Shown here: positions 1 to 64,000 of the stretch, in pieces
How positions within the stretch are numbered: the stretch's first letter is position 1
How the letters are laid out: each line of letters begins with the position of its first letter
Assembly: GCF_000620845.1 (NCBI RefSeq)
Contig: NZ_KK211189.1
Coordinates: forward strand, 945,662-1,009,661
From: Exiguobacterium marinum DSM 16307
GTDB lineage: Bacteria > Bacillota > Bacilli > Exiguobacteriales > Exiguobacteriaceae
Length of the DNA: 64,000 nucleotides
Direction: 5' to 3'
The notes under the pieces: generated by a model
What the model saw: the letters and a program-made list of their open reading frames with translations, nothing else
Told to the model about the DNA's origin: nothing
Database searches by the model: none
Position numbers and translations under genes: made by a program

Positions 1-1
1 C

Positions 2-1372
2 AAAATAGGGATTCGAGAGTGGGTGCGCAGTGTCAAAGACTGCGACGCTTTCGTCCTCAGTGCGGACATGCTTTGCTATGGCGGGCTCTTGCCGTCACGT
101 CTTCATCATATGACAGAGACGGACCGTGACGCTTTCATCGAGTGGATGCGGACGCTCCAAAGTGAGACGGATGCACCGCTTTATGTCGCGACGATGATCA
201 TGCGCACACCGAAGTATAGCTCGAATGATGAAGAACCTGACTATTATGGTCAATTCGGAGCCGAAATCTATCGACGTTCCTGGTTACAGGACAGAGAGGG
301 ACGTGACGGTTTGACCGAGATGGAACAGCAGGAACTCGTGACATTGAACGAATTGGTTCCAACAGAACATGTGGAGGATTATGAGGCGAGACGTGCCTTC
401 AACCGATCTATCAACGAAGCGATGATTCAACTCGTTGAGGAAGGTGTCATTGAGCGGTTGTTCATCCCTCAAGACGATAGTGCCGAATATGGCTACACAT
501 CGATTGACCAGACAAACGTATTAAGGCAAATACAAGAACGACGTGTGTTGACGAAGGTTCATATGTATCCTGGAGCGGATGAAGTAGGTGCAACCATGGT
601 CGCCCGAGCCTTTTTGGACCATCAAGGAACACGACCACGGGTGCATCCGATGTGGAGTAGTGTCCTCGGTCCGACGTTAATCCCGATGTATGAGGACCGA
701 CCGTTCATCGAAAGCATGTATGCCCATCTGGACGCGATTGGACTACACCTCGTCGAGACGATAGAAGACGCGGATCTCATGCTCGCCTACAATGTCCCCG
801 GACGTGTGATGCAGGAATCGTGGGATCAAGACGAGCGTGATGTGACGTACACGAGTTTTCGTCACATGCGTCAATTCGTCACCAAGATCGAATCTGCGCT
901 TACGCAAGGGAAACGAGTCATCGTCGCCGACAGTGCCTATGCCAACGGTGGGGATCAAGAGTTGATCATGTGGCTCGATGAGTTGAATATTCTCGAACAG
1001 TTGGACTCTTACAAAGGTTGGAATACGAACGGGAATACGCTCGGGACGACGCTCGCGCAAGGGGTGTTTGCCCAAGTCGGGAAGAGAGAGCGGATTCGTG
1101 AGAACGTCCTGTATCACGTCCTTGACGATTTCGTCTATCAAGCAAAAGTTCGGATGAAGATGACGAATACCGTGTTACCGCAGTATGGGGCGAGCTACTT
1201 CGATTTAAACGAACAGGCAACAGTGATTTCGCAAGAGCGTGACCGTGTGATGACGGAAGTGGCGCGACATGTAATCCGTCATTCTTTCCAAGAAGCATGG
1301 ACAGTCAACACATCGGCACCTTGGAACCGCATGTTTGAATGCCGATTAGAGTTTGGAGGAACAACCCAATGA
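2..1372 (+). CDS. DUF4127 family protein, 5' end cut by the window edge
   Basis: The reading frame is open to the first bases of the window, so the true start lies outside. A GTG at 23 is an internal valine more likely than a start, since coding sequence continues upstream of it. The visible ~456 residues resemble the DUF4127 family (about 500 residues), cytosolic proteins of unproven function often found beside sugar-processing genes. There is no signal peptide or membrane segment in the visible part. It overlaps the next gene, nanE, by four bases (ATGA), so the two are translated together. Family assignment is from overall sequence feel (for example the LLPSRLHH stretch near the visible start) and is moderately sure; biochemical function is unknown. 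Confidence 0.7.
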   Translation, partial: KIGIREWVRSVKDCDAFVLSADMLCYGGLLPSRLHHMTETDRDAFIEWMRTLQSETDAPLYVATMIMRTPKYSSNDEEPDYYGQFGAEIYRRSWLQDREGRDGLTEMEQQELVTLNELVPTEHVEDYEARRAFNRSINEAMIQLVEEGVIERLFIPQDDSAEYGYTSIDQTNVLRQIQERRVLTKVHMYPGADEVGATMVARAFLDHQGTRPRVHPMWSSVLGPTLIPMYEDRPFIESMYAHLDAIGLHLVETIEDADLMLAYNVPGRVMQESWDQDERDVTYTSFRHMRQFVTKIESALTQGKRVIVADSAYANGGDQELIMWLDELNILEQLDSYKGWNTNGNTLGTTLAQGVFAQVGKRERIRENVLYHVLDDFVYQAKVRMKMTNTVLPQYGASYFDLNEQATVISQERDRVMTEVARHVIRHSFQEAWTVNTSAPWNRMFECRLEFGGTTQ

Positions 1373-2061
1373 TTGAACAATTAAGAAGTCAGTTGATCGT
1401 GTCCTGTCAGGCGCTCCCGGATGAACCGCTCCACGGTTCGGCTATCATGGCCCGCATGGCTGTCGCCGCAAAAGAGGGTGGGGCGAGTGGGATTCGTGCG
1501 AACGGCATCGAAGACATTCAAGCGATTCAATCTGTCGTCGATCTACCCATCATCGGCATCATCAAACGGGAATACGATGGTTCGGATGTTTACATCACAC
1601 CGACGCTGGAAGAAGTCGACGCGCTCGTATCGGCAGGTGTCGATTTGATTGCGCTCGATGCGACACATCGAGCGCGTCCGGACGGTTCGACGATTGCCAC
1701 GTTGTTCCCGCTATTAAAAGAGAAGTATCCGAATCAACGCTTCATGGCGGATTGTGCCACACTCGAAGATGCGGTCCGCGCTGAACGGCTAGGGTTCGAT
1801 GTCGTCGCACCGACGCTCTATGGTTATACAGCGGAGACGGTTGGTAAGAAAGTGTATGAAGGTGACTTTCAATTTTTAAGGGAAATGGTGCAGATTGTCT
1901 CGATTCCTGTCATTGCGGAAGGGAATGTGATTACACCGGAGCATGCACGTAGAGTTCTTGAAATCGGGGCGTATGCGGTCGTCGTCGGTGGCGCCATCAC
2001 ACGACCACAGCAGATTGCAAAGCGTTTTGTGGAAGGGATTCACAGCCTGTCACCGAGGTAA
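1369..2061 (+). CDS. nanE: Putative N-acetylmannosamine-6-phosphate 2-epimerase
   Basis: NanE converts ManNAc-6-phosphate to GlcNAc-6-phosphate in sialic acid and amino-sugar catabolism in the cytosol. The 230-residue product is a complete TIM barrel of the family's usual length. Visible motifs are GIRANG near residue 40, IIKREY (catalytic-region lysine), LIALDATHR, FMADCAT, and the phosphate-binding end AEGNV followed by VVVGGAITRP. The start at 1369 is preferred to an upstream in-frame ATG because GGAGG lies at 1356-1360 and the ATGA overlap with the preceding gene is typical of coupling. With DUF4127 upstream and galM downstream it forms the end of a sugar-catabolic operon. Confidence 0.9.
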   Translation: MIEQLRSQLIVSCQALPDEPLHGSAIMARMAVAAKEGGASGIRANGIEDIQAIQSVVDLPIIGIIKREYDGSDVYITPTLEEVDALVSAGVDLIALDATHRARPDGSTIATLFPLLKEKYPNQRFMADCATLEDAVRAERLGFDVVAPTLYGYTAETVGKKVYEGDFQFLREMVQIVSIPVIAEGNVITPEHARRVLEIGAYAVVVGGAITRPQQIAKRFVEGIHSLSPR

Positions 2062-2126
2062 TGGAAGTGTAAGTCGTTCGATATGAGGGAATCGATAGGG
2101 AACGACTTTATAGGATGGGTGATTGG

Positions 2127-3095
2127 ATGAAACAAGCAACGATTCAAAATAGTAACGGCATGACACTATCCGCCATCGACTATGGCTGTGCGATGACGGA
2201 GCTGACGGCCCCGGACCGAGAAGGTAACCTAGAATCGGTCATTTTGAAATACGGGGACGTCTCTCAATACTTAGAAAACCCGATTTATCTTGGATCGGTC
2301 GTCGGGCGAATCGCCGGACGCATCCGAAACGCAGAGATTGATAGTGTCGCCTTGTCCCCAAGCGAGGCGCCTCATCATATCCATGGAGGAGACAAAGGCA
2401 TCACGGCCCGTTACTGGGAGATGGATGCTGAAGAGCGTTGTATCCAGTTTACCTACGTGAGCCCGAATGGGGAGGAAGGATATCCCGGGAATGTCTTCTT
2501 CAAAGTGATTTATGAACTGACGGACGATAATGAGCTGATTGTCACAATGACGGCGGAGACGGACGAACTGACATGGGTCAACCTGAATCATCACAACTAC
2601 TTCAATCTCGGCGGACGATCGACCATCCATGACCATATGCTGACGCTACCAGCGGATTCGGTCGGGGTGCTCGATGCAGAATCGTTGCCGACAGGAGAGT
2701 TGCGAGACGTGAGCGGGACGCCGTTTGACTTCCGAGATAAGAAAGCGGTCCGAGAAGCGCTCGAGTCTGGAGACGAGGCGATTGAGCGTGCTGATGGACT
2801 CGATCATCCTTTCATCTTGAAGGATGAACCGATCCGATTGCATGACCCGGTGAGCGGACGGACAATGACAATCGAGACGAATCAACCCGTCATGGTCGTC
2901 TATACGGGCAACTTTCTCAGTGAAGCGACGCCGGTGACGCTTGATGGTCGACAAAAACATAGCGCGATTTGTCTCGAGGCACAGGCGTTCCCGGACGCTC
3001 CGAACCATCCACACATCGCGACCTCGATCGAACTGAAACCGGGTGAATTGTATCATTCGCGAACGGTGTATCGGTTTTCAGCGAGTTCACATTAA
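2127..3095 (+). CDS. galM: Aldose 1-epimerase (mutarotase), GalM family
   Basis: The enzyme interconverts alpha and beta anomers of aldoses such as galactose or glucose. The ~322-residue protein shows the family signatures: HIHGGDKGI (first histidine), NLNHHNYFNLGG (catalytic histidine region) and CLEAQAFPDAPNH (catalytic glutamate). Start: an ATG at 2115 is also in frame, but the GGGTGAT stretch at 2117-2123 fits a ribosome site for the ATG at 2127, and nothing suitable precedes 2115. A 53-75 base gap separates it from nanE, so it probably belongs to the same transcript, which ends at the hairpin just after the stop codon. Substrate specificity cannot be read from the sequence. Confidence 0.88.
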   Translation: MKQATIQNSNGMTLSAIDYGCAMTELTAPDREGNLESVILKYGDVSQYLENPIYLGSVVGRIAGRIRNAEIDSVALSPSEAPHHIHGGDKGITARYWEMDAEERCIQFTYVSPNGEEGYPGNVFFKVIYELTDDNELIVTMTAETDELTWVNLNHHNYFNLGGRSTIHDHMLTLPADSVGVLDAESLPTGELRDVSGTPFDFRDKKAVREALESGDEAIERADGLDHPFILKDEPIRLHDPVSGRTMTIETNQPVMVVYTGNFLSEATPVTLDGRQKHSAICLEAQAFPDAPNHPHIATSIELKPGELYHSRTVYRFSASSH

Positions 3096-3131
3096 AAAAC
3101 ACATCCGATTCGACAATCGGATGTGTTTTTA
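3093..3131. terminator. Bidirectional terminator between galM and the yda-like operon
   Basis: The arms ACACATCCGATT and AATCGGATGTGT enclose the loop CGAC and are flanked by A6 on the left and T5 on the right, so the hairpin works on both strands. Pairing continues further out through TTCACATT and AATGTGAA. It serves the convergent genes on either side. Confidence 0.9.
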
Positions 3132-3171
3132 ATGTGAACTTTCTGGCTTTTTGAGCATGTAGACGCATCGG

Positions 3172-5208
3172 TTATTTCTTTTTGTTGCGACGTAGATAGA
3201 AAAGGATTGCGACAATGAGGGCAATCAATGCGATGAATCCGACGAAATACCAAGTCGGGTTCATCGAAGTAGACTCGTTAGACGTGACATCTCCTTCTGC
3301 TTGCTCACTTTGGATACTCGCACTATTCGTAAAAACTGCGCCATTCTGATTTTTTACCGCTACACTAAACGTCTCACTCGGAAAAGCAAGTGTTTGAATG
3401 AGGGTTGAATCGATCGTATCGTTCGTTGACACAACAATCATTGCCTTATCCTCGTTCCAAGGAGAAGGTTGAATCCATGCATATTCAGAAGACGTCTCTG
3501 GAACGAATCCATACTGCGATAAATCCACTTGATTGTCTTTTGTGACGAGCCAGCTCTCTTTCTGCTCGTTGAAGAGGGGACTTTGCTCCGGATCTCCGAT
3601 ATAGATGATCGAGCGGTTAGAGACCGTCTCCTCGGTCACGTCTTTGGCCCGAATAAACTCGACTTGTTGCGTTAAAGGTGTGACCGGTAAACCACTCATC
3701 ACGCCAACCATGTTTTGCAAAGTTTGTGCATTCGATTCGTCCGGGATCACGAACACAACACCAGGATCAGTCGAAAACAGACTGGCCATATTCGAGAAAA
3801 CCTTGTTATTTGCTTCTCCACTTCCTTTTGGCAATGTCAGCTGACTGTCACTCGAGATGAAAATCCAGCGATCTAAATCACTCTCGTTACATGGCGCTTC
3901 AGAACGAAGACCGTTCGCTTCAAACGATACATCTAAAAACGTATCTTTTTGAAGTGTCGATGCATCGATTTGAATCGTATATTGCTGCCATTCTTGATCA
4001 TCCTCTAAAGGCGAGAGCGGGATGGAGTGTGGGGTGCCGTTCACCCATGCAATCAACTCCGGAGACACGTCATTGTTCTGCTCAGACGTTACGTACGCCG
4101 ATGTCTTGAAACGGACCTCCATCTCCACGGTGGATTGCCGATCGATGACTGGCAACGGATAAAAGTAGTTTTGACTGACGGCTTGGGTCCCGCTCAACAT
4201 AAAGTCAGAGGCTCCGAGTGTACGTAAATCAATCGTGTCACCACTTTTTTGAACGGAAGGTGCACTTGATAGGGCGAGTTGACTCCCGTTCAGCTGTTGT
4301 CGCTGCGTCGTGATGAGAAGATGGTCCACCGTCCCTTCGAAGGAAGCCGCATCTTCTGCGAGGACGAACATCGCATCGACGGCCGTATCGTCGCTGACGA
4401 TTCGAGCTTGCTCAAACAAGACATCCTCACCTTCAGGGAGGGTCTCTAGTTCCTCGATTAACGTTTGGACGGGACCGGTGAACGAATCCGTCTGACCGAC
4501 GAACACGTACCGTCCATCCAATGTTTTCAATTGTCCTTCATATTGAAGCGATACGTTATTCGGGTTGGCTGCGTCCCCTTGTAGCTGTCGGAACAGAAGA
4601 AGTCCCGCTTCTAAAGACATCGTGTCCGGTGAGTCCGGGAGTACGATTGTCAACTTCTGGTTGGTCGTTTGAATAAAGGGGTTCGGATAATCATTTAAAG
4701 TGAGTTCGACTTTGCTTCCGATTGAAAGAAAGCTTGATGGAAGGACCGTCAGCCAACTTCCCGATGTGTTTCCGGTATCACACATGCGCCCTTCAATCAC
4801 GCCCGTGAAGCGCACGGTGACTTCATGTGTCCCTTTCGTCAAGTGCTCGTCTTGAAGTGGTACACGTACGTTACCTTGCGAGGACTCCTTGGATAATGCG
4901 ACTGACTTAAGCGGTTCACCATCGATATCGATGGTGAGTGCCGACGGGGGAATCAACAGTTCAGAGTGCGCCCAGTCGACGGATACGTATTTTGAGGAAG
5001 CCGCTTTCTCATCTCCGAGCATGGTATATGTGTACGTTCGAGAAGACGTTTCACCAGGCAATACATCATCTCCGGTCGTCAATAAGCGTTCTCCCACATC
5101 GCTTGCGGAATCGATGGGTAGTGAGGAGCGAAGCTCTGTTGCAGCTTGTACTGAAAAAGTTGAGAAAATCAAGAATACGGTCAATAAGTAGAGTGTAATT
5201 TTTTTCAT
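3172..5208 (-). CDS. ydaN: BcsB-like exopolysaccharide synthase accessory protein (YdaN-like)
   Basis: 678 residues with a signal peptide (residues 1-22, ending AQAA-like), a long extracytoplasmic region, and a single C-terminal membrane helix (about 651-672) followed by RRNKKK. This is the layout of BcsB, the membrane-anchored carbohydrate-binding partner of the BcsA cellulose synthase, and of B. subtilis YdaN. It probably receives or guides the polysaccharide made by the GT2 synthase encoded immediately upstream (13 bases apart). It is the last gene of the five-gene operon whose order matches ydaJKLMN. The polymer is unknown; in B. subtilis the yda product is also poorly defined. The identification rests on domain layout and gene order. 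Confidence 0.82.
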   Translation of the reverse strand: MKKITLYLLTVFLIFSTFSVQAATELRSSLPIDSASDVGERLLTTGDDVLPGETSSRTYTYTMLGDEKAASSKYVSVDWAHSELLIPPSALTIDIDGEPLKSVALSKESSQGNVRVPLQDEHLTKGTHEVTVRFTGVIEGRMCDTGNTSGSWLTVLPSSFLSIGSKVELTLNDYPNPFIQTTNQKLTIVLPDSPDTMSLEAGLLLFRQLQGDAANPNNVSLQYEGQLKTLDGRYVFVGQTDSFTGPVQTLIEELETLPEGEDVLFEQARIVSDDTAVDAMFVLAEDAASFEGTVDHLLITTQRQQLNGSQLALSSAPSVQKSGDTIDLRTLGASDFMLSGTQAVSQNYFYPLPVIDRQSTVEMEVRFKTSAYVTSEQNNDVSPELIAWVNGTPHSIPLSPLEDDQEWQQYTIQIDASTLQKDTFLDVSFEANGLRSEAPCNESDLDRWIFISSDSQLTLPKGSGEANNKVFSNMASLFSTDPGVVFVIPDESNAQTLQNMVGVMSGLPVTPLTQQVEFIRAKDVTEETVSNRSIIYIGDPEQSPLFNEQKESWLVTKDNQVDLSQYGFVPETSSEYAWIQPSPWNEDKAMIVVSTNDTIDSTLIQTLAFPSETFSVAVKNQNGAVFTNSASIQSEQAEGDVTSNESTSMNPTWYFVGFIALIALIVAILFYLRRNKKK

Positions 5209-5221
5209 AATATCCTCCCCT

Positions 5222-6469
5222 TCATTCGAATCGGTCTGTTTTGTACCATCTCACTTCTTGATTAAACAAGACGCGTTTGATCTCGAGATAAAGCGAGTAG
5301 ATGACGAGTAAAATCCATAACTGGCTGTACGTGAAGTACATCAGAATGACAGTGAAGAAGTTTGGAATGTTAAATTCAGAACGCTCGATACTCAGTGTCA
5401 CAAATACTTCCGTCACAAAGAGAAGGAATGCAAGAACCCATAAAACCAAAGTGATGTTTCCTACCTCGAGACCGATGTCGAAAAACAAATTGATGATAAA
5501 TAAACCATTCGATAAGATGACCCCAAAGAAAAACAAGAAGTAGGTGAAGAAAAAGTAAATGATGTCGAAGACGATTTTCTTTCGTTTCAACGAGAACAAT
5601 TGACGCATAAATTTGAGGACGACGTATTGATTCCCACGTGCCCAACGCGTTCGTTGTTTCCACCATACTTTTAGCGTCTGTGGCTCTTGTTCCCATGTGA
5701 TTGCGGCCGGGAAAAAGCGGATATGCCACCCGAGTTCGTACACACGAACCGTCAATTCAGTGTCCTCCGCGAGTGCCGCTTCGTCCCATCCCCCAAGTTC
5801 TTCGATAATAGTACGGCGTATGGCGAAGTTTGTCCCAGGAATAGTGGAGATGTTGAACCATTTCCACCTGCCTGCCTGTGCCATCCATTGGAAGCAAATC
5901 GTTTCAATGTTAATAAAACGGGTCAATAAAGTCTCATATGCATTCGTCACTCGGAATTTTCCGACGACGGCCCCCGCATCCGGGTCGTTGACAAGTCCCA
6001 TCACGAGGTGATACACACCATCCTTTTCGGGTGTGTTATCCGCATCATATATGACGAGAACATCACCGGTCGATTGGGTCAATCCATAGTTTAAAGCAGA
6101 GGACTTTCCTTTTCCTGCGTAATCCGGTGTTGTTTGGACGACATGGATAAATGAGAATTTTTCTGCGAACGTTTGGGCGATTTCACCAGTGCGGTCAGAT
6201 GAGTTGTCATTGATCAAAATAACCTCAAGTTTATCGTGTGGGTAGTTGATTCGAGACATTGCCCGAAGCGTAGCGGCGACGACAACCGCTTCATTATGGG
6301 CGGGAATTAGGACCGAGACTTTTGGCAAGTTCTTCATGTTCTTCGACCATTCAGGGATTGGATTACGAAATGTCATGTAATGCCAAAATCCACCCTGCAT
6401 TAAAAACATATGGTATAGAAGCATCGTCCAAATCATGACGAGCGAAAATAGGAATAAGAGATTTGCCAT
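5222..6469 (-). CDS. ydaM: Membrane GT2 polysaccharide synthase (YdaM-like)
   Basis: 415 residues: one N-terminal membrane helix (about 3-23), a cytosolic GT-A domain, then three to four C-terminal helices. Processive family 2 glycosyltransferase motifs are all visible: VSVLIPAHNE at 51-60, DAD at 142-144 (metal and nucleotide binding), AED at 234-236 (catalytic base) and QRTRW at 272-276 (acceptor/product binding). Unlike BcsA it has no C-terminal PilZ domain, so c-di-GMP control must come from another subunit, plausibly the degenerate GGDEF protein two genes upstream. It starts two bases after the stop of the DUF2334 gene. The donor sugar and polymer cannot be deduced. Confidence 0.87.
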   Translation of the reverse strand: MANLLFLFSLVMIWTMLLYHMFLMQGGFWHYMTFRNPIPEWSKNMKNLPKVSVLIPAHNEAVVVAATLRAMSRINYPHDKLEVILINDNSSDRTGEIAQTFAEKFSFIHVVQTTPDYAGKGKSSALNYGLTQSTGDVLVIYDADNTPEKDGVYHLVMGLVNDPDAGAVVGKFRVTNAYETLLTRFINIETICFQWMAQAGRWKWFNISTIPGTNFAIRRTIIEELGGWDEAALAEDTELTVRVYELGWHIRFFPAAITWEQEPQTLKVWWKQRTRWARGNQYVVLKFMRQLFSLKRKKIVFDIIYFFFTYFLFFFGVILSNGLFIINLFFDIGLEVGNITLVLWVLAFLLFVTEVFVTLSIERSEFNIPNFFTVILMYFTYSQLWILLVIYSLYLEIKRVLFNQEVRWYKTDRFE

Positions 6470-6471
6470 GA

Positions 6472-8163
6472 TTATCCACGCTCCTTAAATAATCGTTTTT
6501 TGCGCTGTCCCCGCAGGTAGAGTGTATATAACAAAAATGTCAGGACAGCGACGAACGTGATGAGGGCAAGGACTAAGAGCGCTCGTTCAAGAAATGAGGT
6601 CGGGGCGTACAGGCTCAACTGACTCATTACGCGAGAACGGTCGTCTTGCAGTGTAAGATCGCCGTTTGTAGCTGTGATGGAGACATTTTCTGTACGAACC
6701 CATTCATTTTGCTCACGTAAGTCAAGCCAGCGAAAGTCGGGTGTGGACTCCATCATGTTGACGAGGTCCGATAAATGTTCTGTTCCGAGATAAGGGTGAT
6801 AAAAACCGCCAATCATCGAATCACGTACAATCATCAGTTCGTCACGCGCGCGACGCATTTCGTCGACCGGTCTTGGAAGGTCGGTTCGAACGTATCCAAT
6901 TGTTTCTGGGTATAAGGTCATTCCATGTAGAAGCGACGGTTTAGCAATATAAGGAGTCGAGCCCATAACTTCCCAATTTGTGTTACTAAATTGTACTTGT
7001 CCAAATATATTAGAAAAATAATTCGATGTTAAGGCATATCCTGAATGTGACATCGTGTAGTGTGGTGCTTCAAATCCTAGAGGCTTAAGGTCGAGTGACA
7101 CAAGCTTATGAATCGAGTTCGTTAATTTTGACTGCATATAAGCCGTTTCTCCCTCTAATAACGTCGTTACGTATTCAGTATAATCACGATTGTTACTGAA
7201 CGCTTCACGTTTTTTTAGAAGGGGAGGCGTTTCATTCGAAGGAACGAGTACCGGCTGATTGTTCTCGACATCCCAAAACTCAAATCCTTCTCCTGTTTCT
7301 GAAGAACGATATTGATGAGTATAGCCATGTGAGATGACGGAAGCACCACGTTTTTCAAGACTTTGAATAACATCAAGCAGTTCTGGACGGTCGGTATAGT
7401 GAACAAGTTGCTCACTCCCTGGTTCGGCATACACTGTAATTACCGCTAACAGAATTGGTACGTCTCGGTCTAACAGATAGTTCCCTACCTCTTCAAGGAG
7501 TTTTGGATCTGTGCTCGGATTAATATCTTCTAGTCGAAGATACCCAAGATGCTCATTTGATGATTCGACTTTAAAAAAGTCAAATAGGCTATCCGCTACG
7601 AGTAAAGAAGAACGGTTCAATAAATTGTGAATTCCTGAATAAAAATGGTCATCTGTTTGAACGATGACCGCTTGTTTTTTATCATTGTGCATCGAACTTG
7701 CGTGCACAATTGAAGCTGGGTCATCTACAGTCAGGATTGAGTCAGCTGATTCGAAAGTTAAAAAATGGTCGGTACGCGCTTGATGGAATTTGGAGACTCC
7801 TTGTTTCGTTGTTGTTTCTAGTTTGTTAAAGATATCAAGTTGATTCACGTTATAGCCGATTCCATACAATGGAGAGTCTAACTGGTTAATTCGCTCACGA
7901 GTTGATTCAGGAATTGTCGCAGGATTTGCACCGAAGTAAAATAAGTGAGTTGTCCCACTAAACGATTCTTTTAATACTTCAGTGTCGCGAAGGATGTCGA
8001 TTTTCTCCGAAAAGTGGGAAATCAGAGCATCCAATTTGTAGACTTCTGGTGGAATATCATTTGTTTCTGAACTAAAAACGATTGTAACGCTCGGTTCTTT
8101 TGCAAAAGAAATTTGTGGGATACCAACTAAGACAAGAATGAGAATAATCATTTTATAACGCAT
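6472..8163 (-). CDS. ydaL: DUF2334 protein with signal peptide and C-terminal helix (YdaL-like)
   Basis: 563 residues: signal peptide (1-21, ending ISFAK), an extracellular region, and a C-terminal membrane helix followed by a basic tail. The middle carries the DUF2334 domain, related to polysaccharide deacetylases, with LRLEDINP and the SHGYTHQYRSSETGE stretch, which resemble the metal-site segments of that fold. A role in modifying the nascent exopolysaccharide outside the membrane is inferred; whether it really deacetylates is unproven. It overlaps the start region of the operon's GGDEF gene stop by 11 bases and is followed two bases later by the synthase gene, so expression is tightly coupled. 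Confidence 0.8.
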   Translation of the reverse strand: MRYKMIILILVLVGIPQISFAKEPSVTIVFSSETNDIPPEVYKLDALISHFSEKIDILRDTEVLKESFSGTTHLFYFGANPATIPESTRERINQLDSPLYGIGYNVNQLDIFNKLETTTKQGVSKFHQARTDHFLTFESADSILTVDDPASIVHASSMHNDKKQAVIVQTDDHFYSGIHNLLNRSSLLVADSLFDFFKVESSNEHLGYLRLEDINPSTDPKLLEEVGNYLLDRDVPILLAVITVYAEPGSEQLVHYTDRPELLDVIQSLEKRGASVISHGYTHQYRSSETGEGFEFWDVENNQPVLVPSNETPPLLKKREAFSNNRDYTEYVTTLLEGETAYMQSKLTNSIHKLVSLDLKPLGFEAPHYTMSHSGYALTSNYFSNIFGQVQFSNTNWEVMGSTPYIAKPSLLHGMTLYPETIGYVRTDLPRPVDEMRRARDELMIVRDSMIGGFYHPYLGTEHLSDLVNMMESTPDFRWLDLREQNEWVRTENVSITATNGDLTLQDDRSRVMSQLSLYAPTSFLERALLVLALITFVAVLTFLLYTLYLRGQRKKRLFKERG

Positions 8164-9010
8164 AACTCTTCAACTCATTTCTCAATAATCCGAGGACGTC
8201 ATCAGGTGATTCGATCTTTGCTTCTTTTGTGACGGTGTAGTGGGCGATATGGTTCGTGAAGGATACCTTTTTGCCGTTTGACAGCTCGTAGTCCCCAATC
8301 AATTGTCGGAAGCGATTCAAAATGATAATCATATCCGATTCAGAAGCATAAGGTAGAATGAGCGCGAACTCTTCCGTGGACAATCGAAATTTTTTATCGG
8401 TCGTTCGTGTCGATTGGTGAAGACGTTCACTAAAAAATGTTAAAAAACGTGTTGCTTCCTCATTTCCATAGAGTCGTATAAATTCTGTGAAGTAGTCGAT
8501 TTGATAGAGCAGGACGGTGAATGATTCTCCGTGACGGTTTGTACGATTGATTTCCAACTGAAGTTCAAGTTCAAAACGTTCTTTATTGTCAAGTCCCGTC
8601 TCCTCATCGATTGATACGAGTCGTCTGACCTTCTCCTGTAATGAAAGGTTTAATCGGTTTAATTGATTGATTCGTGCATAAATACTTCCGCTTAAAATGA
8701 CAAAAACAATCAACCAGACACCAAACTGTAAGAGGGTGGCTTCTGAGAACAAAAACATTTGGTCGGTAGGTCGGAAAAATAGGTTCCAAAAGTACAGGCT
8801 TCCGAATAAAAATAAAATTACCAGGGCCGTGAATAATCCTGCACGCATCCCTGCAAACAAGCTAATAAACAAAGCTAAAGCAATTAGTAAAGACCCTTCA
8901 ATCGTTACATTTCCTAGGTCCGGCATGTACAGTAGAAATAGAACGGCAGCGATCAACAAAAGTCCAATTTGTAAACTGACTAAACTTGTTTTACGGAATG
9001 AGGTATCCAT
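8153..9010 (-). CDS. ydaK: Membrane degenerate GGDEF protein, likely c-di-GMP receptor (YdaK-like)
   Basis: 285 residues with about four N-terminal membrane helices (12-110), a short coiled segment, and a GGDEF-fold domain (about 130-280). The signature GGDEF is replaced by STEEF at 211-215, so it should not make c-di-GMP. The inhibitory-site motif RxxD is kept as RTTD at 202-205, exactly five residues before the signature, which is the spacing used for c-di-GMP binding. B. subtilis YdaK, also catalytically dead, is a known c-di-GMP receptor for its operon. The inferred role is to sense c-di-GMP and switch on the synthase. It overlaps the lipoprotein gene upstream by 20 bases. Confidence 0.82.
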   Translation of the reverse strand: MDTSFRKTSLVSLQIGLLLIAAVLFLLYMPDLGNVTIEGSLLIALALFISLFAGMRAGLFTALVILFLFGSLYFWNLFFRPTDQMFLFSEATLLQFGVWLIVFVILSGSIYARINQLNRLNLSLQEKVRRLVSIDEETGLDNKERFELELQLEINRTNRHGESFTVLLYQIDYFTEFIRLYGNEEATRFLTFFSERLHQSTRTTDKKFRLSTEEFALILPYASESDMIIILNRFRQLIGDYELSNGKKVSFTNHIAHYTVTKEAKIESPDDVLGLLRNELKSYAL

Positions 9011-10064
9011 CGATTAGTCCCCCTTCTGCTAATAAAGGCAGTAAATTGTCAAAAGCGTGAGTCTCTTTCGTATCTACATCAAGATACCCTCCATAGTAAT
9101 CAGATGATGAGTCGGAAACCATCGATGAGGTGAGTCGATTCATCACTCGCTCTGCAAAGTCCCGTTCATCACGCTCGAGTAAATAAAAGATTGCCAACGC
9201 ATAGACTGCTTGAGACTCATAGTTGACAGTTGGTTTTTTTGAGTTGAGGTCGTACCGTCCGTAGACAATCCCGTCATTGAATGTCTCTTTAAAGAAAGAA
9301 TAAAACGATGCGGTCGATAATCCGAACTGTTCATAGCGCAAGGCGACATATAATTGATCAATCATATTGATTTCCTCATCGAACTGATACGTCTGAGTTG
9401 AGATGACGTAAGATTTTGCGAAGAACGGATCGCTCAGCGGCGCATTACTCAATACTTGTTTGCTGTTGTCGTACAAGTCGTTCACGGCCATGTGGCGTAG
9501 GGCGTCCTCATCTAAGTAGCTTAAAGTCAAAACGTCTCCACGTTCCTTTGTTGCCAAATCGACGAAGTCAACGGGGATCCCATCTTTGACCCCAATTGAT
9601 GTGAGTGAAGTGCCAATCTGTTCAGCCAATTTAATGTAAGAAGGTTCATCAAACGCATCTCCCGCTTCATACAGGGCGTGAACGATTCGAGCATCATCAA
9701 TCCAGGCATTCGCAGGGCTTCGTGTAAGCTCATCGTTCGTCCTTTCAAGTCGCCAACTAACCAAATTAGATGCATGCAAGAAATGCTCGGTGAGTACATC
9801 GACTTGTGAGGCAAATTCGTCTGCGCGATCCCGTTCGACTAAAAATAGCAAATAGAGTCCGAGAGACTCAGATAAAAATTCATTTTCGCGATTGGTCACA
9901 TTCGTTTGGATGAGACCTTTTTCTGTTAACAGATGACTTCGAATGAATGATTCTGTTGGAAATTCACTCTCGTAGTCTTGAGGAAGCTCAGTTTCTTCTT
10001 TGTTATCTGAACATCCGTACAATAAAAATAAACATGAGAGTGAGATAGAAATAAGGTGTCGCAT
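8991..10064 (-). CDS. ydaJ: Lipoprotein, probable glycoside hydrolase-like (YdaJ-like)
   Basis: 357 residues with a lipoprotein signal (lipobox LLYGC, lipidated Cys18). The rest is helix-rich with repeated paired helices, consistent with an alpha/alpha-toroid glycosidase such as family GH8, the type proposed for YdaJ. It would act at the outer face of the membrane on the polymer made by the downstream genes. It is the first gene of the operon, with a clear purine-rich ribosome site (AAGGGGGA, read on the minus strand) just before the ATG. I cannot point to catalytic carboxylates with confidence, so hydrolase activity is inferred from position and fold-like features. Confidence 0.7.
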   Translation of the reverse strand: MRHLISISLSCLFLLYGCSDNKEETELPQDYESEFPTESFIRSHLLTEKGLIQTNVTNRENEFLSESLGLYLLFLVERDRADEFASQVDVLTEHFLHASNLVSWRLERTNDELTRSPANAWIDDARIVHALYEAGDAFDEPSYIKLAEQIGTSLTSIGVKDGIPVDFVDLATKERGDVLTLSYLDEDALRHMAVNDLYDNSKQVLSNAPLSDPFFAKSYVISTQTYQFDEEINMIDQLYVALRYEQFGLSTASFYSFFKETFNDGIVYGRYDLNSKKPTVNYESQAVYALAIFYLLERDERDFAERVMNRLTSSMVSDSSSDYYGGYLDVDTKETHAFDNLLPLLAEGGLIDGYLIP

Positions 10065-10283
10065 AGACTCCCCCTTGATAAAGTGTAGTTTTTAAATGTT
10101 TATAATAATTTATACCCTAATAAACTCCTGCCTACTTCCTTATGTTGTTTAATCTTGAAAAAAATAACTTCTTTTCTAGTCACTTAGAAGAACTAAAGTG
10201 GTGACATCGATGATGAATGTCTTTTTCGATTGTTTTACAGTGCGGTCTGAATGAATAAGTTTATTATATCGATTCACTACACA
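10065..10283. other. AT-rich intergenic region upstream of the yda-like operon
   Basis: This stretch must hold the promoter of the minus-strand operon. It is very AT-rich and contains several TATAAA/TTATAA-like boxes on the minus strand near 10095-10120, but I could not pair any of them with a convincing -35. No reading frame is present. Confidence 0.4.
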
Positions 10284-10350
10284 TAAAAAAAACCCTGAAT
10301 GCTCGATACTTAGAAAAAGTGTCGATATTCAAGGTTCAGTTCATAGGGTT
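10284..10350 (-). terminator. Terminator of the acetyltransferase gene
   Basis: Read on the minus strand, an AACCCT/AGGGTT outer stem and an imperfect TGAAT..TCGA inner stem are followed by eight T residues (A8 at 10285-10292 on the plus strand). It lies just downstream of the stop of the minus-strand gene at 10371. Confidence 0.7.
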
Positions 10351-10370
10351 TAGTACGAATTTCTTCGTTT

Positions 10371-11018
10371 TTATAAATATGTCTCTCGGACTTCACGGCC
10401 ACGCGTGACCTTAGCTGGTGTTCCATAAGCAATTACTTGACTTGGTAGGTTGGAGACAACAGTCGCTCCGGCGCCGACGACTGTGTCGGGTCCGACGTGA
10501 ATGTTATGAATGACCGTGGCCCCCATGCCGATGAAAGATCTAGTCCCGATTGTTACACCACCGCCAAGATGTGCACCAGGTGCAATCGAGCTAAAGGGTT
10601 CAAGACGACAATTGTGATCAACCGAAGCCATCGTATTGACGACACAATGTTCTTGAAGGACAGAATTCGGATTAATGACACTACCCGCCATCACGGCGAC
10701 CCCAGGACCGATGGACACGTTACGTCCGACAATCGCGCTCGGATGAATCGCTGAAATAAACTCAAAATCTGGCATACGTTCTCCTACCTTGATTGCGATG
10801 GACGCACGACGATCGTTATCCCCGACACCGATGATTCCTTTTCGAATGATAGAATTAGCACCAATTAGACCAAGAACGGGATAACCATAGATGAATTTCC
10901 CTACGAGTTCTGGACTGTCATCGTAAATGCCCGCAATTCGATAGAGCCCCATTAATTCTAAGATATCAATAATGACTTGTGCGTGACCGCCTGCACCAAA
11001 AATCACAATCCACTCCAT
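10371..11018 (-). CDS. NeuD/PglD-family sugar acetyltransferase
   Basis: 215 residues with the two-part layout of the PglD/NeuD family. An N-terminal Rossmann-like nucleotide-sugar domain (IFGAGGHAQV at 6-15) is followed by a left-handed beta-helix of hexapeptide repeats (about 90-205) carrying the catalytic-histidine segment SVDHNCRLEPF. Such enzymes transfer acetyl from acetyl-CoA to the amino group of UDP-4-amino sugars, or to sialic acid, for surface glycans. It is transcribed away from the main exopolysaccharide locus and has its own terminator, yet probably supplies a precursor for it. The exact substrate is unknown; no aminotransferase or dehydratase partner lies nearby. Confidence 0.85.
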   Translation of the reverse strand: MEWIVIFGAGGHAQVIIDILELMGLYRIAGIYDDSPELVGKFIYGYPVLGLIGANSIIRKGIIGVGDNDRRASIAIKVGERMPDFEFISAIHPSAIVGRNVSIGPGVAVMAGSVINPNSVLQEHCVVNTMASVDHNCRLEPFSSIAPGAHLGGGVTIGTRSFIGMGATVIHNIHVGPDTVVGAGATVVSNLPSQVIAYGTPAKVTRGREVRETYL

Positions 11019-11256
11019 CGGAAGTCACTCCTTTTTTGTTGAAAAATGTCGAATAGATTTGTCTGTAATGACATTATTTCCGATTCTTTTGATTTCAAAC
11101 AGAATGACAATGAATAAACGAACATGAAATGGTATCGTGATTGATAAACGATGAGATGAAGGTATTTTAAATGATGTTATTTATTTCTGTTTCGTTGTTC
11201 TTGGAAACGGATATTTTGTTAAAGTCCTTTATCGCGCTCAGGAAGGAGAAGAGACT

Positions 11257-12102
11257 ATGTCTTTGACGTTAATGTACATTACAAATCAACCTGAAGTAGC
11301 ACGTGTTGCGGAGCAAAATGGAGTTGATTGGATTTTTATTGACCTTGAAATAATGGGGAAAACGGAAAGGCAAGGTCATTTGGATACAGTGATTTCCCGA
11401 CATAACTTTCAAGACATCAGTCAGGTACGTGCAGTGTTGAAACATTCAAAACTACTTGTAAGAGTGAACCCGATTTTCCGAGGGTCCCGTCAAGAAATTG
11501 ACGAGGTGATTAATCGCGGTGCGGATATCGTTATGTTGCCTTACTATAAAACGACGGACGAGGTAAAGAGACTGATTGAATTTGTTCGTGGTCGTGCCAA
11601 AGTTTGTCTTCTTTGTGAGACGAAAGAAGCTGTAGAATGCATGCCTGATGTTTTAAAGTTAGATGGAATCGATTTTATTCATATTGGGTTGAATGACTTA
11701 CATTTAAGTTATGGACAATCTTTTCTTTTCGAACCACTTGCGAACGGATTAGTGGAAAAAATCATTAATCAAATACGTGAGCAGGATATTGTTTACGGAT
11801 TTGGTGGAATTGCTCGTATAGGGGAGGGCAAATTACCTGCAGAAAAAATTTTGGCTGAGCACAAACGTCTTGATTCTTCGCTCATTATTTTATCACGGAG
11901 TTTTTGTAATTTAGGGAATGTTAAAATGATGTCCGCATACCAAACTCAACTTTTTAAAGAGGGGGTTTGGAAAGTAAGGGCATATGAGCAACACCTGAAA
12001 TATGTATCCTCAGACTGGTTGGAAAAAAATAGACGCAGTCTCGTTTTTGATGTTGAAGGTATTACTACAGAAATTCAAACACAGAAAGGAATTTTGTTAT
12101 GA
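11257..12102 (+). CDS. HpcH/HpaI-family aldolase-like protein
   Basis: 281 residues in the HpcH/HpaI (class II pyruvate-dependent) aldolase fold. The metal-ligand segments are LCETKEAVECMP (family glutamate) and HIGLNDLHLS (family aspartate, normally GPNDL). These enzymes join or split pyruvate and an aldehyde. AAGGAG precedes the ATG, and the stop overlaps the next gene, a 2-hydroxyacid dehydrogenase, by four bases. The pair stands at the head of a polysaccharide locus, so I infer synthesis of an unusual keto/hydroxy-acid building block or substituent. The C-terminal 60 residues extend beyond the barrel core. Substrate unknown. Confidence 0.75.
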   Translation: MSLTLMYITNQPEVARVAEQNGVDWIFIDLEIMGKTERQGHLDTVISRHNFQDISQVRAVLKHSKLLVRVNPIFRGSRQEIDEVINRGADIVMLPYYKTTDEVKRLIEFVRGRAKVCLLCETKEAVECMPDVLKLDGIDFIHIGLNDLHLSYGQSFLFEPLANGLVEKIINQIREQDIVYGFGGIARIGEGKLPAEKILAEHKRLDSSLIILSRSFCNLGNVKMMSAYQTQLFKEGVWKVRAYEQHLKYVSSDWLEKNRRSLVFDVEGITTEIQTQKGILL

Positions 12103-13013
12103 ATGTATTGGTAACAGGAATGCGTCTATCGTTAAATCAAAAAGAACAACTAGAACAAATCGGATGCAAAGTCACTATGCTAGAGCAAGAGTCCGATATC
12201 TCACTACAAGATGTGACAAAAGTAGAAGTGCTCGTTTGTCAAAATATTTTCGCTTATAGACAAGTCGAGGAGTTTCCTCAGCTGAAAATCGTTCAAGCAG
12301 TGAGTGCCGGCTTAGATCGATTGCCTCTTGAAGAGTTAAAAGAACGTGGTATTGAGGTTTATAATGCCGGCGATACATACGCCGCGCCAATGGCGGAGTG
12401 GATCATATGGCAACTTCTTGATTTTATGAAACATGGTGCATCACTTCGTGAAAAACAATCCAACCGGAAGTGGGAAAAAGAGCGGCGCTTACTCGAATTG
12501 ACAGGGAAGACGGTTACCTTGCTTGGTGTAGGTCATGTGAGTGAAGCCATAGCGACAAGACTTCGACCATTTGGTGTTCGCCTAATTGGAGTTGGACACC
12601 GAGAAAAAGTAGTTTCATTTGTTGATCAATATGTTTTGATGAATGAGCTACGCGATGTATTACGTGAAAGTGACGTTATTATTCTTGCGCTTCCACTGAC
12701 GGAAGATACTTATCATTTAATAAATGAGGAAACACTCCAGGTGATGAAAGAGGATGCTATTCTGATGAATGTCGCACGGGGATCGATTATTGATGAGACC
12801 GCTCTTGTTTCAGTGCTAAAAGAAGGGAAATTTTTTGGTGTATCTCTTGATGTGTTTGCATCAGAACCACTACCATCAGACCATCCATTGTATGATTTTG
12901 ATTGGGTGTCTATCAGCCCCCATAACTCCTATGTATCCGATCAAGTGAATGATCGATTGTTCAGCAACATTTTGAGTAATCTAAAACAAGTTCATACAAA
13001 TCATGAACGTTGA
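12099..13013 (+). CDS. D-isomer-specific 2-hydroxyacid dehydrogenase
   Basis: 304 residues, the usual length for a NAD(P)-dependent D-2-hydroxyacid dehydrogenase. Visible features: the dinucleotide turn GVGHVS (third glycine of GxGxxG replaced by serine), NVARGS (substrate-binding arginine), a glutamate in DVFASEPLP, and SPHNS (catalytic histidine). It would reduce a 2-keto acid to a 2-hydroxy acid, plausibly the product of the aldolase encoded just upstream with which it overlaps by ATGA. A terminator follows directly, so the two genes form their own transcription unit at the head of the polysaccharide locus. Confidence 0.85.
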   Translation: MNVLVTGMRLSLNQKEQLEQIGCKVTMLEQESDISLQDVTKVEVLVCQNIFAYRQVEEFPQLKIVQAVSAGLDRLPLEELKERGIEVYNAGDTYAAPMAEWIIWQLLDFMKHGASLREKQSNRKWEKERRLLELTGKTVTLLGVGHVSEAIATRLRPFGVRLIGVGHREKVVSFVDQYVLMNELRDVLRESDVIILALPLTEDTYHLINEETLQVMKEDAILMNVARGSIIDETALVSVLKEGKFFGVSLDVFASEPLPSDHPLYDFDWVSISPHNSYVSDQVNDRLFSNILSNLKQVHTNHER

Positions 13014-13046
13014 CTCGAGAGCCTTTGGATCTCGGGTTTTTGTTTT
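13013..13046 (+). terminator. Terminator after the aldolase-dehydrogenase pair
   Basis: The arms ACTCGAGA and TCTCGGGT (one wobble pair) enclose a nine-base loop and are followed by TTTTGTTTT. It overlaps the last base of the stop codon. Confidence 0.8.
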
Positions 13047-13184
13047 GATAATTCACTAAAAAATTATATCGAACTCTCTTCAATTCGGATTTATCCATTT
13101 TTTTGAATGGGAACAATGACATATAACGTCATTTCTGATTGCCCCGTACACCTTGAGACAAACAGCATAGAAGGAGTGAGAAGG

Positions 13185-14237
13185 ATGCTAAAGAGCATGC
13201 CGTTAGTCAGTCTAGTTGTTCCTATTTATAACACTGCACCTTACATCGAACAATGCCTTGAAAGTCTTGTCAATCAAACCTACCCAAACCTTGAAATTAT
13301 CTGTATCAATGATGGAAGTACGGATAACAGTTTTGATGTTTTAATGCAGTATGACTCGGATTTACGCGTGCAACTATATGATCAGACAAATAGAGGGTGT
13401 TCGTTTTCTCGGAATCGAGGACTCAATTTGGCAGATGGAGAATACATCATGTTCGTTGATAGTGATGATTGGCTCGATCTGGACGCCATTCGCCTAATGG
13501 TAGAACATGCCGAGAGAGAACGAGCAGATGCAGTTATGGGAACGTATGTCCGAGAATACGAGGGACGTTCTTTACCTAAACATATTTTTAACGCAAACTT
13601 CCTGTCTTACGATGAAGAAGAAACCAAGAGATACGTTCATCGGCGTTTATTCGGACTTATGGGTGAGGAACTAGCTCGTCCGGAAACAGTGGACGCCCTG
13701 AATTCAAATTGTATTACCTTATATCATCGTGATTTGATTAAACATTTATCTTTTGATAGCACATATGGATCATTCGCAGATTTATACTATCAAATTCGTG
13801 CGTTGGAGAATTGTAAACGATTTATTTATATCGATTATCCTGTTTATCATTATCGGAAGACAAATGTAACATCGATGACGAGTACGTATCAAACAAATTT
13901 GATTGCTTCTCGGATTGAGTTCTTTCACATCCTCATGCGTTATATCGAAGAGCGAAATCTCGGTGAAGATTACAATCGTGCGCTTTATAATCGAATCGCA
14001 CTAAGCATGATTGGGATTGGGTTGAATGAGATTTGGTCTCAAAAATCACTTTTGAATCAAGCGGAAACGTTGAAGCAAGTGTTGCGTCAAAAAGAATTTC
14101 GCCAAGCATATTCTCAAATTGATATGAAGTACTTCGATTTGAAATGGAGGACGTTCTTCCAACTTTGTAAACGTGAACAGACCATTTCACTCGTTCTAAT
14201 GTTACGGAGTGTCGACTATTTACGGAAACGTGTATAA
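13185..14237 (+). CDS. Family 2 glycosyltransferase
   Basis: 350 residues from the ATG at 13185, chosen because AAGGAGTGAG sits at 13171-13180. An upstream in-frame ATG at 13107 has no ribosome site. The GT-A domain starts at residue 1 with SLVVPIYNT, then CINDGSTDNS and the DxD region FVDSDDW. No membrane helix, so a soluble or peripheral enzyme adding one sugar to a lipid-linked intermediate. It opens the run of exopolysaccharide genes and lies 10 bases before the next glycosyltransferase. The donor and acceptor are not predictable from the sequence. The codon composition is visibly AT-richer than genes outside the locus. Confidence 0.88.
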   Translation: MLKSMPLVSLVVPIYNTAPYIEQCLESLVNQTYPNLEIICINDGSTDNSFDVLMQYDSDLRVQLYDQTNRGCSFSRNRGLNLADGEYIMFVDSDDWLDLDAIRLMVEHAERERADAVMGTYVREYEGRSLPKHIFNANFLSYDEEETKRYVHRRLFGLMGEELARPETVDALNSNCITLYHRDLIKHLSFDSTYGSFADLYYQIRALENCKRFIYIDYPVYHYRKTNVTSMTSTYQTNLIASRIEFFHILMRYIEERNLGEDYNRALYNRIALSMIGIGLNEIWSQKSLLNQAETLKQVLRQKEFRQAYSQIDMKYFDLKWRTFFQLCKREQTISLVLMLRSVDYLRKRV

Positions 14238-14247
14238 AGGGGTGTTG

Positions 14248-15405
14248 ATGATGAAACGTGTCCTCATGGTCGCGTCGGTTGTATCCATGATTGAAAGTTT
14301 TAATCGTGACAATATCAGAATACTACAGGAAATGGGTTATGAGGTTCATGTTGCAACGAATTTTGAGTGGGGGAGTATGTACTCTAAAGAAAAAATCACA
14401 CGTATTCGGGAGAGTCTTCAAAGAGAAGGGGTCTCCATGTTCCAAATCGATTTTGAGCGTGACATAAAAAAAATAAACCGGCATGTTAAAGCTTTTCAAC
14501 AATTGAAAGATGTACTTTCACAACAAACGTATGAATTTATCCATTGCCATTCTCCAATCGGTGGGGTGATTGGCAGACTGGTTGCTCGCCAAACCGAGAC
14601 TCCCTGTATGTATACAGCGCACGGGTTTCACTTTTTCAGAGGTAGTCCTTCGCTTAACTGGTTACTTTATTATCCTGTGGAGCGTACACTTGCTCATTTA
14701 ACAGATACACTGGTCACGGTGAACCAAGAGGATTATGAACGGGCATTGACGTTCAAAACGTCCCGTACGTTCCGGATACCTGGGATTGGAGTCGATACGA
14801 ATCGAATTGAGCAAATCTCCATCAATCGATCTGAGAAACGCAATAATCTAGGTGTTTATCAAGATTCAGACTTTGTACTGTTGTCGGTCGGAGAACTGAA
14901 TGAAAATAAAAATCATGAAACGATCATCCGAGCGATCGCGACGTTGAAAGATCGAAACGTTCAATATTGGATTGCCGGAACCGGCGATTCGAAACAGCGC
15001 CTCGAACGAATGATTATCGAACTTGAACTAAAAGAACAAGTACATTTACTAGGATTTCGAGAAGATGTATTTGAAGTGATGAAAGCTGCCGATTGCTTCG
15101 TTTTTCCTTCTCGGAGGGAAGGGCTTGGCATGGCGGCCCTAGAAGCGATGGCAGCGGGCCTGCCTCTAATCACATCAAATGTTCATGGAATCAATGATTA
15201 TTCAGTTGAAGGTGTGACAGGTTATAAATGTGCACCTGATGACATCGCAGGTTTTGCCCGAGCGATTCAAATGATGCGTATTGATTTAAAAGTGGCACAA
15301 CAGATGGGGTCGAATAATATAAAAACTGCTAAGTCCTATGATATTGAGCAGTCAAAGATCGAAATGAGACGAATTTACGAGTCCGTTCAGGCTTCTGGAC
15401 ATTAA
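14248..15405 (+). CDS. Family 4 glycosyltransferase
   Basis: 385 residues of the GT-B, family GT4 type. The N-terminal acceptor domain includes HCHSPIGGVIGRL and YTAHGFHFF. The C-terminal donor domain has LLSVGELNENKNHE and the EX7E region in FPSRREGLGMAALEAMAAGLP. It is similar in style to capsule and EpsD-type transferases. The start is set at 14248 by AAAGGGGTG a few bases upstream; the ATG at 14251 is equally possible. It works with the GT2 enzyme to assemble the repeat unit on undecaprenyl phosphate. Sugar specificity is unknown. Confidence 0.88.
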   Translation: MMKRVLMVASVVSMIESFNRDNIRILQEMGYEVHVATNFEWGSMYSKEKITRIRESLQREGVSMFQIDFERDIKKINRHVKAFQQLKDVLSQQTYEFIHCHSPIGGVIGRLVARQTETPCMYTAHGFHFFRGSPSLNWLLYYPVERTLAHLTDTLVTVNQEDYERALTFKTSRTFRIPGIGVDTNRIEQISINRSEKRNNLGVYQDSDFVLLSVGELNENKNHETIIRAIATLKDRNVQYWIAGTGDSKQRLERMIIELELKEQVHLLGFREDVFEVMKAADCFVFPSRREGLGMAALEAMAAGLPLITSNVHGINDYSVEGVTGYKCAPDDIAGFARAIQMMRIDLKVAQQMGSNNIKTAKSYDIEQSKIEMRRIYESVQASGH

Positions 15406-15422
15406 AGTGAGGGGGTGCCGTC

Positions 15423-16601
15423 ATGAAACTTGGATCAGAAGTGAGTATCGTACGATATTTGGTACTGATTTATTACTTACTTGCGACGACAGTCTTTTAT
15501 ATGCTTGCCATTTATGTAAGTGGGAAGGGTATATCTTTTCAAATTTTTGGTGGGGGAGATGACGGCCTATTTTATTGGGAACAAGCCATGAATGTCTTTT
15601 ATGACTTATCGTGGATTCGAACTTCTATATACCCTTGGATTATTGGGAAATACCTCCAACTGATTGGGACGGAAAGTGTATTTGCGATTCGTATGTTTAA
15701 CTTTGCTGGTGTCGTATTGCTTATCCACTTTTCACTGAAATTAGTAACTGTCCAATTGGAATCTATTTCTCTAAAGAAAAATGCCACAGAAATTCGAAAA
15801 AGAGCTTATCTCCTCTCACTTGTCAGTTATATCGCCTATATTAGTTTGTTTTTCAATATCACTACGTCAATTTTTCGGGATGTATGGATTTATATGTTGT
15901 TCGTGACTGCCACATACTTAGCTACACGTTGGTTATTTGAAAAGAATTGGACCTATTTCATGCTCCTTGTTCCGACAATTTGGCTACTCGGTCAATTCCG
16001 AACCTACGCTCTTCTTTCTTTTGTGTTGGCGATGAGTATTTGGTTTGTATTTACACTCGTTAAGCGTCCTGTTGTATTCCTAATTATGTTTCTTATTGTA
16101 TTCGGCGTCATTTATTCATTCTTTATGGATATCCAAGTTCCTATTGTTGAACGTACACTTCGCTCTGCCTTACAGTATCGATCCAGCGGGCTAGGTCAGT
16201 TAGGTGGGAGTAGTCAAATGGGGATTCAACTTGATGCAACGAATTATCTAGGTTTCTTGGCAAATTATGCACACAGTTATTTGGGTAACTTAGTTGGACC
16301 TTTGCCATGGCACATTCGGAGCGTGTCTACATTAATCGCCTTTGTAATTGAAGCGGTTCCGATGATTTTGATTTTAGGGTTTCTATGGTTGAGAAGAGGG
16401 TGGGTGACGAAAGTTCAAGGTTTCATTTTGACACAAGCTTTTGTATGGAACGGACTGATTGCCATCACCAACGACAACATTGGTACATCATTACGATTAC
16501 GAGCTATTGCATATTTACTGATTTTACTTGTATTCGTTGTCACCTATAGTCAGTATCGTGCTGAAACAGGGAAAAAGTCATCGTCATTCTCTCGCCAATG
16601 A
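15423..16601 (+). CDS. Polytopic membrane protein, putative Wzy-type polymerase
   Basis: 392 residues with about ten predicted membrane helices and a large extracellular-type loop around 240-290 (RSSGLGQLGGSSQMGIQ). There is no recognisable soluble domain. Wzy polymerases are recognised mainly by topology and by sitting between glycosyltransferase, flippase and Wzz genes, and this protein satisfies both. AGGGGGTG precedes the ATG. I could not recognise a close family, so polymerase is an inference from context; a membrane glycosyltransferase or a surface-polymer acyl modifier is the main alternative. Confidence 0.6.
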   Translation: MKLGSEVSIVRYLVLIYYLLATTVFYMLAIYVSGKGISFQIFGGGDDGLFYWEQAMNVFYDLSWIRTSIYPWIIGKYLQLIGTESVFAIRMFNFAGVVLLIHFSLKLVTVQLESISLKKNATEIRKRAYLLSLVSYIAYISLFFNITTSIFRDVWIYMLFVTATYLATRWLFEKNWTYFMLLVPTIWLLGQFRTYALLSFVLAMSIWFVFTLVKRPVVFLIMFLIVFGVIYSFFMDIQVPIVERTLRSALQYRSSGLGQLGGSSQMGIQLDATNYLGFLANYAHSYLGNLVGPLPWHIRSVSTLIAFVIEAVPMILILGFLWLRRGWVTKVQGFILTQAFVWNGLIAITNDNIGTSLRLRAIAYLLILLVFVVTYSQYRAETGKKSSSFSRQ

Positions 16602-16728
16602 AGATTTCAAAAGAATGATAAGTATCTCCTTCCTATTTTGAATTGAATGATTTTCGGAGAGGGAAAGGTTCACTATCTAATTCATAAATGGTGTCGACAG
16701 TCGAAAAAGTAAGGGAGGTATAGTCACC

Positions 16729-17490
16729 GTGAGAGATATCAACTCGTCAATCCAGGATACTTGGTTTATTTTGAAATCTAAAAAGTGGCTTATTTTAATG
16801 ACGATGATTTTAATAGGAGCGATTGCCTACTCGTTAAGTCGGTATGTAATCCCACCGACGTATGAAGCTTCGACGCAAATTTTGGTGGTACCAAAACAAA
16901 ATGGGACTGAAGCGTTAGACAGTAATCAGATTCAATCATCGCAGGGGCTGATTAATACGTATCGAATTATTATGAAAAGTCCAATCATTCTAAATGAGGT
17001 GCGTGAAAATATCCCGAATGCCCCTGAAAAGTTAGAAGAACAAATTGTTATTGAAAGCGAAGAAAATTCGCAAGTCATTACAGTTCGTGCTACCGCAGGA
17101 TCAGGGGAAATGGCTGCAAGTATTGCGAATGAATTAGGTTTGGTATTTTCAAGTGAGATTCCAAGCTTAATGAAAGTCGATAATACACAAATTTTGTCAC
17201 CTTCATCTGTTCCGATTGAACCGGTAGAGCCAAATATTCCACGGAACACTGCAATTGGTATACTCCTCGGGTTCATTTTCAGTAGCGCATTCGTATTAAT
17301 TAGACATCTTTTCAACAAACAAATTCGAACTGAGGCGGAAGCAGAAGCCATACTTGGAATACCAGTGATTGCTTCGATTCCTCTATTTGAACGTCAATCG
17401 TTCAAATCAGATAAACATAATCCGCACTCATCGAATCAAGTAAAGGAGGGAGAGAAATATGTTCCGAAAACACAAAGAAAGCTTTCATAG
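16729..17490 (+). CDS. Wzz/CapA-type chain-length regulator and tyrosine kinase activator
   Basis: 253 residues starting at a GTG with GGGAGG upstream. Membrane helices at about 20-40 and 183-205 flank an extracellular loop, with the proline-rich VPIEPVEPNIPRN before the second helix, the hallmark of Wzz/YveK/CapA proteins. The C-terminal cytosolic tail would contact and activate the BY-kinase encoded next, whose gene it overlaps by 32 bases. Together they set polymer length and export in the Wzx/Wzy pathway. Length is normal for a Gram-positive split modulator/kinase pair. Confidence 0.88.
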   Translation: MRDINSSIQDTWFILKSKKWLILMTMILIGAIAYSLSRYVIPPTYEASTQILVVPKQNGTEALDSNQIQSSQGLINTYRIIMKSPIILNEVRENIPNAPEKLEEQIVIESEENSQVITVRATAGSGEMAASIANELGLVFSSEIPSLMKVDNTQILSPSSVPIEPVEPNIPRNTAIGILLGFIFSSAFVLIRHLFNKQIRTEAEAEAILGIPVIASIPLFERQSFKSDKHNPHSSNQVKEGEKYVPKTQRKLS

Positions 17491-18160
17491 AAATATGAAC
17501 CGAAATTTAATTACAATCTCAGATCCGAAATCGCCAATCTCCGAACAATATCGTACACTACGTACAAATCTTGAATATACGTCGCTCGGTACAGGACTAC
17601 AAACAATACTTGTAACCTCGACTTTTACTGGAGAAGGGAAATCGACAACCGCTGGAAACTTAGCCGTTGTATATGCTCAATTAGGTAAACGTGTACTAGT
17701 CGTTGATTGTGACATGCGTCGTCCAACAATGCACCAAATCTTCCGACTAGATACGAAGAATGGCCTTTCAAATGTTCTTGCAAAACGTGTCACAATTGAT
17801 CTTGCCATTCAACAAACTCAACTTGAAAACTTATACGTGATGACGGCAGGCGTCATTCCACCGAATCCATCAGAACTACTCTCTGCACCTTCCTTTAAAG
17901 AGATGTTAGATCAAGTGCAGACCCAGTTTGACATCATTATTTTAGATGCACCACCAGTGATGCAAGTTGCGGATAGTCGAGTGATTGCGACTGAGGTTGA
18001 CGGGACAGTTCTCGTTGTGAGTTGCGAAGCTTCAGATCGGGATGAAGTAGTAAAAGCGCGTGATCAATTGACAATGACAGGCACCAAAATTCTAGGTCTT
18101 GTGTTAAATCGCCGTGAGTATCGAAAGGATCGAAATAACTACTATTATGCATATCAATAA
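17459..18160 (+). CDS. Bacterial tyrosine kinase (CapB/EpsB/CpsD type)
   Basis: 233 residues with the P-loop tyrosine kinase motifs: Walker A GEGKSTT, Walker A' DCDMRRP and Walker B IILDAPP. It ends in a tyrosine cluster (NNYYYAYQ), the autophosphorylation tail. The EQYRTLRTNLEY segment near the N-terminus is the usual oligomerisation region. It is the cytosolic partner of the Wzz-like protein encoded just upstream with overlapping frames. Phosphorylation cycles of such kinases govern exopolysaccharide polymerisation. Confidence 0.92.
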   Translation: MFRKHKESFHRNMNRNLITISDPKSPISEQYRTLRTNLEYTSLGTGLQTILVTSTFTGEGKSTTAGNLAVVYAQLGKRVLVVDCDMRRPTMHQIFRLDTKNGLSNVLAKRVTIDLAIQQTQLENLYVMTAGVIPPNPSELLSAPSFKEMLDQVQTQFDIIILDAPPVMQVADSRVIATEVDGTVLVVSCEASDRDEVVKARDQLTMTGTKILGLVLNRREYRKDRNNYYYAYQ

Positions 18161-18175
18161 AAAGGAGGGATACCT

Positions 18176-19732
18176 ATGGCGACCAAATATGCTCTCGAAC
18201 CGGAAGAAGTCAGTTCGAATCAAATTAAATATGGTGCCTTGGTATCCTACGTTTCAATTGGTTTCAATATCATTTCAGGATTTCTCTATACGCCATGGAT
18301 GATCGGAAAGATTGGTCAAGCTAATTATGGATTATACATTTTATCGTTTTCCATCATTGCCATTTTCGCATTTAATCTAGGTCTTGAAGTAGTAGTTGCC
18401 AGATTTTTAAGTAAATATCGAAATGATGGGGATCGGCAAGGTGAAATCCGCTTTCTAGGCATCGCCTACAAATTATTTTTTTTGCTGACCTTTATATTAG
18501 CGGTCGTGTTAGCCATTTTATATGTGTTTCTAGATAATCTTTACGGTAATTTGAGTGCTGGTGATTTAGAGAAACTACAATTTATGTACCCAATTGTTGC
18601 TTTTTACATTTTGATTACCCTAATATCTAAGCCACTCGATGCAGTGTTTATCGTAAATGAGCGTTTCATTCAATTCAATTCATTGTTATTTTTTGAGAAA
18701 GTAGTGATTGTAACCTGTACAATCGTAGCTCTTGTGATGGGGTATGGCGTATATGCGCTCGTTGTAATCAATGCGATTGTTATATTATTAAATAATATTT
18801 TCAAAGTACTATATATATGGAAATATACAGATACTAAAATAGACTTCATGGCCAGCGGGAAAGGAATGTACCGTGAAATTTTTGTTTTTTCCTCTTGGCA
18901 AACGACTGTTGCTGCAACACATAACTTTCTAATGAATATCATGCCGACAGTACTTGTGATTGTAGCAAGTGGGGTTGCCGTTGCAATCTTTTCGATCGGG
19001 ATGGTTGTTCAAGGTTATGTATTGCTTATAGCGACAGCAGTCAATTCACTTTTTTTGCCAAAAGTATCAAGGCTCACCCATTCAGGTGATGTTAAAGATA
19101 TCGAAAACCTGATGATTCGGGTTGGTAGGATTCAACTCTATGTTGTGGGATTCATTACAGTAACATTCATTGCGATTGGATCGGAATTTATTCACTTTTG
19201 GGTAGGTGATGCATTTCGCGAATCATACGTTGTTGCGTCGTTACTCATTGCGATGGGTGTGATTACGCTTCCTCAAGAAATTGCGAACATCCACCTTGTA
19301 ACGACAAATCAAATTCGGTATCGAGCTTACGGGATGGTAATCTCGGCAGTCATCGGTTTAGTGCTCGCAATATTTTTGAGTGGGGCCTACGGCGCGAGTG
19401 GAGCAGCACTCGCTCTCATGATTGGTTACTTAAGTGGAAATGCTGTATTTATGAATATTATCTACGTAAAAATATTAAAGATAGATGTTTTGCGATTTTT
19501 TAAAGAATGTCATTTACAGCTACTGCCTGGACTTTTGTTGACATTAGTTATCGGGATGGTGATTCAACACCTACATCCATCCTCAAATATGATTGAATTT
19601 TTATATAAAGCAGTGGGACTTGTTGCTCTATATGCGGTGTTTACTTGGTTCTTTACGGTGAATCAGTTTGAAAAAGATTTGATTCAATCGATTCTTCCGT
19701 TTAAGCGTATAAAGAAGGGAGAACTCAAATGA
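18176..19732 (+). CDS. Wzx-type polysaccharide flippase
   Basis: 518 residues with about 12-14 membrane helices, of the MOP/PST flippase superfamily. It would turn the undecaprenyl-linked repeat unit to the outer face before polymerisation. A strong AAAGGAGG ribosome site precedes the ATG, 15 bases after the kinase gene. Its stop codon overlaps the start of the sugar transferase gene (ATGA). The sequence gives topology and family but not substrate. Confidence 0.88.
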
Positions 19733-20370
19733 ACATGTATAGTCGTTTTTTTAAGCGCCCTCAAGATCTTTTGTTAGCAATAGTTGCTTTAGTGTTACTT
19801 AGTCCTCTCATAGGGGGGACTGCTCTTCTGATTCGCCTTAAACTAGGTGGGCCGGTTTTATTCAAGCAAAAGCGTCCCGGAAAAGACGGTGTAATTTTTG
19901 AGATGATTAAATTCCGGACAATGACAGACGAAAGGGACGAGGCGGGAGAACTTCTTTCCGATGACAAGCGTTTGACATCATTCGGGCAAAAGTTGCGTTC
20001 GCTCAGCATCGATGAATTGCCTAGTTTGATGAACATTGTGAAAGGTGATTTATCCATCGTTGGACCGCGGCCTCTGCTCGTTGAGTATTTACCACGTTAT
20101 AACGATAGACAAATGCGTCGCCATGAGGTGAGACCGGGATTGACTGGTCTTGCACAAGTGAACGGACGCAATCGTTTATCGTGGGAAGAACGATTCGAGA
20201 TGGATGTGCAATATGTCGACAACATCACGTTTATAGGTGACTGGAAGATTATCTTTCAAACCGTCTATAAAGTACTCAAAAGAGATGGAATCTCTTCGGA
20301 AACATCGGCGACGATGGAAGCATTTATGGGTAGCGAACAAAATCACAAAGAAGACGCCCTCACCCGCTGA
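19729..20370 (+). CDS. Initiating undecaprenyl-phosphate sugar phosphotransferase (EpsL/WcaJ C-terminal type)
   Basis: 213 residues with one N-terminal membrane hairpin (about 14-36) and the conserved polyprenyl phosphoglycosyl transferase domain: [30 protein letters not shown] with the catalytic Asp-Glu pair, GPRPLL and [13 protein letters not shown]. This small monotopic form, like EpsL or PglC, lacks the extra N-terminal domain of WcaJ. It attaches the first sugar-phosphate to undecaprenyl phosphate and so starts repeat-unit assembly. It is the last gene of the main plus-strand run; the stop codon lies inside the terminator hairpin. Confidence 0.92.
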
Positions 20371-20386
20371 GAGCGTTTTTGTTTTT
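20355..20386 (+). terminator. Terminator of the exopolysaccharide operon
   Basis: The arms CGCCCTCA and TGAGAGCG (one mismatch) with a five-base loop are followed by T5-G-T5. The stop codon at 20368-20370 is within the hairpin. Confidence 0.75.
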
Positions 20387-20452
20387 GCATGGATACAGGA
20401 GTTTTACAGAATTTCTCGAATAATACAAAAAGAAAAAGCGCCTGACTGAGTG

Positions 20453-20692
20453 TCAAACACTTTTCTTCATTTGTTGCTTCCGGTCGCGTTGTACTTTCCA
20501 AATCACTGAAGCAATGACGATTAGGATTGGTGCAAAGATCCACGGTCGAGCTTCTAGAATGGCAACAAGTTCAAAAATCGAGAGCCATCCGCTCACCATG
20601 ATTAATACAAGTAAAAAAGTTTTCAGTCCCCCCCGGACCGGAAACCAGAAATAAACGAACAAGGTCACTAAGAAGAAAGCGATTAAGCCCAT
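20453..20692 (-). CDS. Small membrane protein, unknown
   Basis: 79 residues from an ATG preceded by AAAGGA at a good distance. A longer start at 20716 is possible but has no ribosome site. Three hydrophobic helices (about 2-19, 24-43 and 50-68) end in a basic tail WKVQRDRKQQMKKSV. A TATAAT box on the minus strand just upstream suggests its own promoter. It lies opposite to the flanking exopolysaccharide genes. I do not recognise the family. Confidence 0.6.
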   Translation of the reverse strand: MGLIAFFLVTLFVYFWFPVRGGLKTFLLVLIMVSGWLSIFELVAILEARPWIFAPILIVIASVIWKVQRDRKQQMKKSV

Positions 20693-20817
20693 GCAATTTG
20701 TCCTTTCACCCATCATTTTGACTCATTATAGCAAAGAACATCGAGAGAGTGTTAGAAGCTTCACTTCTTAGGCGTGTTTCGGTACGCTTAGAAAAGATGA
20801 TTGAAGGAGGAACAGAT

Positions 20818-22059
20818 GTGAAATTTGGAATTATTGGTTTAGGATACGTTGGATTGGCCACACTTTGCGGATTGGCAAAAGCCGGTCATCACGTCATCGG
20901 TGTCGAGGCTGACGAAGAGAAGTTACGTCTCCTCATGAGTGGACACCCACCATTCCATGAACCAGGCATGGCAGAGGTGCTACAAGAGCACGCCGATCAA
21001 ATCACGTTAACAGATCGTGTTGCGGATACGGAGCAGGTCGACTATTTGATTCTTGCGGTCGGGACACCGAGCAAGTCAGATGGTAGCTGTGACTTATCCT
21101 ATATCGAAGCAGTCCTTTCGGAACTGAGAACGAAGCATAAAATTATCATTCGTAGTTCAGTCCCCCCCGGTACGACAGATTTATTGAACATCATGTATCC
21201 CTCTCATACGTTTGCGATCGTACCTGAGTTTTTACAAGAGGGACGTGCACTTGCGGATGTCTTGAAGCCACATCGGGTCGTTATCGGCTGTGAGGACCTT
21301 GAAGTGTCAGAGGAGCTGGCCGGCATATACGGTCGTCTCGGCGTTCCGCTCATCTGTACGACACCCATCAACGCAGAACTCATCAAATACGCATCGAATG
21401 CATTTTTAGCCACGAAAATCAGCTTCATGAATGACTTGTCGCGCTTAGCCGATAAAGCAGGTGCTGATATTACAACAATTGCGGATGGAATGGGACTCGA
21501 TCCGCGTATCGGGCGCTCGTTCTTAAACGCAGGAATTGGATATGGCGGATCGTGCTTCCCGAAAGATATGAACGCACTGCTTCATGTCGCGAAAGAGAAC
21601 GAGACTGACTTGCGTGTCATCCGAGCGGCGGCAAAAGTGAATGAGACGCAAATCGAATATGTGCTGTCTAAACTAAATCTTCAACCGAACATGCGGGTTG
21701 CGATTCTTGGTTTGGCATTCAAGCCGGGAACGGACGATATGCGGGATGCCCCGTCGATTTTACTCGCGCACCATATGGTCGCCCGAGACGTTGAAGTCAT
21801 CGGGTATGATCCGATTGCGACGTGGGAGTATCCGCAGGCGGCAACGATTGAAGAGGCGTTGCATGGTGCGGACTGTGCTGTTCTCGTCACGGAATGGGAT
21901 GAGCTCGTGAATTTGAGACCGGAATCCTTTTCGAGTATGCGTCAGCGTCGCTTGATTGATGCGCGAAACGCGTGGAAGTTTGCGCGCGACCCGGGTGCTG
22001 TTTCGTACGAAGGAACCGGACGGATGCAGCGTCCATCGAACACACCGACTTCAAACTAA
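20818..22059 (+). CDS. ugd: UDP-glucose 6-dehydrogenase
   Basis: 413 residues from a GTG start, with AAGGAGG seven bases upstream; the longer in-frame extension to 20749 has no ribosome site and breaks the Rossmann N-terminus. It oxidises UDP-glucose (or a related UDP-hexose) to the uronic acid using NAD. Motifs: GLGYVG at 7-12 for NAD, SSVPPGTT, and GYGGSCFPKD with the catalytic cysteine, then the C-terminal LGLAFKPGTDDMRDAPS. It supplies UDP-glucuronate for the polymer of the adjacent locus, making that polymer acidic, or for teichuronic acid. It has its own terminator. Confidence 0.92.
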   Translation: MKFGIIGLGYVGLATLCGLAKAGHHVIGVEADEEKLRLLMSGHPPFHEPGMAEVLQEHADQITLTDRVADTEQVDYLILAVGTPSKSDGSCDLSYIEAVLSELRTKHKIIIRSSVPPGTTDLLNIMYPSHTFAIVPEFLQEGRALADVLKPHRVVIGCEDLEVSEELAGIYGRLGVPLICTTPINAELIKYASNAFLATKISFMNDLSRLADKAGADITTIADGMGLDPRIGRSFLNAGIGYGGSCFPKDMNALLHVAKENETDLRVIRAAAKVNETQIEYVLSKLNLQPNMRVAILGLAFKPGTDDMRDAPSILLAHHMVARDVEVIGYDPIATWEYPQAATIEEALHGADCAVLVTEWDELVNLRPESFSSMRQRRLIDARNAWKFARDPGAVSYEGTGRMQRPSNTPTSN

Positions 22060-22066
22060 TATTGTT

Positions 22067-22096
22067 CAGGACTGCTCATATAGGCGGTCCTGTTTT
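22067..22096 (+). terminator. Terminator after ugd
   Basis: The arms CAGGACTGC and GCGGTCCTG (one wobble pair) are followed by TTTT. Confidence 0.75.
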
Positions 22097-22156
22097 CGTG
22101 TAATTTGAATCCTTCAGAAGTCTTGTATCGTAAAGAAAGGAGAGGAGGCGAGGCAT

Positions 22157-22885
22157 ATGTGGATTCTCATTCTAGTAGCAGGAATCGTCGTCGCGTTAGG
22201 CTTCGCGGTAGACAGGTTCGGTTGGTATCATCTGATCTCAGGGTATAATACGATGTCTAAAGAGAGGCAAGAACGTGTCGACATCAAGCGGGTGGCGCGA
22301 CTGATTGCTTGGATGTGTTACGGCATTGGCGCAATGTTTCTGTTGATTGCACTCATCGACTTATCTGGATGGAGCGCACCACTCGAACCGTTCTTTCTCG
22401 TCCTATTCGTCTTCATCGTCGCCATGCTTTGGCGGATGCAGCGGTATGACGGGAACATCTTTGATGAATCTGGTCGTTTGAGACCGGGTGGGAAAAAGCG
22501 CCTCATCCCAATCATCATCGTCTCTGTCATATTACTCGTCGGTGTGCCCGCGCTCCTATTTTGGTTCAGTCAACCGACTGAGGTGACCGTGACGGATGAG
22601 GCGATTGTCATTGAAGGCAGTTATGGTCGTGAAGTCCCGCTCGATGAAGTGGAAGACGTGACATGGACAATCTTACCGGACATCGCGCGTCGGACGAACG
22701 GAGCAGACACGGGAACACGCCTGACGGGACATTTTCGCACGGAAGCAGGAGAAGATGTCCTCCTGTTTATCGATCGCGATGTCGAACCGGTCATTCGACT
22801 CGATTGGTCGGCAGAACCAATCTATCTCAATCAGTCGTCGGCAGAAGCGACGCGAGCATTATATGAAGAGATTCAATCACGCTGA
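22157..22885 (+). CDS. DUF3784-like membrane protein with PH-like C-terminal domain
   Basis: 242 residues. The N-terminal half has three membrane helices with the GWYHLISGYNTMSKERQE stretch, characteristic of DUF3784 proteins. A fourth helix (about 114-134) leads into an extracellular-type beta-rich domain of about 100 residues (PTEVTVTDEAIVIEGSYG onward) resembling bacterial PH-like domains. AAGGAGAGGAGG precedes the ATG. Function is unknown; such proteins are often found in stress or secretion contexts. It is followed by the terminator shared with the minus-strand phosphodiesterase gene. Confidence 0.65.
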   Translation: MWILILVAGIVVALGFAVDRFGWYHLISGYNTMSKERQERVDIKRVARLIAWMCYGIGAMFLLIALIDLSGWSAPLEPFFLVLFVFIVAMLWRMQRYDGNIFDESGRLRPGGKKRLIPIIIVSVILLVGVPALLFWFSQPTEVTVTDEAIVIEGSYGREVPLDEVEDVTWTILPDIARRTNGADTGTRLTGHFRTEAGEDVLLFIDRDVEPVIRLDWSAEPIYLNQSSAEATRALYEEIQSR

Positions 22886-22917
22886 AAAAAGGGACACTCA
22901 ATGCGAGTGTCCCTTCG
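22885..22917. terminator. Terminator between convergent genes at 22.9 kb
   Basis: The arms GGGACACTC and GAGTGTCCC enclose AATGC. The six A residues before the left arm give a T-run on the minus strand, so it acts mainly for the minus-strand gene, whose stop lies inside the hairpin. Confidence 0.85.
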
Positions 22918-25594
22918 TGTTGACCCAAGTTTCAAATGAAGCCGCATCAAGAGCGGGTGAGAAGTAGTAGCCCTGCCCGAGCTCGACTCCTTCATGAATC
23001 ATTCGTGACAGGTCGTCATCGGTCTCGATGCCTTCAGCGAGGGCGGTCAGCTGTTGCTCGTTTGCAAAACGCGACACGGCACGTAAGAAGGATGTACTTT
23101 CTTTCGCCTTCCCACTCACATACATCCGGTCGATTTTGACTTCTTGAATCGGCAAATGCCAAATCGCTTCGAATGAGGCATATCCGGTCCCGAAGTCGTC
23201 AATCGAGAGGCAATATCCGAGGTCGGCGATATCTTCTAACCGTTCGAGTTCACTCTCATACGACATAATATCTGACGACTCCGTCAATTCAATCTTCAAT
23301 CGGTCCGGTAGCCAAGGATGTAGCTCGATGGAGTCCCGAAGTTTCGCTACAATCGACGGGTCGACCGAATGAGCCGACAAGTTGAACGACAGTGAGATGT
23401 CTTCGAAAGGCGTGTCTTGCCACGCGACGAGCTGTGCGATCGTCTGGTCGAGAATGTTGTGCGATAGCCATAAGATTTGATCGGATCGCTCTGCGACACG
23501 AATGAATTCGTTCGGTGGAATGACTCCGACGTCAGGATGTGTCCAGCGGGCGAGTACTTCCGCTCCGACGACACGGCCTGTTTTCAGCTCGACTTGTGGC
23601 TGATAGGCGACCGTCAATTCACCTTTTCGGATCGCCTCTGGAAGCGCCTGCTCAATCAGTGCGGCGAGTTGCATCTGGGCTAGGATGTCTGAGTCATACC
23701 AAACGGATGGGATGCGGGTTTCTTTGGCGTGTTGTAACGCCTTCATCGCCTCAAACAGACAATCGTTATACGCAGGTTTCGTCTCGGTTGCACCGATTTG
23801 AATGTGTACATTTTGTCGTTTATGATTGACTGTCAATTCCGTCGGGAACAGTTCCAATAATTCATGTTCATCCTCAAAAGAGAAGCCTCTGACATACAGC
23901 ATGAACGTGTCGTCCCGATACCGCCCGAATAGATGTTGTGCATATTTGGACAGGCGAGCCTCGACGGTGCGCGCGAACTCGTTCATGAGAAGATCGGCGT
24001 ATGCCGGATCGTACCAATCGACGAGGTGATGGTAGTCATGCAGTCTAATCAAGACGAATGCACCGTCAATCTCTTGATTCTCCCATCTGCGGATGAAGCC
24101 ATACTCGTTGTAGAGGTTGGTCGCCAAATCGAAGCGCACGAGACGGTCGACTTTTCGTTCCCGCTCGACACGATCAGTCTCATCTTCAACAATCAAATAA
24201 TATGTCAATTGTTCTTCCCGTTTTAGTGGTGTCAATTTCACGTTCAAATAACGAGTATGTTCGCCTTTCAAATGGATGATGAATTGGGCGCTCGTTCCTT
24301 GGTCGGTCACGCCTTCAAGTGCTTGTTCGAACAGACGGCGACCCGTCTCGGTGAACAGTTGGTTGATCTCATATAAATTTCGGTCGCCAAAAAACTGACG
24401 GAACATCTCATTTCGTTCAATCAGATTATAAGAATCATCCATCAGCGCGATGGCGAGCCCGGTCTCTGAAAAGAGGGACGACCAACGTTCGTGATAGCGC
24501 ACGAGATCCTGTGAGCGATTCTCAAGCTCATGGAAGGTCGAATGAACGCTTGCGGCAATCTCGCGTAACTCGTCCTCGATGCCACGGAAGTCATGCGTCT
24601 TCGGGAACATTTCTTCAACCGGCGTGAGACTTGGATCGATAGCAAGCGCTCGTGCCTTGAGGTGCGCCAAATCGTGATTGTAACGCTTGCGCGTATAGTA
24701 AAGCAGGGAAATCAGTCCGAGTGATAAGAGGAATGTCATGACGAATGAGGTAGTGGCGAGAATTTGGTAATGTTTACTTTCTTCTCGTAGCGCGACCTCT
24801 GAAGTAGAGCGAATCGAGCGAAGAGCCCCATACGCATCTTCGTAGACGTTCGTTGAATTGACATAACGAGCTTCGAGAGATGCCTCACGGTTTGCCATAT
24901 TGGCGAACGATTGACCACTTTCTGCCACGTCGATGACGGCTTTCGTTTGTAACGTTGTGTTCGATGCGATGATTGTTTGGATGATTGCCGCTTCGCCTAC
25001 AATCAAATCAACGGTACTGGCCAGTTGGTTCTCGTCAATTGAATCACCAAGTAAAGAAGCGCCGTTTCGCATGAGCATCGATTGCATCCGCATAATGGCG
25101 TCAATCAGTTCATAAGCTGCATTCGGTTGATTCGTTTGTTCGAGCGCTTGATAGAACCAACGGCGATTGATTGAACTGATGACATCGTTCGGGACCGCCT
25201 CGAATCGCTCTTCTTCGAGAATACGGTTCAAATCGTTCGAGAACGTCTGAAGCGTCTCTCGTTCCCGTTCGTTTATACCAGCTTCGAAGTCGTTCAATAA
25301 ACGCTCATTGTATTGGAGTGCCCGTTCTTTGTACGGTGTGGATAAGAACGATGACGTCTGATTCGACTGTTCCTCGTAACGGGTCGCCGCCTCGAAGAGC
25401 GTCACATACGCTTCGACACCAGCCAGGTCTGACGCCTGACTCAAATTCGCGATTGTCTGGTCGATGGCTTCTTGTTTTTCATGCCAATAAAAACTCGTTC
25501 CAAGCCCAAACAACAGGACACCGATGAGACAAGCGACTGCAAGCGCCATCGTGTAGATACGGTATGGAATTTTCGCGAAACGGGATTGGTCCAT
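22898..25594 (-). CDS. Membrane PAS-GGDEF(degenerate)-EAL c-di-GMP phosphodiesterase
   Basis: 898 residues from the ATG preceded by AAAGGAGGTG. Two membrane helices (about 12-32 and 280-300) bracket a large helical extracellular sensor. A PAS-like domain follows (about 370-480), then a GGDEF fold whose signature is RDDTF, so it cannot make c-di-GMP. The EAL domain (about 640-890) has EVL for EAL and all expected catalytic residues: NLS, ELTES, IDDFGTG, KIDR, EGIE and QGYYFS. It should therefore hydrolyse c-di-GMP in response to an external signal. It could oppose the c-di-GMP receptor of the yda-like operon. The ligand is unknown. Confidence 0.87.
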   Translation of the reverse strand: MDQSRFAKIPYRIYTMALAVACLIGVLLFGLGTSFYWHEKQEAIDQTIANLSQASDLAGVEAYVTLFEAATRYEEQSNQTSSFLSTPYKERALQYNERLLNDFEAGINERERETLQTFSNDLNRILEEERFEAVPNDVISSINRRWFYQALEQTNQPNAAYELIDAIMRMQSMLMRNGASLLGDSIDENQLASTVDLIVGEAAIIQTIIASNTTLQTKAVIDVAESGQSFANMANREASLEARYVNSTNVYEDAYGALRSIRSTSEVALREESKHYQILATTSFVMTFLLSLGLISLLYYTRKRYNHDLAHLKARALAIDPSLTPVEEMFPKTHDFRGIEDELREIAASVHSTFHELENRSQDLVRYHERWSSLFSETGLAIALMDDSYNLIERNEMFRQFFGDRNLYEINQLFTETGRRLFEQALEGVTDQGTSAQFIIHLKGEHTRYLNVKLTPLKREEQLTYYLIVEDETDRVERERKVDRLVRFDLATNLYNEYGFIRRWENQEIDGAFVLIRLHDYHHLVDWYDPAYADLLMNEFARTVEARLSKYAQHLFGRYRDDTFMLYVRGFSFEDEHELLELFPTELTVNHKRQNVHIQIGATETKPAYNDCLFEAMKALQHAKETRIPSVWYDSDILAQMQLAALIEQALPEAIRKGELTVAYQPQVELKTGRVVGAEVLARWTHPDVGVIPPNEFIRVAERSDQILWLSHNILDQTIAQLVAWQDTPFEDISLSFNLSAHSVDPSIVAKLRDSIELHPWLPDRLKIELTESSDIMSYESELERLEDIADLGYCLSIDDFGTGYASFEAIWHLPIQEVKIDRMYVSGKAKESTSFLRAVSRFANEQQLTALAEGIETDDDLSRMIHEGVELGQGYYFSPALDAASFETWVNTKGHSH

Positions 25595-25664
25595 CCGGCA
25601 CCTCCTTTTTTTCTTCATCATACTCCGATTTCGGGTCACGGGATGAAATTCCTGCAAAACGAAA

Positions 25665-25690
25665 GAAAAACCCGACTTTTGTCGGGTTTA
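25665..25690 (-). terminator. Terminator of the NlpC/P60 gene
   Basis: AACCCGAC and GTCGGGTT flank TTTT; on the minus strand the hairpin is followed by TTTTTC, ending transcription from the cell-wall hydrolase gene. Confidence 0.85.
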
Positions 25691-25705
25691 TTAACGTGAC
25701 TTTAG

Positions 25706-27478
25706 TCACGGGCGCTTATAACCGATCAAGCGTGATTGCCAATACGGTTCTTTACTGATTTGGTTATAACCTAATCCGTATGAACCGGCATGGATGAATG
25801 TATCAGAGTTAATCATGATGCCCATATGCGATGGTCCTGCGGTATACGTGTTTTCGAAAAAGACGAGATCACCGGGCTGCGGGACGAACGACTTCGGTAA
25901 TTGTGCTCCGAAGTAAGCGCCGCTCCAATAATTGGCCACGTTCGTACGTGGGATGCTGACACCGGATTGATTGAATACATAATAGATGAGACCTGAACAA
26001 TCGAATCCGCCGTTGGCCGGGCTAGAAGATGCCCACACGTATGGTGTACCCACATACTGTTTAGCGACCTGGATGGTCGAAAGTCGTGTCGACTGAGCGC
26101 TTTGTCCTTTGATTTCTGTGACGGCTGATTTTGCGACAAATCCTGAAGAGAGCCGATAGTGCGTAGCCGTCTCTCCAATGATGTTCAACAGTTCTCCGCG
26201 GAGTGTCGAACCGACCGTACTGCTCGCCTCGCTCGCCTGTGACCGAATCGAAGTCGGATAGTACGTATAGTACGAGTTCGCGTCATAGGAACCTTCGACC
26301 CAAGCCGGACCTTCTGACGAGCCTTTCGGGACCGTTTTCACATAGGCCGAGGCAACAAAGCCGACCGTATTCCCGTAATAGATTTGTAGCCAACCTTTTG
26401 AAGACTCGACGACGCGCAACGTCTGTCCCGCTTTGACACTACCGATAATCGTCGCACTCGTTGAAGAGCTCGAACGGACGTTCAAAGAGGGAGTGTTGAC
26501 GATGTAATCAACAGTGGCATTGCCAGCACCGGCATCTCCTTCATTGGGGGCAGGGTCACTCGGTGTCGTGGTCGTTTGCTTTAAATAACCGGCGCTCACG
26601 TATCCGGATTTACCATTATACGTGACATAGTACCAGCTACCTGACTGTTTCGTCGCCTGGACGACCGTGCCGTTCGGGATGGACGTGACGAGGGCGTAGC
26701 CGATGCCGGCACCTTGCCGAACATTCAAGTTTGCGGTCGTGGTGAACTGTTGGTTGATGGATTGTTCTGTACTCGGTGACGTAGGTGTCGCTGATTCAGA
26801 TGTCGTTAAATATGTATTGGCGACATATCCAGTTTTTGTCCCGTACTTTACTTTCGACCATGAGCCTTCGACAGCTAAGACGGTGACCGTCTTGCCCTTA
26901 GGAATCGTGAGCACCACGGTCGTCTTTGTTGACTTCGACGAGCGAAGATTCAAGTTTACTTTCGTTTGGGCCGTCGCCGCGTTCGGTGTGACAGTCGAAG
27001 GCGTGTCTGCTCCGCTTGACGTGGAAGCTTTTTGTAAATAGTCGTTATGCACCCACCCGGTCTGTCCGCCGTAACTGACTTTCGTCCACGATCCTTTTGA
27101 TTGAATCGGGGTGAGCGTTTTGCCTTTTGGAATCGTCAAGAGGACGCGGTGCCACGTTCCTCCGGCGAGTCGCATGTTCAACGCATGCGTCGTCGTGACA
27201 CGATTCGTACTCGCAGCGGTCAACGATGAACCGCCTGTCGATGCAGACGCATTTCCTGTGAGACGTAGTGTCTGACCGACGCGAATATTGTTAGAGGATA
27301 GTCCGTTCAAAGATTTAACCGTCGCGACAGATACATCGTAGGAACGGCTGATGGACCATAATGTATCACCAGAACGTACCGTATGCGTGGTTGCAGCCGC
27401 AGCTTCGTCCGCGTGGGTAAGTATACTTACCGCTGCGAGAGCCGCGAATGAGTAAGTGAGACCAGACTTTGAATTCAT
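25706..27478 (-). CDS. Secreted LysM-SH3b(x5)-NlpC/P60 peptidoglycan endopeptidase
   Basis: 590 residues from the ATG with GAAAGGATG upstream. Order: signal peptide (1-34, ending EAAAA), LysM domain (TVRSGDTLWSIS to TLRLTG, about 35-76), four clear bacterial SH3 domains with the LNMR/LNLR/LNVR start signature, one divergent SH3-like repeat, then the NlpC/P60 domain (about 465-590). The catalytic cysteine is in GGFDCSGL and histidines are in SHMGIM and FIHAG. It would bind the wall and cleave stem peptides (D-glutamyl-diamino acid type). Regulation is not evident. It has its own terminator and is separate from the phosphodiesterase gene downstream. Confidence 0.93.
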   Translation of the reverse strand: MNSKSGLTYSFAALAAVSILTHADEAAAATTHTVRSGDTLWSISRSYDVSVATVKSLNGLSSNNIRVGQTLRLTGNASASTGGSSLTAASTNRVTTTHALNMRLAGGTWHRVLLTIPKGKTLTPIQSKGSWTKVSYGGQTGWVHNDYLQKASTSSGADTPSTVTPNAATAQTKVNLNLRSSKSTKTTVVLTIPKGKTVTVLAVEGSWSKVKYGTKTGYVANTYLTTSESATPTSPSTEQSINQQFTTTANLNVRQGAGIGYALVTSIPNGTVVQATKQSGSWYYVTYNGKSGYVSAGYLKQTTTTPSDPAPNEGDAGAGNATVDYIVNTPSLNVRSSSSTSATIIGSVKAGQTLRVVESSKGWLQIYYGNTVGFVASAYVKTVPKGSSEGPAWVEGSYDANSYYTYYPTSIRSQASEASSTVGSTLRGELLNIIGETATHYRLSSGFVAKSAVTEIKGQSAQSTRLSTIQVAKQYVGTPYVWASSSPANGGFDCSGLIYYVFNQSGVSIPRTNVANYWSGAYFGAQLPKSFVPQPGDLVFFENTYTAGPSHMGIMINSDTFIHAGSYGLGYNQISKEPYWQSRLIGYKRP

Positions 27479-27759
27479 AGCGTCACATCCTTTCAAAGAG
27501 TGAGAATGAAACCATTCAACAAGTGAGACAATACAAGTTTATTGTACGGTGAGACGAAATGAGCAAGCAATGGGGCAAAAGGTCAATTCACGTCCCTTTA
27601 TTGAAAAGGAGGTCAATAATTTATAAATGGGTATAAATGGATATTTAACGGATTCGAAAAAGGAGGAAGTATTGACTTTCTGTTGAATTTTGGAAAACGT
27701 GACGTGTGATGTTTCATGCTATCATTAGGTCAAAATAAATTTGGTGAGGTAGCAGACTG

Positions 27760-29607
27760 ATGATCGAGAAGAACTTTTCAAACCGAACATATCGTAAACA
27801 TCAAGAGAAACTGTTCGAACTCGTGAGAATGCCGATTGTGACCGAGAAAACCGTACAGGAGGCGATTCGATATATGTGTGAGATCGTCGCTGATATGCTG
27901 GCGGTCGATACAGTGTCAATTTGGCATTTTGACACATCATATCAATCCATTTCGTGCCAAGTCGCCTATTCTCACGAATCAGGTACACATTATCCGAAGT
28001 TGTCGGTTCATCGTGAACTCGCAGCGGACTATTTTGGGGCGCTTCAGACAGAACGGGTCCTCATGTTCGAGGACGTTCGAAGTCACCCGTGGGTGAAGGA
28101 ACTATACACAGAGTATTTTGTGGAAGGTCAGCGTATCCACTCGATGCTCGATGCTCCGATTTACGCGAACAATCGCGCTAAAGGTGTGATTTGTTGCGAA
28201 ACATTTTTACCGCGGAAGTGGAACTATCTTGAAGAATTAATTGTGAGCACGCTTGCGGACTTTATCGCAATCCTTTACTTTCGACTCGACCGTCAGTTAG
28301 TTGATGAACATCTTCATCAACTGGCCTATACGGATGAATTAACGGGATTGATGAATAAGTACGCGTTTGTCGATGAAATCGATTCACTTCGTCTTCATAC
28401 GGAAGGTTTTCTCGGTGCTGTTCTTTATATTCGAGCCGATGATTTTCGATCGATTGAAGATGCTATCGGTTCTGAAGCGTCTGATTTGATTGTCAAAGAA
28501 ATGGCGAGTCGATTGCGCAAGGTGGTCGATGAGTCTCGAATGGCTCGAACGTCTCAATCTGGATTTGTCATTTGGATTCCTTACGGGGAACGGAGGAAAG
28601 TGCATACGCTTGCGGAACACTTATGTGAGCAAGTGACACGTCTCCCGTATCGAATTAATGAATTAGATGTTGTGTTGACGACGAGCGCGTTCATCTCGAT
28701 CGAAATTGAAGGTCGCTCCACATTAGACATGATTCATACAACTCGGGTTGTTGCGGGTCAATCGAATGGGAAGCGGGGAGTCATTGCGTTTTTTGAAGAG
28801 GAGATGGCACAGAAAGCATCAGATCGCCTAAGGCTAGAGATGAACCTACGATTGGGAGTCCTGTCAGAACAGTTTGAATTATATTATCAACCAAAAGTTA
28901 TTGCTGATTCTGGAAAATTGAAAGGGTTCGAAGGATTGATGCGCTGGAATCATCCGGAGCGTGGTCTCGTCCCGCCACTCGACTTCATTCCGCTCGCCGA
29001 ATCGACGGGGATCATCATTGACCTAGAAGAATGGGCGTTCGTAACGGCCTGTCGCCAGCTCAAACAGTGGCATAATCGTGGAGACCGCTACGAGCTTGCG
29101 CTCAACTTATCGGCGCGTCATTTCTTATCTGAAGGGGTCGTCGAAAAATTTGCCCAAATCGCACGTGAAGAAGGAATCTGTACGAGTTATATGACTCTTG
29201 AGATTACAGAGAGCGTTGGGATGGAAAACCAGCAACACGTCATCGACCGTTTCATCGCCTTCCGGGAAGAAGGATTTTCCATTTCCATCGATGACTTCGG
29301 GACCGGGTTCTCAGCATTCGTCTACTTGAAGCACTATCCGATTCATGAGATCAAAATCGATCGACAGTTCATTCAAGTGACAGAGAACGACCCGACCGGG
29401 AACGTCATCGTTGAATCCATCGTCGACTTAGCACGCGGATTGAACTTGAAGACGGTTTGTGAAGGCGTCGAAACGCTTGAACAGTGGAACGCATTACGTG
29501 GACTCGGCTGTGACGAGATGCAAGGGTACTATTTCTCTAGACCGTTGCCGCTTCAAGAACTTGAAACATGGATTGCTAGCTATACGACACAGACAAGGGA
29601 CGCCTGA
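27760..29607 (+). CDS. Cytosolic GAF-GGDEF(degenerate)-EAL phosphodiesterase
   Basis: 615 residues without membrane helices. A GAF domain (about 25-175) is followed by a GGDEF fold (190-345) whose signature is SQSGF and therefore inactive, and by an EAL domain (360-605). The EAL domain keeps EGL, NLS, EITES, IDDFGTG, KIDR, EGVE and QGYYFS, so c-di-GMP hydrolysis is expected. The ribosome site (GGTGAGG) is rather distant. This is the second EAL protein within 5 kb; the two differ in sensing, one external and one cytosolic. The GAF ligand is unknown. Confidence 0.87.
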   Translation: MIEKNFSNRTYRKHQEKLFELVRMPIVTEKTVQEAIRYMCEIVADMLAVDTVSIWHFDTSYQSISCQVAYSHESGTHYPKLSVHRELAADYFGALQTERVLMFEDVRSHPWVKELYTEYFVEGQRIHSMLDAPIYANNRAKGVICCETFLPRKWNYLEELIVSTLADFIAILYFRLDRQLVDEHLHQLAYTDELTGLMNKYAFVDEIDSLRLHTEGFLGAVLYIRADDFRSIEDAIGSEASDLIVKEMASRLRKVVDESRMARTSQSGFVIWIPYGERRKVHTLAEHLCEQVTRLPYRINELDVVLTTSAFISIEIEGRSTLDMIHTTRVVAGQSNGKRGVIAFFEEEMAQKASDRLRLEMNLRLGVLSEQFELYYQPKVIADSGKLKGFEGLMRWNHPERGLVPPLDFIPLAESTGIIIDLEEWAFVTACRQLKQWHNRGDRYELALNLSARHFLSEGVVEKFAQIAREEGICTSYMTLEITESVGMENQQHVIDRFIAFREEGFSISIDDFGTGFSAFVYLKHYPIHEIKIDRQFIQVTENDPTGNVIVESIVDLARGLNLKTVCEGVETLEQWNALRGLGCDEMQGYYFSRPLPLQELETWIASYTTQTRDA

Positions 29608-29619
29608 GCGTCCCTTTTT
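29595..29619 (+). terminator. Terminator after the GAF-EAL gene
   Basis: AAGGGACGC and GCGTCCCTT flank CTGA and are followed by T5. Confidence 0.85.
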
Positions 29620-29620
29620 G

Positions 29621-30997
29621 TTATGGAGTAAATGTGATTCGAATCGTTGTGCCTCTTTCTTGTTCACTATCGACCTCGACCTTCCCACCGTGGGCTTCGA
29701 TGATGTCCCGCGAGATGGCCATGCCGAGACCGCTTCCGCGCGCATCGTCCGTATTCGTGCCCCGGTAATAGCGTTCAAAAATATAAGGTAAATCAGATTC
29801 AGCGATTCCATTACCATTGTCTGTAATCGTCATGATATCGCCTTCGACTCGAACGGTCACGATGACCAAATCGTCGTTGTGGAGCAGGGCGTTATACAAG
29901 AAGTTGAGTAGGGCACGTTTCATAAAGTGCCGGTCGAGTGACACGGACCCTGACTCGGTCGACTCAAATTCGATGTGACGTTCACTGAAGCGAGGATCAT
30001 TCAACACATCGATCACGAGTTCACGGACGAACGGCTCGAGTCTTGTCTCTTCGAGGGTAAGCGGAAAGTCGCCGTGCTGCAGACGCATCGTCAAATTGAA
30101 ATCGTCGAGCAGTTCCTTCATATATTTGGCCTGACGCTCGATCACGTGCGCGTATTGTCTGCGCTCGGTGTCGTCTAGCGAATCATCGTCGAGCAGTTCG
30201 GCGTACCCTTGAATGGATGCGAGTGGGGTCAACAAATCGTGAGACACGTTGCTCATCCATTCTTTTCGACGTTCATCGAGTTCTTCGCGCTGACGTTCGT
30301 ACGTTTTGAGCGTCTGTGAGACGGCATTCAAGTCATAGAAGACAGGACGATAAATCCCAGATTGCTTCGGTTCGGCGGTCGAAAAGTCGCGTTGCTTCAG
30401 CTGTTGAATCCGCTCGGTCAAGCGGTAGACGGGACGTGTCAAACGTGAGCTGAACAACAAGCCAATCAAGGCGGCGACGAGCAGGTCGACGATAAGAATC
30501 CAAAGGAATGCCTTTGATACATACGAGAGAATCGCTTGTTCATCAATCATGAATAACGCTCGACGCTCACTCGCTTCGGGCACACCAATGAGATAGCTAT
30601 ACGATTCATATTCTCCGATAAAGTAAAGTCGAAGCTCATCATCCATATATTTATAGATTTGAATCAGCTCGATTGGTGAATAGGCGTCAGGCAGTCCGCT
30701 CGGAGTATCGACGTCACTGACGACACGTCCGGTTTCATCTAAAAAACGAACAAACGCGCCGTACTGTTCGAGCGCCTTCCGCCCTGACTCTGACACGACA
30801 GGTTCGCCGTCCTCAATTGAAAGATACGTACTGAAGTTTCGAGTGAATGTTTCCCCTGAGTTGCTTTCGACATCGTCAAGTCCTGTCCGATCATTGATGA
30901 GGAGACCGAACAAGATGGCAATGTTCAAAAAGACGACGAGTGTGACAATCAATAGAATCGACAGTAAATAACGACCGGTCAGTTTCCATTTCATCAT
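29621..30997 (-). CDS. Two-component sensor histidine kinase with extracellular sensor and HAMP
   Basis: 458 residues: helices at about 10-33 and 163-183 enclose a ~130-residue extracellular sensor, followed by HAMP, HisKA (VSHDLLTPL, phosphorylated His253) and the HATPase_c domain (NALLHN, DNGNGIAESDLP, GSGLGMAI). AAGGAG lies before the two tandem ATGs. It is cotranscribed with the response regulator upstream on the same strand (9-base gap). The divergent ABC transporter is of BceAB type, but this kinase is not the small intramembrane-sensing BceS type, because of the large extracellular domain. Confidence 0.9.
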   Translation of the reverse strand: MMKWKLTGRYLLSILLIVTLVVFLNIAILFGLLINDRTGLDDVESNSGETFTRNFSTYLSIEDGEPVVSESGRKALEQYGAFVRFLDETGRVVSDVDTPSGLPDAYSPIELIQIYKYMDDELRLYFIGEYESYSYLIGVPEASERRALFMIDEQAILSYVSKAFLWILIVDLLVAALIGLLFSSRLTRPVYRLTERIQQLKQRDFSTAEPKQSGIYRPVFYDLNAVSQTLKTYERQREELDERRKEWMSNVSHDLLTPLASIQGYAELLDDDSLDDTERRQYAHVIERQAKYMKELLDDFNLTMRLQHGDFPLTLEETRLEPFVRELVIDVLNDPRFSERHIEFESTESGSVSLDRHFMKRALLNFLYNALLHNDDLVIVTVRVEGDIMTITDNGNGIAESDLPYIFERYYRGTNTDDARGSGLGMAISRDIIEAHGGKVEVDSEQERGTTIRITFTP

Positions 30998-31006
30998 GAC
31001 TGCTCC

Positions 31007-31693
31007 TTACACCGTCAACCGATAGCCAAGTCCCTTGACCGTCTTGATATATGTCGGCTCGGATGGATTCGGTTCGACTTTTTCACGGAGACGCCGGATG
31101 TGGACCATGACGGTATTGTCCGACCCGAAGAACGACTCGCCCCATACTTGGGTAAAAAGCGTCTCCTTGCTCAGGATTCGGTTCGGGTTGCGTAAAAAGC
31201 AGGCGAGGAGACCGACTTCTTTGGCCGTCAACTCTAATCTCACCCCGTTCACATACACTTCCGTCTCGTCTTCATTCATTTGAAAGGGTCCGACGGTCGT
31301 CTCTTCCATCGGTGCTTCCATCATCGACACCCGTCGCAGCTGTGCTTTCACGCGGAAGGCCACTTCTTTTGGACTGAACGGCTTCGTGATGTAATCATCC
31401 CCACCGATGGCGAGTCCGAGCAGTTTATCGACTTCTTCCGATTTGGCAGATAGGAAGAGGATCGGGATAGTAGAGTGCGCCCGCATCTGTTGGCAGAGCT
31501 GATAGCCTTCCCCGTCCGGCAGCATGACGTCTAAAATCGCCAAGTGTGGACGGAACGTCTCGAAGGCGTCAAACCCGTCCTTCAACGTATGGGCGGTCCG
31601 GATTTCGTGAAATCCTTCCTTCTCGAGCGCGCGTTGAATCAACATACATAAGTCTTGTTCATCATCTACGATCAGAATTCTTGGTTGCTTCAT
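31007..31693 (-). CDS. OmpR-family response regulator
   Basis: 228 residues from the ATG with AGAGGTGAT upstream. The receiver domain has acidic residues at 10-11, the phospho-acceptor Asp55 (LAILDVMLPDGEG) and the conserved lysine in DDYITKPFSP. The C-terminal winged helix-turn-helix ends with VHIRRLREKVEP and TVKGLGYRL. It most probably activates the divergently transcribed ABC transporter in response to the kinase signal. The intergenic gap of about 106 bases must hold both promoters; I could not define the operator. Confidence 0.92.
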   Translation of the reverse strand: MKQPRILIVDDEQDLCMLIQRALEKEGFHEIRTAHTLKDGFDAFETFRPHLAILDVMLPDGEGYQLCQQMRAHSTIPILFLSAKSEEVDKLLGLAIGGDDYITKPFSPKEVAFRVKAQLRRVSMMEAPMEETTVGPFQMNEDETEVYVNGVRLELTAKEVGLLACFLRNPNRILSKETLFTQVWGESFFGSDNTVMVHIRRLREKVEPNPSEPTYIKTVKGLGYRLTV

Positions 31694-31799
31694 CTTCATC
31701 ACCTCTCTATAAGAATAGCACTTAAGGATTTTGTAAGGTACGCGTGAGTTCAAGTTAAGACAGGGAGCGTAATGTAAAAATCAGAAAGAGGTGTTGAAC

Positions 31800-32561
31800 A
31801 TGGAAACATTATTACAGGTAAAAGCGATTCAAAAAACATATGGGAAAGGGGATGCGACGTTTCGGGCGCTCGATGACGTTTCGTTCACAATCGAACACGG
31901 TGAATTCGTCGGAATCATGGGACCGTCCGGAGCGGGGAAGTCAACGTTACTCAACGTCCTCGCGACAATCGATACGCCGACGTCAGGCGAGATTTTAGTT
32001 GAAGGAGACGACATCGCATCGATGAACGAGGAGGCACTCGCCGATTTTCGGCGTGATCATCTCGGCTTCATTTTTCAGGACTACAACCTGCTTGACTCGT
32101 TGACGGTACGGGAAAACATGTTGCTCCCGCTCGCCGTTTCAAAGACGCCGGTCCAGGAGACACGTGAAAAAGTTGAACGGTTGGCGAAACGGTTCGGACT
32201 CGAAGCGATCCTCGAGCAGTACCCGTACCAAATCTCAGGCGGACAGAAACAGCGTACGGCCGTCTGTCGGGCGCTCATTTCAGACCCGAAACTGATTTTT
32301 GCCGATGAACCGACCGGCGCGCTCGACTCGAAGTCGGCGACCGATTTATTAGACACCCTCGCCCGTTTGAACGAGGCGGAGACGACAATCATGATGGTGA
32401 CGCATGACGCCTTCGCGGCAAGTTTCTGTCGCCGTGTCCTCTATATTCAAGACGGTCGGTTGAAAAAAGAACTCATTCGCGGCAACGCCTCGCGGGACGC
32501 ATTCTACCAATCAATCCTCGAGGAGCTCGCGAAAGGCGGTGCGGTCGATGACGCTATTTGA
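31800..32561 (+). CDS. ABC transporter ATPase, BceA/YxdL type
   Basis: 253 residues from ATG 31800, chosen for AAAGAGGTG at 31785-31793; the in-frame GTG at 31791 is part of that site. Motifs: Walker A GPSGAGKST, signature ISGGQKQR, Walker B LIFADEPTGALDS and the H-loop MMVTHD. The protein belongs to the MacB/BceA type of ATPases serving FtsX-like permeases. It partners the permease encoded next, with which it overlaps by 14 bases. Bce-type systems give resistance to cell-wall-active peptides, and this is the likely role here. Confidence 0.9.
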   Translation: METLLQVKAIQKTYGKGDATFRALDDVSFTIEHGEFVGIMGPSGAGKSTLLNVLATIDTPTSGEILVEGDDIASMNEEALADFRRDHLGFIFQDYNLLDSLTVRENMLLPLAVSKTPVQETREKVERLAKRFGLEAILEQYPYQISGGQKQRTAVCRALISDPKLIFADEPTGALDSKSATDLLDTLARLNEAETTIMMVTHDAFAASFCRRVLYIQDGRLKKELIRGNASRDAFYQSILEELAKGGAVDDAI

Positions 32562-34380
32562 GCTCGCGAAGAAAAACGTCGCGCGTAATCTGTCGCGATA
32601 CGCACTCTACGTTGGGACGACCATCTTTTCCATCGTCATCTACTTCACGTTCGCGACACTGAAGCACAGTCATGAGATCAGTGCGCTTGCGGAGACATCA
32701 CAAAAGATCAGCGGATTGATGAGCACATCGACGTTCATCCTGATGCTGTTCGTCGCCCTCTTTATCGCCTATTCGAACGCATTTTTCCTAAGGGGACGGA
32801 AACGGGAAGTGGGACTCTACTCACTTCTCGGTGTCCGAAAGAAACAAATCGGGCTGTTGCTCTTGTTTGAGAACATCGTCATCGGAGCGGTGTCCTTGGT
32901 CGTCGGCATCATTCTCGGGCTGTTCGGGTCGAATGTGCTCTTACAACTATTGATGCGATTGATGGACAGTGACTTGAATATCGGCTTCGCCTTCTCGGCG
33001 TCGGCATTTATCGAGACGTTCCTCGTCTTTCTTGCCATCTTCCTCTTCACTTCGTTCCAAGGTTATCGGGTCATCTATCGTTTCAAGTTGATTGACTTGT
33101 TCCATGCGGACAAGAGTGGGGAAGGCGTCCCGACGGCGAAAGGGTGGGTCGCTCTCACAGGTGTGCTCGCGATTGGAGTGGCGTATTGGCTCGCGCTTCA
33201 GGATTTGATGACGTCATCCCTTTGGAAAATGCTCGGACTCGCGATGCCGCTTCTCATCATCGGATTGAGTGTCATCGGATCGGCGCTTCTCTTCCATAGT
33301 GTCTTGATCTTCGGATTGACGTGGTTGAAAGGGAAGGAGCGCTGGTCATGGAAACGGCTCAACTTGTTGACGACGTCACAGCTTCTATATCGCATCCGCG
33401 GGAACGCAAAAACGCTCACGTTGATCAGCATCATCAGTGCGACAGCGATCACGGCAGGCGGGGCCATCTTCAGTGTCTACTATTATGCGGAAGAAAATGT
33501 GTCGTCGTATACACCATACACGTACGCCTGGAAAGGGGATGCGGTCGAGGTGGATGGAGCGACGTTCGAATCAAGCGTCGAACAGAAGACGATTCGGACG
33601 GAAGCGCAGTACGGAGAGCGTGAGCTCGGGGTCATCGATGAGTCGACATACCGGCATCTCCTTCAAGGTCTCGGAGAAGCAGAGCCGGCCCCGTTCAAAC
33701 AGGGTGAGGTCGTATGGGTCGACCCGTTCTATGACGAACGTTATTCGGAAGATCTCGAATCGGCAGAACTGTCAGGACAAACGGTTGACGTGACAACGCG
33801 CCTTGAAGATTCGCCGCTCAACGTGATGACGTTCGGCGGGTCGTTCCTCGTCGTCGCAAACGACATGTTCAAGACGATGACGGAACCGAGCGAGACGTAT
33901 CACGTCGCCCTCACGGAGTCGTTCAAGGATCAGCGTGACCAGTCCGAACGTCTAACGAAACTCGGTCTCGAATCGTTCTCGAGTGCACCGGACGTGTACG
34001 CCGAGACGATGGCGATGAACGGGGCGCTTCTCTTTGTCGGGACATTCCTTGGACTCGTCTTCCTTGTCGCGACAGGCAGCGTCATCTACTTCAAGACGAT
34101 GACGGAGGCAGAGGATGATCGGTCGAAGTATGCGATTTTACAGAAAATCGGGATATCCGATCGGGATGTGCGCCGGACGGTGCGCCAACAGATCATCGTT
34201 GTCTTCCTCGCCCCGTTCGCTCTCGGGATTCTGCATGCGACCGTGGCGCTCATCGCGTTTTCTAACTTGTTGAGCATGAATTTCACGATACCGGTCCTCG
34301 TGTGGATGGGCGTCTATACTGCGATTTATGCAATCTACTATGGCATCACGGTTCGCCGCTTCATGACGGCGATTCGATAA
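32548..34380 (+). CDS. ABC transporter permease, BceB/YxdM type
   Basis: 610 residues with the BceB layout: about ten membrane helices, FtsX-like repeats at either end, and a large extracellular domain of roughly 200 residues between helices 7 and 8 (from YYAEENVSSYTP to about VYAETMAMNG), the part that recognises peptide antibiotics or lipid II-cycle complexes. The start at 32548 is favoured over the GTG at 32539 because AAAGGCGGT fits it. It overlaps the ATPase gene. It is followed 12 bases later by a YxeA gene, as in the B. subtilis yxdLM-yxeA arrangement. Confidence 0.9.
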   Translation: MTLFELAKKNVARNLSRYALYVGTTIFSIVIYFTFATLKHSHEISALAETSQKISGLMSTSTFILMLFVALFIAYSNAFFLRGRKREVGLYSLLGVRKKQIGLLLLFENIVIGAVSLVVGIILGLFGSNVLLQLLMRLMDSDLNIGFAFSASAFIETFLVFLAIFLFTSFQGYRVIYRFKLIDLFHADKSGEGVPTAKGWVALTGVLAIGVAYWLALQDLMTSSLWKMLGLAMPLLIIGLSVIGSALLFHSVLIFGLTWLKGKERWSWKRLNLLTTSQLLYRIRGNAKTLTLISIISATAITAGGAIFSVYYYAEENVSSYTPYTYAWKGDAVEVDGATFESSVEQKTIRTEAQYGERELGVIDESTYRHLLQGLGEAEPAPFKQGEVVWVDPFYDERYSEDLESAELSGQTVDVTTRLEDSPLNVMTFGGSFLVVANDMFKTMTEPSETYHVALTESFKDQRDQSERLTKLGLESFSSAPDVYAETMAMNGALLFVGTFLGLVFLVATGSVIYFKTMTEAEDDRSKYAILQKIGISDRDVRRTVRQQIIVVFLAPFALGILHATVALIAFSNLLSMNFTIPVLVWMGVYTAIYAIYYGITVRRFMTAIR

Positions 34381-34392
34381 GGAGAGAAAATT

Positions 34393-34734
34393 ATGAAAAA
34401 ATGGATTGGAATTGCAATTGTTTCGATTGTATTGATGGTCGGATTGACGAAGGTGGATTGGAATCGAATTGGGAAGGACACCCTTTTCGTTGAAATTAAA
34501 GGGGCGACAGACATTGAAGAGACGACGCTCGAAAATGGTGAGGTGATGAAGCGATACGTGTACACTCAGCCTGCCTTTTCGTCAGAGGGGAAGTCGAAGG
34601 AAGTCACCTTTACGGCTATGAAAGAGCTTCGGGAAGGGGCCTACTTACGTTTATACGTCAAGGACGGGGACACGGTCACGTCGTATGAGGAAGTGTCCCG
34701 TGCGGACGTACCGCAATCGATTACCGAAAAGTAA
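34393..34734 (+). CDS. yxeA: YxeA-family secreted/membrane-tethered protein
   Basis: 113 residues: N-terminal signal or anchor helix (4-20), then a small beta-rich domain (YVYTQPAFSSEGK, AYLRLYVKDGDTVTSYEEV) typical of YxeA (DUF1093). YxeA proteins are encoded beside yxdLM-type transporters and their function is unsettled. AAGGAGAG precedes the ATG. It is the last gene of the transporter operon and is followed by a strong hairpin. Extracellular location is inferred from the signal sequence. Confidence 0.82.
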   Translation: MKKWIGIAIVSIVLMVGLTKVDWNRIGKDTLFVEIKGATDIEETTLENGEVMKRYVYTQPAFSSEGKSKEVTFTAMKELREGAYLRLYVKDGDTVTSYEEVSRADVPQSITEK

Positions 34735-34736
34735 GT

Positions 34737-34776
34737 AAAAAGCCATTCGTCATGAGCATCATGGCGGATGGCTTTT
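34737..34776. terminator. Bidirectional terminator after yxeA
   Basis: A long imperfect hairpin (AAAAGCCAT .. CATGA / TCATG .. ATGGCTTTT) is flanked by A- and T-runs, usable from both sides. Confidence 0.85.
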
Positions 34777-34782
34777 GCCTGC

Positions 34783-35226
34783 TCATACGACAGGCGCCTC
34801 ATAAGCATTTAGTTCGAGCTTTAATATGTACGTTAATTCATGATGCGCCAATTCAGAAAAATTTGTTTTCTTTACATGTGTCCGTGGGCGCAATCCGCAC
34901 TCCAATGCGACGTCGACAATGGTACGAATCTGATTTTCCGTATAGAATCGTTTTCGGCCGAACGTGAACGGGGTAGGTGGCAAGACGCCATCTGTCTCCC
35001 ATTTGATCAACTGCTGTTGGCTACGCGGGATGCCGGCCACACTGAAGGCCCGACTCAATTCTTTGAGCGGATAAACGATCAGATGTTGTTCTTTATACGA
35101 AATTGGTTTTCCTTGTTCCGGTCGGTATGTATCCCATTCGGTCGCTGAAAACGTCAGGTCGGATTGGTCGAAGTCGTGTTGAGCGGAAGGACTAGTGGTG
35201 GTGCTTGCGAGGTCTAAGCTGTTCAT
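34783..35226 (-). CDS. Putative MerR-like DNA-binding protein
   Basis: 147 residues. The start follows GAAGAAGGAGA, with a slightly long spacing. The N-terminal 50 residues are polar and probably disordered. The middle part (about 55-115: YPLKELSRAF, QLIKWETDGVLPP, GRKRFYTENQIRTIVDVA) looks like the winged-helix reading head of MerR-type regulators, including the Y-x-E-x-Q-I turn. There is no obvious effector domain beyond a short C-terminal helix. A transcriptional role is inferred from this resemblance only; no partner gene is evident. Confidence 0.55.
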   Translation of the reverse strand: MNSLDLASTTTSPSAQHDFDQSDLTFSATEWDTYRPEQGKPISYKEQHLIVYPLKELSRAFSVAGIPRSQQQLIKWETDGVLPPTPFTFGRKRFYTENQIRTIVDVALECGLRPRTHVKKTNFSELAHHELTYILKLELNAYEAPVV

Positions 35227-35535
35227 AGTATGCGTCTCCTTCTTCAAGACTGACTGGTCATTTCAAAAATGTCCTCCTACGTATCGTACCCCATTTACAA
35301 GATTTTAACTTACAGTTTTTTCAAAGTGGGGAAATGATTCGTGGGACTTTTGACGTATTTTTGAACGTTATCTGCCGAACATTAAGATACCCTAATTGGT
35401 ATGAAAACTCAAGCAAAGCAGTCAAAATTTGAAAAATGAATAAAAATTCAGACGATTTAGGACTATGGTCATTCAATGCTATATAAAAATAGAATGAGCA
35501 CTTTCATGATGAAAGCGGTTAATAAGGGCGAAGGA
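35227..35535. other. Intergenic region without genes
   Basis: About 300 bases of AT-rich sequence separate the MerR-like gene from the cluster of tiny genes. It must contain the divergent promoters. A TGCTATAT stretch near 35477-35484 is a possible extended -10 for the plus strand. I see no reading frame or strong hairpin. Confidence 0.4.
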
Positions 35536-35545
35536 GGTGAGACAA

Positions 35546-35755
35546 ATGGCAATATATCGAGAAGCGGCGAAAATGTTGTATTTGGACACCCGGCGACAAG
35601 TCGACGGCAAAGAGAAAAAGCAACTCGTTCGCTACGGACCGCTAGGCAGTCGAATGGATGAAGCACGGATAAAACAGTTTGGTGACCTGATTACGGCACT
35701 AATTGATGTCGAATCCGTCAACTATGTCGTGGCCCAGGAATTTTTAGTGTATTAA
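35546..35755 (+). CDS. DUF1659-like small protein, copy A
   Basis: 69 residues from the ATG preceded by AAGGAGGTGA, one of the strongest ribosome sites in the window. The pattern of an R-Y-G-P-L turn followed by IKQFGDLITALIDVE is shared with the small protein encoded at 35992, so the two are paralogues. They resemble DUF1659, usually found beside YvrJ and DUF2922 genes in Bacillales, as here. The function of the whole set is unknown. It opens a run of four or five tiny coupled genes ahead of a chemoreceptor. Confidence 0.65.
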   Translation: MAIYREAAKMLYLDTRRQVDGKEKKQLVRYGPLGSRMDEARIKQFGDLITALIDVESVNYVVAQEFLVY

Positions 35756-35767
35756 CACGGAGGACTT

Positions 35768-35827
35768 ATGAACAACCTCACACATCCCGTCGATGATCCT
35801 CGGCATGATGAGCAGGTGGTCACATGA
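35768..35827 (+). CDS. 19-residue ORF coupled to yvrJ
   Basis: A short frame with GGAGGA just before its ATG ends in the ATGA that starts the YvrJ gene. The peptide is polar and charged (begins MNNLTHPVDD) with no membrane segment. It may be a translational coupling device rather than a functional peptide. Its reality rests only on the ribosome site and the overlap. Confidence 0.35.
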   Translation: MNNLTHPVDDPRHDEQVVT

Positions 35828-35964
35828 GTTGGCCTGAACTCATCTCAAATCTCGGGTTCCCTATCGTCGTCTCGCTCTATTTGCTTCATCGGATTGAGAC
35901 GAAGCTCGATCGCATGATCCAGCTGCTCGAGCGAATGGGTACCTCGAACGTATCAGAAACCTAA
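35824..35964 (+). CDS. yvrJ: YvrJ-family small membrane protein
   Basis: 46 residues, below common size cut-offs. The N-terminal helix (SNLGFPIVVSLYLLHRIE) and following amphipathic helix (TKLDRMIQLLERM) match the YvrJ family pattern of a GFPIVV..YLLHR membrane segment with a charged tail. CAGGTGG precedes the ATG. YvrJ-type genes occur regularly with DUF1659 and DUF2922 genes, as in this cluster. Function unknown. Confidence 0.78.
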   Translation: MSWPELISNLGFPIVVSLYLLHRIETKLDRMIQLLERMGTSNVSET

Positions 35965-35991
35965 TCCCCTATTGAAAGGAGCCATCCCCCC

Positions 35992-36204
35992 ATGGCTGTC
36001 TTAACAGAGAAGAAAGCAACGTTCGTCTTGACGACGCATCATGACTTAGAAACAGCAAAACCGACGAAAAAAGCACAACGGTTCGGCCCGATTCGTGCCG
36101 ACCTTACGGCAGATACGATTGACGCGTTTGGTCGTCTTTTAATCGACCTTGTCATTCAAGAGGACGCGGACCTCGGCATCGTCCGTGAATACGATTTAGT
36201 TTAA
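35992..36204 (+). CDS. DUF1659-like small protein, copy B
   Basis: 70 residues, a divergent paralogue of the protein encoded at 35546: QRFGPIRADLTADTIDAFGRLLIDLV aligns in layout with the corresponding part of copy A. GAAAGGAG lies before the ATG. No membrane segment; probably a small cytosolic alpha/beta protein. It sits between the YvrJ and DUF2922 genes. Function unknown. Confidence 0.62.
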   Translation: MAVLTEKKATFVLTTHHDLETAKPTKKAQRFGPIRADLTADTIDAFGRLLIDLVIQEDADLGIVREYDLV

Positions 36205-36231
36205 CCCATACCCCAAGGAGGAGAATAACCC

Positions 36232-36444
36232 ATGACTGACACAAAACTTGAAATCTCATTTTTAGATGCATTCCATAAAGTCGTACGTTTCCGCTTGAAC
36301 AACGTAGAGCAACCGATCGACGCTCAAAAAGTAGAGGCACTCGCCGACTTCATGGTCGCTAACGATCCGCTCGCGAAAAATGTGATGGAATGGACCGAAA
36401 TCAAGATGATTGAAGGCACGCAAACAGTGTTGAGCGTGAAATAA
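36232..36444 (+). CDS. DUF2922-family small protein
   Basis: 70 residues with the DUF2922 pattern: an N-terminal beta strand (KLEISFLDAFHKVVRFRL), a helix around EALADFMVANDPL, then IKMIEGTQTVLSV. AAGGAGGAG precedes the ATG. It is the last gene of the tiny-gene cluster and is followed by a strong terminator. Function unknown; the family is nearly always found beside DUF1659 genes. Confidence 0.75.
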   Translation: MTDTKLEISFLDAFHKVVRFRLNNVEQPIDAQKVEALADFMVANDPLAKNVMEWTEIKMIEGTQTVLSVK

Positions 36445-36452
36445 TCAAGTGG

Positions 36453-36486
36453 AAGGTGACTCTTGCAGTTTTGAGTCACCTTTTTT
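36453..36486 (+). terminator. Terminator of the tiny-gene cluster
   Basis: AAGGTGACTC and GAGTCACCTT form a perfect stem, followed by T6. Confidence 0.9.
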
Positions 36487-36504
36487 AAGTTTGGTCAATT
36501 CCCT

Positions 36505-36531
36505 TCATTATTTTCTGAAAATTGTCGATAG
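36505..36531 (+). promoter_or_regulatory. Possible SigD-type promoter before the first chemoreceptor
   Basis: GTCGATAG at 36524-36531 resembles the SigD -10 consensus GCCGATAA. The -35 position (TCAT) is poor, so only the -10 supports the call. Chemoreceptors are usual SigD targets in Bacillales. Confidence 0.3.
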
Positions 36532-36569
36532 TATAGAAAATACTGCATGATTGAGAGGGGAATACATAG

Positions 36570-38414
36570 ATGGCATGGAAATCAACATGGTCTAAGGCAC
36601 TCAGCCGGATCAAACGAAAACCGACATGGACGTGGAAACCGACACTCAAATGGAAGCGTAGAGAGAAGCGTGAACGCACGACATCTTTCGGACCGAATAT
36701 TGGAAAGAATTTGACGATTCGTCAAAAGTTATGGGGACTCGTCCTCATCTCACTCGTCATGGTCATTGGCGTCGGCGGTTACGCGCTATTTTCAATGAGT
36801 GACGCGAACCGTCAAGCGGACGACATCGTCAACAACTGGAATAAAGGGCTCGATTACGCTCACGAACTTAATACGCTCGCCGCAAACTACAGAACGCTCG
36901 AGCTCGACCATATCGTCTCAGATGATGCGACGATGAAAGAAGAACTCATGACGCAGATGAAAGAGATTCGTGATGAAATCAATACGATTGCACCGAAGTA
37001 TGAAGGACGTGCTGTAAACGCAGAGGACAAAGAGCTGTTTAATAACTTCTCGCGTCAATGGGAGATGTATCAGCGCGTCTCCGACAACATGTTGACATTC
37101 AGTTCGACAGGCAACACGGGGATGGCACGTTCATATTATGATGCTCAATCACAATCGACATATGATAACTTCACACAAAAATTAGCCAATCTCGTCGACT
37201 ACAACTCAGAAGGGTCACAACGTGTCGGTCAAAACATGGAACGAGAATTCATGCAGTCCCTTATGGCGTTGATTGCCGTGACGGTCGGGGCCGTGGCGAT
37301 TCTCTTATTCTTAGGGTTCAGTTTGTTACGTTCAATCATTCGACCGATGCAAACGTTGCAGACACGCTTTGATGAACTCGCGACACAAGGTGGGGATTTG
37401 ACGATGACGATTCCCGTCACGTCAAACGACGAAATCGCACAAGTCAGTCGTTCGTTCAACACGTTCCTCGGTACACTTCGTGAAATCATGATCGATGTCG
37501 ATGAGACGGCGAAAGTCGTTCTCTCGTCTTCTAAAGACGTATCCGCCGAAGTGACACAACTCAGTCACTATATGGAAGAGACGTCTGGAACGGTCGAAGA
37601 ATTGACGGCAGGCATGGAAGAGACGGCGGCCTCTTCTCAAGAAATGAGTGCTTCGACGACAGAGATGGGCAGTTCGATTGACTCCATCGTCGACTTATCG
37701 AATGAGAGTGCCGATACGGCGAACCGTGTCGAGACACGGGCGCACGAGATGCGGGAACAAGCCGTCGTCTCGAAGACAGAGGCTGTGACCATCATTGAGA
37801 AGAAACAAGTCGAGCTCGCGGAAGCTATTAAAGGGGCCCAATCGGTCGAAGAGATTCGCGTCTTGACGACGGCCATTCTTACAATCGCCGACCAGACGAA
37901 CTTACTCGCACTGAACGCGTCGATTGAAGCGGCACGGGCAGGAGATGCCGGACGCGGATTTGCGGTCGTCGCATCGGAAATTCGTAAACTTGCGGAGAAC
38001 TCACGTCAGACGGTCAACGAGATTCGTGACGTATCGAACACCGTCATCGATTCGGTCGAACGACTCAATACGAGTTCGGAGGACATGTTGACCTTCTTGA
38101 ACACGAAAGTCATGGCAGACTACGATCGTCTCGAAGATGCTGCGACGCAATATGAACAGGACGCGACGGTATTCGGTGAGACGGCGAAGACGTTTGAAGG
38201 CAATGCCCTTCAACTTCGTCACATGACGGACAACATTCTCGGTGTGATACAGGAAGTGGCAACGACCGTGACAGAAGGTGCGGACGGGACGCAGTCCATT
38301 TCGGAGAAAGTTCAACTATCGGTTGAGCGCTTCAATGATGTGCAAACGAAGATGAATGAAACTGAGAAACGCGCGACAGAACTATCGAATCGTGTGGCAC
38401 AATTCAAGCTATAA
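36570..38414 (+). CDS. Methyl-accepting chemotaxis protein with a basic Trp/Lys-rich N-terminal extension
   Basis: 614 residues. An unusual cytosolic leader of about 50 residues, rich in Trp, Lys and Arg ([15 protein letters not shown]), precedes the first membrane helix (about 57-77). Then come an extracellular four-helix sensor (about 80-225), a second helix (about 232-252), HAMP, and the signalling domain with the tip [18 protein letters not shown] and KLAENS. It would report an unknown ligand to CheA/CheW. GAGAGGGG lies before the ATG, and no later in-frame ATG precedes the first helix, so the extension appears real. Monocistronic, with a terminator on each side. Confidence 0.9.
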
Positions 38415-38423
38415 GCAAGTCTC

Positions 38424-38453
38424 AGAACCAGGCAGATGTCTGGTTCTTTTTTT
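38424..38453 (+). terminator. Terminator of the first chemoreceptor gene
   Basis: AGAACCAG and CTGGTTCT form the stem, followed by T7. Confidence 0.88.
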
Positions 38454-38528
38454 ATGAATTTTTTGAAACATTTACAGTTCAGATTTTTTAATAAGGGGTC
38501 AATGTGTTAGATGATTTCAAATTGTTGG

Positions 38529-38555
38529 TACAAATTAGGCGGTCTCGTCCGATAA
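38529..38555 (+). promoter_or_regulatory. Probable SigD-type promoter of the second chemoreceptor
   Basis: TACA at 38529-38532 is separated by 15 bases from TCCGATAA at 38548-38555, close to the SigD consensus TAAA-N15-GCCGATAA (10 of 12 positions). The position, 65 bases before the start codon of a chemoreceptor, fits motility-sigma control. Confidence 0.5.
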
Positions 38556-38619
38556 AAAAAGAGCAACACATCATCATAGAGAGAAAAAGAGGTGAAAGAG
38601 GACTTGTTCCTCGAAAGTA

Positions 38620-40326
38620 GTGAAAAAAATCGCAAAAAAATTGACGTTAACCCAAAAGTTGTTGGGCGCTGTTGGAATGGTTTTAGTTTTAGTGGCTTTC
38701 GGAATGTTATACAATTTGTCGTCACTTCACAATGCAACAAGCCGGTACGAAGAAATGATTGCAAAAGATGTTATGCGAATGAAAGCGGCTGACGCACTAT
38801 CACTCGGAATGACACGTCAAGCTTACGGGTTGAGAGGGTACATGTTAAATCAGGATTCGTCTCATTTAGACAAAGAACGATTGGGCTCGACCGGAAAAGA
38901 AGCGGCATTACGTGAGTTGATTACATTGGCAAACTCGAAAAAAGAGAAAGAATCCTTTGAAAAACTTCTTGAGTTTGCTCTTAACTACGACGAACTATCA
39001 GAAGAACTCGTAGCGGCGATCGATGCCGGGAACGAAAGAGAGGTGGATCGTCTCGGACTTGAAGAAATGCCGGATGTTACTGTTTTCATCACTGAGCAAG
39101 GTGAAATGATTCAAGAAAGTACAGCAGCTGACATGCTGACGAAAAAGGACGAACTTGAACAGTATAGTGACAAAGCGCTGTATTATGCGGCAATCATAGC
39201 AATCGTTATATTTGTCATGACGACACTAGCCGGATATGGATTGTACGTCATGGTGACGCGACCGCTTCGTCAGTTAGCGAAACAAGTGGACATTGTGGCC
39301 CAGGGAGATTTGACAGGAAATGATTTAATGGTTTACACGCAAGACGAAGTCGGGCAATTGATGACCGGCTTCAATCGCATGAAAGGCAACTTGCGCGAAC
39401 TCATTGAACGAGTCACACAAAACGCACAAGAAATCACAGCGCAGTCGGAAGAACTGTACGCGAGCACGGAAGAGATGGCCTCGCAGACAGAGGAGACGAC
39501 ACGTCTCATCGATCGTGTCGTGGAAGACACGGTCGCGCAAGCTAAAGAAGCGACAGGAACGTCTCAAGCTGTAGCTGCTGCAGATGAAGGGATTGGTCGG
39601 ATTGCCGGTTCAATCGGCTCGATTGACGATGACGTATCACAGAGTTTGAAGCTAGCCGAAGAAGGGGGCGCGACGATGACCCAGGCGAAAGACGAAGTGC
39701 TCGCACTGGAACGGGAGACACGTCTGACAGGAGAATCGATTTCGGAACTGAAGCAACAGTCCGATGAGATCGCCCTTATTACCGAGGTCATCCAATCGAT
39801 CACGGACCAGACGAACTTATTGGCATTGAATGCGGCCATCGAAGCGGCACGTGCCGGCGAACAAGGGAAAGGCTTCGCCGTCGTCGCAGAAGAAGTACGT
39901 AAACTTGCCGAGCAGTCGAAGCAGTCGGCGACACAAATCGCCGGGTTAATCGAGTCGATTCAAGCACAATCGAATGCCGTCCTCGACCAACACGTCGTCA
40001 GTGCGAAACGCGTCGAGACGAACACGTTGTTGCTCGAACGGGCGACACGTGCGTTCGAACAGATCGTAAGGCAGCTCGAGACATCGGTCGACAATACGTC
40101 ACACATTCGTATCGCTTCGCATGAAATTGCGGAGACAACGAGACAAGTCGCAACATCTTCTCTTCAAATGTCACAAGACAGTGAAGGGATGGCTGACACG
40201 ATGCGTACGGTCGGCGAGACGGCTGATTCCCAACTCGCCATGATCCAAGAGTTGAACGGGGTCGCCGAGTCGCTCGGCAATATGACGAGTGACCTGCAGA
40301 CGTTGATTGGACGGTTCACGACTTAA
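38620..40326 (+). CDS. Methyl-accepting chemotaxis protein
   Basis: 568 residues with helices at about 14-34 and 190-212, an extracellular helical sensor ([13 protein letters not shown] to QYSDK), HAMP, and the signalling domain with tip [18 protein letters not shown] and KLAEQS. The annotated start is a GTG lacking a good ribosome site. In another frame, a GTG at 38592 follows AAAAGAGG, and its frame crosses to this one at A7 runs near 38623 and 38634, so the N-terminus may be misread or frameshifted. Everything from the first helix onward is intact. No terminator follows directly; the Doc remnant comes next. Confidence 0.88.
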
Positions 40327-40378
40327 ATGGTTGCAACATGGAGGTAATGACTCAAATGTTCTAACATACTTATCATAA

Positions 40379-40573
40379 TCAAAAAACCACCGTTTTTTGA
40401 TAGTGAATAAACGGACGGCATACGCTGCGTTACAGTTATTTTTGACCCGAAACGGATATAAACTGAGATTAGATGAGACAGAAGCCATTCTGTTTTGTGT
40501 TCGTCCGGCGAAAACACCAATCGAAATTTCTCAGCTCGCATCTGAAATCGAAAGGTGCTGTATTAAAAAATAA
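40379..40573 (+). pseudogene. Remnant of a Doc/Fic-family toxin gene
   Basis: An in-frame segment of 64 codons without a proper start reads KNHRFLIVNKRTAYAALQLF and continues through LTRNGYKL to a stop at 40571. Doc toxins have KNHPF(I/V)DGNKRTA followed by a helix and NGY, so this is clearly the C-terminal half of a Doc-type protein. The catalytic loop is damaged (D-G replaced by I-V, and P by R), and the N-terminal half and the antitoxin are absent. A GTG at 40403 could still start a 56-residue fragment. Probably a decayed toxin-antitoxin locus. Confidence 0.7.
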
Positions 40574-40584
40574 GGTGTTTCACC

Positions 40585-40617
40585 AAAGTCCTGTCTCTTC
40601 GGAGTCAGGACTTTTAT
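40585..40617 (+). terminator. Terminator after the Doc remnant
   Basis: AAGTCCTG-T-CTC and GAG-T-CAGGACTT pair around a TTCG tetraloop with one mismatch, followed by TTTTAT. Confidence 0.8.
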
Positions 40618-40693
40618 ATTCACATCGAAACGATTCGCCATCCAGAAAGTAGGGAATGAACAACAAGGTAAACGACAAAAAGGAGTGGATCAT

Positions 40694-41443
40694 ATGAAGT
40701 ATACGGTCATTACAGGAGCCAGTTCAGGAATCGGGTATGAAGCAGCGAAACTGCTCGCCGAAAAAGGAAAGTCGCTCGTGCTCGTCGCAAGACGAAAAGA
40801 AGAGCTCGAGTCGCTGCGTGATGAGATCAAATCCATCTCGCCTGATTGCGACGTCATCATCAAATCGACCGATCTGTCTTACAGCGAGAACGTCTACGGT
40901 CTCTATGAATCGCTCGCGGACCTCGATATCGAGACGTGGGTCAACAACGCTGGGTTTGGGGATGCCGGACAAATCAAAGATGTGGATTTAGGTAAGATTG
41001 AAAACATGATTCGTTTGAACATCGAGGCGCTCACCGTCTTGTCTAGCCTATATGTCCGGGACTATCACGACGTCGAAGGGGCGCAACTGTTGAACGTGTC
41101 GTCTGTCGGGGGATATCGCATCGTCCCGAACTCGGTCACATATTGTGCGACGAAGTTTTATGTGAGTGCATATACGGAAGGGCTCGCACAGGAATTGAAG
41201 CAGAATGGTGCCAAACTTCGAGCAAAAGTGCTCGCACCGGCTGCAACGGAGACGAGTTTCGCCGACCGGGCACGCGATACGGAAGGATTCGACTACAGCG
41301 AGAACGTCGCGAAGTATCACACGGCGCGCGAGATGGCAGAGTTCTTATATGACTTGCTTGAAGGGGACGAAGTCGTCGGGATTGTCGACCCCGAGGATTA
41401 TTCGTTCAGCCTACGCGGACCGATTAAACCGTATGCCGGATAA
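40694..41443 (+). CDS. Short-chain dehydrogenase/reductase
   Basis: 249 residues from the ATG with AAGGAGTG upstream. Classical SDR motifs are present: TGASSGIG at the N-terminus (NADP binding), NNAG, a catalytic serine in NVSSVGG, and Y-x-x-x-K in YCATKFY. The substrate is unknown; the closest type is the YqjQ/DltE-like oxidoreductases of Bacillales. It is a single-gene unit between terminators. Confidence 0.88.
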   Translation: MKYTVITGASSGIGYEAAKLLAEKGKSLVLVARRKEELESLRDEIKSISPDCDVIIKSTDLSYSENVYGLYESLADLDIETWVNNAGFGDAGQIKDVDLGKIENMIRLNIEALTVLSSLYVRDYHDVEGAQLLNVSSVGGYRIVPNSVTYCATKFYVSAYTEGLAQELKQNGAKLRAKVLAPAATETSFADRARDTEGFDYSENVAKYHTAREMAEFLYDLLEGDEVVGIVDPEDYSFSLRGPIKPYAG

Positions 41444-41445
41444 AC

Positions 41446-41479
41446 AAAAACATCACGCCGTGCTGGCGTGATGTTTTTT
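41446..41479. terminator. Bidirectional terminator at 41.46 kb
   Basis: CATCACGCC and GGCGTGATG enclose GTGCT, with A5 on the left and T6 on the right, serving the convergent genes on both sides. Confidence 0.9.
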
Positions 41480-42353
41480 ATGACGTCGGTACAGAGTAAC
41501 CACCTGTGAAGCGGTGGGTCAAACGACGTGTCCAGTACCGAATCCGAAGGCGCCATACATAGAGTTGTGACGTATTCGGAAGGACGACGTTGTTGACGTA
41601 TTCTGCGAACATATGACGGAACATATGTCCCTCACTTTTGTCATAGGTCGCACTCCACATCCCGTGGTTCTCGACTTCGAGTAGCATCCAAATCATCTCT
41701 TCAGTGAGCGGGTCTTCGTCTGCGAGCTCGGCTGAGAGGGCAGCAAAGCGCTGGCTGCAGATGGCGGCATATAAAGAATGGGCGTGTGGATTATGTGGGT
41801 TGGCGTTCAAATAGCCACTCGCCGTTTTCATGAGTTCATCGACCATGTCGAGGGGGATATCATCGTATACTTGGAAAAATTCGAGAAGCATGGGTACCGT
41901 ATCAGGACCTAATCCGGCAAGTCGGACATAATGCATGACGTGCAGCCCGGCTTCTCCGTAGAATTTTCGGTCAAAGTAATGAATCGCGATAGCACGGTGC
42001 ATGATCGGTACGTCCGGATAGAGCTCGACACCACGAATGAAATGTTGTTCTGCCTCGAACGTGAATCCCGTATCTTCACTGACGATGCCGTTCAGCATGT
42101 GAAGGATATAATGATCACCAAGTTCGCTTGCTGTATCGAGCCATTGTTTGGCTTTTGCGATGTTACCATCACGGATATGTGGATACGCGCGCATAGCAGG
42201 AAAGAATGGATCATTCGGAAAGGCGGTCTCGCCACGTGTCGCTAATGCATCGATTGCTGCAACGTTATACTCGTCAGTCAATTCTGCGAGGAGCATCATC
42301 TCAAGGAATGTGCGTTGGAACTCTGGGGTGTGTATATCGATGGTTTGTGTCAT
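41478..42353 (-). CDS. TPR-like helical repeat protein, unknown
   Basis: 291 residues, all-helical, with tetratricopeptide-like pairs (for example AKQWLDTASELGDHY and AEQHFIRGVELYPDVPIMHRA). No signal peptide or membrane helix, so a cytosolic protein that probably mediates protein contacts. AGGAGGA lies before the ATG on the minus strand. No functional partner is evident in the neighbourhood. I do not recognise a specific family. Confidence 0.6.
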   Translation of the reverse strand: MTQTIDIHTPEFQRTFLEMMLLAELTDEYNVAAIDALATRGETAFPNDPFFPAMRAYPHIRDGNIAKAKQWLDTASELGDHYILHMLNGIVSEDTGFTFEAEQHFIRGVELYPDVPIMHRAIAIHYFDRKFYGEAGLHVMHYVRLAGLGPDTVPMLLEFFQVYDDIPLDMVDELMKTASGYLNANPHNPHAHSLYAAICSQRFAALSAELADEDPLTEEMIWMLLEVENHGMWSATYDKSEGHMFRHMFAEYVNNVVLPNTSQLYVWRLRIRYWTRRLTHRFTGGYSVPTS

Positions 42354-42470
42354 ACGGTGTCCTCCTCACAAGTACTGGTGTCGCTCTATTATACTTGTTC
42401 TCGAAACGAGGGAGTAGCATCTTTTGCAAAAACGGGAAATGAAAAGTATAGCCGGGAAGGAGGGGATGAC

Positions 42471-42695
42471 ATGGCGACGTTCACAGGGTATATCGCAGAG
42501 GTGATGGATGGGAAAATCAGGGTCACTCCGACTCGAGAGGCAGATCCGTTTGATGGGATCGTGTTTCATCTGGAGGAACACTTTTCTGAAGAGAAGCCGT
42601 TTCTCGTCGGTCAATCTGTAAGAGTCGAGCATGATGAGCAAATGACGCGTTCCTTGCCACCGCAAGCGACGGCGCGTCGGGTCGATGTGTTATGA
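42471..42695 (+). CDS. Small beta-rich protein, possibly DUF3221-like
   Basis: 74 residues from the ATG preceded by GAAGGAGGGG; the frame is open further upstream but only this start has a ribosome site. The pattern FTGYIAEVMDGKIRVTPTRE with a later VGQSVRVEHDE resembles small OB-like DUF3221 proteins, but without a signal peptide. It is followed 19 bases later by a small membrane protein gene. Function unknown. Confidence 0.55.
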   Translation: MATFTGYIAEVMDGKIRVTPTREADPFDGIVFHLEEHFSEEKPFLVGQSVRVEHDEQMTRSLPPQATARRVDVL

Positions 42696-42714
42696 TGGGG
42701 ACGAGGTGAACGAC

Positions 42715-42879
42715 ATGGGACAACGGAATTTTTTGTGGCTCGGAGCCGTCATCGGCTTCAGTGCTCTCGTCGTCTGGTTGTTGCAAGATGCGCTCCCGTT
42801 TTGGGCACTGTCGATTCTGCTTCTCGGACTCGGTGCGGTGCTCGGCAATCTCCAACGACGTTTCACACGCGACGAATAA
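42715..42879 (+). CDS. Small membrane protein, unknown
   Basis: 54 residues with two membrane helices (about 6-23 and 27-43) and a basic C-terminus (LQRRFTRDE). ACGAGGTG lies just before the ATG. It is probably cotranscribed with the preceding small gene. No family recognised. Confidence 0.55.
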   Translation: MGQRNFLWLGAVIGFSALVVWLLQDALPFWALSILLLGLGAVLGNLQRRFTRDE

Positions 42880-42882
42880 CAA

Positions 42883-42916
42883 GCACTCCATCATTCAGAT
42901 GGGGTGCTTGTGTCGT
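42883..42916. terminator. Weak hairpin between convergent genes at 42.9 kb
   Basis: ACAAGCAC-T-CCAT and ATGG-G-GTGCTTGT pair around CATTCAG. There is no good T-run on either side, so terminator function is uncertain. Confidence 0.45.
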
Positions 42917-44039
42917 TTTCTTCTTCAATCGGATCTTCCGGAGTGTCTTCGATAATCGAATCTTCCTCACCACTTGGTTCGAGCGTCGTCGGTTCTTCCG
43001 GCTCCGCTGGCTCTTCCGGCTCGGTCGGTTCCTCTGGTTCCGTTACAGGAGGATCGTCTTCGATCGGATCTTCCGTTTCTGGTGGATCCGTCGGTTCCTC
43101 TGGTTCACTCGGTGGTTCCGCAGGTTCTTCCGGCGTCACTTCAGATGTCGTCGGTTCCATTTCTTCCACGACCTCTTCTTCGACTTCTTCCTCAACCGGG
43201 ACTTCCGGTTCAGTGATAGGCGGTGATTCGGGTGAAGTCTCTGGAACGCTTGGCGTTTGTGGAATATAGACAGGTTCGTCGGTCAAGTCAGGCGTGACGG
43301 GCTCAACCGGTGCAAGTTCGACCGGTGGTGGAGCCGGCGCATCTTTTTCAATGAATGTTCGAACGTCCCGTTCAAATAATGCGGTCGGCAATGCGATTCC
43401 ACGTAAATGGATGGCAACGATTCGCCCGGATGCCGAAAGGAGCGGACTACCATACCCATGACGTGGCAAATCAAAGTTCCGAATATAGCCGTTCTCAGCA
43501 AAAGTGACTGTGCCGTTGATTCGTTCTTTCATCGTCAGCGTCGTCAGCGTCTCGTCCTCCGCGGCGATGGCTTGCGTGAATAAGAATGGTGTATGTTCTG
43601 TCTCTTCGATGCGAACGACGGCAATCAGATTCGTGCGACCGACGACGGTGCCGGAGACGGCCACTCCGTCATGATACATGATGATGTTCGTCAAACCGGC
43701 CACGTTCGAGGCGGCCGTGACGACATCGCGTGAGCTCACCAAAAATCCCGTCCCGTAACTGACGGTGAAAAGGCTCTCTCGCAACGTATCGAAGTCGACG
43801 GGTGTCGCTTCATCAGCGGAAACGGTATCTTCGCCGATTCGTAAGTCGACTTGGTCTGCGAGCGAGTCAGTCGAACGTAACATATCTGTGAAATAGGCGT
43901 GTCCGATGTAGGTGACAAAAGCAATGAGTGCGATAGCGAATGGGGTGGCAAATAACCAAATCGTGCGACGTGAGCGACGGCCACACGTCGGACAGACCGT
44001 TTTCGATCGTGTCTTCTTTCCGCAGTGGGGACAAGTCAC
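42891..44039 (-). CDS. Zinc-ribbon membrane pseudo-protease with acidic proline-rich tail
   Basis: 382 residues in four parts: an N-terminal zinc ribbon (C3, C6, C16, C19), a membrane helix (about 27-49), a trypsin-like domain (about 85-235), and a 145-residue tail of Pro-Glu-Glu-Pro-Thr repeats. The trypsin-like domain resembles HtrA-type folds, but every catalytic position is lost: the histidine of TAAH is Ser111 (TAASNV), the aspartate of DLAV is Leu138 (LIAVV), and the serine of GNSGGP is Tyr196 (HGYGSP). It is therefore probably a binding or sensing protein facing the wall. It stands alone; function unknown. Confidence 0.75.
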   Translation of the reverse strand: MTCPHCGKKTRSKTVCPTCGRRSRRTIWLFATPFAIALIAFVTYIGHAYFTDMLRSTDSLADQVDLRIGEDTVSADEATPVDFDTLRESLFTVSYGTGFLVSSRDVVTAASNVAGLTNIIMYHDGVAVSGTVVGRTNLIAVVRIEETEHTPFLFTQAIAAEDETLTTLTMKERINGTVTFAENGYIRNFDLPRHGYGSPLLSASGRIVAIHLRGIALPTALFERDVRTFIEKDAPAPPPVELAPVEPVTPDLTDEPVYIPQTPSVPETSPESPPITEPEVPVEEEVEEEVVEEMEPTTSEVTPEEPAEPPSEPEEPTDPPETEDPIEDDPPVTEPEEPTEPEEPAEPEEPTTLEPSGEEDSIIEDTPEDPIEEENDTSTPSE

Positions 44040-44172
44040 AGGGGCACCTTCTTTCTAAAAAGTTCGATGCTATGCTTATTCCTTCATTTGGAAAGAGGTA
44101 AACAAAAATTTTGGAGGGTTCCACGATCGAACGTTCATGATAGAATCATCAAAAGGTATAGGGGGAAATCCA

Positions 44173-44733
44173 ATGAAATTTATCATCTTATTCGGTCCGC
44201 AAGCCGTCGGCAAGATGACGGTCGGTCAGGCGCTCGCCGATAAAACCGGACTGAAATTATTCCACAACCATATGACGATCGACCTCGTCGGACCGTTCTT
44301 CAATTACGGGACGCCTGAAGGGAAGCGACTCGTCCAACACTTTCGCCAAGAACTGTTCGAGGCGGTCGCCAAGAGTGATTTACCCGGCATGATTTTCACG
44401 TTCGTCTGGGCGTTCGACATGCAGGAGGACTGGGATTACGTGAAGAAGGTGACGGACTTGTTCGAGTCACACGGGGCGGACATTTACTACGTCGAGCTCG
44501 AGGCCGAGATAGAGGAACGCCTCGCGCGCAATACGACGGAGAACCGCCTCACGCATAAACCGTCGAAGCGCGATATTGCCTGGTCCGAAGCGGAACTGAA
44601 ACAGACGGCGACGATGTATCGGTTGAACTCACGTCCAGGGGAATTAGACGTCGAGCATTATCTCCGGATCGATAACACGAACTTAAGTCCAGAAGAGACG
44701 GCGACACAGATTCAACAGGCATTTTACCTATGA
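44173..44733 (+). CDS. P-loop kinase-like AAA protein
   Basis: 186 residues from the ATG with a GGGGGA site; an upstream in-frame ATG at 44137 lacks one. The N-terminus ILFGPQAVGKMTVGQAL is a Walker A (the usual Thr after GK replaced by Met, then Thr). The rest resembles shikimate/gluconate-kinase-sized proteins, with a lid-like EERLARNTTENR region and a DNT near the end. It probably phosphorylates a small molecule, perhaps an antibiotic or nucleoside; the substrate is unknown. Single-gene unit. Confidence 0.65.
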   Translation: MKFIILFGPQAVGKMTVGQALADKTGLKLFHNHMTIDLVGPFFNYGTPEGKRLVQHFRQELFEAVAKSDLPGMIFTFVWAFDMQEDWDYVKKVTDLFESHGADIYYVELEAEIEERLARNTTENRLTHKPSKRDIAWSEAELKQTATMYRLNSRPGELDVEHYLRIDNTNLSPEETATQIQQAFYL

Positions 44734-44767
44734 AAAAGCGAGTCCCCCACATGGGAACTCGCTTTTG
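44733..44767. terminator. Bidirectional terminator at 44.75 kb
   Basis: AAAAGCGAGT and ACTCGCTTTT form the stem around a C/G-rich loop, flanked by A- and T-runs. Confidence 0.88.
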
Positions 44768-45463
44768 TCATGCCCACCAATCGGGGCGTTCATAGTCGAC
44801 CAACACCTGTTTTTCGAGGAGGCGTGGTACGAGGTATGAGGTGGCGTTTGGAAGACGATCATCGAGGTCGGCCGGATGGACCATCACTTCGATGGATCCT
44901 CCTGGTTCGATGGCATCGAGCGTCGCATGGGAGACACCGTCCGCGTAGAACTGATCACTGAACCGTTCGGTCACCCACAAGTCCCGGCGCGTCCCGAGAT
45001 TCGTTAAGGCCCGAAACGTCGTGTCGTATTCTTCGGCGAGGCGAATGATGACGTCATGGAGGACCGGCCAGCCGTGAATGTGATGGTGGCTGTCGAGATG
45101 GTCGAGCGGGAGTCCGGTCGCAAGGAACGCTTCGATTTGGGCTTTCCACTCCAAATAGACGAGTTCCGGGTCAGGCAAGTCTTCAGTCAAGAAGCGGCTC
45201 GTGTAGCGGAACGTGCCGTCTTCTTTCGTGAGAGGGGTACTCGTCTCGGCGAGCGGCTTGCCCCAGGACAAGACGAGATGGACCCCGACGCGGAGCGACG
45301 GATGTTGGTTCGCGAGTCTGACCGCTTCTCCGACGGCATACCCGTTCATGATCATCGTCGCCGAATTGACGATTCCATTCACATGACTGTCGAGCGTGCC
45401 GGCGTTCACACCCGTCGTCAATCCGAAATCATCGGCGTTGACGAGAACGAACGTTTTAGGCAT
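44768..45463 (-). CDS. chbG: Carbohydrate deacetylase, ChbG/YdjC family
   Basis: 231 residues. The YdjC/ChbG metal-site motifs are clear: NADDFG at 9-14, GVHLVLS, and DSHHHIHG. In E. coli ChbG removes one acetyl group from diacetylchitobiose (or its phosphate) so that the GH4 phospho-glucosidase can act. Its start overlaps the IIB gene by 8 bases and it has a weak ribosome site, so it is translated by coupling. It is the last gene of the operon, with the hairpin next to its stop codon. Confidence 0.88.
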   Translation of the reverse strand: MPKTFVLVNADDFGLTTGVNAGTLDSHVNGIVNSATMIMNGYAVGEAVRLANQHPSLRVGVHLVLSWGKPLAETSTPLTKEDGTFRYTSRFLTEDLPDPELVYLEWKAQIEAFLATGLPLDHLDSHHHIHGWPVLHDVIIRLAEEYDTTFRALTNLGTRRDLWVTERFSDQFYADGVSHATLDAIEPGGSIEVMVHPADLDDRLPNATSYLVPRLLEKQVLVDYERPDWWA

Positions 45464-45749
45464 TGACGAGACCGAGTGCCTGGTCGAGGACCAGGTCCCC
45501 TTTCATCATTCCATACGCCATGTTGTCGATGACCGCCACCGGGACGTCGACGGACGATTTGATTTTCCCTTCGAGGTAGCGGACTTGTGGTCCAATCAAG
45601 ATGACGTCGACGTTCGTCTGTTCTTTCAAACGAGACTCTGGAATCGCGTCAATCGATGCATCGAGTCCGCGTGTAGCAGCTTCTTTCCGCATTTTTTCCA
45701 CTAAGATTGATGTCGACATTCCTGCCGAGCAGACGAGTAAGATGTTCAT
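45456..45749 (-). CDS. chbB: PTS lactose/cellobiose-family IIB component
   Basis: 97 residues, the usual size for a free-standing IIB of this family. The phosphorylated cysteine is in LLVCSAGMSTS near residue 7. It takes phosphate from IIA and passes it to the sugar during import through IIC. The gene overlaps IIA by four bases upstream and chbG by eight downstream. Assignment to diacetylchitobiose rather than cellobiose rests on the chbG and GH4 neighbours. Confidence 0.88.
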   Translation of the reverse strand: MNILLVCSAGMSTSILVEKMRKEAATRGLDASIDAIPESRLKEQTNVDVILIGPQVRYLEGKIKSSVDVPVAVIDNMAYGMMKGDLVLDQALGLVNA

Positions 45750-46078
45750 GTCGTTTCCTCCAATCGATTCAAACGGGTGATCATATCAATCATTTCGACG
45801 GCGAGCTCTTTCACAGTCATCGCCGTCATAAGATGGTCTTGCGCGTGGACGAGGAGGACGCTCATGTCGCTCGTCGTCCCCCGTGCCTCTTCTTGTAACA
45901 GTTCAGTTTGAAGTTTATGAGCGTCTAAGAAGGCCGCATCGGCTTCTTTCAACTTTGCCGTCGCCTCGTCCGCCTCACCGCGTTTCGCAGCGGCGATGGC
46001 CTCGAAAGCAGATGAACGGGCATTCCCAGCATGCAAGATAATCATAAACGAGAGTTCTTGGATGGTTTCGGTTTTCAC
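45746..46078 (-). CDS. chbA: PTS lactose/cellobiose-family IIA component
   Basis: 110 residues, all-helical, of the lactose/chitobiose IIA type. The phosphorylated histidine is in LLVHAQDHLM; the N-terminal ILHAGNARS motif is also typical. It forms a trimer in known homologues and transfers phosphate from HPr to IIB. Four-base overlaps with both neighbouring genes point to coupled translation in equal amounts. Confidence 0.88.
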   Translation of the reverse strand: MKTETIQELSFMIILHAGNARSSAFEAIAAAKRGEADEATAKLKEADAAFLDAHKLQTELLQEEARGTTSDMSVLLVHAQDHLMTAMTVKELAVEMIDMITRLNRLEETT

Positions 46079-47394
46079 GAAATCTTTTCTCCTTCCTCAG
46101 TTGTAGCTTTATTTTTATTGATTTCGGCGGTCATTGCTTTCGCTCCTGCCATGACGAATGGAATATACATTGCTGTCGCAATCGACAAGTTGACGATTTG
46201 AAGCAAGATACCGCGGACGCTACCACCCGTGACCAAATATCCACTGATGATTGGTGGCGTTGTCCAAGGGACGATGGCGACCGTCTTCGGAACCATACCT
46301 GTTGAGAGCGCGACGTACGAGATAATCGTGAGCGTGACCGGTACTAGGATGAACGGTACGAGCATGATCGGGTTCAATACGATCGGAAGACCGAAGATGA
46401 CCGGTTCGTTGATGTTAAAGAGACTGGCTGGTGTCGACAGTTTGGCGACTTGGTGATACGGGTGATTCCGTTGTTTGCGGACGACGATGAAGATGGCGAG
46501 TAAGAGTGCGAACGTCGTACCCGATCCACCCATGAAGACGAACGCATCCAAGAACGGTTTTGTGACCGTGTACGGTACATCAAATGCCGATGTTCCGGCT
46601 TGGAAGGCAGCCAAGTTTTGCTCGATGAGCGGGAGATAGACCGGTTCGATGACCGAGCCGATGATGTTCGTCCCGTGAAGCCCGAAGAACCAAAGGATGT
46701 GGTTCAAGAAGGCGATGAGCAAGGCAGCCGGGAGTGAGTCGCCGAATCCTTGGAGCGGTTGTTGGATTGCTTTAAAGATGACTTCAAATACACTGAGTTC
46801 GACGACGAGCGTCATGAAGAGCTGGAATCCTGCGACGACGGTCAAGATGATCATCGATGGGATGAGCGCTTGGAATGAACGAGTGACCCCACCTGGTACA
46901 CCTTCTGGCATCTTGATCGTCAGTTTTGTATTGATGAGGTAGCGGAACATTTCTGTAACGACAATCGATACGATGATGGCAACGAAGAGCCCTTGGGCGC
47001 CGAGCCATGCGAAGTTGAGACCCCAGTCAGCCGTGACCGGTACGAGCATGATGTATGAGGCGAGCGACAAAATACCCGCTGCGAGCCCGTCAATCCCGTA
47101 TGAACGGGCCAAGTTATACCCGATCGAGAAGGCGATCAGGAGCCCGAGTATCGCGAAGGATGCATTCCAAATGCTACCGCCGAGACCTTGCCAATTGCCT
47201 TCGCCGAACATACTGTTCATCGACCCGACGAAGTCGAGTGAGAAACCACCGATGTTGACGGCTGGGAAGTTGTTGATGAGGACCGCGAGCGACCCGACGA
47301 TGATGAGTGGCATGACGGAAACGAATCCGTCACGGATGGCGACTAAGTGCCTTTGGGACCCGATACGTCCCGCGATTTCAATAAACTTGTTCAT
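46075..47394 (-). CDS. chbC: PTS lactose/cellobiose-family IIC permease
   Basis: 439 residues with about ten membrane helices, the normal layout of IIC of this family. The segments GLHGTNIIGS and FNINEPVIFGLPIVLNP are typical signatures of the substrate site. It moves the disaccharide across the membrane as it is phosphorylated. AAGGAGG precedes the ATG. It overlaps GH4 upstream by four bases and IIA downstream by four. Substrate assignment to diacetylchitobiose is inferred from the operon. Confidence 0.9.
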   Translation of the reverse strand: MNKFIEIAGRIGSQRHLVAIRDGFVSVMPLIIVGSLAVLINNFPAVNIGGFSLDFVGSMNSMFGEGNWQGLGGSIWNASFAILGLLIAFSIGYNLARSYGIDGLAAGILSLASYIMLVPVTADWGLNFAWLGAQGLFVAIIVSIVVTEMFRYLINTKLTIKMPEGVPGGVTRSFQALIPSMIILTVVAGFQLFMTLVVELSVFEVIFKAIQQPLQGFGDSLPAALLIAFLNHILWFFGLHGTNIIGSVIEPVYLPLIEQNLAAFQAGTSAFDVPYTVTKPFLDAFVFMGGSGTTFALLLAIFIVVRKQRNHPYHQVAKLSTPASLFNINEPVIFGLPIVLNPIMLVPFILVPVTLTIISYVALSTGMVPKTVAIVPWTTPPIISGYLVTGGSVRGILLQIVNLSIATAMYIPFVMAGAKAMTAEINKNKATTEEGEKIS

Positions 47395-48710
47395 GAATAG
47401 ACCTCCTTCTTGAATTGGGGTAGGTACGCCTCGTGCGCTGTGAACAGCTCCTTAAGAAGCGGGTCGATCCGTTTCTCGTCCTGGATGAGCGGGTTCATGA
47501 GGCAGGCAAGATAGGCGTCCTCGTACGTGCCGGATACAGCCGCTTGGATGGCGAGCTGTTCAAACGTTTTTAAGTTCGTGATGAGTCCACGGATCGGGAG
47601 CGGCAACGCGCCGATGGAGATTGGGCGAGGACCGGACTTCGTGATGACGGCGTTCACTTCGATGACCGCATCGTCTGGTAAATCCCGAATTGTGCCGTTA
47701 TTGAGCGTGTTGACCGTCTGGATGTCACCGCGGTCGTTGTGAATCGAGTCCATCAAGTTGCAGGCAGCGTCTGAATAGTAGGCGCCTCCACGTTTTTCAA
47801 GCTCTTCCGGTTTGACGGCGAGATCGACGTCTTTGTATTTCTCGAACAACTGCGCCTCGACTTGTTGCACGACTTCGGCACGGGTGCCGTTTTGTTCGTA
47901 CGCTTCGAGGTCTTTTTTCAACACATCTTTCGTCTGGAAGTAGTACTGATGATACGGGTTCGGTAACATGCCGAGTGACGATAGGAACGATTCGCTCCAA
48001 CCGAGCCCGACGATGTTCGCCGGCGAGTAGTCGTTGCCTGCGTTGAGCGAGGCGAGGACGTCATTCGTCCGGTCCACCCCGTCGACCCATACGTGACGGC
48101 CGAAGACGAAGTGGTTCAATCCGATAAATTCAATCGCGACTCGTTCGACAGGTGTCTCGAGAATCTCGGCGACCGAGTTTCGCATGTTGAACGGGATGTT
48201 GCAGACACCGATGACCTTCTTATGAGATGAGTGCTTGAGTACGGCCTCGGTGACGATGCCCGCCGGATTGGTGAAGTTGACGAGCCAGGCATCCGGACAA
48301 ATCTCGGCGACTTCGTTTGCCAAGTCGATCAAGACAGGGATGGTACGGAATGCTTTGAATAATCCACCTGCGCCGTTCGTCTCTTGCCCGATGAAGCCAT
48401 GCTTTAGCGGGATGCGTTCATCGAGCGCGCGTGCCTTCAGTCCACCGACCCGAATCTGTGTGGATACAAAATCTGCGCCGACGAGTGCGGCTCTTCGGTC
48501 GAGCGTCCAACTGAGTGTGATTTCAGCGTTTGACTTCTCGATCATCCGCTCTGCGAGACGACCGACGATCTCTAGTTTCTCCCTCCCTTCTTCGATATCG
48601 ACGAGCACGATTTCCCGAACGGGGAACGTTGCTTGTCGATCGATCAATCCTTCGATGATTTCCGGGGTGTAACTGGATCCACCGCCGATGATGACGACCT
48701 TGACTGCCAT
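47391..48710 (-). CDS. chbF: Family GH4 6-phospho-beta-glucosidase (ChbF/CelF type)
   Basis: 439 residues from the ATG with GGAGGAG upstream; the frame is open a further 155 codons upstream but that part is non-coding and crosses the operator region. GH4 enzymes use NAD and a divalent metal: VIIGGGSSYTPE at the N-terminus binds NAD, and GVCNIPFNMRN and IEFIGLNHFVFG carry the metal-site cysteine and histidine. It cleaves the phosphorylated disaccharide in the cytosol. It is the first gene of the operon and is divergent from the GntR regulator, whose sites lie between them. Confidence 0.9.
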   Translation of the reverse strand: MAVKVVIIGGGSSYTPEIIEGLIDRQATFPVREIVLVDIEEGREKLEIVGRLAERMIEKSNAEITLSWTLDRRAALVGADFVSTQIRVGGLKARALDERIPLKHGFIGQETNGAGGLFKAFRTIPVLIDLANEVAEICPDAWLVNFTNPAGIVTEAVLKHSSHKKVIGVCNIPFNMRNSVAEILETPVERVAIEFIGLNHFVFGRHVWVDGVDRTNDVLASLNAGNDYSPANIVGLGWSESFLSSLGMLPNPYHQYYFQTKDVLKKDLEAYEQNGTRAEVVQQVEAQLFEKYKDVDLAVKPEELEKRGGAYYSDAACNLMDSIHNDRGDIQTVNTLNNGTIRDLPDDAVIEVNAVITKSGPRPISIGALPLPIRGLITNLKTFEQLAIQAAVSGTYEDAYLACLMNPLIQDEKRIDPLLKELFTAHEAYLPQFKKEVYS

Positions 48711-48761
48711 GGTGCCAACTCCTCCTTTTGAAAGCGATTTCTTTTTGTCGTAACAAATATA

Positions 48762-48840
48762 ACAAATGATACAACTTACTGCAATATAAAAAGTACAAAT
48801 GATACAAATTAGTTTTTGTATTTGCATTTGTATGATTGCT
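48762..48840. promoter_or_regulatory. Probable GntR operators between the chb-like operon and its regulator
   Basis: ACAAATGATACAA occurs exactly twice (48762-48774 and 48795-48807), 33 bases apart, about three helical turns. A degenerate inverted copy, TTGTATGATTGCT, is at 48828-48840, and another weak copy lies near 48816. They sit in the 174-base divergent gap in front of the PTS operon and next to a GntR-family gene, so they are likely its binding sites. Confidence 0.6.
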
Positions 48841-48884
48841 GTATCACAATAAAGGAACCAACCTAACGTAAAGGAGATGGAGAT

Positions 48885-49601
48885 ATGTCGCAATCGACGC
48901 TCCAAACCGCAATCAAGGATGAACTGTTGTCCCGCATCAAGAGTGGGCACTATAAAGAAGGGGAAAAATTTCCGACCGAGTACGCGCTTTGCGAGGAGTT
49001 CGATGTGAGCCGAACGACGGTACGGGGTGCCCTCAACCAGTTGACGACGGAAGGGTATCTGGTCCGTCAACAAGGTCGCGGGACGTTCGTCGCCGGGAAG
49101 AAAGTACAACAGACGTTGTCGTATACGCCGAACAACTATGCGGCACAGCTCGCCGTTCAAGGGAAACGTGGGCAAGTCGCCTTGATCGACATCTCGGTCA
49201 TCTCGGCATCAGGTCAAATCGCTTCTGTGTTTGAAGCGGAAGACAACGCCCCGATTCAAAAGATTGAGCGAATCCGTCATGCGGACGGCGAACCGACCCA
49301 GTATGAGGTCTCGTTCATCCCGTGGCAGATCGCACCGGGGATCACGAAGGAACAGGCCGAGCATTCGCTCTTCCGCACACTCGCCGAGGTCCACGACGTG
49401 CATGTCGCGAAGACGACGGAAGCACTGGAGATTGCCTTAGCTGACGAGAAGGTGAGTACGCTCCTCGACTGTCCACTCGGGTCCCCTTGCTTCCATATCG
49501 AGACGGTGACAGAAGATGAGTCGGGACGAGCAATTGAATATTCACGCTCCTACTTCCGCGGAGACAAGACGAGCTTCGTCATCGAACGGGATTATAAGTA
49601 A
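48885..49601 (+). CDS. GntR-family regulator with UTRA ligand domain
   Basis: 238 residues. The N-terminal GntR winged helix (about 5-72) includes FPTEYALCEEFDVSRTTVRGALNQL and the RQQGRGTFVA wing. The C-terminal UTRA domain (about 95-235), with TTEALEIALAD and the final IEYSRSYFRGD, binds a phosphorylated sugar. AAGGAGATGG precedes the ATG. It is divergent from the PTS operon and very probably represses it until the phosphorylated disaccharide is present. E. coli uses the AraC-type ChbR for this operon instead. Confidence 0.9.
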   Translation: MSQSTLQTAIKDELLSRIKSGHYKEGEKFPTEYALCEEFDVSRTTVRGALNQLTTEGYLVRQQGRGTFVAGKKVQQTLSYTPNNYAAQLAVQGKRGQVALIDISVISASGQIASVFEAEDNAPIQKIERIRHADGEPTQYEVSFIPWQIAPGITKEQAEHSLFRTLAEVHDVHVAKTTEALEIALADEKVSTLLDCPLGSPCFHIETVTEDESGRAIEYSRSYFRGDKTSFVIERDYK

Positions 49602-49602
49602 C

Positions 49603-49648
49603 AAAAGCGCCCGACTGTTTCGTATGGAAACGGTCGAGCGTTTTTTTT
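49603..49648 (+). terminator. Terminator of the GntR gene
   Basis: A long stem (GCGC-CGACTGTTTC with GGAAACGGTCG-GCG) is followed by T8. Confidence 0.9.
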
Positions 49649-49668
49649 AGTTTAACCTGTAATAAAAA

Positions 49669-49769
49669 GAATCATGGTCATTTTGAGTGAAAATGACTAT
49701 GTTTAAGCATAAATGAACATGTTTAAACACGATAAACATGTTCATTTTGTTCTGAGATGACTATGTTTA
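49669..49769. repeat. Cluster of five 12-13-base repeats including a perfect 15-base inverted repeat
   Basis: ATGACTATGTTTA is found at 49693-49705 and again at 49757-49769. The related ATGAACATGTTTA (49713-49725) pairs perfectly with its reverse complement at 49733-49745; with flanking bases the arms are 15 bases (49711-49725 and 49733-49747) with a 7-base spacer. CATGGTCATTTT near 49673 is a further inverted relative. The spacing and alternating orientation suggest protein-binding sites rather than a terminator, since no T-run follows. Confidence 0.7.
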
Positions 49770-49949
49770 TCAAGGAAATGAGTACGAATTTAACACGTTA
49801 TACGGACAAGGGATTTCAAAATGTAACTCGAATGTTGAATCAGATGACACAATTCGAAAGGTGAAGAAATATGACCGTAACTACATTTGTTGGTGTGTTT
49901 ATTTTTTGGTCTTTTACTCTCTTATAGAAATACGGATGAAGGCTCACGA

Positions 49950-50171
49950 ATGGGGATTTTAGAGCATTTAGATAGGGATTATGCACATCTTGAGTACGGG
50001 AATTGGACGTTATTCAAAATGAAAAATTCTAGTTATCTGGAATGGTTTGCCCAAGAGTCTTTGGAACAATATGAGGGCATGGGTGAAGTGGAGCACTATG
50101 TTTTTCTTACATCAAATGATGTGATTGAAGTGCTATTCGTTGATCCTCCGACAATAACAAAGGTGGTATAG
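49950..50171 (+). CDS. Small hypothetical protein, possibly frameshifted at its 5' end
   Basis: 73 residues from the ATG with AAGG seven bases upstream. The frame stays open upstream to 49887 and encodes a hydrophobic stretch (LFFGLLLSYRNTDEG). In the neighbouring frame an ATG at 49871 with GAAAGGTGAAG upstream encodes MTVTTFVGVFIF before a stop at 49925. Joining the two frames at the T6 run (49902-49907) would give a secreted or anchored protein, so the gene may be frameshifted. The mature part is acidic and aromatic-rich. No family recognised. Confidence 0.45.
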   Translation: MGILEHLDRDYAHLEYGNWTLFKMKNSSYLEWFAQESLEQYEGMGEVEHYVFLTSNDVIEVLFVDPPTITKVV

Positions 50172-50194
50172 CGTAGATTTTATTTGTATAACAT

Positions 50195-50419
50195 TTATTC
50201 TCCGTCCAATTCTTTCATCATCTCTTCGAATGAGATCGCTTTCGGTTCCTTTTGATAATGATGCATCGTTTCGTGATATCGATTTACGTCTCTTTCGTTT
50301 TGAATATGTTCAATCATCACATCGCGAATGAAGGTAGACAAGTGCAGCTGTTTCGCTTCTACATATTCCTTGATGACTCTCGCATCTTCTTCATTGGGAT
50401 GGATATTTATAGTTTCCAT
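50195..50419 (-). CDS. RelB/DUF6290-like ribbon-helix-helix antitoxin, no toxin partner
   Basis: 74 residues from the ATG with AAGGGGGTG upstream. An N-terminal strand (METINIHPNEEDARVI) and two helices (KEYVEAKQLHLSTFIRDVMIE) form a ribbon-helix-helix DNA-binding fold. The tail (YHETMHHYQKEPKAISFEEMMKEL) is the usual toxin-wrapping segment of RelB/DUF6290 antitoxins. No RelE-type toxin frame follows on the minus strand. A TATAAT box on the minus strand lies just upstream. It is an orphan antitoxin, or a repurposed repressor. Confidence 0.7.
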   Translation of the reverse strand: METINIHPNEEDARVIKEYVEAKQLHLSTFIRDVMIEHIQNERDVNRYHETMHHYQKEPKAISFEEMMKELDGE

Positions 50420-50520
50420 CACAGACACCCCCTTAATCTGATTATAACCGATTACAGACTGCATTCTTGACCACCTCATCCGCTCTTTTCTGTACACTAG
50501 AACTAGGAGGCGAGAGAAGC

Positions 50521-51222
50521 ATGTCAATCATTGAATTCAAAGATGTGAGTCATCAAGACATCCTGCACCATGTGTCCGGGACGTTTCGAGAAGGACGAAT
50601 CACGACGTTCGTCGGACCGAGCGGCGCCGGCAAGACGACGTGTCTGAAGCATATCAACGGATTGCTATCACCAGACACAGGCACGATTTTATTCAAAGGG
50701 GAAGACATCGCGGAGATGGACATCCTCGAGCTACGAAAGAAAATCGGTATGGCGTTCCAAAGTGCGCCGATGATTCAAGGGACGGTGTACGACAACTTGA
50801 ATCTCCCGAAGGCCATCTTCGACGAGACACTCGACCGCGACCGGGCTGCCGAATTGCTCCATCGCGTCGACTTGAGTGAGGCGTTCCTCGACCAACCCAT
50901 CAAATCACTGTCGGGTGGGGAACGGAGTCGGGTCGCCATCGCGCGGACGCTCGTCAATAAACCAGACGTGCTCTTGCTCGATGAGATCACGGCGAGCCTT
51001 GATTACCGGACGGTGAAAGAGATCGAGCGACTCATCCGAAAACTGCAACAATCGTACGGTGTGACCGTCATCTGGATCACCCATGACCTTGATCAGGCGC
51101 GGCGGGTAAGTGACGACATGTGGTTTTTGAAAGATGGGGAATTGCTTGCGTATGGGGACGCATCGTTCATCGATGAGTCGGACGATCCCGTCATCCAACA
51201 ATTCGTCAGGGGGGAAGATTGA
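50521..51222 (+). CDS. fetA: ABC transporter ATPase, FetA-like
   Basis: 233 residues with Walker A GPSGAGKTT, a Q-loop in AFQSAPM, signature LSGGERSR, Walker B LLLDEITASLD and H-loop WITHD. GGAGGCGAGA precedes the ATG. Its partner is the FetB-type permease encoded next (TGATG overlap), so the pair resembles E. coli FetAB, an iron exporter linked to oxidative stress. The metal is inferred from the family only. Confidence 0.85.
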   Translation: MSIIEFKDVSHQDILHHVSGTFREGRITTFVGPSGAGKTTCLKHINGLLSPDTGTILFKGEDIAEMDILELRKKIGMAFQSAPMIQGTVYDNLNLPKAIFDETLDRDRAAELLHRVDLSEAFLDQPIKSLSGGERSRVAIARTLVNKPDVLLLDEITASLDYRTVKEIERLIRKLQQSYGVTVIWITHDLDQARRVSDDMWFLKDGELLAYGDASFIDESDDPVIQQFVRGED

Positions 51223-51989
51223 TGTCATATATTGAACTCGCGACGGCGCTCATCTTCGTCGTCATCCCACTCGCCTTGACGCTCGTCCTAAAACTCGGAC
51301 TCGAGCGTGATATTATCATCGCGACCGTCCGCTCCATCATTCAACTGTTGATCATCGGCTATATCTTGACGTTCGTCTTTGAGAGCGACAGTCCCATCTT
51401 CATGCTGTTGATGATTTTACTCATGATTGTCGCCGCGACACAAAACATCCGACGAAAAGGGGACGGGATTCCGGGCATCATGTGGATCATCGTCTTGACA
51501 CTCGTGACGATCGAAACGCTGACGATGGGACTCCTGCTCGGGCTCGGCATCATCCCATTCGAGCCGGAAAAGGTCATTCCGATCAGCGGGATGGTCATCG
51601 GGAACAGCATGGTGTTATCACTCCTGTTCTTGAACAAGTTCAAAGACGAGGTCGAGCGGAGTGACGACGTCATTGAACTCATTCTTTCACTCGGCGGCAC
51701 ACCAAAAGTGGCCATCGACAATAGCTTGAAGAATGCGATTCGCACGAGCATGATCCCGACCGTCGAGGCTCAAAAGACGATGGGGCTCGTCCAGCTACCG
51801 GGGATGATGAGCGGTCTCATCATTGGGGGAGCCGACCCGATGGAAGCGGTTTTGTATCAACTCTTGATCCTCTTCTTGATTTTGACGACCGCCTCGATCT
51901 CGGCGACGCTCGTCGGCTATCTGGCGTACCCGCGTTTGTTCAACGAGAAGATGCAGTATATCGGACTGACCTATCGGAAGGGGAAATGA
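51222..51989 (+). CDS. fetB: FetB/UPF0014-family ABC permease
   Basis: 255 residues with six to seven membrane helices. The UPF0014 signatures are visible: ISGMVIGNSMV, LSLGGTPKVAI, and LVQLPGMMSGLIIGGADPMEA with the coupling region. The start is the ATG overlapping the ATPase stop codon (TGATG). It forms the membrane part of the FetAB-type exporter. A VOC-family gene follows with only a short gap, so it may belong to the operon. Confidence 0.88.
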   Translation: MSYIELATALIFVVIPLALTLVLKLGLERDIIIATVRSIIQLLIIGYILTFVFESDSPIFMLLMILLMIVAATQNIRRKGDGIPGIMWIIVLTLVTIETLTMGLLLGLGIIPFEPEKVIPISGMVIGNSMVLSLLFLNKFKDEVERSDDVIELILSLGGTPKVAIDNSLKNAIRTSMIPTVEAQKTMGLVQLPGMMSGLIIGGADPMEAVLYQLLILFLILTTASISATLVGYLAYPRLFNEKMQYIGLTYRKGK

Positions 51990-51991
51990 GC

Positions 51992-52354
51992 ATGATCACA
52001 GGGATTCATCATGTCCAGCTCACGATTCCAATTGGAGCGGAGCGAGAGGCGAAGGCGTTCTATTGTGAGTTTCTCGGTCTACGTGAAATCGAGAAGCCGG
52101 AGTCACTGAAAGGACGTGGCGGATTTTGGCTTCAGGTCGGCGACCGTTCCGTCCATGTCGGGGCAGAGGACGACGTGGAACGACAGAAGACGAAAGCGCA
52201 TATCGCATACGCGATGACGGATTTAGGTCATTGGAAGGAAGCGCTTCGAGAGAACGAGATTTCTTACTCCGAAGGCATCCCGATTCCAGGATACGACCGA
52301 TTCGAGTTCAGAGACCCGTTCGGCAATCGGGTCGAGATGATTCAACCGCTCTGA
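51992..52354 (+). CDS. VOC (glyoxalase/bleomycin-resistance fold) protein
   Basis: 120 residues from ATG 51992, to which AAGGGGA is properly spaced; an ATG at 51986 overlaps the fetB stop but is too close to that site. The two beta-alpha-beta-beta-beta modules show HHVQLTIP at the start and FEFRDPFGNRVEMIQP at the end, with candidate metal ligands His, His and Glu. Substrate unknown; it could be a detoxifying enzyme linked to metal stress. Followed by a strong terminator. Confidence 0.82.
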   Translation: MITGIHHVQLTIPIGAEREAKAFYCEFLGLREIEKPESLKGRGGFWLQVGDRSVHVGAEDDVERQKTKAHIAYAMTDLGHWKEALRENEISYSEGIPIPGYDRFEFRDPFGNRVEMIQPL

Positions 52355-52355
52355 C

Positions 52356-52390
52356 GAAAGGGAGCATCCATTGCGGATGCTCCCTTTGTC
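52356..52390. terminator. Bidirectional terminator at 52.37 kb
   Basis: AAAGGGAGCATCC and GGATGCTCCCTTT form a perfect 13-base stem around ATTGC. Confidence 0.85.
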
Positions 52391-52395
52391 GTTCT

Positions 52396-52860
52396 TCAAG
52401 AAATACCGAACAGGCGAGTCACTTGCTCCCATTCGGACGGATAGGCGTTGCTGCCATGATGCTCGTGAATGAGTGTCCCGTTCGTGTATACGCTGAGATT
52501 CCACTGTGTACCGTCTAGCGTGCGAATCCCTTCGAGTTCTTCGAAAACGGTTGGCCACCAATTCGTTCCAAGCAGATGAAACGCGACACGCATCTGTTTC
52601 GCTTCCTCGCCCTCGTAGTATTCGAATTCAAAGGGCTCGGTGATTGACGTATCGGACCGATCAATGTGTCGAAGGACGGTGCCCCTCTCAAAAAAGGTGA
52701 TTGTACTCACATCATACGTGCCGAACCCACCGACGCGGAAGATGACCTCGATCATCGATTCCTGAGGACGACCGATCGCCTGTAAGGCGCGCTTTTGGAG
52801 CGGATGTTCGACGAAAGAAGAGGGAATGTGATAAAGGGCGCGAAACGTTTTGTCTTTCAT
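52396..52860 (-). CDS. Hypothetical protein
   Basis: 154 residues, mixed alpha/beta, without signal or membrane segment. The AAAGGTTGAAG stretch lies before the ATG on the minus strand. Notable stretches are YDVSTITFFERGTVLRH and TQWNLSVYTNGTLIHEHHGSNAYP. I do not recognise a family, and no neighbour gives a hint; it is a single-gene unit facing the FetAB/VOC operon terminator. Confidence 0.5.
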   Translation of the reverse strand: MKDKTFRALYHIPSSFVEHPLQKRALQAIGRPQESMIEVIFRVGGFGTYDVSTITFFERGTVLRHIDRSDTSITEPFEFEYYEGEEAKQMRVAFHLLGTNWWPTVFEELEGIRTLDGTQWNLSVYTNGTLIHEHHGSNAYPSEWEQVTRLFGIS

Positions 52861-52944
52861 GAAACTTCAACCTTTCCCGGGTATAAGATGCCCCGAGTAT
52901 AGCGGAATCTTCCGGACGAGGGAGATAAAATAAAGTGTAAGGTA

Positions 52945-52974
52945 CGAAAAAAGCACCTCTTGAAGAGATGCTTC
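52945..52974 (-). terminator. Terminator of the SDR gene
   Basis: On the minus strand AAGCA-T-CTCT pairs with AGAG-G-TGCTT around a three-base loop (one mismatch), followed by T6. Confidence 0.8.
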
Positions 52975-52978
52975 GTTG

Positions 52979-53578
52979 TTAGTAGACTTCGTACGTCTGT
53001 CCGGTCTGCGCGCCTTCGACGCTTTTCACATAGGCGAGGGCGACCCGTTCACCCGGTACCGCCGCGTAGCCTCGGAAATACGGGCCGTACGCATCGAGCG
53101 CTTCGACGAGGACGTTCGGGCTGACGTTGTTGATACGGATGCCCCGTGGCATCTCAATCGCCGCACCGGTCACGAATCCTTTGATGGCGCCGTTCGCGAG
53201 TGCCGCTGATGCGCCCTCCTTGATCGGGTCGTCCATCAAGATTCCGCTCGTCAATGTAAAGCTGCCGCCATCGTTCACATAATCGAGCCCGAGAAGGACG
53301 AGGTTGACCTGTCCTTTGATCTTGCTGTCGATACTCTTCTGATTATCTGCCGGCGTCATCTCGGAAAGCGGACCGAAATGCGTGCTGCCCGCCGTACTGA
53401 TGACCGCGTCGACCCGTCCGACCGTCTCATACATCTGGCGGATGCTGTCTTCAGAAGTGAGGTCGACTTGCACGTCTGCCCCGTTACGCCCAGCCCGGAT
53501 GATCGTATGTGTTTTCTCCAACTCTTTTGCGACGGTCTGACCGACCGTGCCGCTTGCCCCAACGAGTAAAATTTTCAT
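52979..53578 (-). CDS. Short-chain dehydrogenase/reductase, short form
   Basis: 199 residues from the ATG with AAAGGGGCAG upstream; the frame is open further upstream without a ribosome site. The N-terminal MKILLVGASGTVGQ binds NAD(P), and ISTAGSTHFGPL follows the usual NNAG position. The SYK triad is altered: serine is in TSGIL, but the YxxxK motif is replaced in the GAIKGFVTGAAIEMP stretch, where no tyrosine precedes the lysine by four. It resembles the YwnB/short SDR type whose members are often atypical. Activity is uncertain. Confidence 0.78.
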   Translation of the reverse strand: MKILLVGASGTVGQTVAKELEKTHTIIRAGRNGADVQVDLTSEDSIRQMYETVGRVDAVISTAGSTHFGPLSEMTPADNQKSIDSKIKGQVNLVLLGLDYVNDGGSFTLTSGILMDDPIKEGASAALANGAIKGFVTGAAIEMPRGIRINNVSPNVLVEALDAYGPYFRGYAAVPGERVALAYVKSVEGAQTGQTYEVY

Positions 53579-53647
53579 AAAGAAACTGCCCCTTTCGTCA
53601 CGCTTGGATTCCACTTCAGAGTAGCGGAAGATGAGGACGTTCGGCAA

Positions 53648-54007
53648 TCAAGTTGCCTCTTTCGGGACGACCGTACCTTGATGAAATCGCATCTTCCAAC
53701 GCCCGTCCACGAATACCCAAATCGAGCTGCGGCGTGTTTCGCGCTTCAATATCGGTTGAACGAGATGGTACGTCACCAAAACGTGACCTTCCGTCAACGG
53801 ATGCAGCGTGAATTCGGATAACACCGCCTCAATCGGGTCGAGCTGGAGTGTCGTCTGATTCCAATCTTGATACAGGATCCGTCCCGAGCTACCGATTTCA
53901 AAGAAGTCTTCGGTCAACAGTTCACGCAATCGCTCCGTCGACTGCCTGACTTCCGTCGTGAGTAACGCTTCTTCTAGTGTTTGAAGATAATCTACCAACT
54001 CGTTCAT
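53648..54007 (-). CDS. NTF2-like (DUF4440/SnoaL-like) protein
   Basis: 119 residues with the cone-shaped NTF2-like pattern: an N-terminal helix (MNELVDYLQTLEEALL), the LLTEDFFEIGSSGRILYQ strand typical of DUF4440 proteins, and a final RWKMRFHQGT strand. It overlaps the upstream SMR gene by four bases and so belongs to the TetR-SMR operon, where it may bind or modify a drug-like compound. Ligand unknown. Confidence 0.75.
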   Translation of the reverse strand: MNELVDYLQTLEEALLTTEVRQSTERLRELLTEDFFEIGSSGRILYQDWNQTTLQLDPIEAVLSEFTLHPLTEGHVLVTYHLVQPILKRETRRSSIWVFVDGRWKMRFHQGTVVPKEAT

Positions 54008-54336
54008 GTCACGACTTCCTCTCTTTGTTGATTCATCACGATGACGCCGAGGACGATCAACAAGAGACCGATGGCGTTTAGTGTGGAGAGAACTTCCCCG
54101 TACACGAACACCCCGATGAGCCCCGTCGCCACCGTGCCGAGCCCGGCCCAGATGCTATAAGCGATACTGAGGGGAATCGTCTTCAACACGTTGCCCATGA
54201 GGGTGAACGAGGCGGCGAAACTGACCAAGAGGATGGCACTCGGTACGAGGTTCGTGAATCCATCCGACAGCTTCAACATCGACGTCCCGAGTACCTCAAA
54301 TCCGATAGAAAAGAACAGTAAAAGATAGGCTTTCAT
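54004..54336 (-). CDS. SMR-family multidrug efflux subunit, second of a pair
   Basis: 110 residues with four membrane helices. The family glutamate lies in helix 1 (FSIGFEVLGTSMLKLS), and the GLGTV..GVFVYGE segment in helices 3-4 is diagnostic. Paired SMR genes, as here, usually encode hetero-dimeric pumps (such as YkkCD, EbrAB or YvdRS) with opposite membrane orientation. Lies 11 bases after the other SMR gene. Confidence 0.9.
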   Translation of the reverse strand: MKAYLLLFFSIGFEVLGTSMLKLSDGFTNLVPSAILLVSFAASFTLMGNVLKTIPLSIAYSIWAGLGTVATGLIGVFVYGEVLSTLNAIGLLLIVLGVIVMNQQREEVVT

Positions 54337-54347
54337 TTCGATTCACC

Positions 54348-54656
54348 TCACACTTTCATGAAGACGAGCCCGATGATGACGAGCCCGATCCCCGCAATTT
54401 TTTGACGACTGATTTGTTCCCGGAAGACGACGAATCCGATCACCGCCGTGAGTGCCGTCCCGACCCCGCTCCAAAATGCATATGCGAAGCTGAGCGGAAT
54501 GGTGAAGAGGGCAAGTGACAACAAATAAAATGCCGTCCCATAACCGAAGGCGACCCCGAGAATCGGAAGTCGGCTCGTCGAGGTGGCGTTCACTTTCAAC
54601 ATGCTCGACCCGAACAGTTCTGAGGCGATGGCCCCGATCAAATAGATGAATCCCAT
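54348..54656 (-). CDS. SMR-family multidrug efflux subunit, first of a pair
   Basis: 102 residues from the ATG with AAGGAGG upstream. Four membrane helices; the helix-1 glutamate is in AIASELFGSSMLKV, and YAFWSGVGTALTAVIGFVVF is the SMR signature. The start codon lies one base beyond the TetR stop, and the second SMR gene follows, so all are one operon. This arrangement equals B. subtilis yvdT-yvdS-yvdR. Confidence 0.9.
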   Translation of the reverse strand: MGFIYLIGAIASELFGSSMLKVNATSTSRLPILGVAFGYGTAFYLLSLALFTIPLSFAYAFWSGVGTALTAVIGFVVFREQISRQKIAGIGLVIIGLVFMKV

Positions 54657-54657
54657 A

Positions 54658-55185
54658 TTACGAACCTCCTTGAACCAACTCGTCACATGCCTCCCGAATG
54701 AGTGTCGCCGCACGGTCCTTGAACGATTCGCTATACCCATACAAGACAGCGAACCAAAAGCCGTCACAGAGGAGACGAAGTTTTAAAATCGCATCCTGGT
54801 CCGGTCCATCTGCAGCGAATCGCTCGTTCCAACCGGTCGACACGTCACTCCAGATCGACTCGCTCGTCGCATCTTCTTGTGAGGAGATAAAGACGGCGAC
54901 GAGGTCCGTGTCCCCGTGATCAACATCCTCCAACGTCGCGAGGGCATAGGCACGGGTAAATGAATATGGACCGTCCGATAGATGGGCGGTGATTCGTTTC
55001 TCGAACGTCTCGATGGCGAATTCGTTCATCTGACGCAATAAGTTGGCCTTATTGTCGAAATGATAGAGGACCCCGGCTTTCGTGATTCCTGCTTTCGTCG
55101 CCAATCGTTCGAGCGACAACTGACTGATTCCGTCTTCTCGAATCATCTGGGCGGCAGTCTGTAGCAACAATTGTTTTTTACTCAT
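54658..55185 (-). CDS. TetR-family repressor of the SMR operon
   Basis: 175 residues. The N-terminal TetR helix-turn-helix (KQLLLQTAAQMIREDG, LSLERLATKAGITKAGVLYHFDNK) is complete and followed by a helical ligand domain. A perfect inverted repeat lies 18-42 bases upstream of its start, so it likely represses its own operon, which also carries two SMR pump genes and an NTF2-like gene. The inducer is probably a cationic or lipophilic drug. Confidence 0.9.
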   Translation of the reverse strand: MSKKQLLLQTAAQMIREDGISQLSLERLATKAGITKAGVLYHFDNKANLLRQMNEFAIETFEKRITAHLSDGPYSFTRAYALATLEDVDHGDTDLVAVFISSQEDATSESIWSDVSTGWNERFAADGPDQDAILKLRLLCDGFWFAVLYGYSESFKDRAATLIREACDELVQGGS

Positions 55186-55203
55186 CCGATCACACCTCTC
55201 TTT

Positions 55204-55227
55204 ACTTTACTGACCGTTCAGTAAAGT
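55204..55227. promoter_or_regulatory. TetR operator
   Basis: A perfect inverted repeat with arms ACTTTACTGA and TCAGTAAAGT and a 4-base spacer CCGT lies just upstream of the TetR gene, in the position expected of an autorepressor site. Confidence 0.8.
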
Positions 55228-55301
55228 TAGTTTATCAAAATTTGAAAGGGGTTGTCGAGATAGAACGTTGATGGAATAATCAGGGAAAAGGGGGGCGTGA
55301 C

Positions 55302-55373
55302 ATGGGTTCACATTTGATACATCTCTTCATTGCAAATGAGATGGTCAGACGGAAGCGGGAGATGCGCGTATGA
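55302..55373 (+). CDS. 23-residue ORF coupled to the next membrane protein
   Basis: A short frame with AAAAGGGGGG just before its ATG ends in the ATGA that begins the next gene. The peptide (begins MGSHLIHLFIANEM, ends basic) could form one short helix. It may only couple translation. Support is the ribosome site and the overlap. Confidence 0.4.
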   Translation: MGSHLIHLFIANEMVRRKREMRV

Positions 55374-55657
55374 ACAAGCGATACGCACCGTTATATGCGA
55401 CGCTCGAACTATTTATTTTGACAATCATCACTTTCTTCACGCTGAACGGCCGAGTGTTTCCGAACCTCGATTTGATGACGGTCATCTGGGTATATCTCGC
55501 GATTGACATCGCCTTGTTCGCCACGTTGATTTGGGGATTCTTCACGAAGGATCGAATCATTAAAATCTACACGCTGCTTGCGACAATCGGATTGATGATT
55601 CCATTGTCGATTTGGATTTTCCTGTTGCTGTTGGCGAACGGGATCTCGGAGGTATGA
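55370..55657 (+). CDS. Small membrane protein, unknown
   Basis: 95 residues with three membrane helices (about 10-27, 38-57, 68-90). It starts within the ATGA that ends the 23-residue frame and its stop overlaps the region of the next gene's start. No motif identifies a function. The following gene also encodes a small three-helix membrane protein, so the two may act together. Confidence 0.6.
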   Translation: MNKRYAPLYATLELFILTIITFFTLNGRVFPNLDLMTVIWVYLAIDIALFATLIWGFFTKDRIIKIYTLLATIGLMIPLSIWIFLLLLANGISEV

Positions 55658-55662
55658 GTGGA

Positions 55663-55956
55663 ATGGAACTGCCTAAACCAACTCCATTTTTGATGCGCCG
55701 CGTGCCGTTTTTCATCTTGTATGCCCTTTGCGGTCCGCTTGCGCTTCTCATCTTGATTATTTACTGGCGAGACACACCGACTAACGATCGAGGACCGTAT
55801 TTATTTTTCTCGGTCGTGTTCTCGCTGTTCTTCATCACGAAAATCATACCGGACGGATTATTGAGGATCGTGATTTTCTCAGCGACGTATACGTTCGTCT
55901 TATTCGTCACATACATCATTCTCGATCGAAAACGAAATCGTAATGACAATGAGTAA
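55663..55956 (+). CDS. Small membrane protein, unknown
   Basis: 97 residues from ATG 55663, to which GGAGG is spaced nine bases; ATG 55654 is also in frame but too close. Three membrane helices and a polar tail RKRNRNDNE. It is coupled with the preceding small membrane protein gene. No family recognised. Confidence 0.6.
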   Translation: MELPKPTPFLMRRVPFFILYALCGPLALLILIIYWRDTPTNDRGPYLFFSVVFSLFFITKIIPDGLLRIVIFSATYTFVLFVTYIILDRKRNRNDNE

Positions 55957-56091
55957 CTTTGAAAGTGGACCTCTCCGCTTTCTTTTTTTGTGCGTGCATC
56001 TATGGAAAGAAAAATTTTCCTATCCGAATCTTGTCAAATTGGCATTGCGTATCCTAATTTTGTTTGTTATGCTACTTGATGAAAACGACAA

Positions 56092-56106
56092 TGATAATCA
56101 TTATCA
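56092..56106. promoter_or_regulatory. Fur box
   Basis: TGATAATCATTATCA is a perfect 7-1-7 Fur box, about 95 bases upstream of a siderophore importer operon. Iron repression of the operon is therefore very likely. Confidence 0.9.
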
Positions 56107-56162
56107 CTGACAACGAGAGCGCGATACTAGACATACATAACCAACGCGACTCGTTCTAGATA

Positions 56163-56177
56163 TGAGAATCATTGAAC
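56163..56177. promoter_or_regulatory. Possible second, weaker Fur box
   Basis: TGAGAATCATTGAAC matches about ten of fifteen Fur-box positions and lies between the main box and the start of the binding-protein gene. Confidence 0.45.
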
Positions 56178-56202
56178 TTTACATACAGAGGAGATGGATG
56201 AA

Positions 56203-57204
56203 GTGGGGAAATTCAAGATTTCACTCATGTTGACGTTGCTCGTCTTCGTACTCGCCGCATGTGGCGGAACGAGTGAGACGAAGAAAGAAGAGAACGTCGG
56301 CAGCGCAACAAAGACAGAGACGGTCGAGATTACGGATGCACATGGCACGATCGAGGTACCGGTCAATCCGGAGAAGGTCGTCGCCCTCGATAACCGGACG
56401 TTCGAAACATTGGCAGCATGGGACATCGACTTGGTGGCGGCACCAATCGGACTCCTTCCAGCGGAGTCACCATATGCATCAGACAAAGACATCAGTGATG
56501 TCGGCATGCACTTCGAGCCGAACTTAGAGGCGATTGCGGGAGTTGACCCAGACGTCGTCATCGTCGGTCAACGCTTCGCGGATTACTACGAGGACATCAA
56601 AAAGTTGGTACCGGAAGCGGCGGTCATCGATTTGAACATCGAAATCCCAGAAGATTCAGGCACACCGGGTGAGATTTTAGTCAAAGGATTGACAGACACG
56701 ACGCTCACACTCGGAAAAATCTTTGACAAAAACACAGAAGCCGAAACGATCGTCGCTGACCTCGACAAGTCGATTGAAGACGCGAAAGCGGCATACAACG
56801 GAAAAGATACAATCATGTCAGTCATCGTATCGGGCGGAGACATCGGGTTCTCAGCACCGGTAACGGGACGCGTGTTCGGACCGATGTACGACATCTTCGG
56901 ATGGGTCCCAGCCCTTGAAGTCGAGAAGACGACAGGTGACCACGAAGGTGACGAAGTATCCGTCGAAGCCATCGCGGAAAGCAATCCGGACTGGTTGTTC
57001 GTCCTCGACCGTGACGCACCACTCGGTGACGCGGAAGGCGCAGTACCAGCCGAAGACGTGATCGACAACGCACCGGCGCTTCAAAAGACGACGGCTGTGA
57101 CGAAAGAGCAAATCGTCTATGCCCCGAAAGACACGTACTTGAACGAATCGATTCAAACGTACGCGGAATTCTTCAACAGTGTCACGGAAGCGCTCGCGAA
57201 GTAA
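56203..57204 (+). CDS. Siderophore ABC importer substrate-binding lipoprotein
   Basis: 333 residues from a GTG with AGAGGAG eight bases upstream. The lipoprotein signal ends in VLAAC (lipidated Cys20). The PBP2/FhuD-like fold shows PVNPEKVVALD and the helical backbone; the type is YclQ/FatB/CeuE, which bind catecholate siderophores such as petrobactin. It is the first gene of a Fur-controlled operon with two permeases, an ATPase and a flavin reductase. The exact siderophore is not predictable. Confidence 0.88.
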   Translation: MGKFKISLMLTLLVFVLAACGGTSETKKEENVGSATKTETVEITDAHGTIEVPVNPEKVVALDNRTFETLAAWDIDLVAAPIGLLPAESPYASDKDISDVGMHFEPNLEAIAGVDPDVVIVGQRFADYYEDIKKLVPEAAVIDLNIEIPEDSGTPGEILVKGLTDTTLTLGKIFDKNTEAETIVADLDKSIEDAKAAYNGKDTIMSVIVSGGDIGFSAPVTGRVFGPMYDIFGWVPALEVEKTTGDHEGDEVSVEAIAESNPDWLFVLDRDAPLGDAEGAVPAEDVIDNAPALQKTTAVTKEQIVYAPKDTYLNESIQTYAEFFNSVTEALAK

Positions 57205-57213
57205 GGTTCCGTC

Positions 57214-58218
57214 ATGCAAAAACCATTGACAGCCAGGGTTGAGACGATGTCTCAGCCCTCCTTTTCTAGATTGTGGACGAAGTCGTTCGTATTCACCGTG
57301 ATCATCGTCCTCGGTTTGGCGGTGCTGTCGCTCTTTACCGGGGTGTACGATCTGTCACGGACAGACGGCTTCGATATGTTTTGGATCACCCGAGTCCCAC
57401 GGACGGTCGCCCTCATGCTGACGGGTGCGGCGATGGCGATGGCGGGGCTCGTCATGCAGCTCATCACGCAAAACCGTCTCGTCGAGCCGACGACGACGGG
57501 GACGCTCGAATGGGCGGGTCTCGGACTGCTCACTGTTTACTTACTCGTACCGGCACCGAGCCTCATGATGCGGATGACCGGGGCAATCGTCTTCGCATTC
57601 ATCGGGACGATGGTCTTCTTCTGGTTCTTACGTTCGGTCAAACTCCGATCATCGCTCATCGTGCCAATCATCGGGCTCATGTTAGGGGCGGTCATCTCCG
57701 CCATCTCGACGTTCCTCGGTCTTTTCTTCCGGGCAAGCCAGGCAATCGAGGGTTGGTTCGTCGGTTCGTTCGCCTCGGTGCAAATCGGGCGCTACGAGTA
57801 TCTATGGGTCATCATCGTCGTGACGGTGCTCATCTTTTTACTGGCGAATCGCTTGACGCTCGCGGGCCTCGGGGAAGACATCGCGACGAGTCTCGGCGTG
57901 AACTATAACCAGCTCATGATGATGGCGACGGGGCTGATCGCCTTATCGGTCGGTGTCGTGGCGACGGTCATCGGGAATTTGCCGTTCCTTGGACTCATCG
58001 TTCCGAACCTCGTCTCGATGTTCCGCGGGGATGATTTGCGAAGCAACCTGCCATGGGTCTGTCTTGTCGGGATGGGTGCGATTCTCGTCAGTGACTTGAT
58101 CTCACGGACGATCATCATGCCGTTCGAGCTCCCGGTCTCCCTCATTCTCGGGACGGTCGGGGCAGTCGTCTTCATCATGATCTTAATGCGACAACGGAAG
58201 AAGGGAGGGGTTCGATGA
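57214..58218 (+). CDS. Siderophore ABC permease, subunit 1 (FecCD type)
   Basis: 334 residues with about nine membrane helices of the FecCD family: TRVPRTVALMLTGAAMAMAGLVMQ, the coupling region, and LPFLGLIVPNLVSMFRG. ATG 57214 is used here; ATG 57247 is also acceptable (AGGG upstream), and would remove an 11-residue polar leader. It pairs with the second permease, whose gene it overlaps by ATGA. Confidence 0.9.
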   Translation: MQKPLTARVETMSQPSFSRLWTKSFVFTVIIVLGLAVLSLFTGVYDLSRTDGFDMFWITRVPRTVALMLTGAAMAMAGLVMQLITQNRLVEPTTTGTLEWAGLGLLTVYLLVPAPSLMMRMTGAIVFAFIGTMVFFWFLRSVKLRSSLIVPIIGLMLGAVISAISTFLGLFFRASQAIEGWFVGSFASVQIGRYEYLWVIIVVTVLIFLLANRLTLAGLGEDIATSLGVNYNQLMMMATGLIALSVGVVATVIGNLPFLGLIVPNLVSMFRGDDLRSNLPWVCLVGMGAILVSDLISRTIIMPFELPVSLILGTVGAVVFIMILMRQRKKGGVR

Positions 58219-59273
58219 GTACGGTCATGGAACGAGACGGTGTCGACGTATCAATTGGGGAATTGACAGAAGAACGTCACGCCTTGGCGTTTCAATCGAA
58301 ACGGGCGAGCAGGCGCTATTGGCTCTTCTTAAGTGCCTTCATTCTCGGCGGACTGTTGTGTGCGCTCGGACTTCTCCTTTATAACAATCCGGTCCCGATG
58401 GACTCCCCGTCATTCGTGCCGGTCGTGGAACGGCGGATCGTCGCCATCGTCACGATGCTGATTGCGGCCCTCTGTCAAAGTCTCGCGACGGTCGCGTTCC
58501 ACTCCGTGACGAACAACCGTATCATCACCCCGTCGCTGCTCGGGTTCGACGCGCTCTACTCGACAATCCAGACGAGCATGGTGTTCTTCTTCGGGGCAGG
58601 GGCATTGATTGGATTTTCGGGAACGGGCGCCTTCTTGATCCAAGTCGGTCTCATGGTGACGATGAGTCTTCTCCTCTACGGATGGCTCTTGTCAGGCAAA
58701 TACGCCAACTTGCAGCTCATGCTGCTCGTCGGGATCATCATCGGGACGGGACTGAACTCGGTGTCGTCGTTCATGCGCCGCATGCTCGCTCCGTCCGAGT
58801 TCGATATCCTGCAAGCGCGGCTGTTCGGTTCGGTGACGAATGCCGACGTGGCGTACTTCCCCATCGTCATTCCAATTGTCGTCATCGCCGGGACACTCTT
58901 GTTCCTGTTCTCGAATCGATTGAATATCGTCGCACTCGGCAAGGACGTCGCGACGACGTTCGGGGTGAACCATCGGAGGAGCGTCATCTACACGCTCGTC
59001 CTCATCTCACTCCTCATGTCGGTCTCGACAGCGCTCATCGGACCGCTCACGTTCTTCGGATTTTTAGTCGCGACGCTCAGCTATCAGGTCGCCTCGACGT
59101 ATGATCATAAATACGTCTTTCCGATGGCGTTCGCCCTAGGGTTCTTCGTCCTGACGAGCGCGTATTTCTTTATGTATCACATATTCCAGACGCCAAGTGT
59201 CGTCTCCGTCATCATCGAACTGTTCGGCGGACTCATCTTCTTGGCCGTCATTCTAAGGAAGAGGTCGCTATGA
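58215..59273 (+). CDS. Siderophore ABC permease, subunit 2 (FecCD type)
   Basis: 352 residues, FecCD family, with a cytosolic N-terminal leader of about 35 residues and nine or so helices. The segments TNNRIITPSLLGFDALY and GPLTFFGFLVATLSYQ are typical. GAAGGGAGGGG precedes the ATG. It overlaps both the first permease and the ATPase genes by four bases, giving stoichiometric synthesis. Confidence 0.9.
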   Translation: MSTVMERDGVDVSIGELTEERHALAFQSKRASRRYWLFLSAFILGGLLCALGLLLYNNPVPMDSPSFVPVVERRIVAIVTMLIAALCQSLATVAFHSVTNNRIITPSLLGFDALYSTIQTSMVFFFGAGALIGFSGTGAFLIQVGLMVTMSLLLYGWLLSGKYANLQLMLLVGIIIGTGLNSVSSFMRRMLAPSEFDILQARLFGSVTNADVAYFPIVIPIVVIAGTLLFLFSNRLNIVALGKDVATTFGVNHRRSVIYTLVLISLLMSVSTALIGPLTFFGFLVATLSYQVASTYDHKYVFPMAFALGFFVLTSAYFFMYHIFQTPSVVSVIIELFGGLIFLAVILRKRSL

Positions 59274-60022
59274 TTCAAATCGAACAAGTCAAAAAATCGT
59301 ATACAGACGACGTCCACATCGGACCGCTCACGCTCGACATCCCGAAAGCCGGGTTCACCTCATTGATTGGACCGAACGGGGCGGGCAAGTCGACGACGCT
59401 CATGATGATCGGACGGTTGCTCAACTTAGACGAGGGACAGATCCAAGTCGCCGGCATGGACGTGTCGAGCACGAAGTCGAAAGACTTGGCGAAAATCATC
59501 ACCATCCTGCGTCAAGAGAACCACTTCGTGACAAGGCTCACGGTCCGGCAACTCGCCGGGTTCGGGCGTTTCCCGTACTCGAAAGGACGCCTCACAAAAG
59601 AGGACGAGGCGATCATCTCGAAATATATCGACTTCCTCGACTTGACCGCGCTCGAGAACCGCTATCTCGACGAGCTCTCAGGGGGACAAAGGCAGCGTGC
59701 GTATGTGGCGATGGTGCTCTGTCAGGAGACGGAATACGTCCTCCTCGATGAGCCGCTCAACAACTTGGACATCGCCCGTTCGGTACAGATGATGGAGTAT
59801 TTACGCCACGTCGCCGATGAGTTCGGACGGACAATCGTCACGGTGCTCCACGATATCAACTTTGCGGCGAAATATTCGGATCGCATCTGTGCGATGAAAG
59901 ACGGACAGATTGCTGCGTTTGGAACGGTCGATGAAATCATGGACGCGAAGATTCTATCCGATATTTTTGAGACGAAACTGGAAATCATCGAAGGTCCGTA
60001 TGGGCCAATTGCGGTGTATTAA
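59270..60022 (+). CDS. Siderophore ABC importer ATPase
   Basis: 250 residues. Walker A GPNGAGKST, Q-loop in LRQENHF, signature LSGGQRQRAY, Walker B YVLLDEPLNNLD and H-loop TVLHDINFA, all of the FhuC/FecE/YclP type. It powers uptake by the two permeases encoded upstream. Confidence 0.93.
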   Translation: MIQIEQVKKSYTDDVHIGPLTLDIPKAGFTSLIGPNGAGKSTTLMMIGRLLNLDEGQIQVAGMDVSSTKSKDLAKIITILRQENHFVTRLTVRQLAGFGRFPYSKGRLTKEDEAIISKYIDFLDLTALENRYLDELSGGQRQRAYVAMVLCQETEYVLLDEPLNNLDIARSVQMMEYLRHVADEFGRTIVTVLHDINFAAKYSDRICAMKDGQIAAFGTVDEIMDAKILSDIFETKLEIIEGPYGPIAVY

Positions 60023-60039
60023 CGAAAGGGAGGATTCAC

Positions 60040-60735
60040 ATGAAAATTGACTGGACACCGATCACCAAAGTAGTGGCGGAGGCACCGGATACATACACGT
60101 TCCATCTCGCCTTGCCACCTGAATTTACGTGGCAGGAAGGGGCGCACACGCATCTCGCGCTCGAAGGGTTCAACGCCGGGGACAAGCCGGACCGGAGCCT
60201 CGTACGCCATATGTCGATCTCGACGTTGCCAAACGAAGGGGCAATCGGGATTACGACCCGCATCAAATCCGAATGCTCGACGTTTAAATCGATCCTTCGC
60301 GACATGGTACCGGGAGACAAGGTCGCCTTGTTCAAGACACATTCGAACGTCCCGCTCGAACGGAGCGGGAAGAATGTCTACTTGTTATCGGCTGGGGTCG
60401 GACTCGCGACATTCCGTCCGGTCGTCCTCGACTATTTGGCGAACGGGGAAGGCGTCCCGCATCTTCATTCGTTGAACGTCGATTCGTCGAAGGCGTATCT
60501 ATTCGGTGACATCTTCGAATCGAACGAATGCTTCACATCAGAGTTCGTTCCGAGTCGGAAAGACTACTACGAACGCGTGGAGATGATGGCATCCGACAAG
60601 GACGCCTTGTTCTACATCGTCGGCAGTGACGAACTGTTGCGCGAGACGATCCACGTACTCCGGACGAACGGGGTGGCATGTGACAATATCAAGATCGACA
60701 AGCATGATTTTCAGCGGGAAGACTTTTTAGGCTGA
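60040..60735 (+). CDS. FAD-dependent ferredoxin-reductase-like protein, probable ferric-siderophore reductase
   Basis: 231 residues from the ATG with AAAGGGAGG upstream. The ferredoxin-NADP-reductase fold is visible: an FAD-binding RHMSIST (RxYS-type motif), LLSAGVGLATFRPVV for NAD(P), and a C-terminal YIVGSDELLRET segment. As the last gene of the siderophore importer operon, it likely reduces imported ferric siderophore to release iron, although no biochemical proof is available from the sequence. Confidence 0.78.
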   Translation: MKIDWTPITKVVAEAPDTYTFHLALPPEFTWQEGAHTHLALEGFNAGDKPDRSLVRHMSISTLPNEGAIGITTRIKSECSTFKSILRDMVPGDKVALFKTHSNVPLERSGKNVYLLSAGVGLATFRPVVLDYLANGEGVPHLHSLNVDSSKAYLFGDIFESNECFTSEFVPSRKDYYERVEMMASDKDALFYIVGSDELLRETIHVLRTNGVACDNIKIDKHDFQREDFLG

Positions 60736-60738
60736 CAC

Positions 60739-61314
60739 TCAAACCGGGGACACGTGCCCCGGTTTTTTCGTGCACAGTTGGACGAAGCGCTCGAAGATGC
60801 TACGTCCGTCCGGTGTACCGATCGACTCGGGGTGGAACTGGACACCGTACGTCGGATGGTTCGGGTGTTCGAGTGCCATGATGACACCGTCTGTCGTCTC
60901 GGCCGTGACTGTCAGTTCGGTCTCTTGTACGACGAGCGAGTGATAGCGCATGACGTCCATCGACAATCCTTCGAAGAGGACACCAGGAACCGTATTGATC
61001 CGTGAGACTTTACCATGCATCACCTCGTTCGCCCGTCCGACATTCCCCCCGAACGCCTTGGCGATGACCTGATGGCCGAGACAGACCCCGAGAATCGGGA
61101 TGTAGCCGGACAATTGTCGAACGACCGCGAGTGAGACACCGGCATCTTGTGGACCGCCGGGACCGGGAGAAAGGATGATGCCACTCGGGTTCATGCGACG
61201 GATTTCTTCTATAGTATGTTCGTCGTTCCGAATGACACAGACGTCACTGAAGCGGGCGACGTCCTGATAGACGTTATACGTGAACGAATCGTAATTGTCG
61301 ATGAGGAGAATCAT
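60739..61314 (-). CDS. trpG: Anthranilate synthase glutamine amidotransferase subunit
   Basis: 191 residues, a class I glutamine amidotransferase: nucleophile cysteine in LGVCLGHQ, His-Glu in QFHPES, and LIDNYDSFTYN at the N-terminus. It delivers ammonia to TrpE for anthranilate synthesis; such subunits often also serve PabB (aminodeoxychorismate). It overlaps trpE by four bases. No further trp genes follow; the operon ends at this gene. Confidence 0.9.
   Translation of the reverse strand: MILLIDNYDSFTYNVYQDVARFSDVCVIRNDEHTIEEIRRMNPSGIILSPGPGGPQDAGVSLAVVRQLSGYIPILGVCLGHQVIAKAFGGNVGRANEVMHGKVSRINTVPGVLFEGLSMDVMRYHSLVVQETELTVTAETTDGVIMALEHPNHPTYGVQFHPESIGTPDGRSIFERFVQLCTKKPGHVSPV
60741..60768 (+). 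terminator. Terminator of the siderophore operon
   Basis: AACCGGGG and CCCCGGTT enclose the loop, followed by T6. The trpG stop codon on the minus strand overlaps its left edge. Confidence 0.85.
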
Positions 61315-62642
61315 GCGAACACCTCCAATAGGGATTTGGCTTTGTGCAACGTTTCTTCATATTCCGATACCGGGTCTGAGTCATAGACGATGCCGGCACC
61401 GGCTTGAACATGGGCCGTGTCACCTTGGACGACCATCGTCCGGATGGCGAGGGCGAAGTCGAATCCGCCGCGGACGTCGAGATAGCCGACCGCCCCGGCG
61501 TAAACTTCTCGTTTCACCGTCTCGAGCTCGTCAATCAACTGCATCGCCCGAATCTTTGGAGCCCCGGAGACAGTACCGGCCGGAAGACAGGCACGGAGCG
61601 CATCGATCGGGGTCACATCGTCACGTAAATCCCCTTCGACTTCCGAGACGAGATGCATCACGTTTTTGAATCGTTCGAGCTCGATGTGTTTCGGGATAGT
61701 GACCGTGCCGACTTTGGCGACCCGCCCGATATCGTTCCGTCCGAGGTCGAGGAGCATCCGGTGCTCGGCGAGTTCCTTCTCATCTTGAAGGAGTGACTCC
61801 GCGTGACGCATGTCTTCCTCGACGGTCTTCCCACGAGGGCGTGTCCCGGCAATCGGATTCGTCGTCACTTTGCCGTTCTCGACGCGGACGAGACTCTCCG
61901 GGGAGGCCCCGAGGACGATTGCTTCCCCGAGGTCGATATAGAACAAGTACGGACTCGGATTTTGTTTCCGTAGCGTCCGATAAAAGTGGAACGGGTCCCC
62001 GGTGAACGTCGCGTCGATTCGTTGCGACAAGACGAGTTGGAACACCTCGCCTGCGAGGATTGCCTCTTTCGCCTGGAGCACACGGTCGATGAATTCATCC
62101 TTCGGTGTCAAAATCTGCTCGCTCGTCCGGACGACCGGTTCGAGGGCGTGCGTCTCCGGTGTCTCGAGCTGTACACGGATGGACTCAAGTCGCATCGTAG
62201 CATCCGTCTCACTCGTATCAAGCAAGATGACCTGTTCTTCGAGGTGGTCGTATAAGACGACCGTCTCATAGCGCTGGAAGAGGGCGTCTGGCAAATCACG
62301 CGTCACGATCGGCGTGTTCGGGATTGGTTCATATACGCGAAGCAAGTCGTAGCCGATATAGCCGACGGCACCGCCGATGAACGGGTATGGGGCAGTGAAG
62401 TCGTCACGAGTAATGCGTTTTGACAGGGCATGGAGCGGGTCGTCCGCATAGACCGTCCCCGTTGCATCCGTCACGTCGTTCCCATCGACCCGGATCGTCT
62501 CGACCGGGTTCGCCGCGATGATGGAGTAGCGACCGTGCTTGCCTTCCGCGCGACTTTCGAGTAATACCTTTCGTTCACCTTGCAGTCGGTGGAAGATTGC
62601 CACCGGTGTGAGTTCGTCGCCATTGATCATAAGTTGTTGCAT
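61311..62642 (-). CDS. trpE: Anthranilate synthase component I
   Basis: 443 residues from the ATG preceded by AAGGAGG; the open frame further upstream has no ribosome site. The chorismate-using core is complete (LGASPESLV, PIAGTRPRG, RHAESLLQDEKELAEH, FKNVMHLVSEVEG, PAGTVSGAPKI, AGAGIVYDSDP). The LLESRAEG segment near residue 30 is the tryptophan feedback site found in TrpE rather than PabB. It converts chorismate to anthranilate together with TrpG. A tryptophan T-box leader lies upstream beyond the antisense gene at 62687. Confidence 0.9.
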   Translation of the reverse strand: MQQLMINGDELTPVAIFHRLQGERKVLLESRAEGKHGRYSIIAANPVETIRVDGNDVTDATGTVYADDPLHALSKRITRDDFTAPYPFIGGAVGYIGYDLLRVYEPIPNTPIVTRDLPDALFQRYETVVLYDHLEEQVILLDTSETDATMRLESIRVQLETPETHALEPVVRTSEQILTPKDEFIDRVLQAKEAILAGEVFQLVLSQRIDATFTGDPFHFYRTLRKQNPSPYLFYIDLGEAIVLGASPESLVRVENGKVTTNPIAGTRPRGKTVEEDMRHAESLLQDEKELAEHRMLLDLGRNDIGRVAKVGTVTIPKHIELERFKNVMHLVSEVEGDLRDDVTPIDALRACLPAGTVSGAPKIRAMQLIDELETVKREVYAGAVGYLDVRGGFDFALAIRTMVVQGDTAHVQAGAGIVYDSDPVSEYEETLHKAKSLLEVFA

Positions 62643-62686
62643 TGAAAGAACCTCCTTATAATTGTGAGTAGAAAGGGGATGCATAT

Positions 62687-63265
62687 ATGTCAGTCTTACG
62701 ACCGGACCAATTTTCAGGTGAAGCGTTGACCGAGCATATCGAACTCGAGGACACGCTGTCACCTTACGTTGATATCAAATCTGATGAACTGAATTTTGAG
62801 TATTTTGAGGCTGTCGTTCGTCATGCCCAGCAATTGTTTGATGCGTTGTTCGAAGAGGGCGACCCCATCCGGATCGTTTGGCATGTATATGGACAACCCG
62901 TCAAACCGACCCGTCTGTTCTGTTATATCCGAGACAAATCGGTGCGCTTCAAGACGACCGCCACATCGTGCATGTTCGATGACGAACCGTTATGGATGTT
63001 CACCGTGCCGATAGCGGACAAGTCCGCAATCCGTGTGCGACCACTCCTCGAGGCGATTTGTTATCGAGATTTTTATAGAAAATCGAAACCTCGTTTGAAC
63101 GGTCAATATACGACGTATCCGTTCGTTCAGTTCATCCACGAACGAGAGGGGCACGTCTTGTTCGTATACGATGACCGCGGTGCGTATATCCGTGGTACCT
63201 CACCAGCCCACCTCCAATCGCTCAAACAAAAAATCTCCCCGCCCCGCATGCCCGATCGGACATGA
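62687..63265 (+). CDS. DUF3885-like hypothetical protein, antisense between T-box and trpE
   Basis: 192 residues from the ATG with AAAGGGG upstream. The stretches IRIVWHVYGQPVKPTRLFCY and FVYDDRGAYIRG resemble DUF3885 proteins, whose function is unknown. Its start lies only 44 bases from the trpE start (divergent), and its last ~37 bases overlap the antisense T-box terminator and antiterminator, so its C-terminal residues (ISPPRMPDRT) are encoded by riboswitch sequence. This suggests that it was inserted between the leader and trpE, or that its end was formed by that junction. Confidence 0.68.
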   Translation: MSVLRPDQFSGEALTEHIELEDTLSPYVDIKSDELNFEYFEAVVRHAQQLFDALFEEGDPIRIVWHVYGQPVKPTRLFCYIRDKSVRFKTTATSCMFDDEPLWMFTVPIADKSAIRVRPLLEAICYRDFYRKSKPRLNGQYTTYPFVQFIHEREGHVLFVYDDRGAYIRGTSPAHLQSLKQKISPPRMPDRT

Positions 63266-63504
63266 AGGACGAGGAGATTCCCCGTGTTGCCACCTTCGTT
63301 GAAAGACGCCTTGTCTTCCCACTCATCGCGAACCATCATTCGCTGTCCCCGATAACGGGAGGACCCGTCAGAGCCTACATGTCGGTCTGAACGCTCAAAA
63401 GCCCATTCGCGCAAGGTACGACACCGGTTCGCATCGACCACCGGCTTTCTGAAGACGTCCCTTCGCGCTACTCTTCTTTCTCATCGCGAGTTCGTATGAA
63501 TGTT
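63228..63504 (-). ncRNA. T-box riboswitch, tryptophan-type
   Basis: Read on the minus strand it has the T-box parts in order. Stem I starts with AAGAGTAGCGCGAAGG, has an apical AGAAAGCCGG .. AACCGG region, and returns through CCTTGCGC followed by GAA-TGG, placing TGG (Trp) at the specifier. The T-box sequence AAGGTGGCAACACGG is at about 63297-63283. A terminator stem (AATCTCC .. GGGGAGATTTTTTG) ends at about 63228. The acceptor-end base is C (TGGC), which pairs with discriminator G73 as in tRNA-Trp but not with U73 of tRNA-Gly. It is oriented toward trpE, 586 bases away. Confidence 0.88.
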
Positions 63505-63510
63505 ATCGTT

Positions 63511-63539
63511 ACTTTAACGGGATAAAGATGCATTGTCAA
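63511..63539 (-). promoter_or_regulatory. Promoter of the T-box leader
   Basis: On the minus strand TTGACA (63539-63534) and TAAAGT (63516-63511) are separated by exactly 17 bases. The start of transcription would be near 63504, at the beginning of the T-box stem I region. Confidence 0.85.
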
Positions 63540-63542
63540 GCA

Positions 63543-63809
63543 TCATTTGACCGAAGGGTGCTCCACCTGACGTTTGCCGATGAACGTGAACGTGATCCCC
63601 AACGCCAGGAGGGGAAGGAACCACCACTTTGTAAAGAAGAAGAGGGTGCCCCGATACATGAACCACTCCATGCCCCAGTAGGCAATCAGCGTGATCAAGG
63701 GAGCGATAGACAAGCGCTTCAGGCGCAGTGCGATGGCGACCCCTAGTCCGATTGTCAACGTTGGGACGATCACGAGTTGCCATAGGAACGGGTCGATATA
63801 GTGAAACAT
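63543..63809 (-). CDS. Small membrane protein, possibly DUF2651-like
   Basis: 88 residues with three membrane helices (about 8-28, 33-52, 60-78) and AAAGGAGGA before the ATG. It resembles small DUF2651-type Bacillales membrane proteins only loosely. Its stop codon lies three bases beyond the -35 of the T-box promoter, with no terminator in between. The incomplete gene upstream encodes another membrane protein, so the two may be one operon. Confidence 0.55.
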   Translation of the reverse strand: MFHYIDPFLWQLVIVPTLTIGLGVAIALRLKRLSIAPLITLIAYWGMEWFMYRGTLFFFTKWWFLPLLALGITFTFIGKRQVEHPSVK

Positions 63810-63843
63810 GGAGTGTCCTCCTTTAATGATGAATCACGACACA

Positions 63844-64000
63844 TCAGGCAGATTTCGATGTTTTGCGTGGGCCGACGAGCACGAACGAGACGAAGAGCGA
63901 GAAGAATGCGTTGATGATTGTGAATGAACTGAACGACTCTATACTCAAGAAGCTCTCGTTGTAATACACCATCGCCATCATTTTTTCGATGATTCCATTC
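63844..64000 (-). CDS. C-terminal part of a membrane protein, cut by the window edge
   Basis: The minus-strand frame enters from the right edge and ends at a TGA at 63844-63846. The visible ~51 residues contain one hydrophobic helix (FTIINAFFSLFVSFVLV) and a short polar tail GPRKTSKSA. The family cannot be determined from this fragment. It is probably cotranscribed with the small membrane protein gene that follows. Confidence 0.5.
   Translation of the reverse strand, partial: NGIIEKMMAMVYYNESFLSIESFSSFTIINAFFSLFVSFVLVGPRKTSKSA

Follow-up and report, generated by a model that had tools for sequence, protein, structure and literature searches.

A ydaJKLMN-type operon of Exiguobacterium marinum with a degenerate GGDEF protein as its probable c-di-GMP receptor

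We analysed a 64,000-nucleotide stretch of the Exiguobacterium marinum DSM 16307 genome (the window) and found a ydaJKLMN-type operon. The operon very probably encodes a membrane machine for exopolysaccharide (EPS) that is switched by its YdaK-like protein (K), a dead GGDEF protein acting as a c-di-GMP receptor through its I-site. Among operons of this type it is unremarkable, and the mechanism is already established in Bacillus and Listeria; a literature search of partial coverage returned no study of a ydaJKLMN-type operon in Exiguobacterium. The unexpected and uncharacterised part of the result is a second copy of the sensor gene, which has no synthase beside it and is present nearly throughout the genus.

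Gene content of the operon

The original prediction had described five minus-strand genes matching Bacillus subtilis ydaJKLMN in order and family. Domain, profile and structure-relative searches bore this out: homologs of all five, hereafter J, K, L, M, and N, lie on one strand in the ydaJKLMN order, and the domain matches agree with the following open reading frames.

8991..10064, minus strand: ydaJ-like gene (J), predicted lipoprotein with an LYGC lipobox, glycoside hydrolase of family GH126 and relative of Listeria PssZ
8153..9010, minus strand: ydaK-like gene (K), 285 aa, four N-terminal TM helices and a degenerate GGDEF domain
8396..8407, minus strand: RTTD codons within the K ORF (R202-D205, primary I-site motif)
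8366..8380, minus strand: STEEF codons within the K ORF (residues 211-215, degenerate active-site motif)
6472..8163, minus strand: ydaL-like gene (L), signal peptide/anchor, extracytoplasmic DUF2334 domain (polysaccharide-deacetylase-like), C-terminal TM helix
5222..6469, minus strand: ydaM-like gene (M), processive GT2 polysaccharide synthase, 415 residues
3172..5208, minus strand: ydaN-like gene (N), BcsB-like extracytoplasmic subunit with a signal peptide and a C-terminal TM helix

Across positions 3172-10064, J and K overlap by 20 nt and K and L by 11 nt, and the intergenic gaps are 2 nt (L-M) and 13 nt (M-N); this packing is like that of a single operon. Expression of the operon is SigB-dependent in B. 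subtilis. When the region upstream of J was searched for a SigB promoter, a -10-like GGGTAT was observed approximately 53 nt upstream in two of six genomes, with no clear -35, which is not a convincing promoter. The operon has no match to any Rfam RNA, the c-di-GMP riboswitch included. The sole Rfam match in the window is a T-box at 63262.

The domain search matched M to GT2 (1e-31) and returned no PilZ match. As had been predicted, the synthase has no C-terminal PilZ domain of the BcsA type, and the protein ends at residue 415. The best curated family was PgaC_IcaA (6e-52, 177 bits), followed by CelA at 97.5 bits, both under the cut-off, and the closest solved relative by sequence was BcsA (1e-19). 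The catalytic motifs D88, D142xD144, E235D236, and Q272RxR275W276 were invariant in 73 of 73 sequences. N by itself gave a weak match to NCBIfam BcsB (NF008323, 1e-9). Its family profile reached solved BcsB structures at 3e-11, and five of nine relatives matched Pfam BcsB (PF03170), the best at 2e-52. Accordingly, the earlier description of the system as a variant of the cellulose synthase suits the BcsB-like N better than it does M, the nearest curated models of which are PgaC/IcaA. L contains DUF2334 (PF10096, 4e-41) with PF01522 below the threshold, and the profile search found no solved relative of DUF2334 YdaL.

The closest solved relatives of J are GH126 proteins, namely Listeria PssZ (6r2m, 1e-37) and CPF_2247 (3ren, 4e-23). 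GH8 was considered and rejected, because the Pfam GH8 match was sub-threshold (18.2 bits against a cut-off of 24) and GH126 members matched strongly instead. The predicted catalytic residues, which correspond to those given in the GH126 literature, are kept: E66, D123, and Y183 in 77 of 77 sequences and R126 in 76 of 77. The EPS that PssZ degrades consists of ManNAc and galactose at 2:1 (PMC7479077), and a lectin signal for alpha-Gal/GalNAc is gained by B. subtilis spores that carry the yda operon (PMC13274460). From the PssZ substrate and this lectin signal, a polymer of the ManNAc/Gal type resembling Listeria Pss would be a reasonable guess by analogy.

The binding site and the active site of K

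The domain search assigned a GGDEF domain to K at 1e-21. Reading of the open reading frame upheld the predicted geometry, in which STEEF (211-215) replaces GGDEF and RTTD (202-205) lies five residues ahead of it. The active site is degenerate and the catalytic metal Asp is replaced by Q170; K thus has neither the GG[DE]EF motif nor the metal Asp of a diguanylate cyclase. An AF2 model (pLDDT 88) showed four TM helices running into a GGDEF fold, and the best structural match of the model was PleD with c-di-GMP bound (Foldseek 2.5e-13).

Subsequently, 52 diverse operonic K sequences (17-86% identical to the K of the window) were aligned together with four orphan sequences described below. The only residues invariant across all of them were M1, D135, R159, R202, and D205. 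In the operonic set, the I-site residues R202 and D205 and the secondary-site R159 were present in 52 of 52, R233 was always R or K, and RxxD stood five residues before the A-site motif in every member. The metal Asp was lost in 52 of 52 and GG[DE]EF was found in 0 of 52. When the 285 columns were ranked by Jensen-Shannon conservation, D205 was 2nd, R202 4th, R159 5th, and R233 14th, and the columns of the GGDEF motif ranked 133, 159, 58, 239, and 62. Furthermore, K is under strong purifying selection, with a dN/dS of about 0.03-0.04 at saturated dS.

In a phmmer alignment, with the numbering counted by hand, R159 and R202 of K align with R198 and R242 of WspR. WspR R198 (PleD R313) is the secondary I-site arginine, supplied by a neighbouring GGDEF domain. 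The invariance of R159 suggests, at the sequence level, that c-di-GMP may cross-link two K domains. This idea agrees with Listeria PssE, which binds c-di-GMP with a Kd of 0.79 uM and takes up two c-di-GMP per protein (PMC4125290).

The 2.8 Mb host genome holds 23 GGDEF domains, 13 with GG[DE]EF and 10 without. RxxD is kept in 6 of the 13 intact domains and in 2 of the 10 degenerate ones, these two being K and its orphan paralog; the other degenerate domains are mostly within EAL proteins. In this genome, I-site retention by a dead GGDEF domain is therefore specific to the K family. Given these counts and the 52 of 52 in the family, the RxxD register in K is not a matter of chance.

Proposed mechanism and comparison with known systems

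The operon shares with B. subtilis ydaJKLMN (PMC5422440, PMC7064775) its five genes, their order and families, and a PilZ-less synthase. YdaK of B. subtilis is likewise a four-TM degenerate GGDEF protein, with identical I-site numbering (R202 and D205). However, its A-site is SDERI and not STEEF, and the host here is a different one, an Exiguobacterium genome with the GGDEF complement given above. In B. subtilis, EPS requires DgcK and R202/D205 of YdaK, as tested with R202A and D205A mutants (PMC5422440), and YdaK contacts DgcK in an I-site-dependent manner, examined with the same two substitutions (PMC7064775). B. subtilis YdaK, like Listeria PssE, has thus been proven to be an I-site receptor, and in B. 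velezensis YdaK acts as a probable c-di-GMP receptor (PMC9800504).

In Listeria monocytogenes pssA-E (PMC4125290), a PilZ-less GT2, a BcsB ortholog, and a degenerate-GGDEF I-site receptor similarly share an operon, and YdaJ is homologous to Listeria PssZ. The pss operon ends with the gene for its receptor, whereas K is second in the J-K-L-M-N order here, and the A-site of PssE is DKDDA in place of STEEF. The five pssA-E genes are not reported to include the one for the GH126 protein PssZ (a name taken from PMC7479077), whereas J belongs to the operon here.

BcsA-BcsB cellulose synthase also combines a processive GT2 with a BcsB-like partner under c-di-GMP control, which is predicted in our case. 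BcsA, however, senses c-di-GMP by its own PilZ domain, whereas a separate subunit would do so here, and M scores higher with PgaC/IcaA than with CelA. In Pel (PelD) and PgaCD, as in the yda operon, the c-di-GMP receptor or sensing subunit is apart from the synthase, and PelD likewise uses a degenerate GGDEF I-site. Both differ from the yda operon in synthase family and accessory genes, and sensing in Pga is joint by PgaC and PgaD. The comparison with PelD has been drawn for the Listeria receptor (PMC4125290).

In the mechanism that we propose, YdaM would polymerise a nucleotide sugar and pass the polymer through the membrane, YdaN (BcsB-like) and YdaL (DUF2334) would work at the outer face, and YdaJ (GH126, PssZ-like) would trim or free the polymer. 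The GGDEF domain of YdaK, predicted to be unable to make c-di-GMP, would bind a c-di-GMP dimer via R202, D205, and R233, and R159 would probably hold this dimer from a second GGDEF domain. Binding would lead to dimerisation or rearrangement of YdaK and thereby turn YdaM on. Among these steps, dimer cross-linking and a direct contact between YdaK and YdaM are ones that we infer. The receptor model is supported by the invariant I-site residues, the loss of the metal Asp and GG[DE]EF, the intact synthase motifs, the gene content and order, the AF2 model, the alignment with WspR, the proximity of K-family genes to an M-like synthase outside Exiguobacterium, the dN/dS values, and the orthologs and analogs that have been tested. 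Points against it here are that the K of the window is only about 30% identical to YdaK of the B. subtilis group and that most genomes of the genus do without the operon. Control of the synthase by a separate degenerate-GGDEF membrane receptor, as first proposed for this locus, thus finds support in sequence and family evidence and is already known in relatives.

It is highly improbable that K is still a diguanylate cyclase, even a weak one, in which RxxD serves ordinary product feedback inhibition. STEEF does retain both acidic residues of GGEEF, and activity is known for certain cyclases in which the first glycines are altered. However, Q170 takes the place of the metal Asp in this protein and all 52 relatives lack the Asp, and the other substrate-site positions drift along with the GGDEF columns (ranks 58-239), against a fixed I-site. 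Moreover, YdaK of B. subtilis makes no c-di-GMP (PMC5422440). A decaying or silent operon that has lost c-di-GMP regulation in this strain would have to be reconciled with five intact frames, with kept catalytic and I-site residues, and with the low dN/dS of K; we consider it very unlikely, despite the patchy distribution (6 of 19 genomes) that speaks for it.

Another explanation is that K binds c-di-GMP but serves chiefly as a docking scaffold or sink for a cyclase, and not as an allosteric switch of YdaM. The interaction of YdaK with DgcK needs the I-site (PMC7064775), and several Bacillales operons include their own cyclase gene adjoining J-N. This genome also encodes a 5TM-5TMR_LYT protein with a GGEEF domain (G000:C2:~685-686 kb), matching the reported architecture of B. 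subtilis DgcK, and by analogy we would guess it to be a candidate upstream cyclase for K. Nevertheless, conservation of the full I-site, cross-domain arginine included, has no exceptions, and B. subtilis EPS requires the I-site residues; we regard a chiefly scaffolding role as rather unlikely; switching and scaffolding are, besides, compatible.

Distribution of the operon and the orphan YdaK paralog

A scan with one genome per species gave 80 named operon loci, almost all in the J-K-L-M-N order, from Bacillus, Lysinibacillus, Brevibacillus, Paenibacillus, Sporosarcina, Kurthia, and others. The 398 Bacilli genomes scanned gave 78 K-family matches, and for 58 of these an M-like synthase lay no more than 6 kb away; these counts hinge on E-value cut-offs of 1e-30 (K) and 1e-70 (M), with some divergent K genes missed. 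The remaining 20 were 19 Exiguobacterium orphans and one match of different architecture, a 459-residue open frame similar over the GGDEF part only. Outside Exiguobacterium, all K-family genes in these genomes adjoin an M-like synthase except for that one match.

None of the 19 Exiguobacterium genomes lacks a K-family gene: 6 have the full operon, 18 the orphan, and 5 both. The operon is absent from 13 of the 19 and is therefore dispensable. In the genome studied here the orphan lies at G000:C2:1827052-1827858 with no synthase beside it. The main orphan is syntenic: whenever the fetched stretch includes these neighbours, an MFS gene lies on one side of it and ABC permeases on the other. In one genome, a further divergent copy with a stop in its frame lies at another locus. 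The orphan keeps R159, R233, and the I-site RRTD; its GGDEF motif is lost (e.g. AQDTF), and it is under purifying selection (dN/dS 0.06-0.22).

In a quick tree without bootstrap, the orphans formed a clade with an SH-aLRT of 99 that grouped with the Exiguobacterium operonic K, and the fully supported set enclosing both also includes one Bacillaceae sequence. The orphan was not found in the sister genus. The possibility that it is a mere remnant of a lost operon was rejected, because five genomes have both copies and the orphan has its own clade and its own syntenic MFS/ABC-permease locus. No M homolog was found at E 1e-60 in the 13 Exiguobacterium genomes without the operon; accordingly, the orphan there acts on another target or is retained for another reason. 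An early duplication of YdaK in Exiguobacterium, after which the orphan I-site receptor relays c-di-GMP to a target other than a Yda synthase, is in our judgement an evenly balanced possibility.

Across Bacillales, drift of the catalytic site goes together with a binding site fixed by selection, and the argument for the receptor model is thus not tied to a single species. Judged from its sequence, the Exiguobacterium operon would extend the c-di-GMP-EPS mechanism tested in Bacillus and Listeria to another genus. If the proposed relay is true, the orphan would be a receptor of the YdaK type that has ceased to act on its own operon's synthase, including in the 13 genomes with no Yda operon. The orphan thereby poses the question of what role a dead-GGDEF membrane receptor has once its synthase is gone.

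An orphan YdaK-like paralog
A second gene for a protein related to K, the dead-GGDEF receptor of the operon, was observed elsewhere in the genome.
G000:C2:1827052-1827858 (own-genome contig; = L066:8053-8862), orphan YdaK-like paralog
The protein consists of membrane helices and a dead GGDEF domain with the I-site RRTD. No EPS genes were found near it at this own-genome locus, and the paralog was present at a syntenic locus in 18 of the 19 Exiguobacterium genomes.

Other features of the window
The following features were noted in the window outside the yda operon.
23-3095 (+), genes for a NanE-type epimerase and an aldose 1-epimerase
22898-25657 (-), EAL protein with degenerate GGDEF, without RxxD
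27760-29607 (+), EAL protein with degenerate GGDEF, without RxxD
63262-63493 (-), T-box leader matching Rfam RF00230 at 116 bits
The two EAL genes lie about 13-20 kb from the operon, and the epimerase genes are convergent with it. Because the aldose epimerase gene occurred in all 19 genus genomes, its proximity to the operon may be incidental.

Variant operons and a possible adjoining cyclase gene in relatives
Composition, order and K architecture varied among relatives.
L186:7051-10717, Paenibacillus-group three-gene J-K-M cluster, without L and N
L138:5378-7396, Paenibacillus agricola K, 672 aa
The J-K-M cluster, in which receptor K is paired with another GT2 type, recurs in many genomes of one genus; its K keeps RYED and has lost GGDEF. 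P. agricola K carries about 390 additional N-terminal residues, without known domain, ahead of the GGDEF domain. In sister-genus genomes (L072, L073), a GH126 J-like gene adjoins a PgaC-like GT2 gene, with no K gene present. K stands last in two operons (L179, L180; L-M-N-K), an order resembling that of Listeria pssA-E.

In Sporosarcina and some Gracilibacillus/Ornithinibacillus operons (L093, L115, L120, L128, L130, L133, L134), a gene for a separate [SG]GDEF protein without RxxD adjoins J-N, followed in L093 by a 1031-aa hybrid histidine kinase gene. This [SG]GDEF gene is possibly a dedicated cyclase input.
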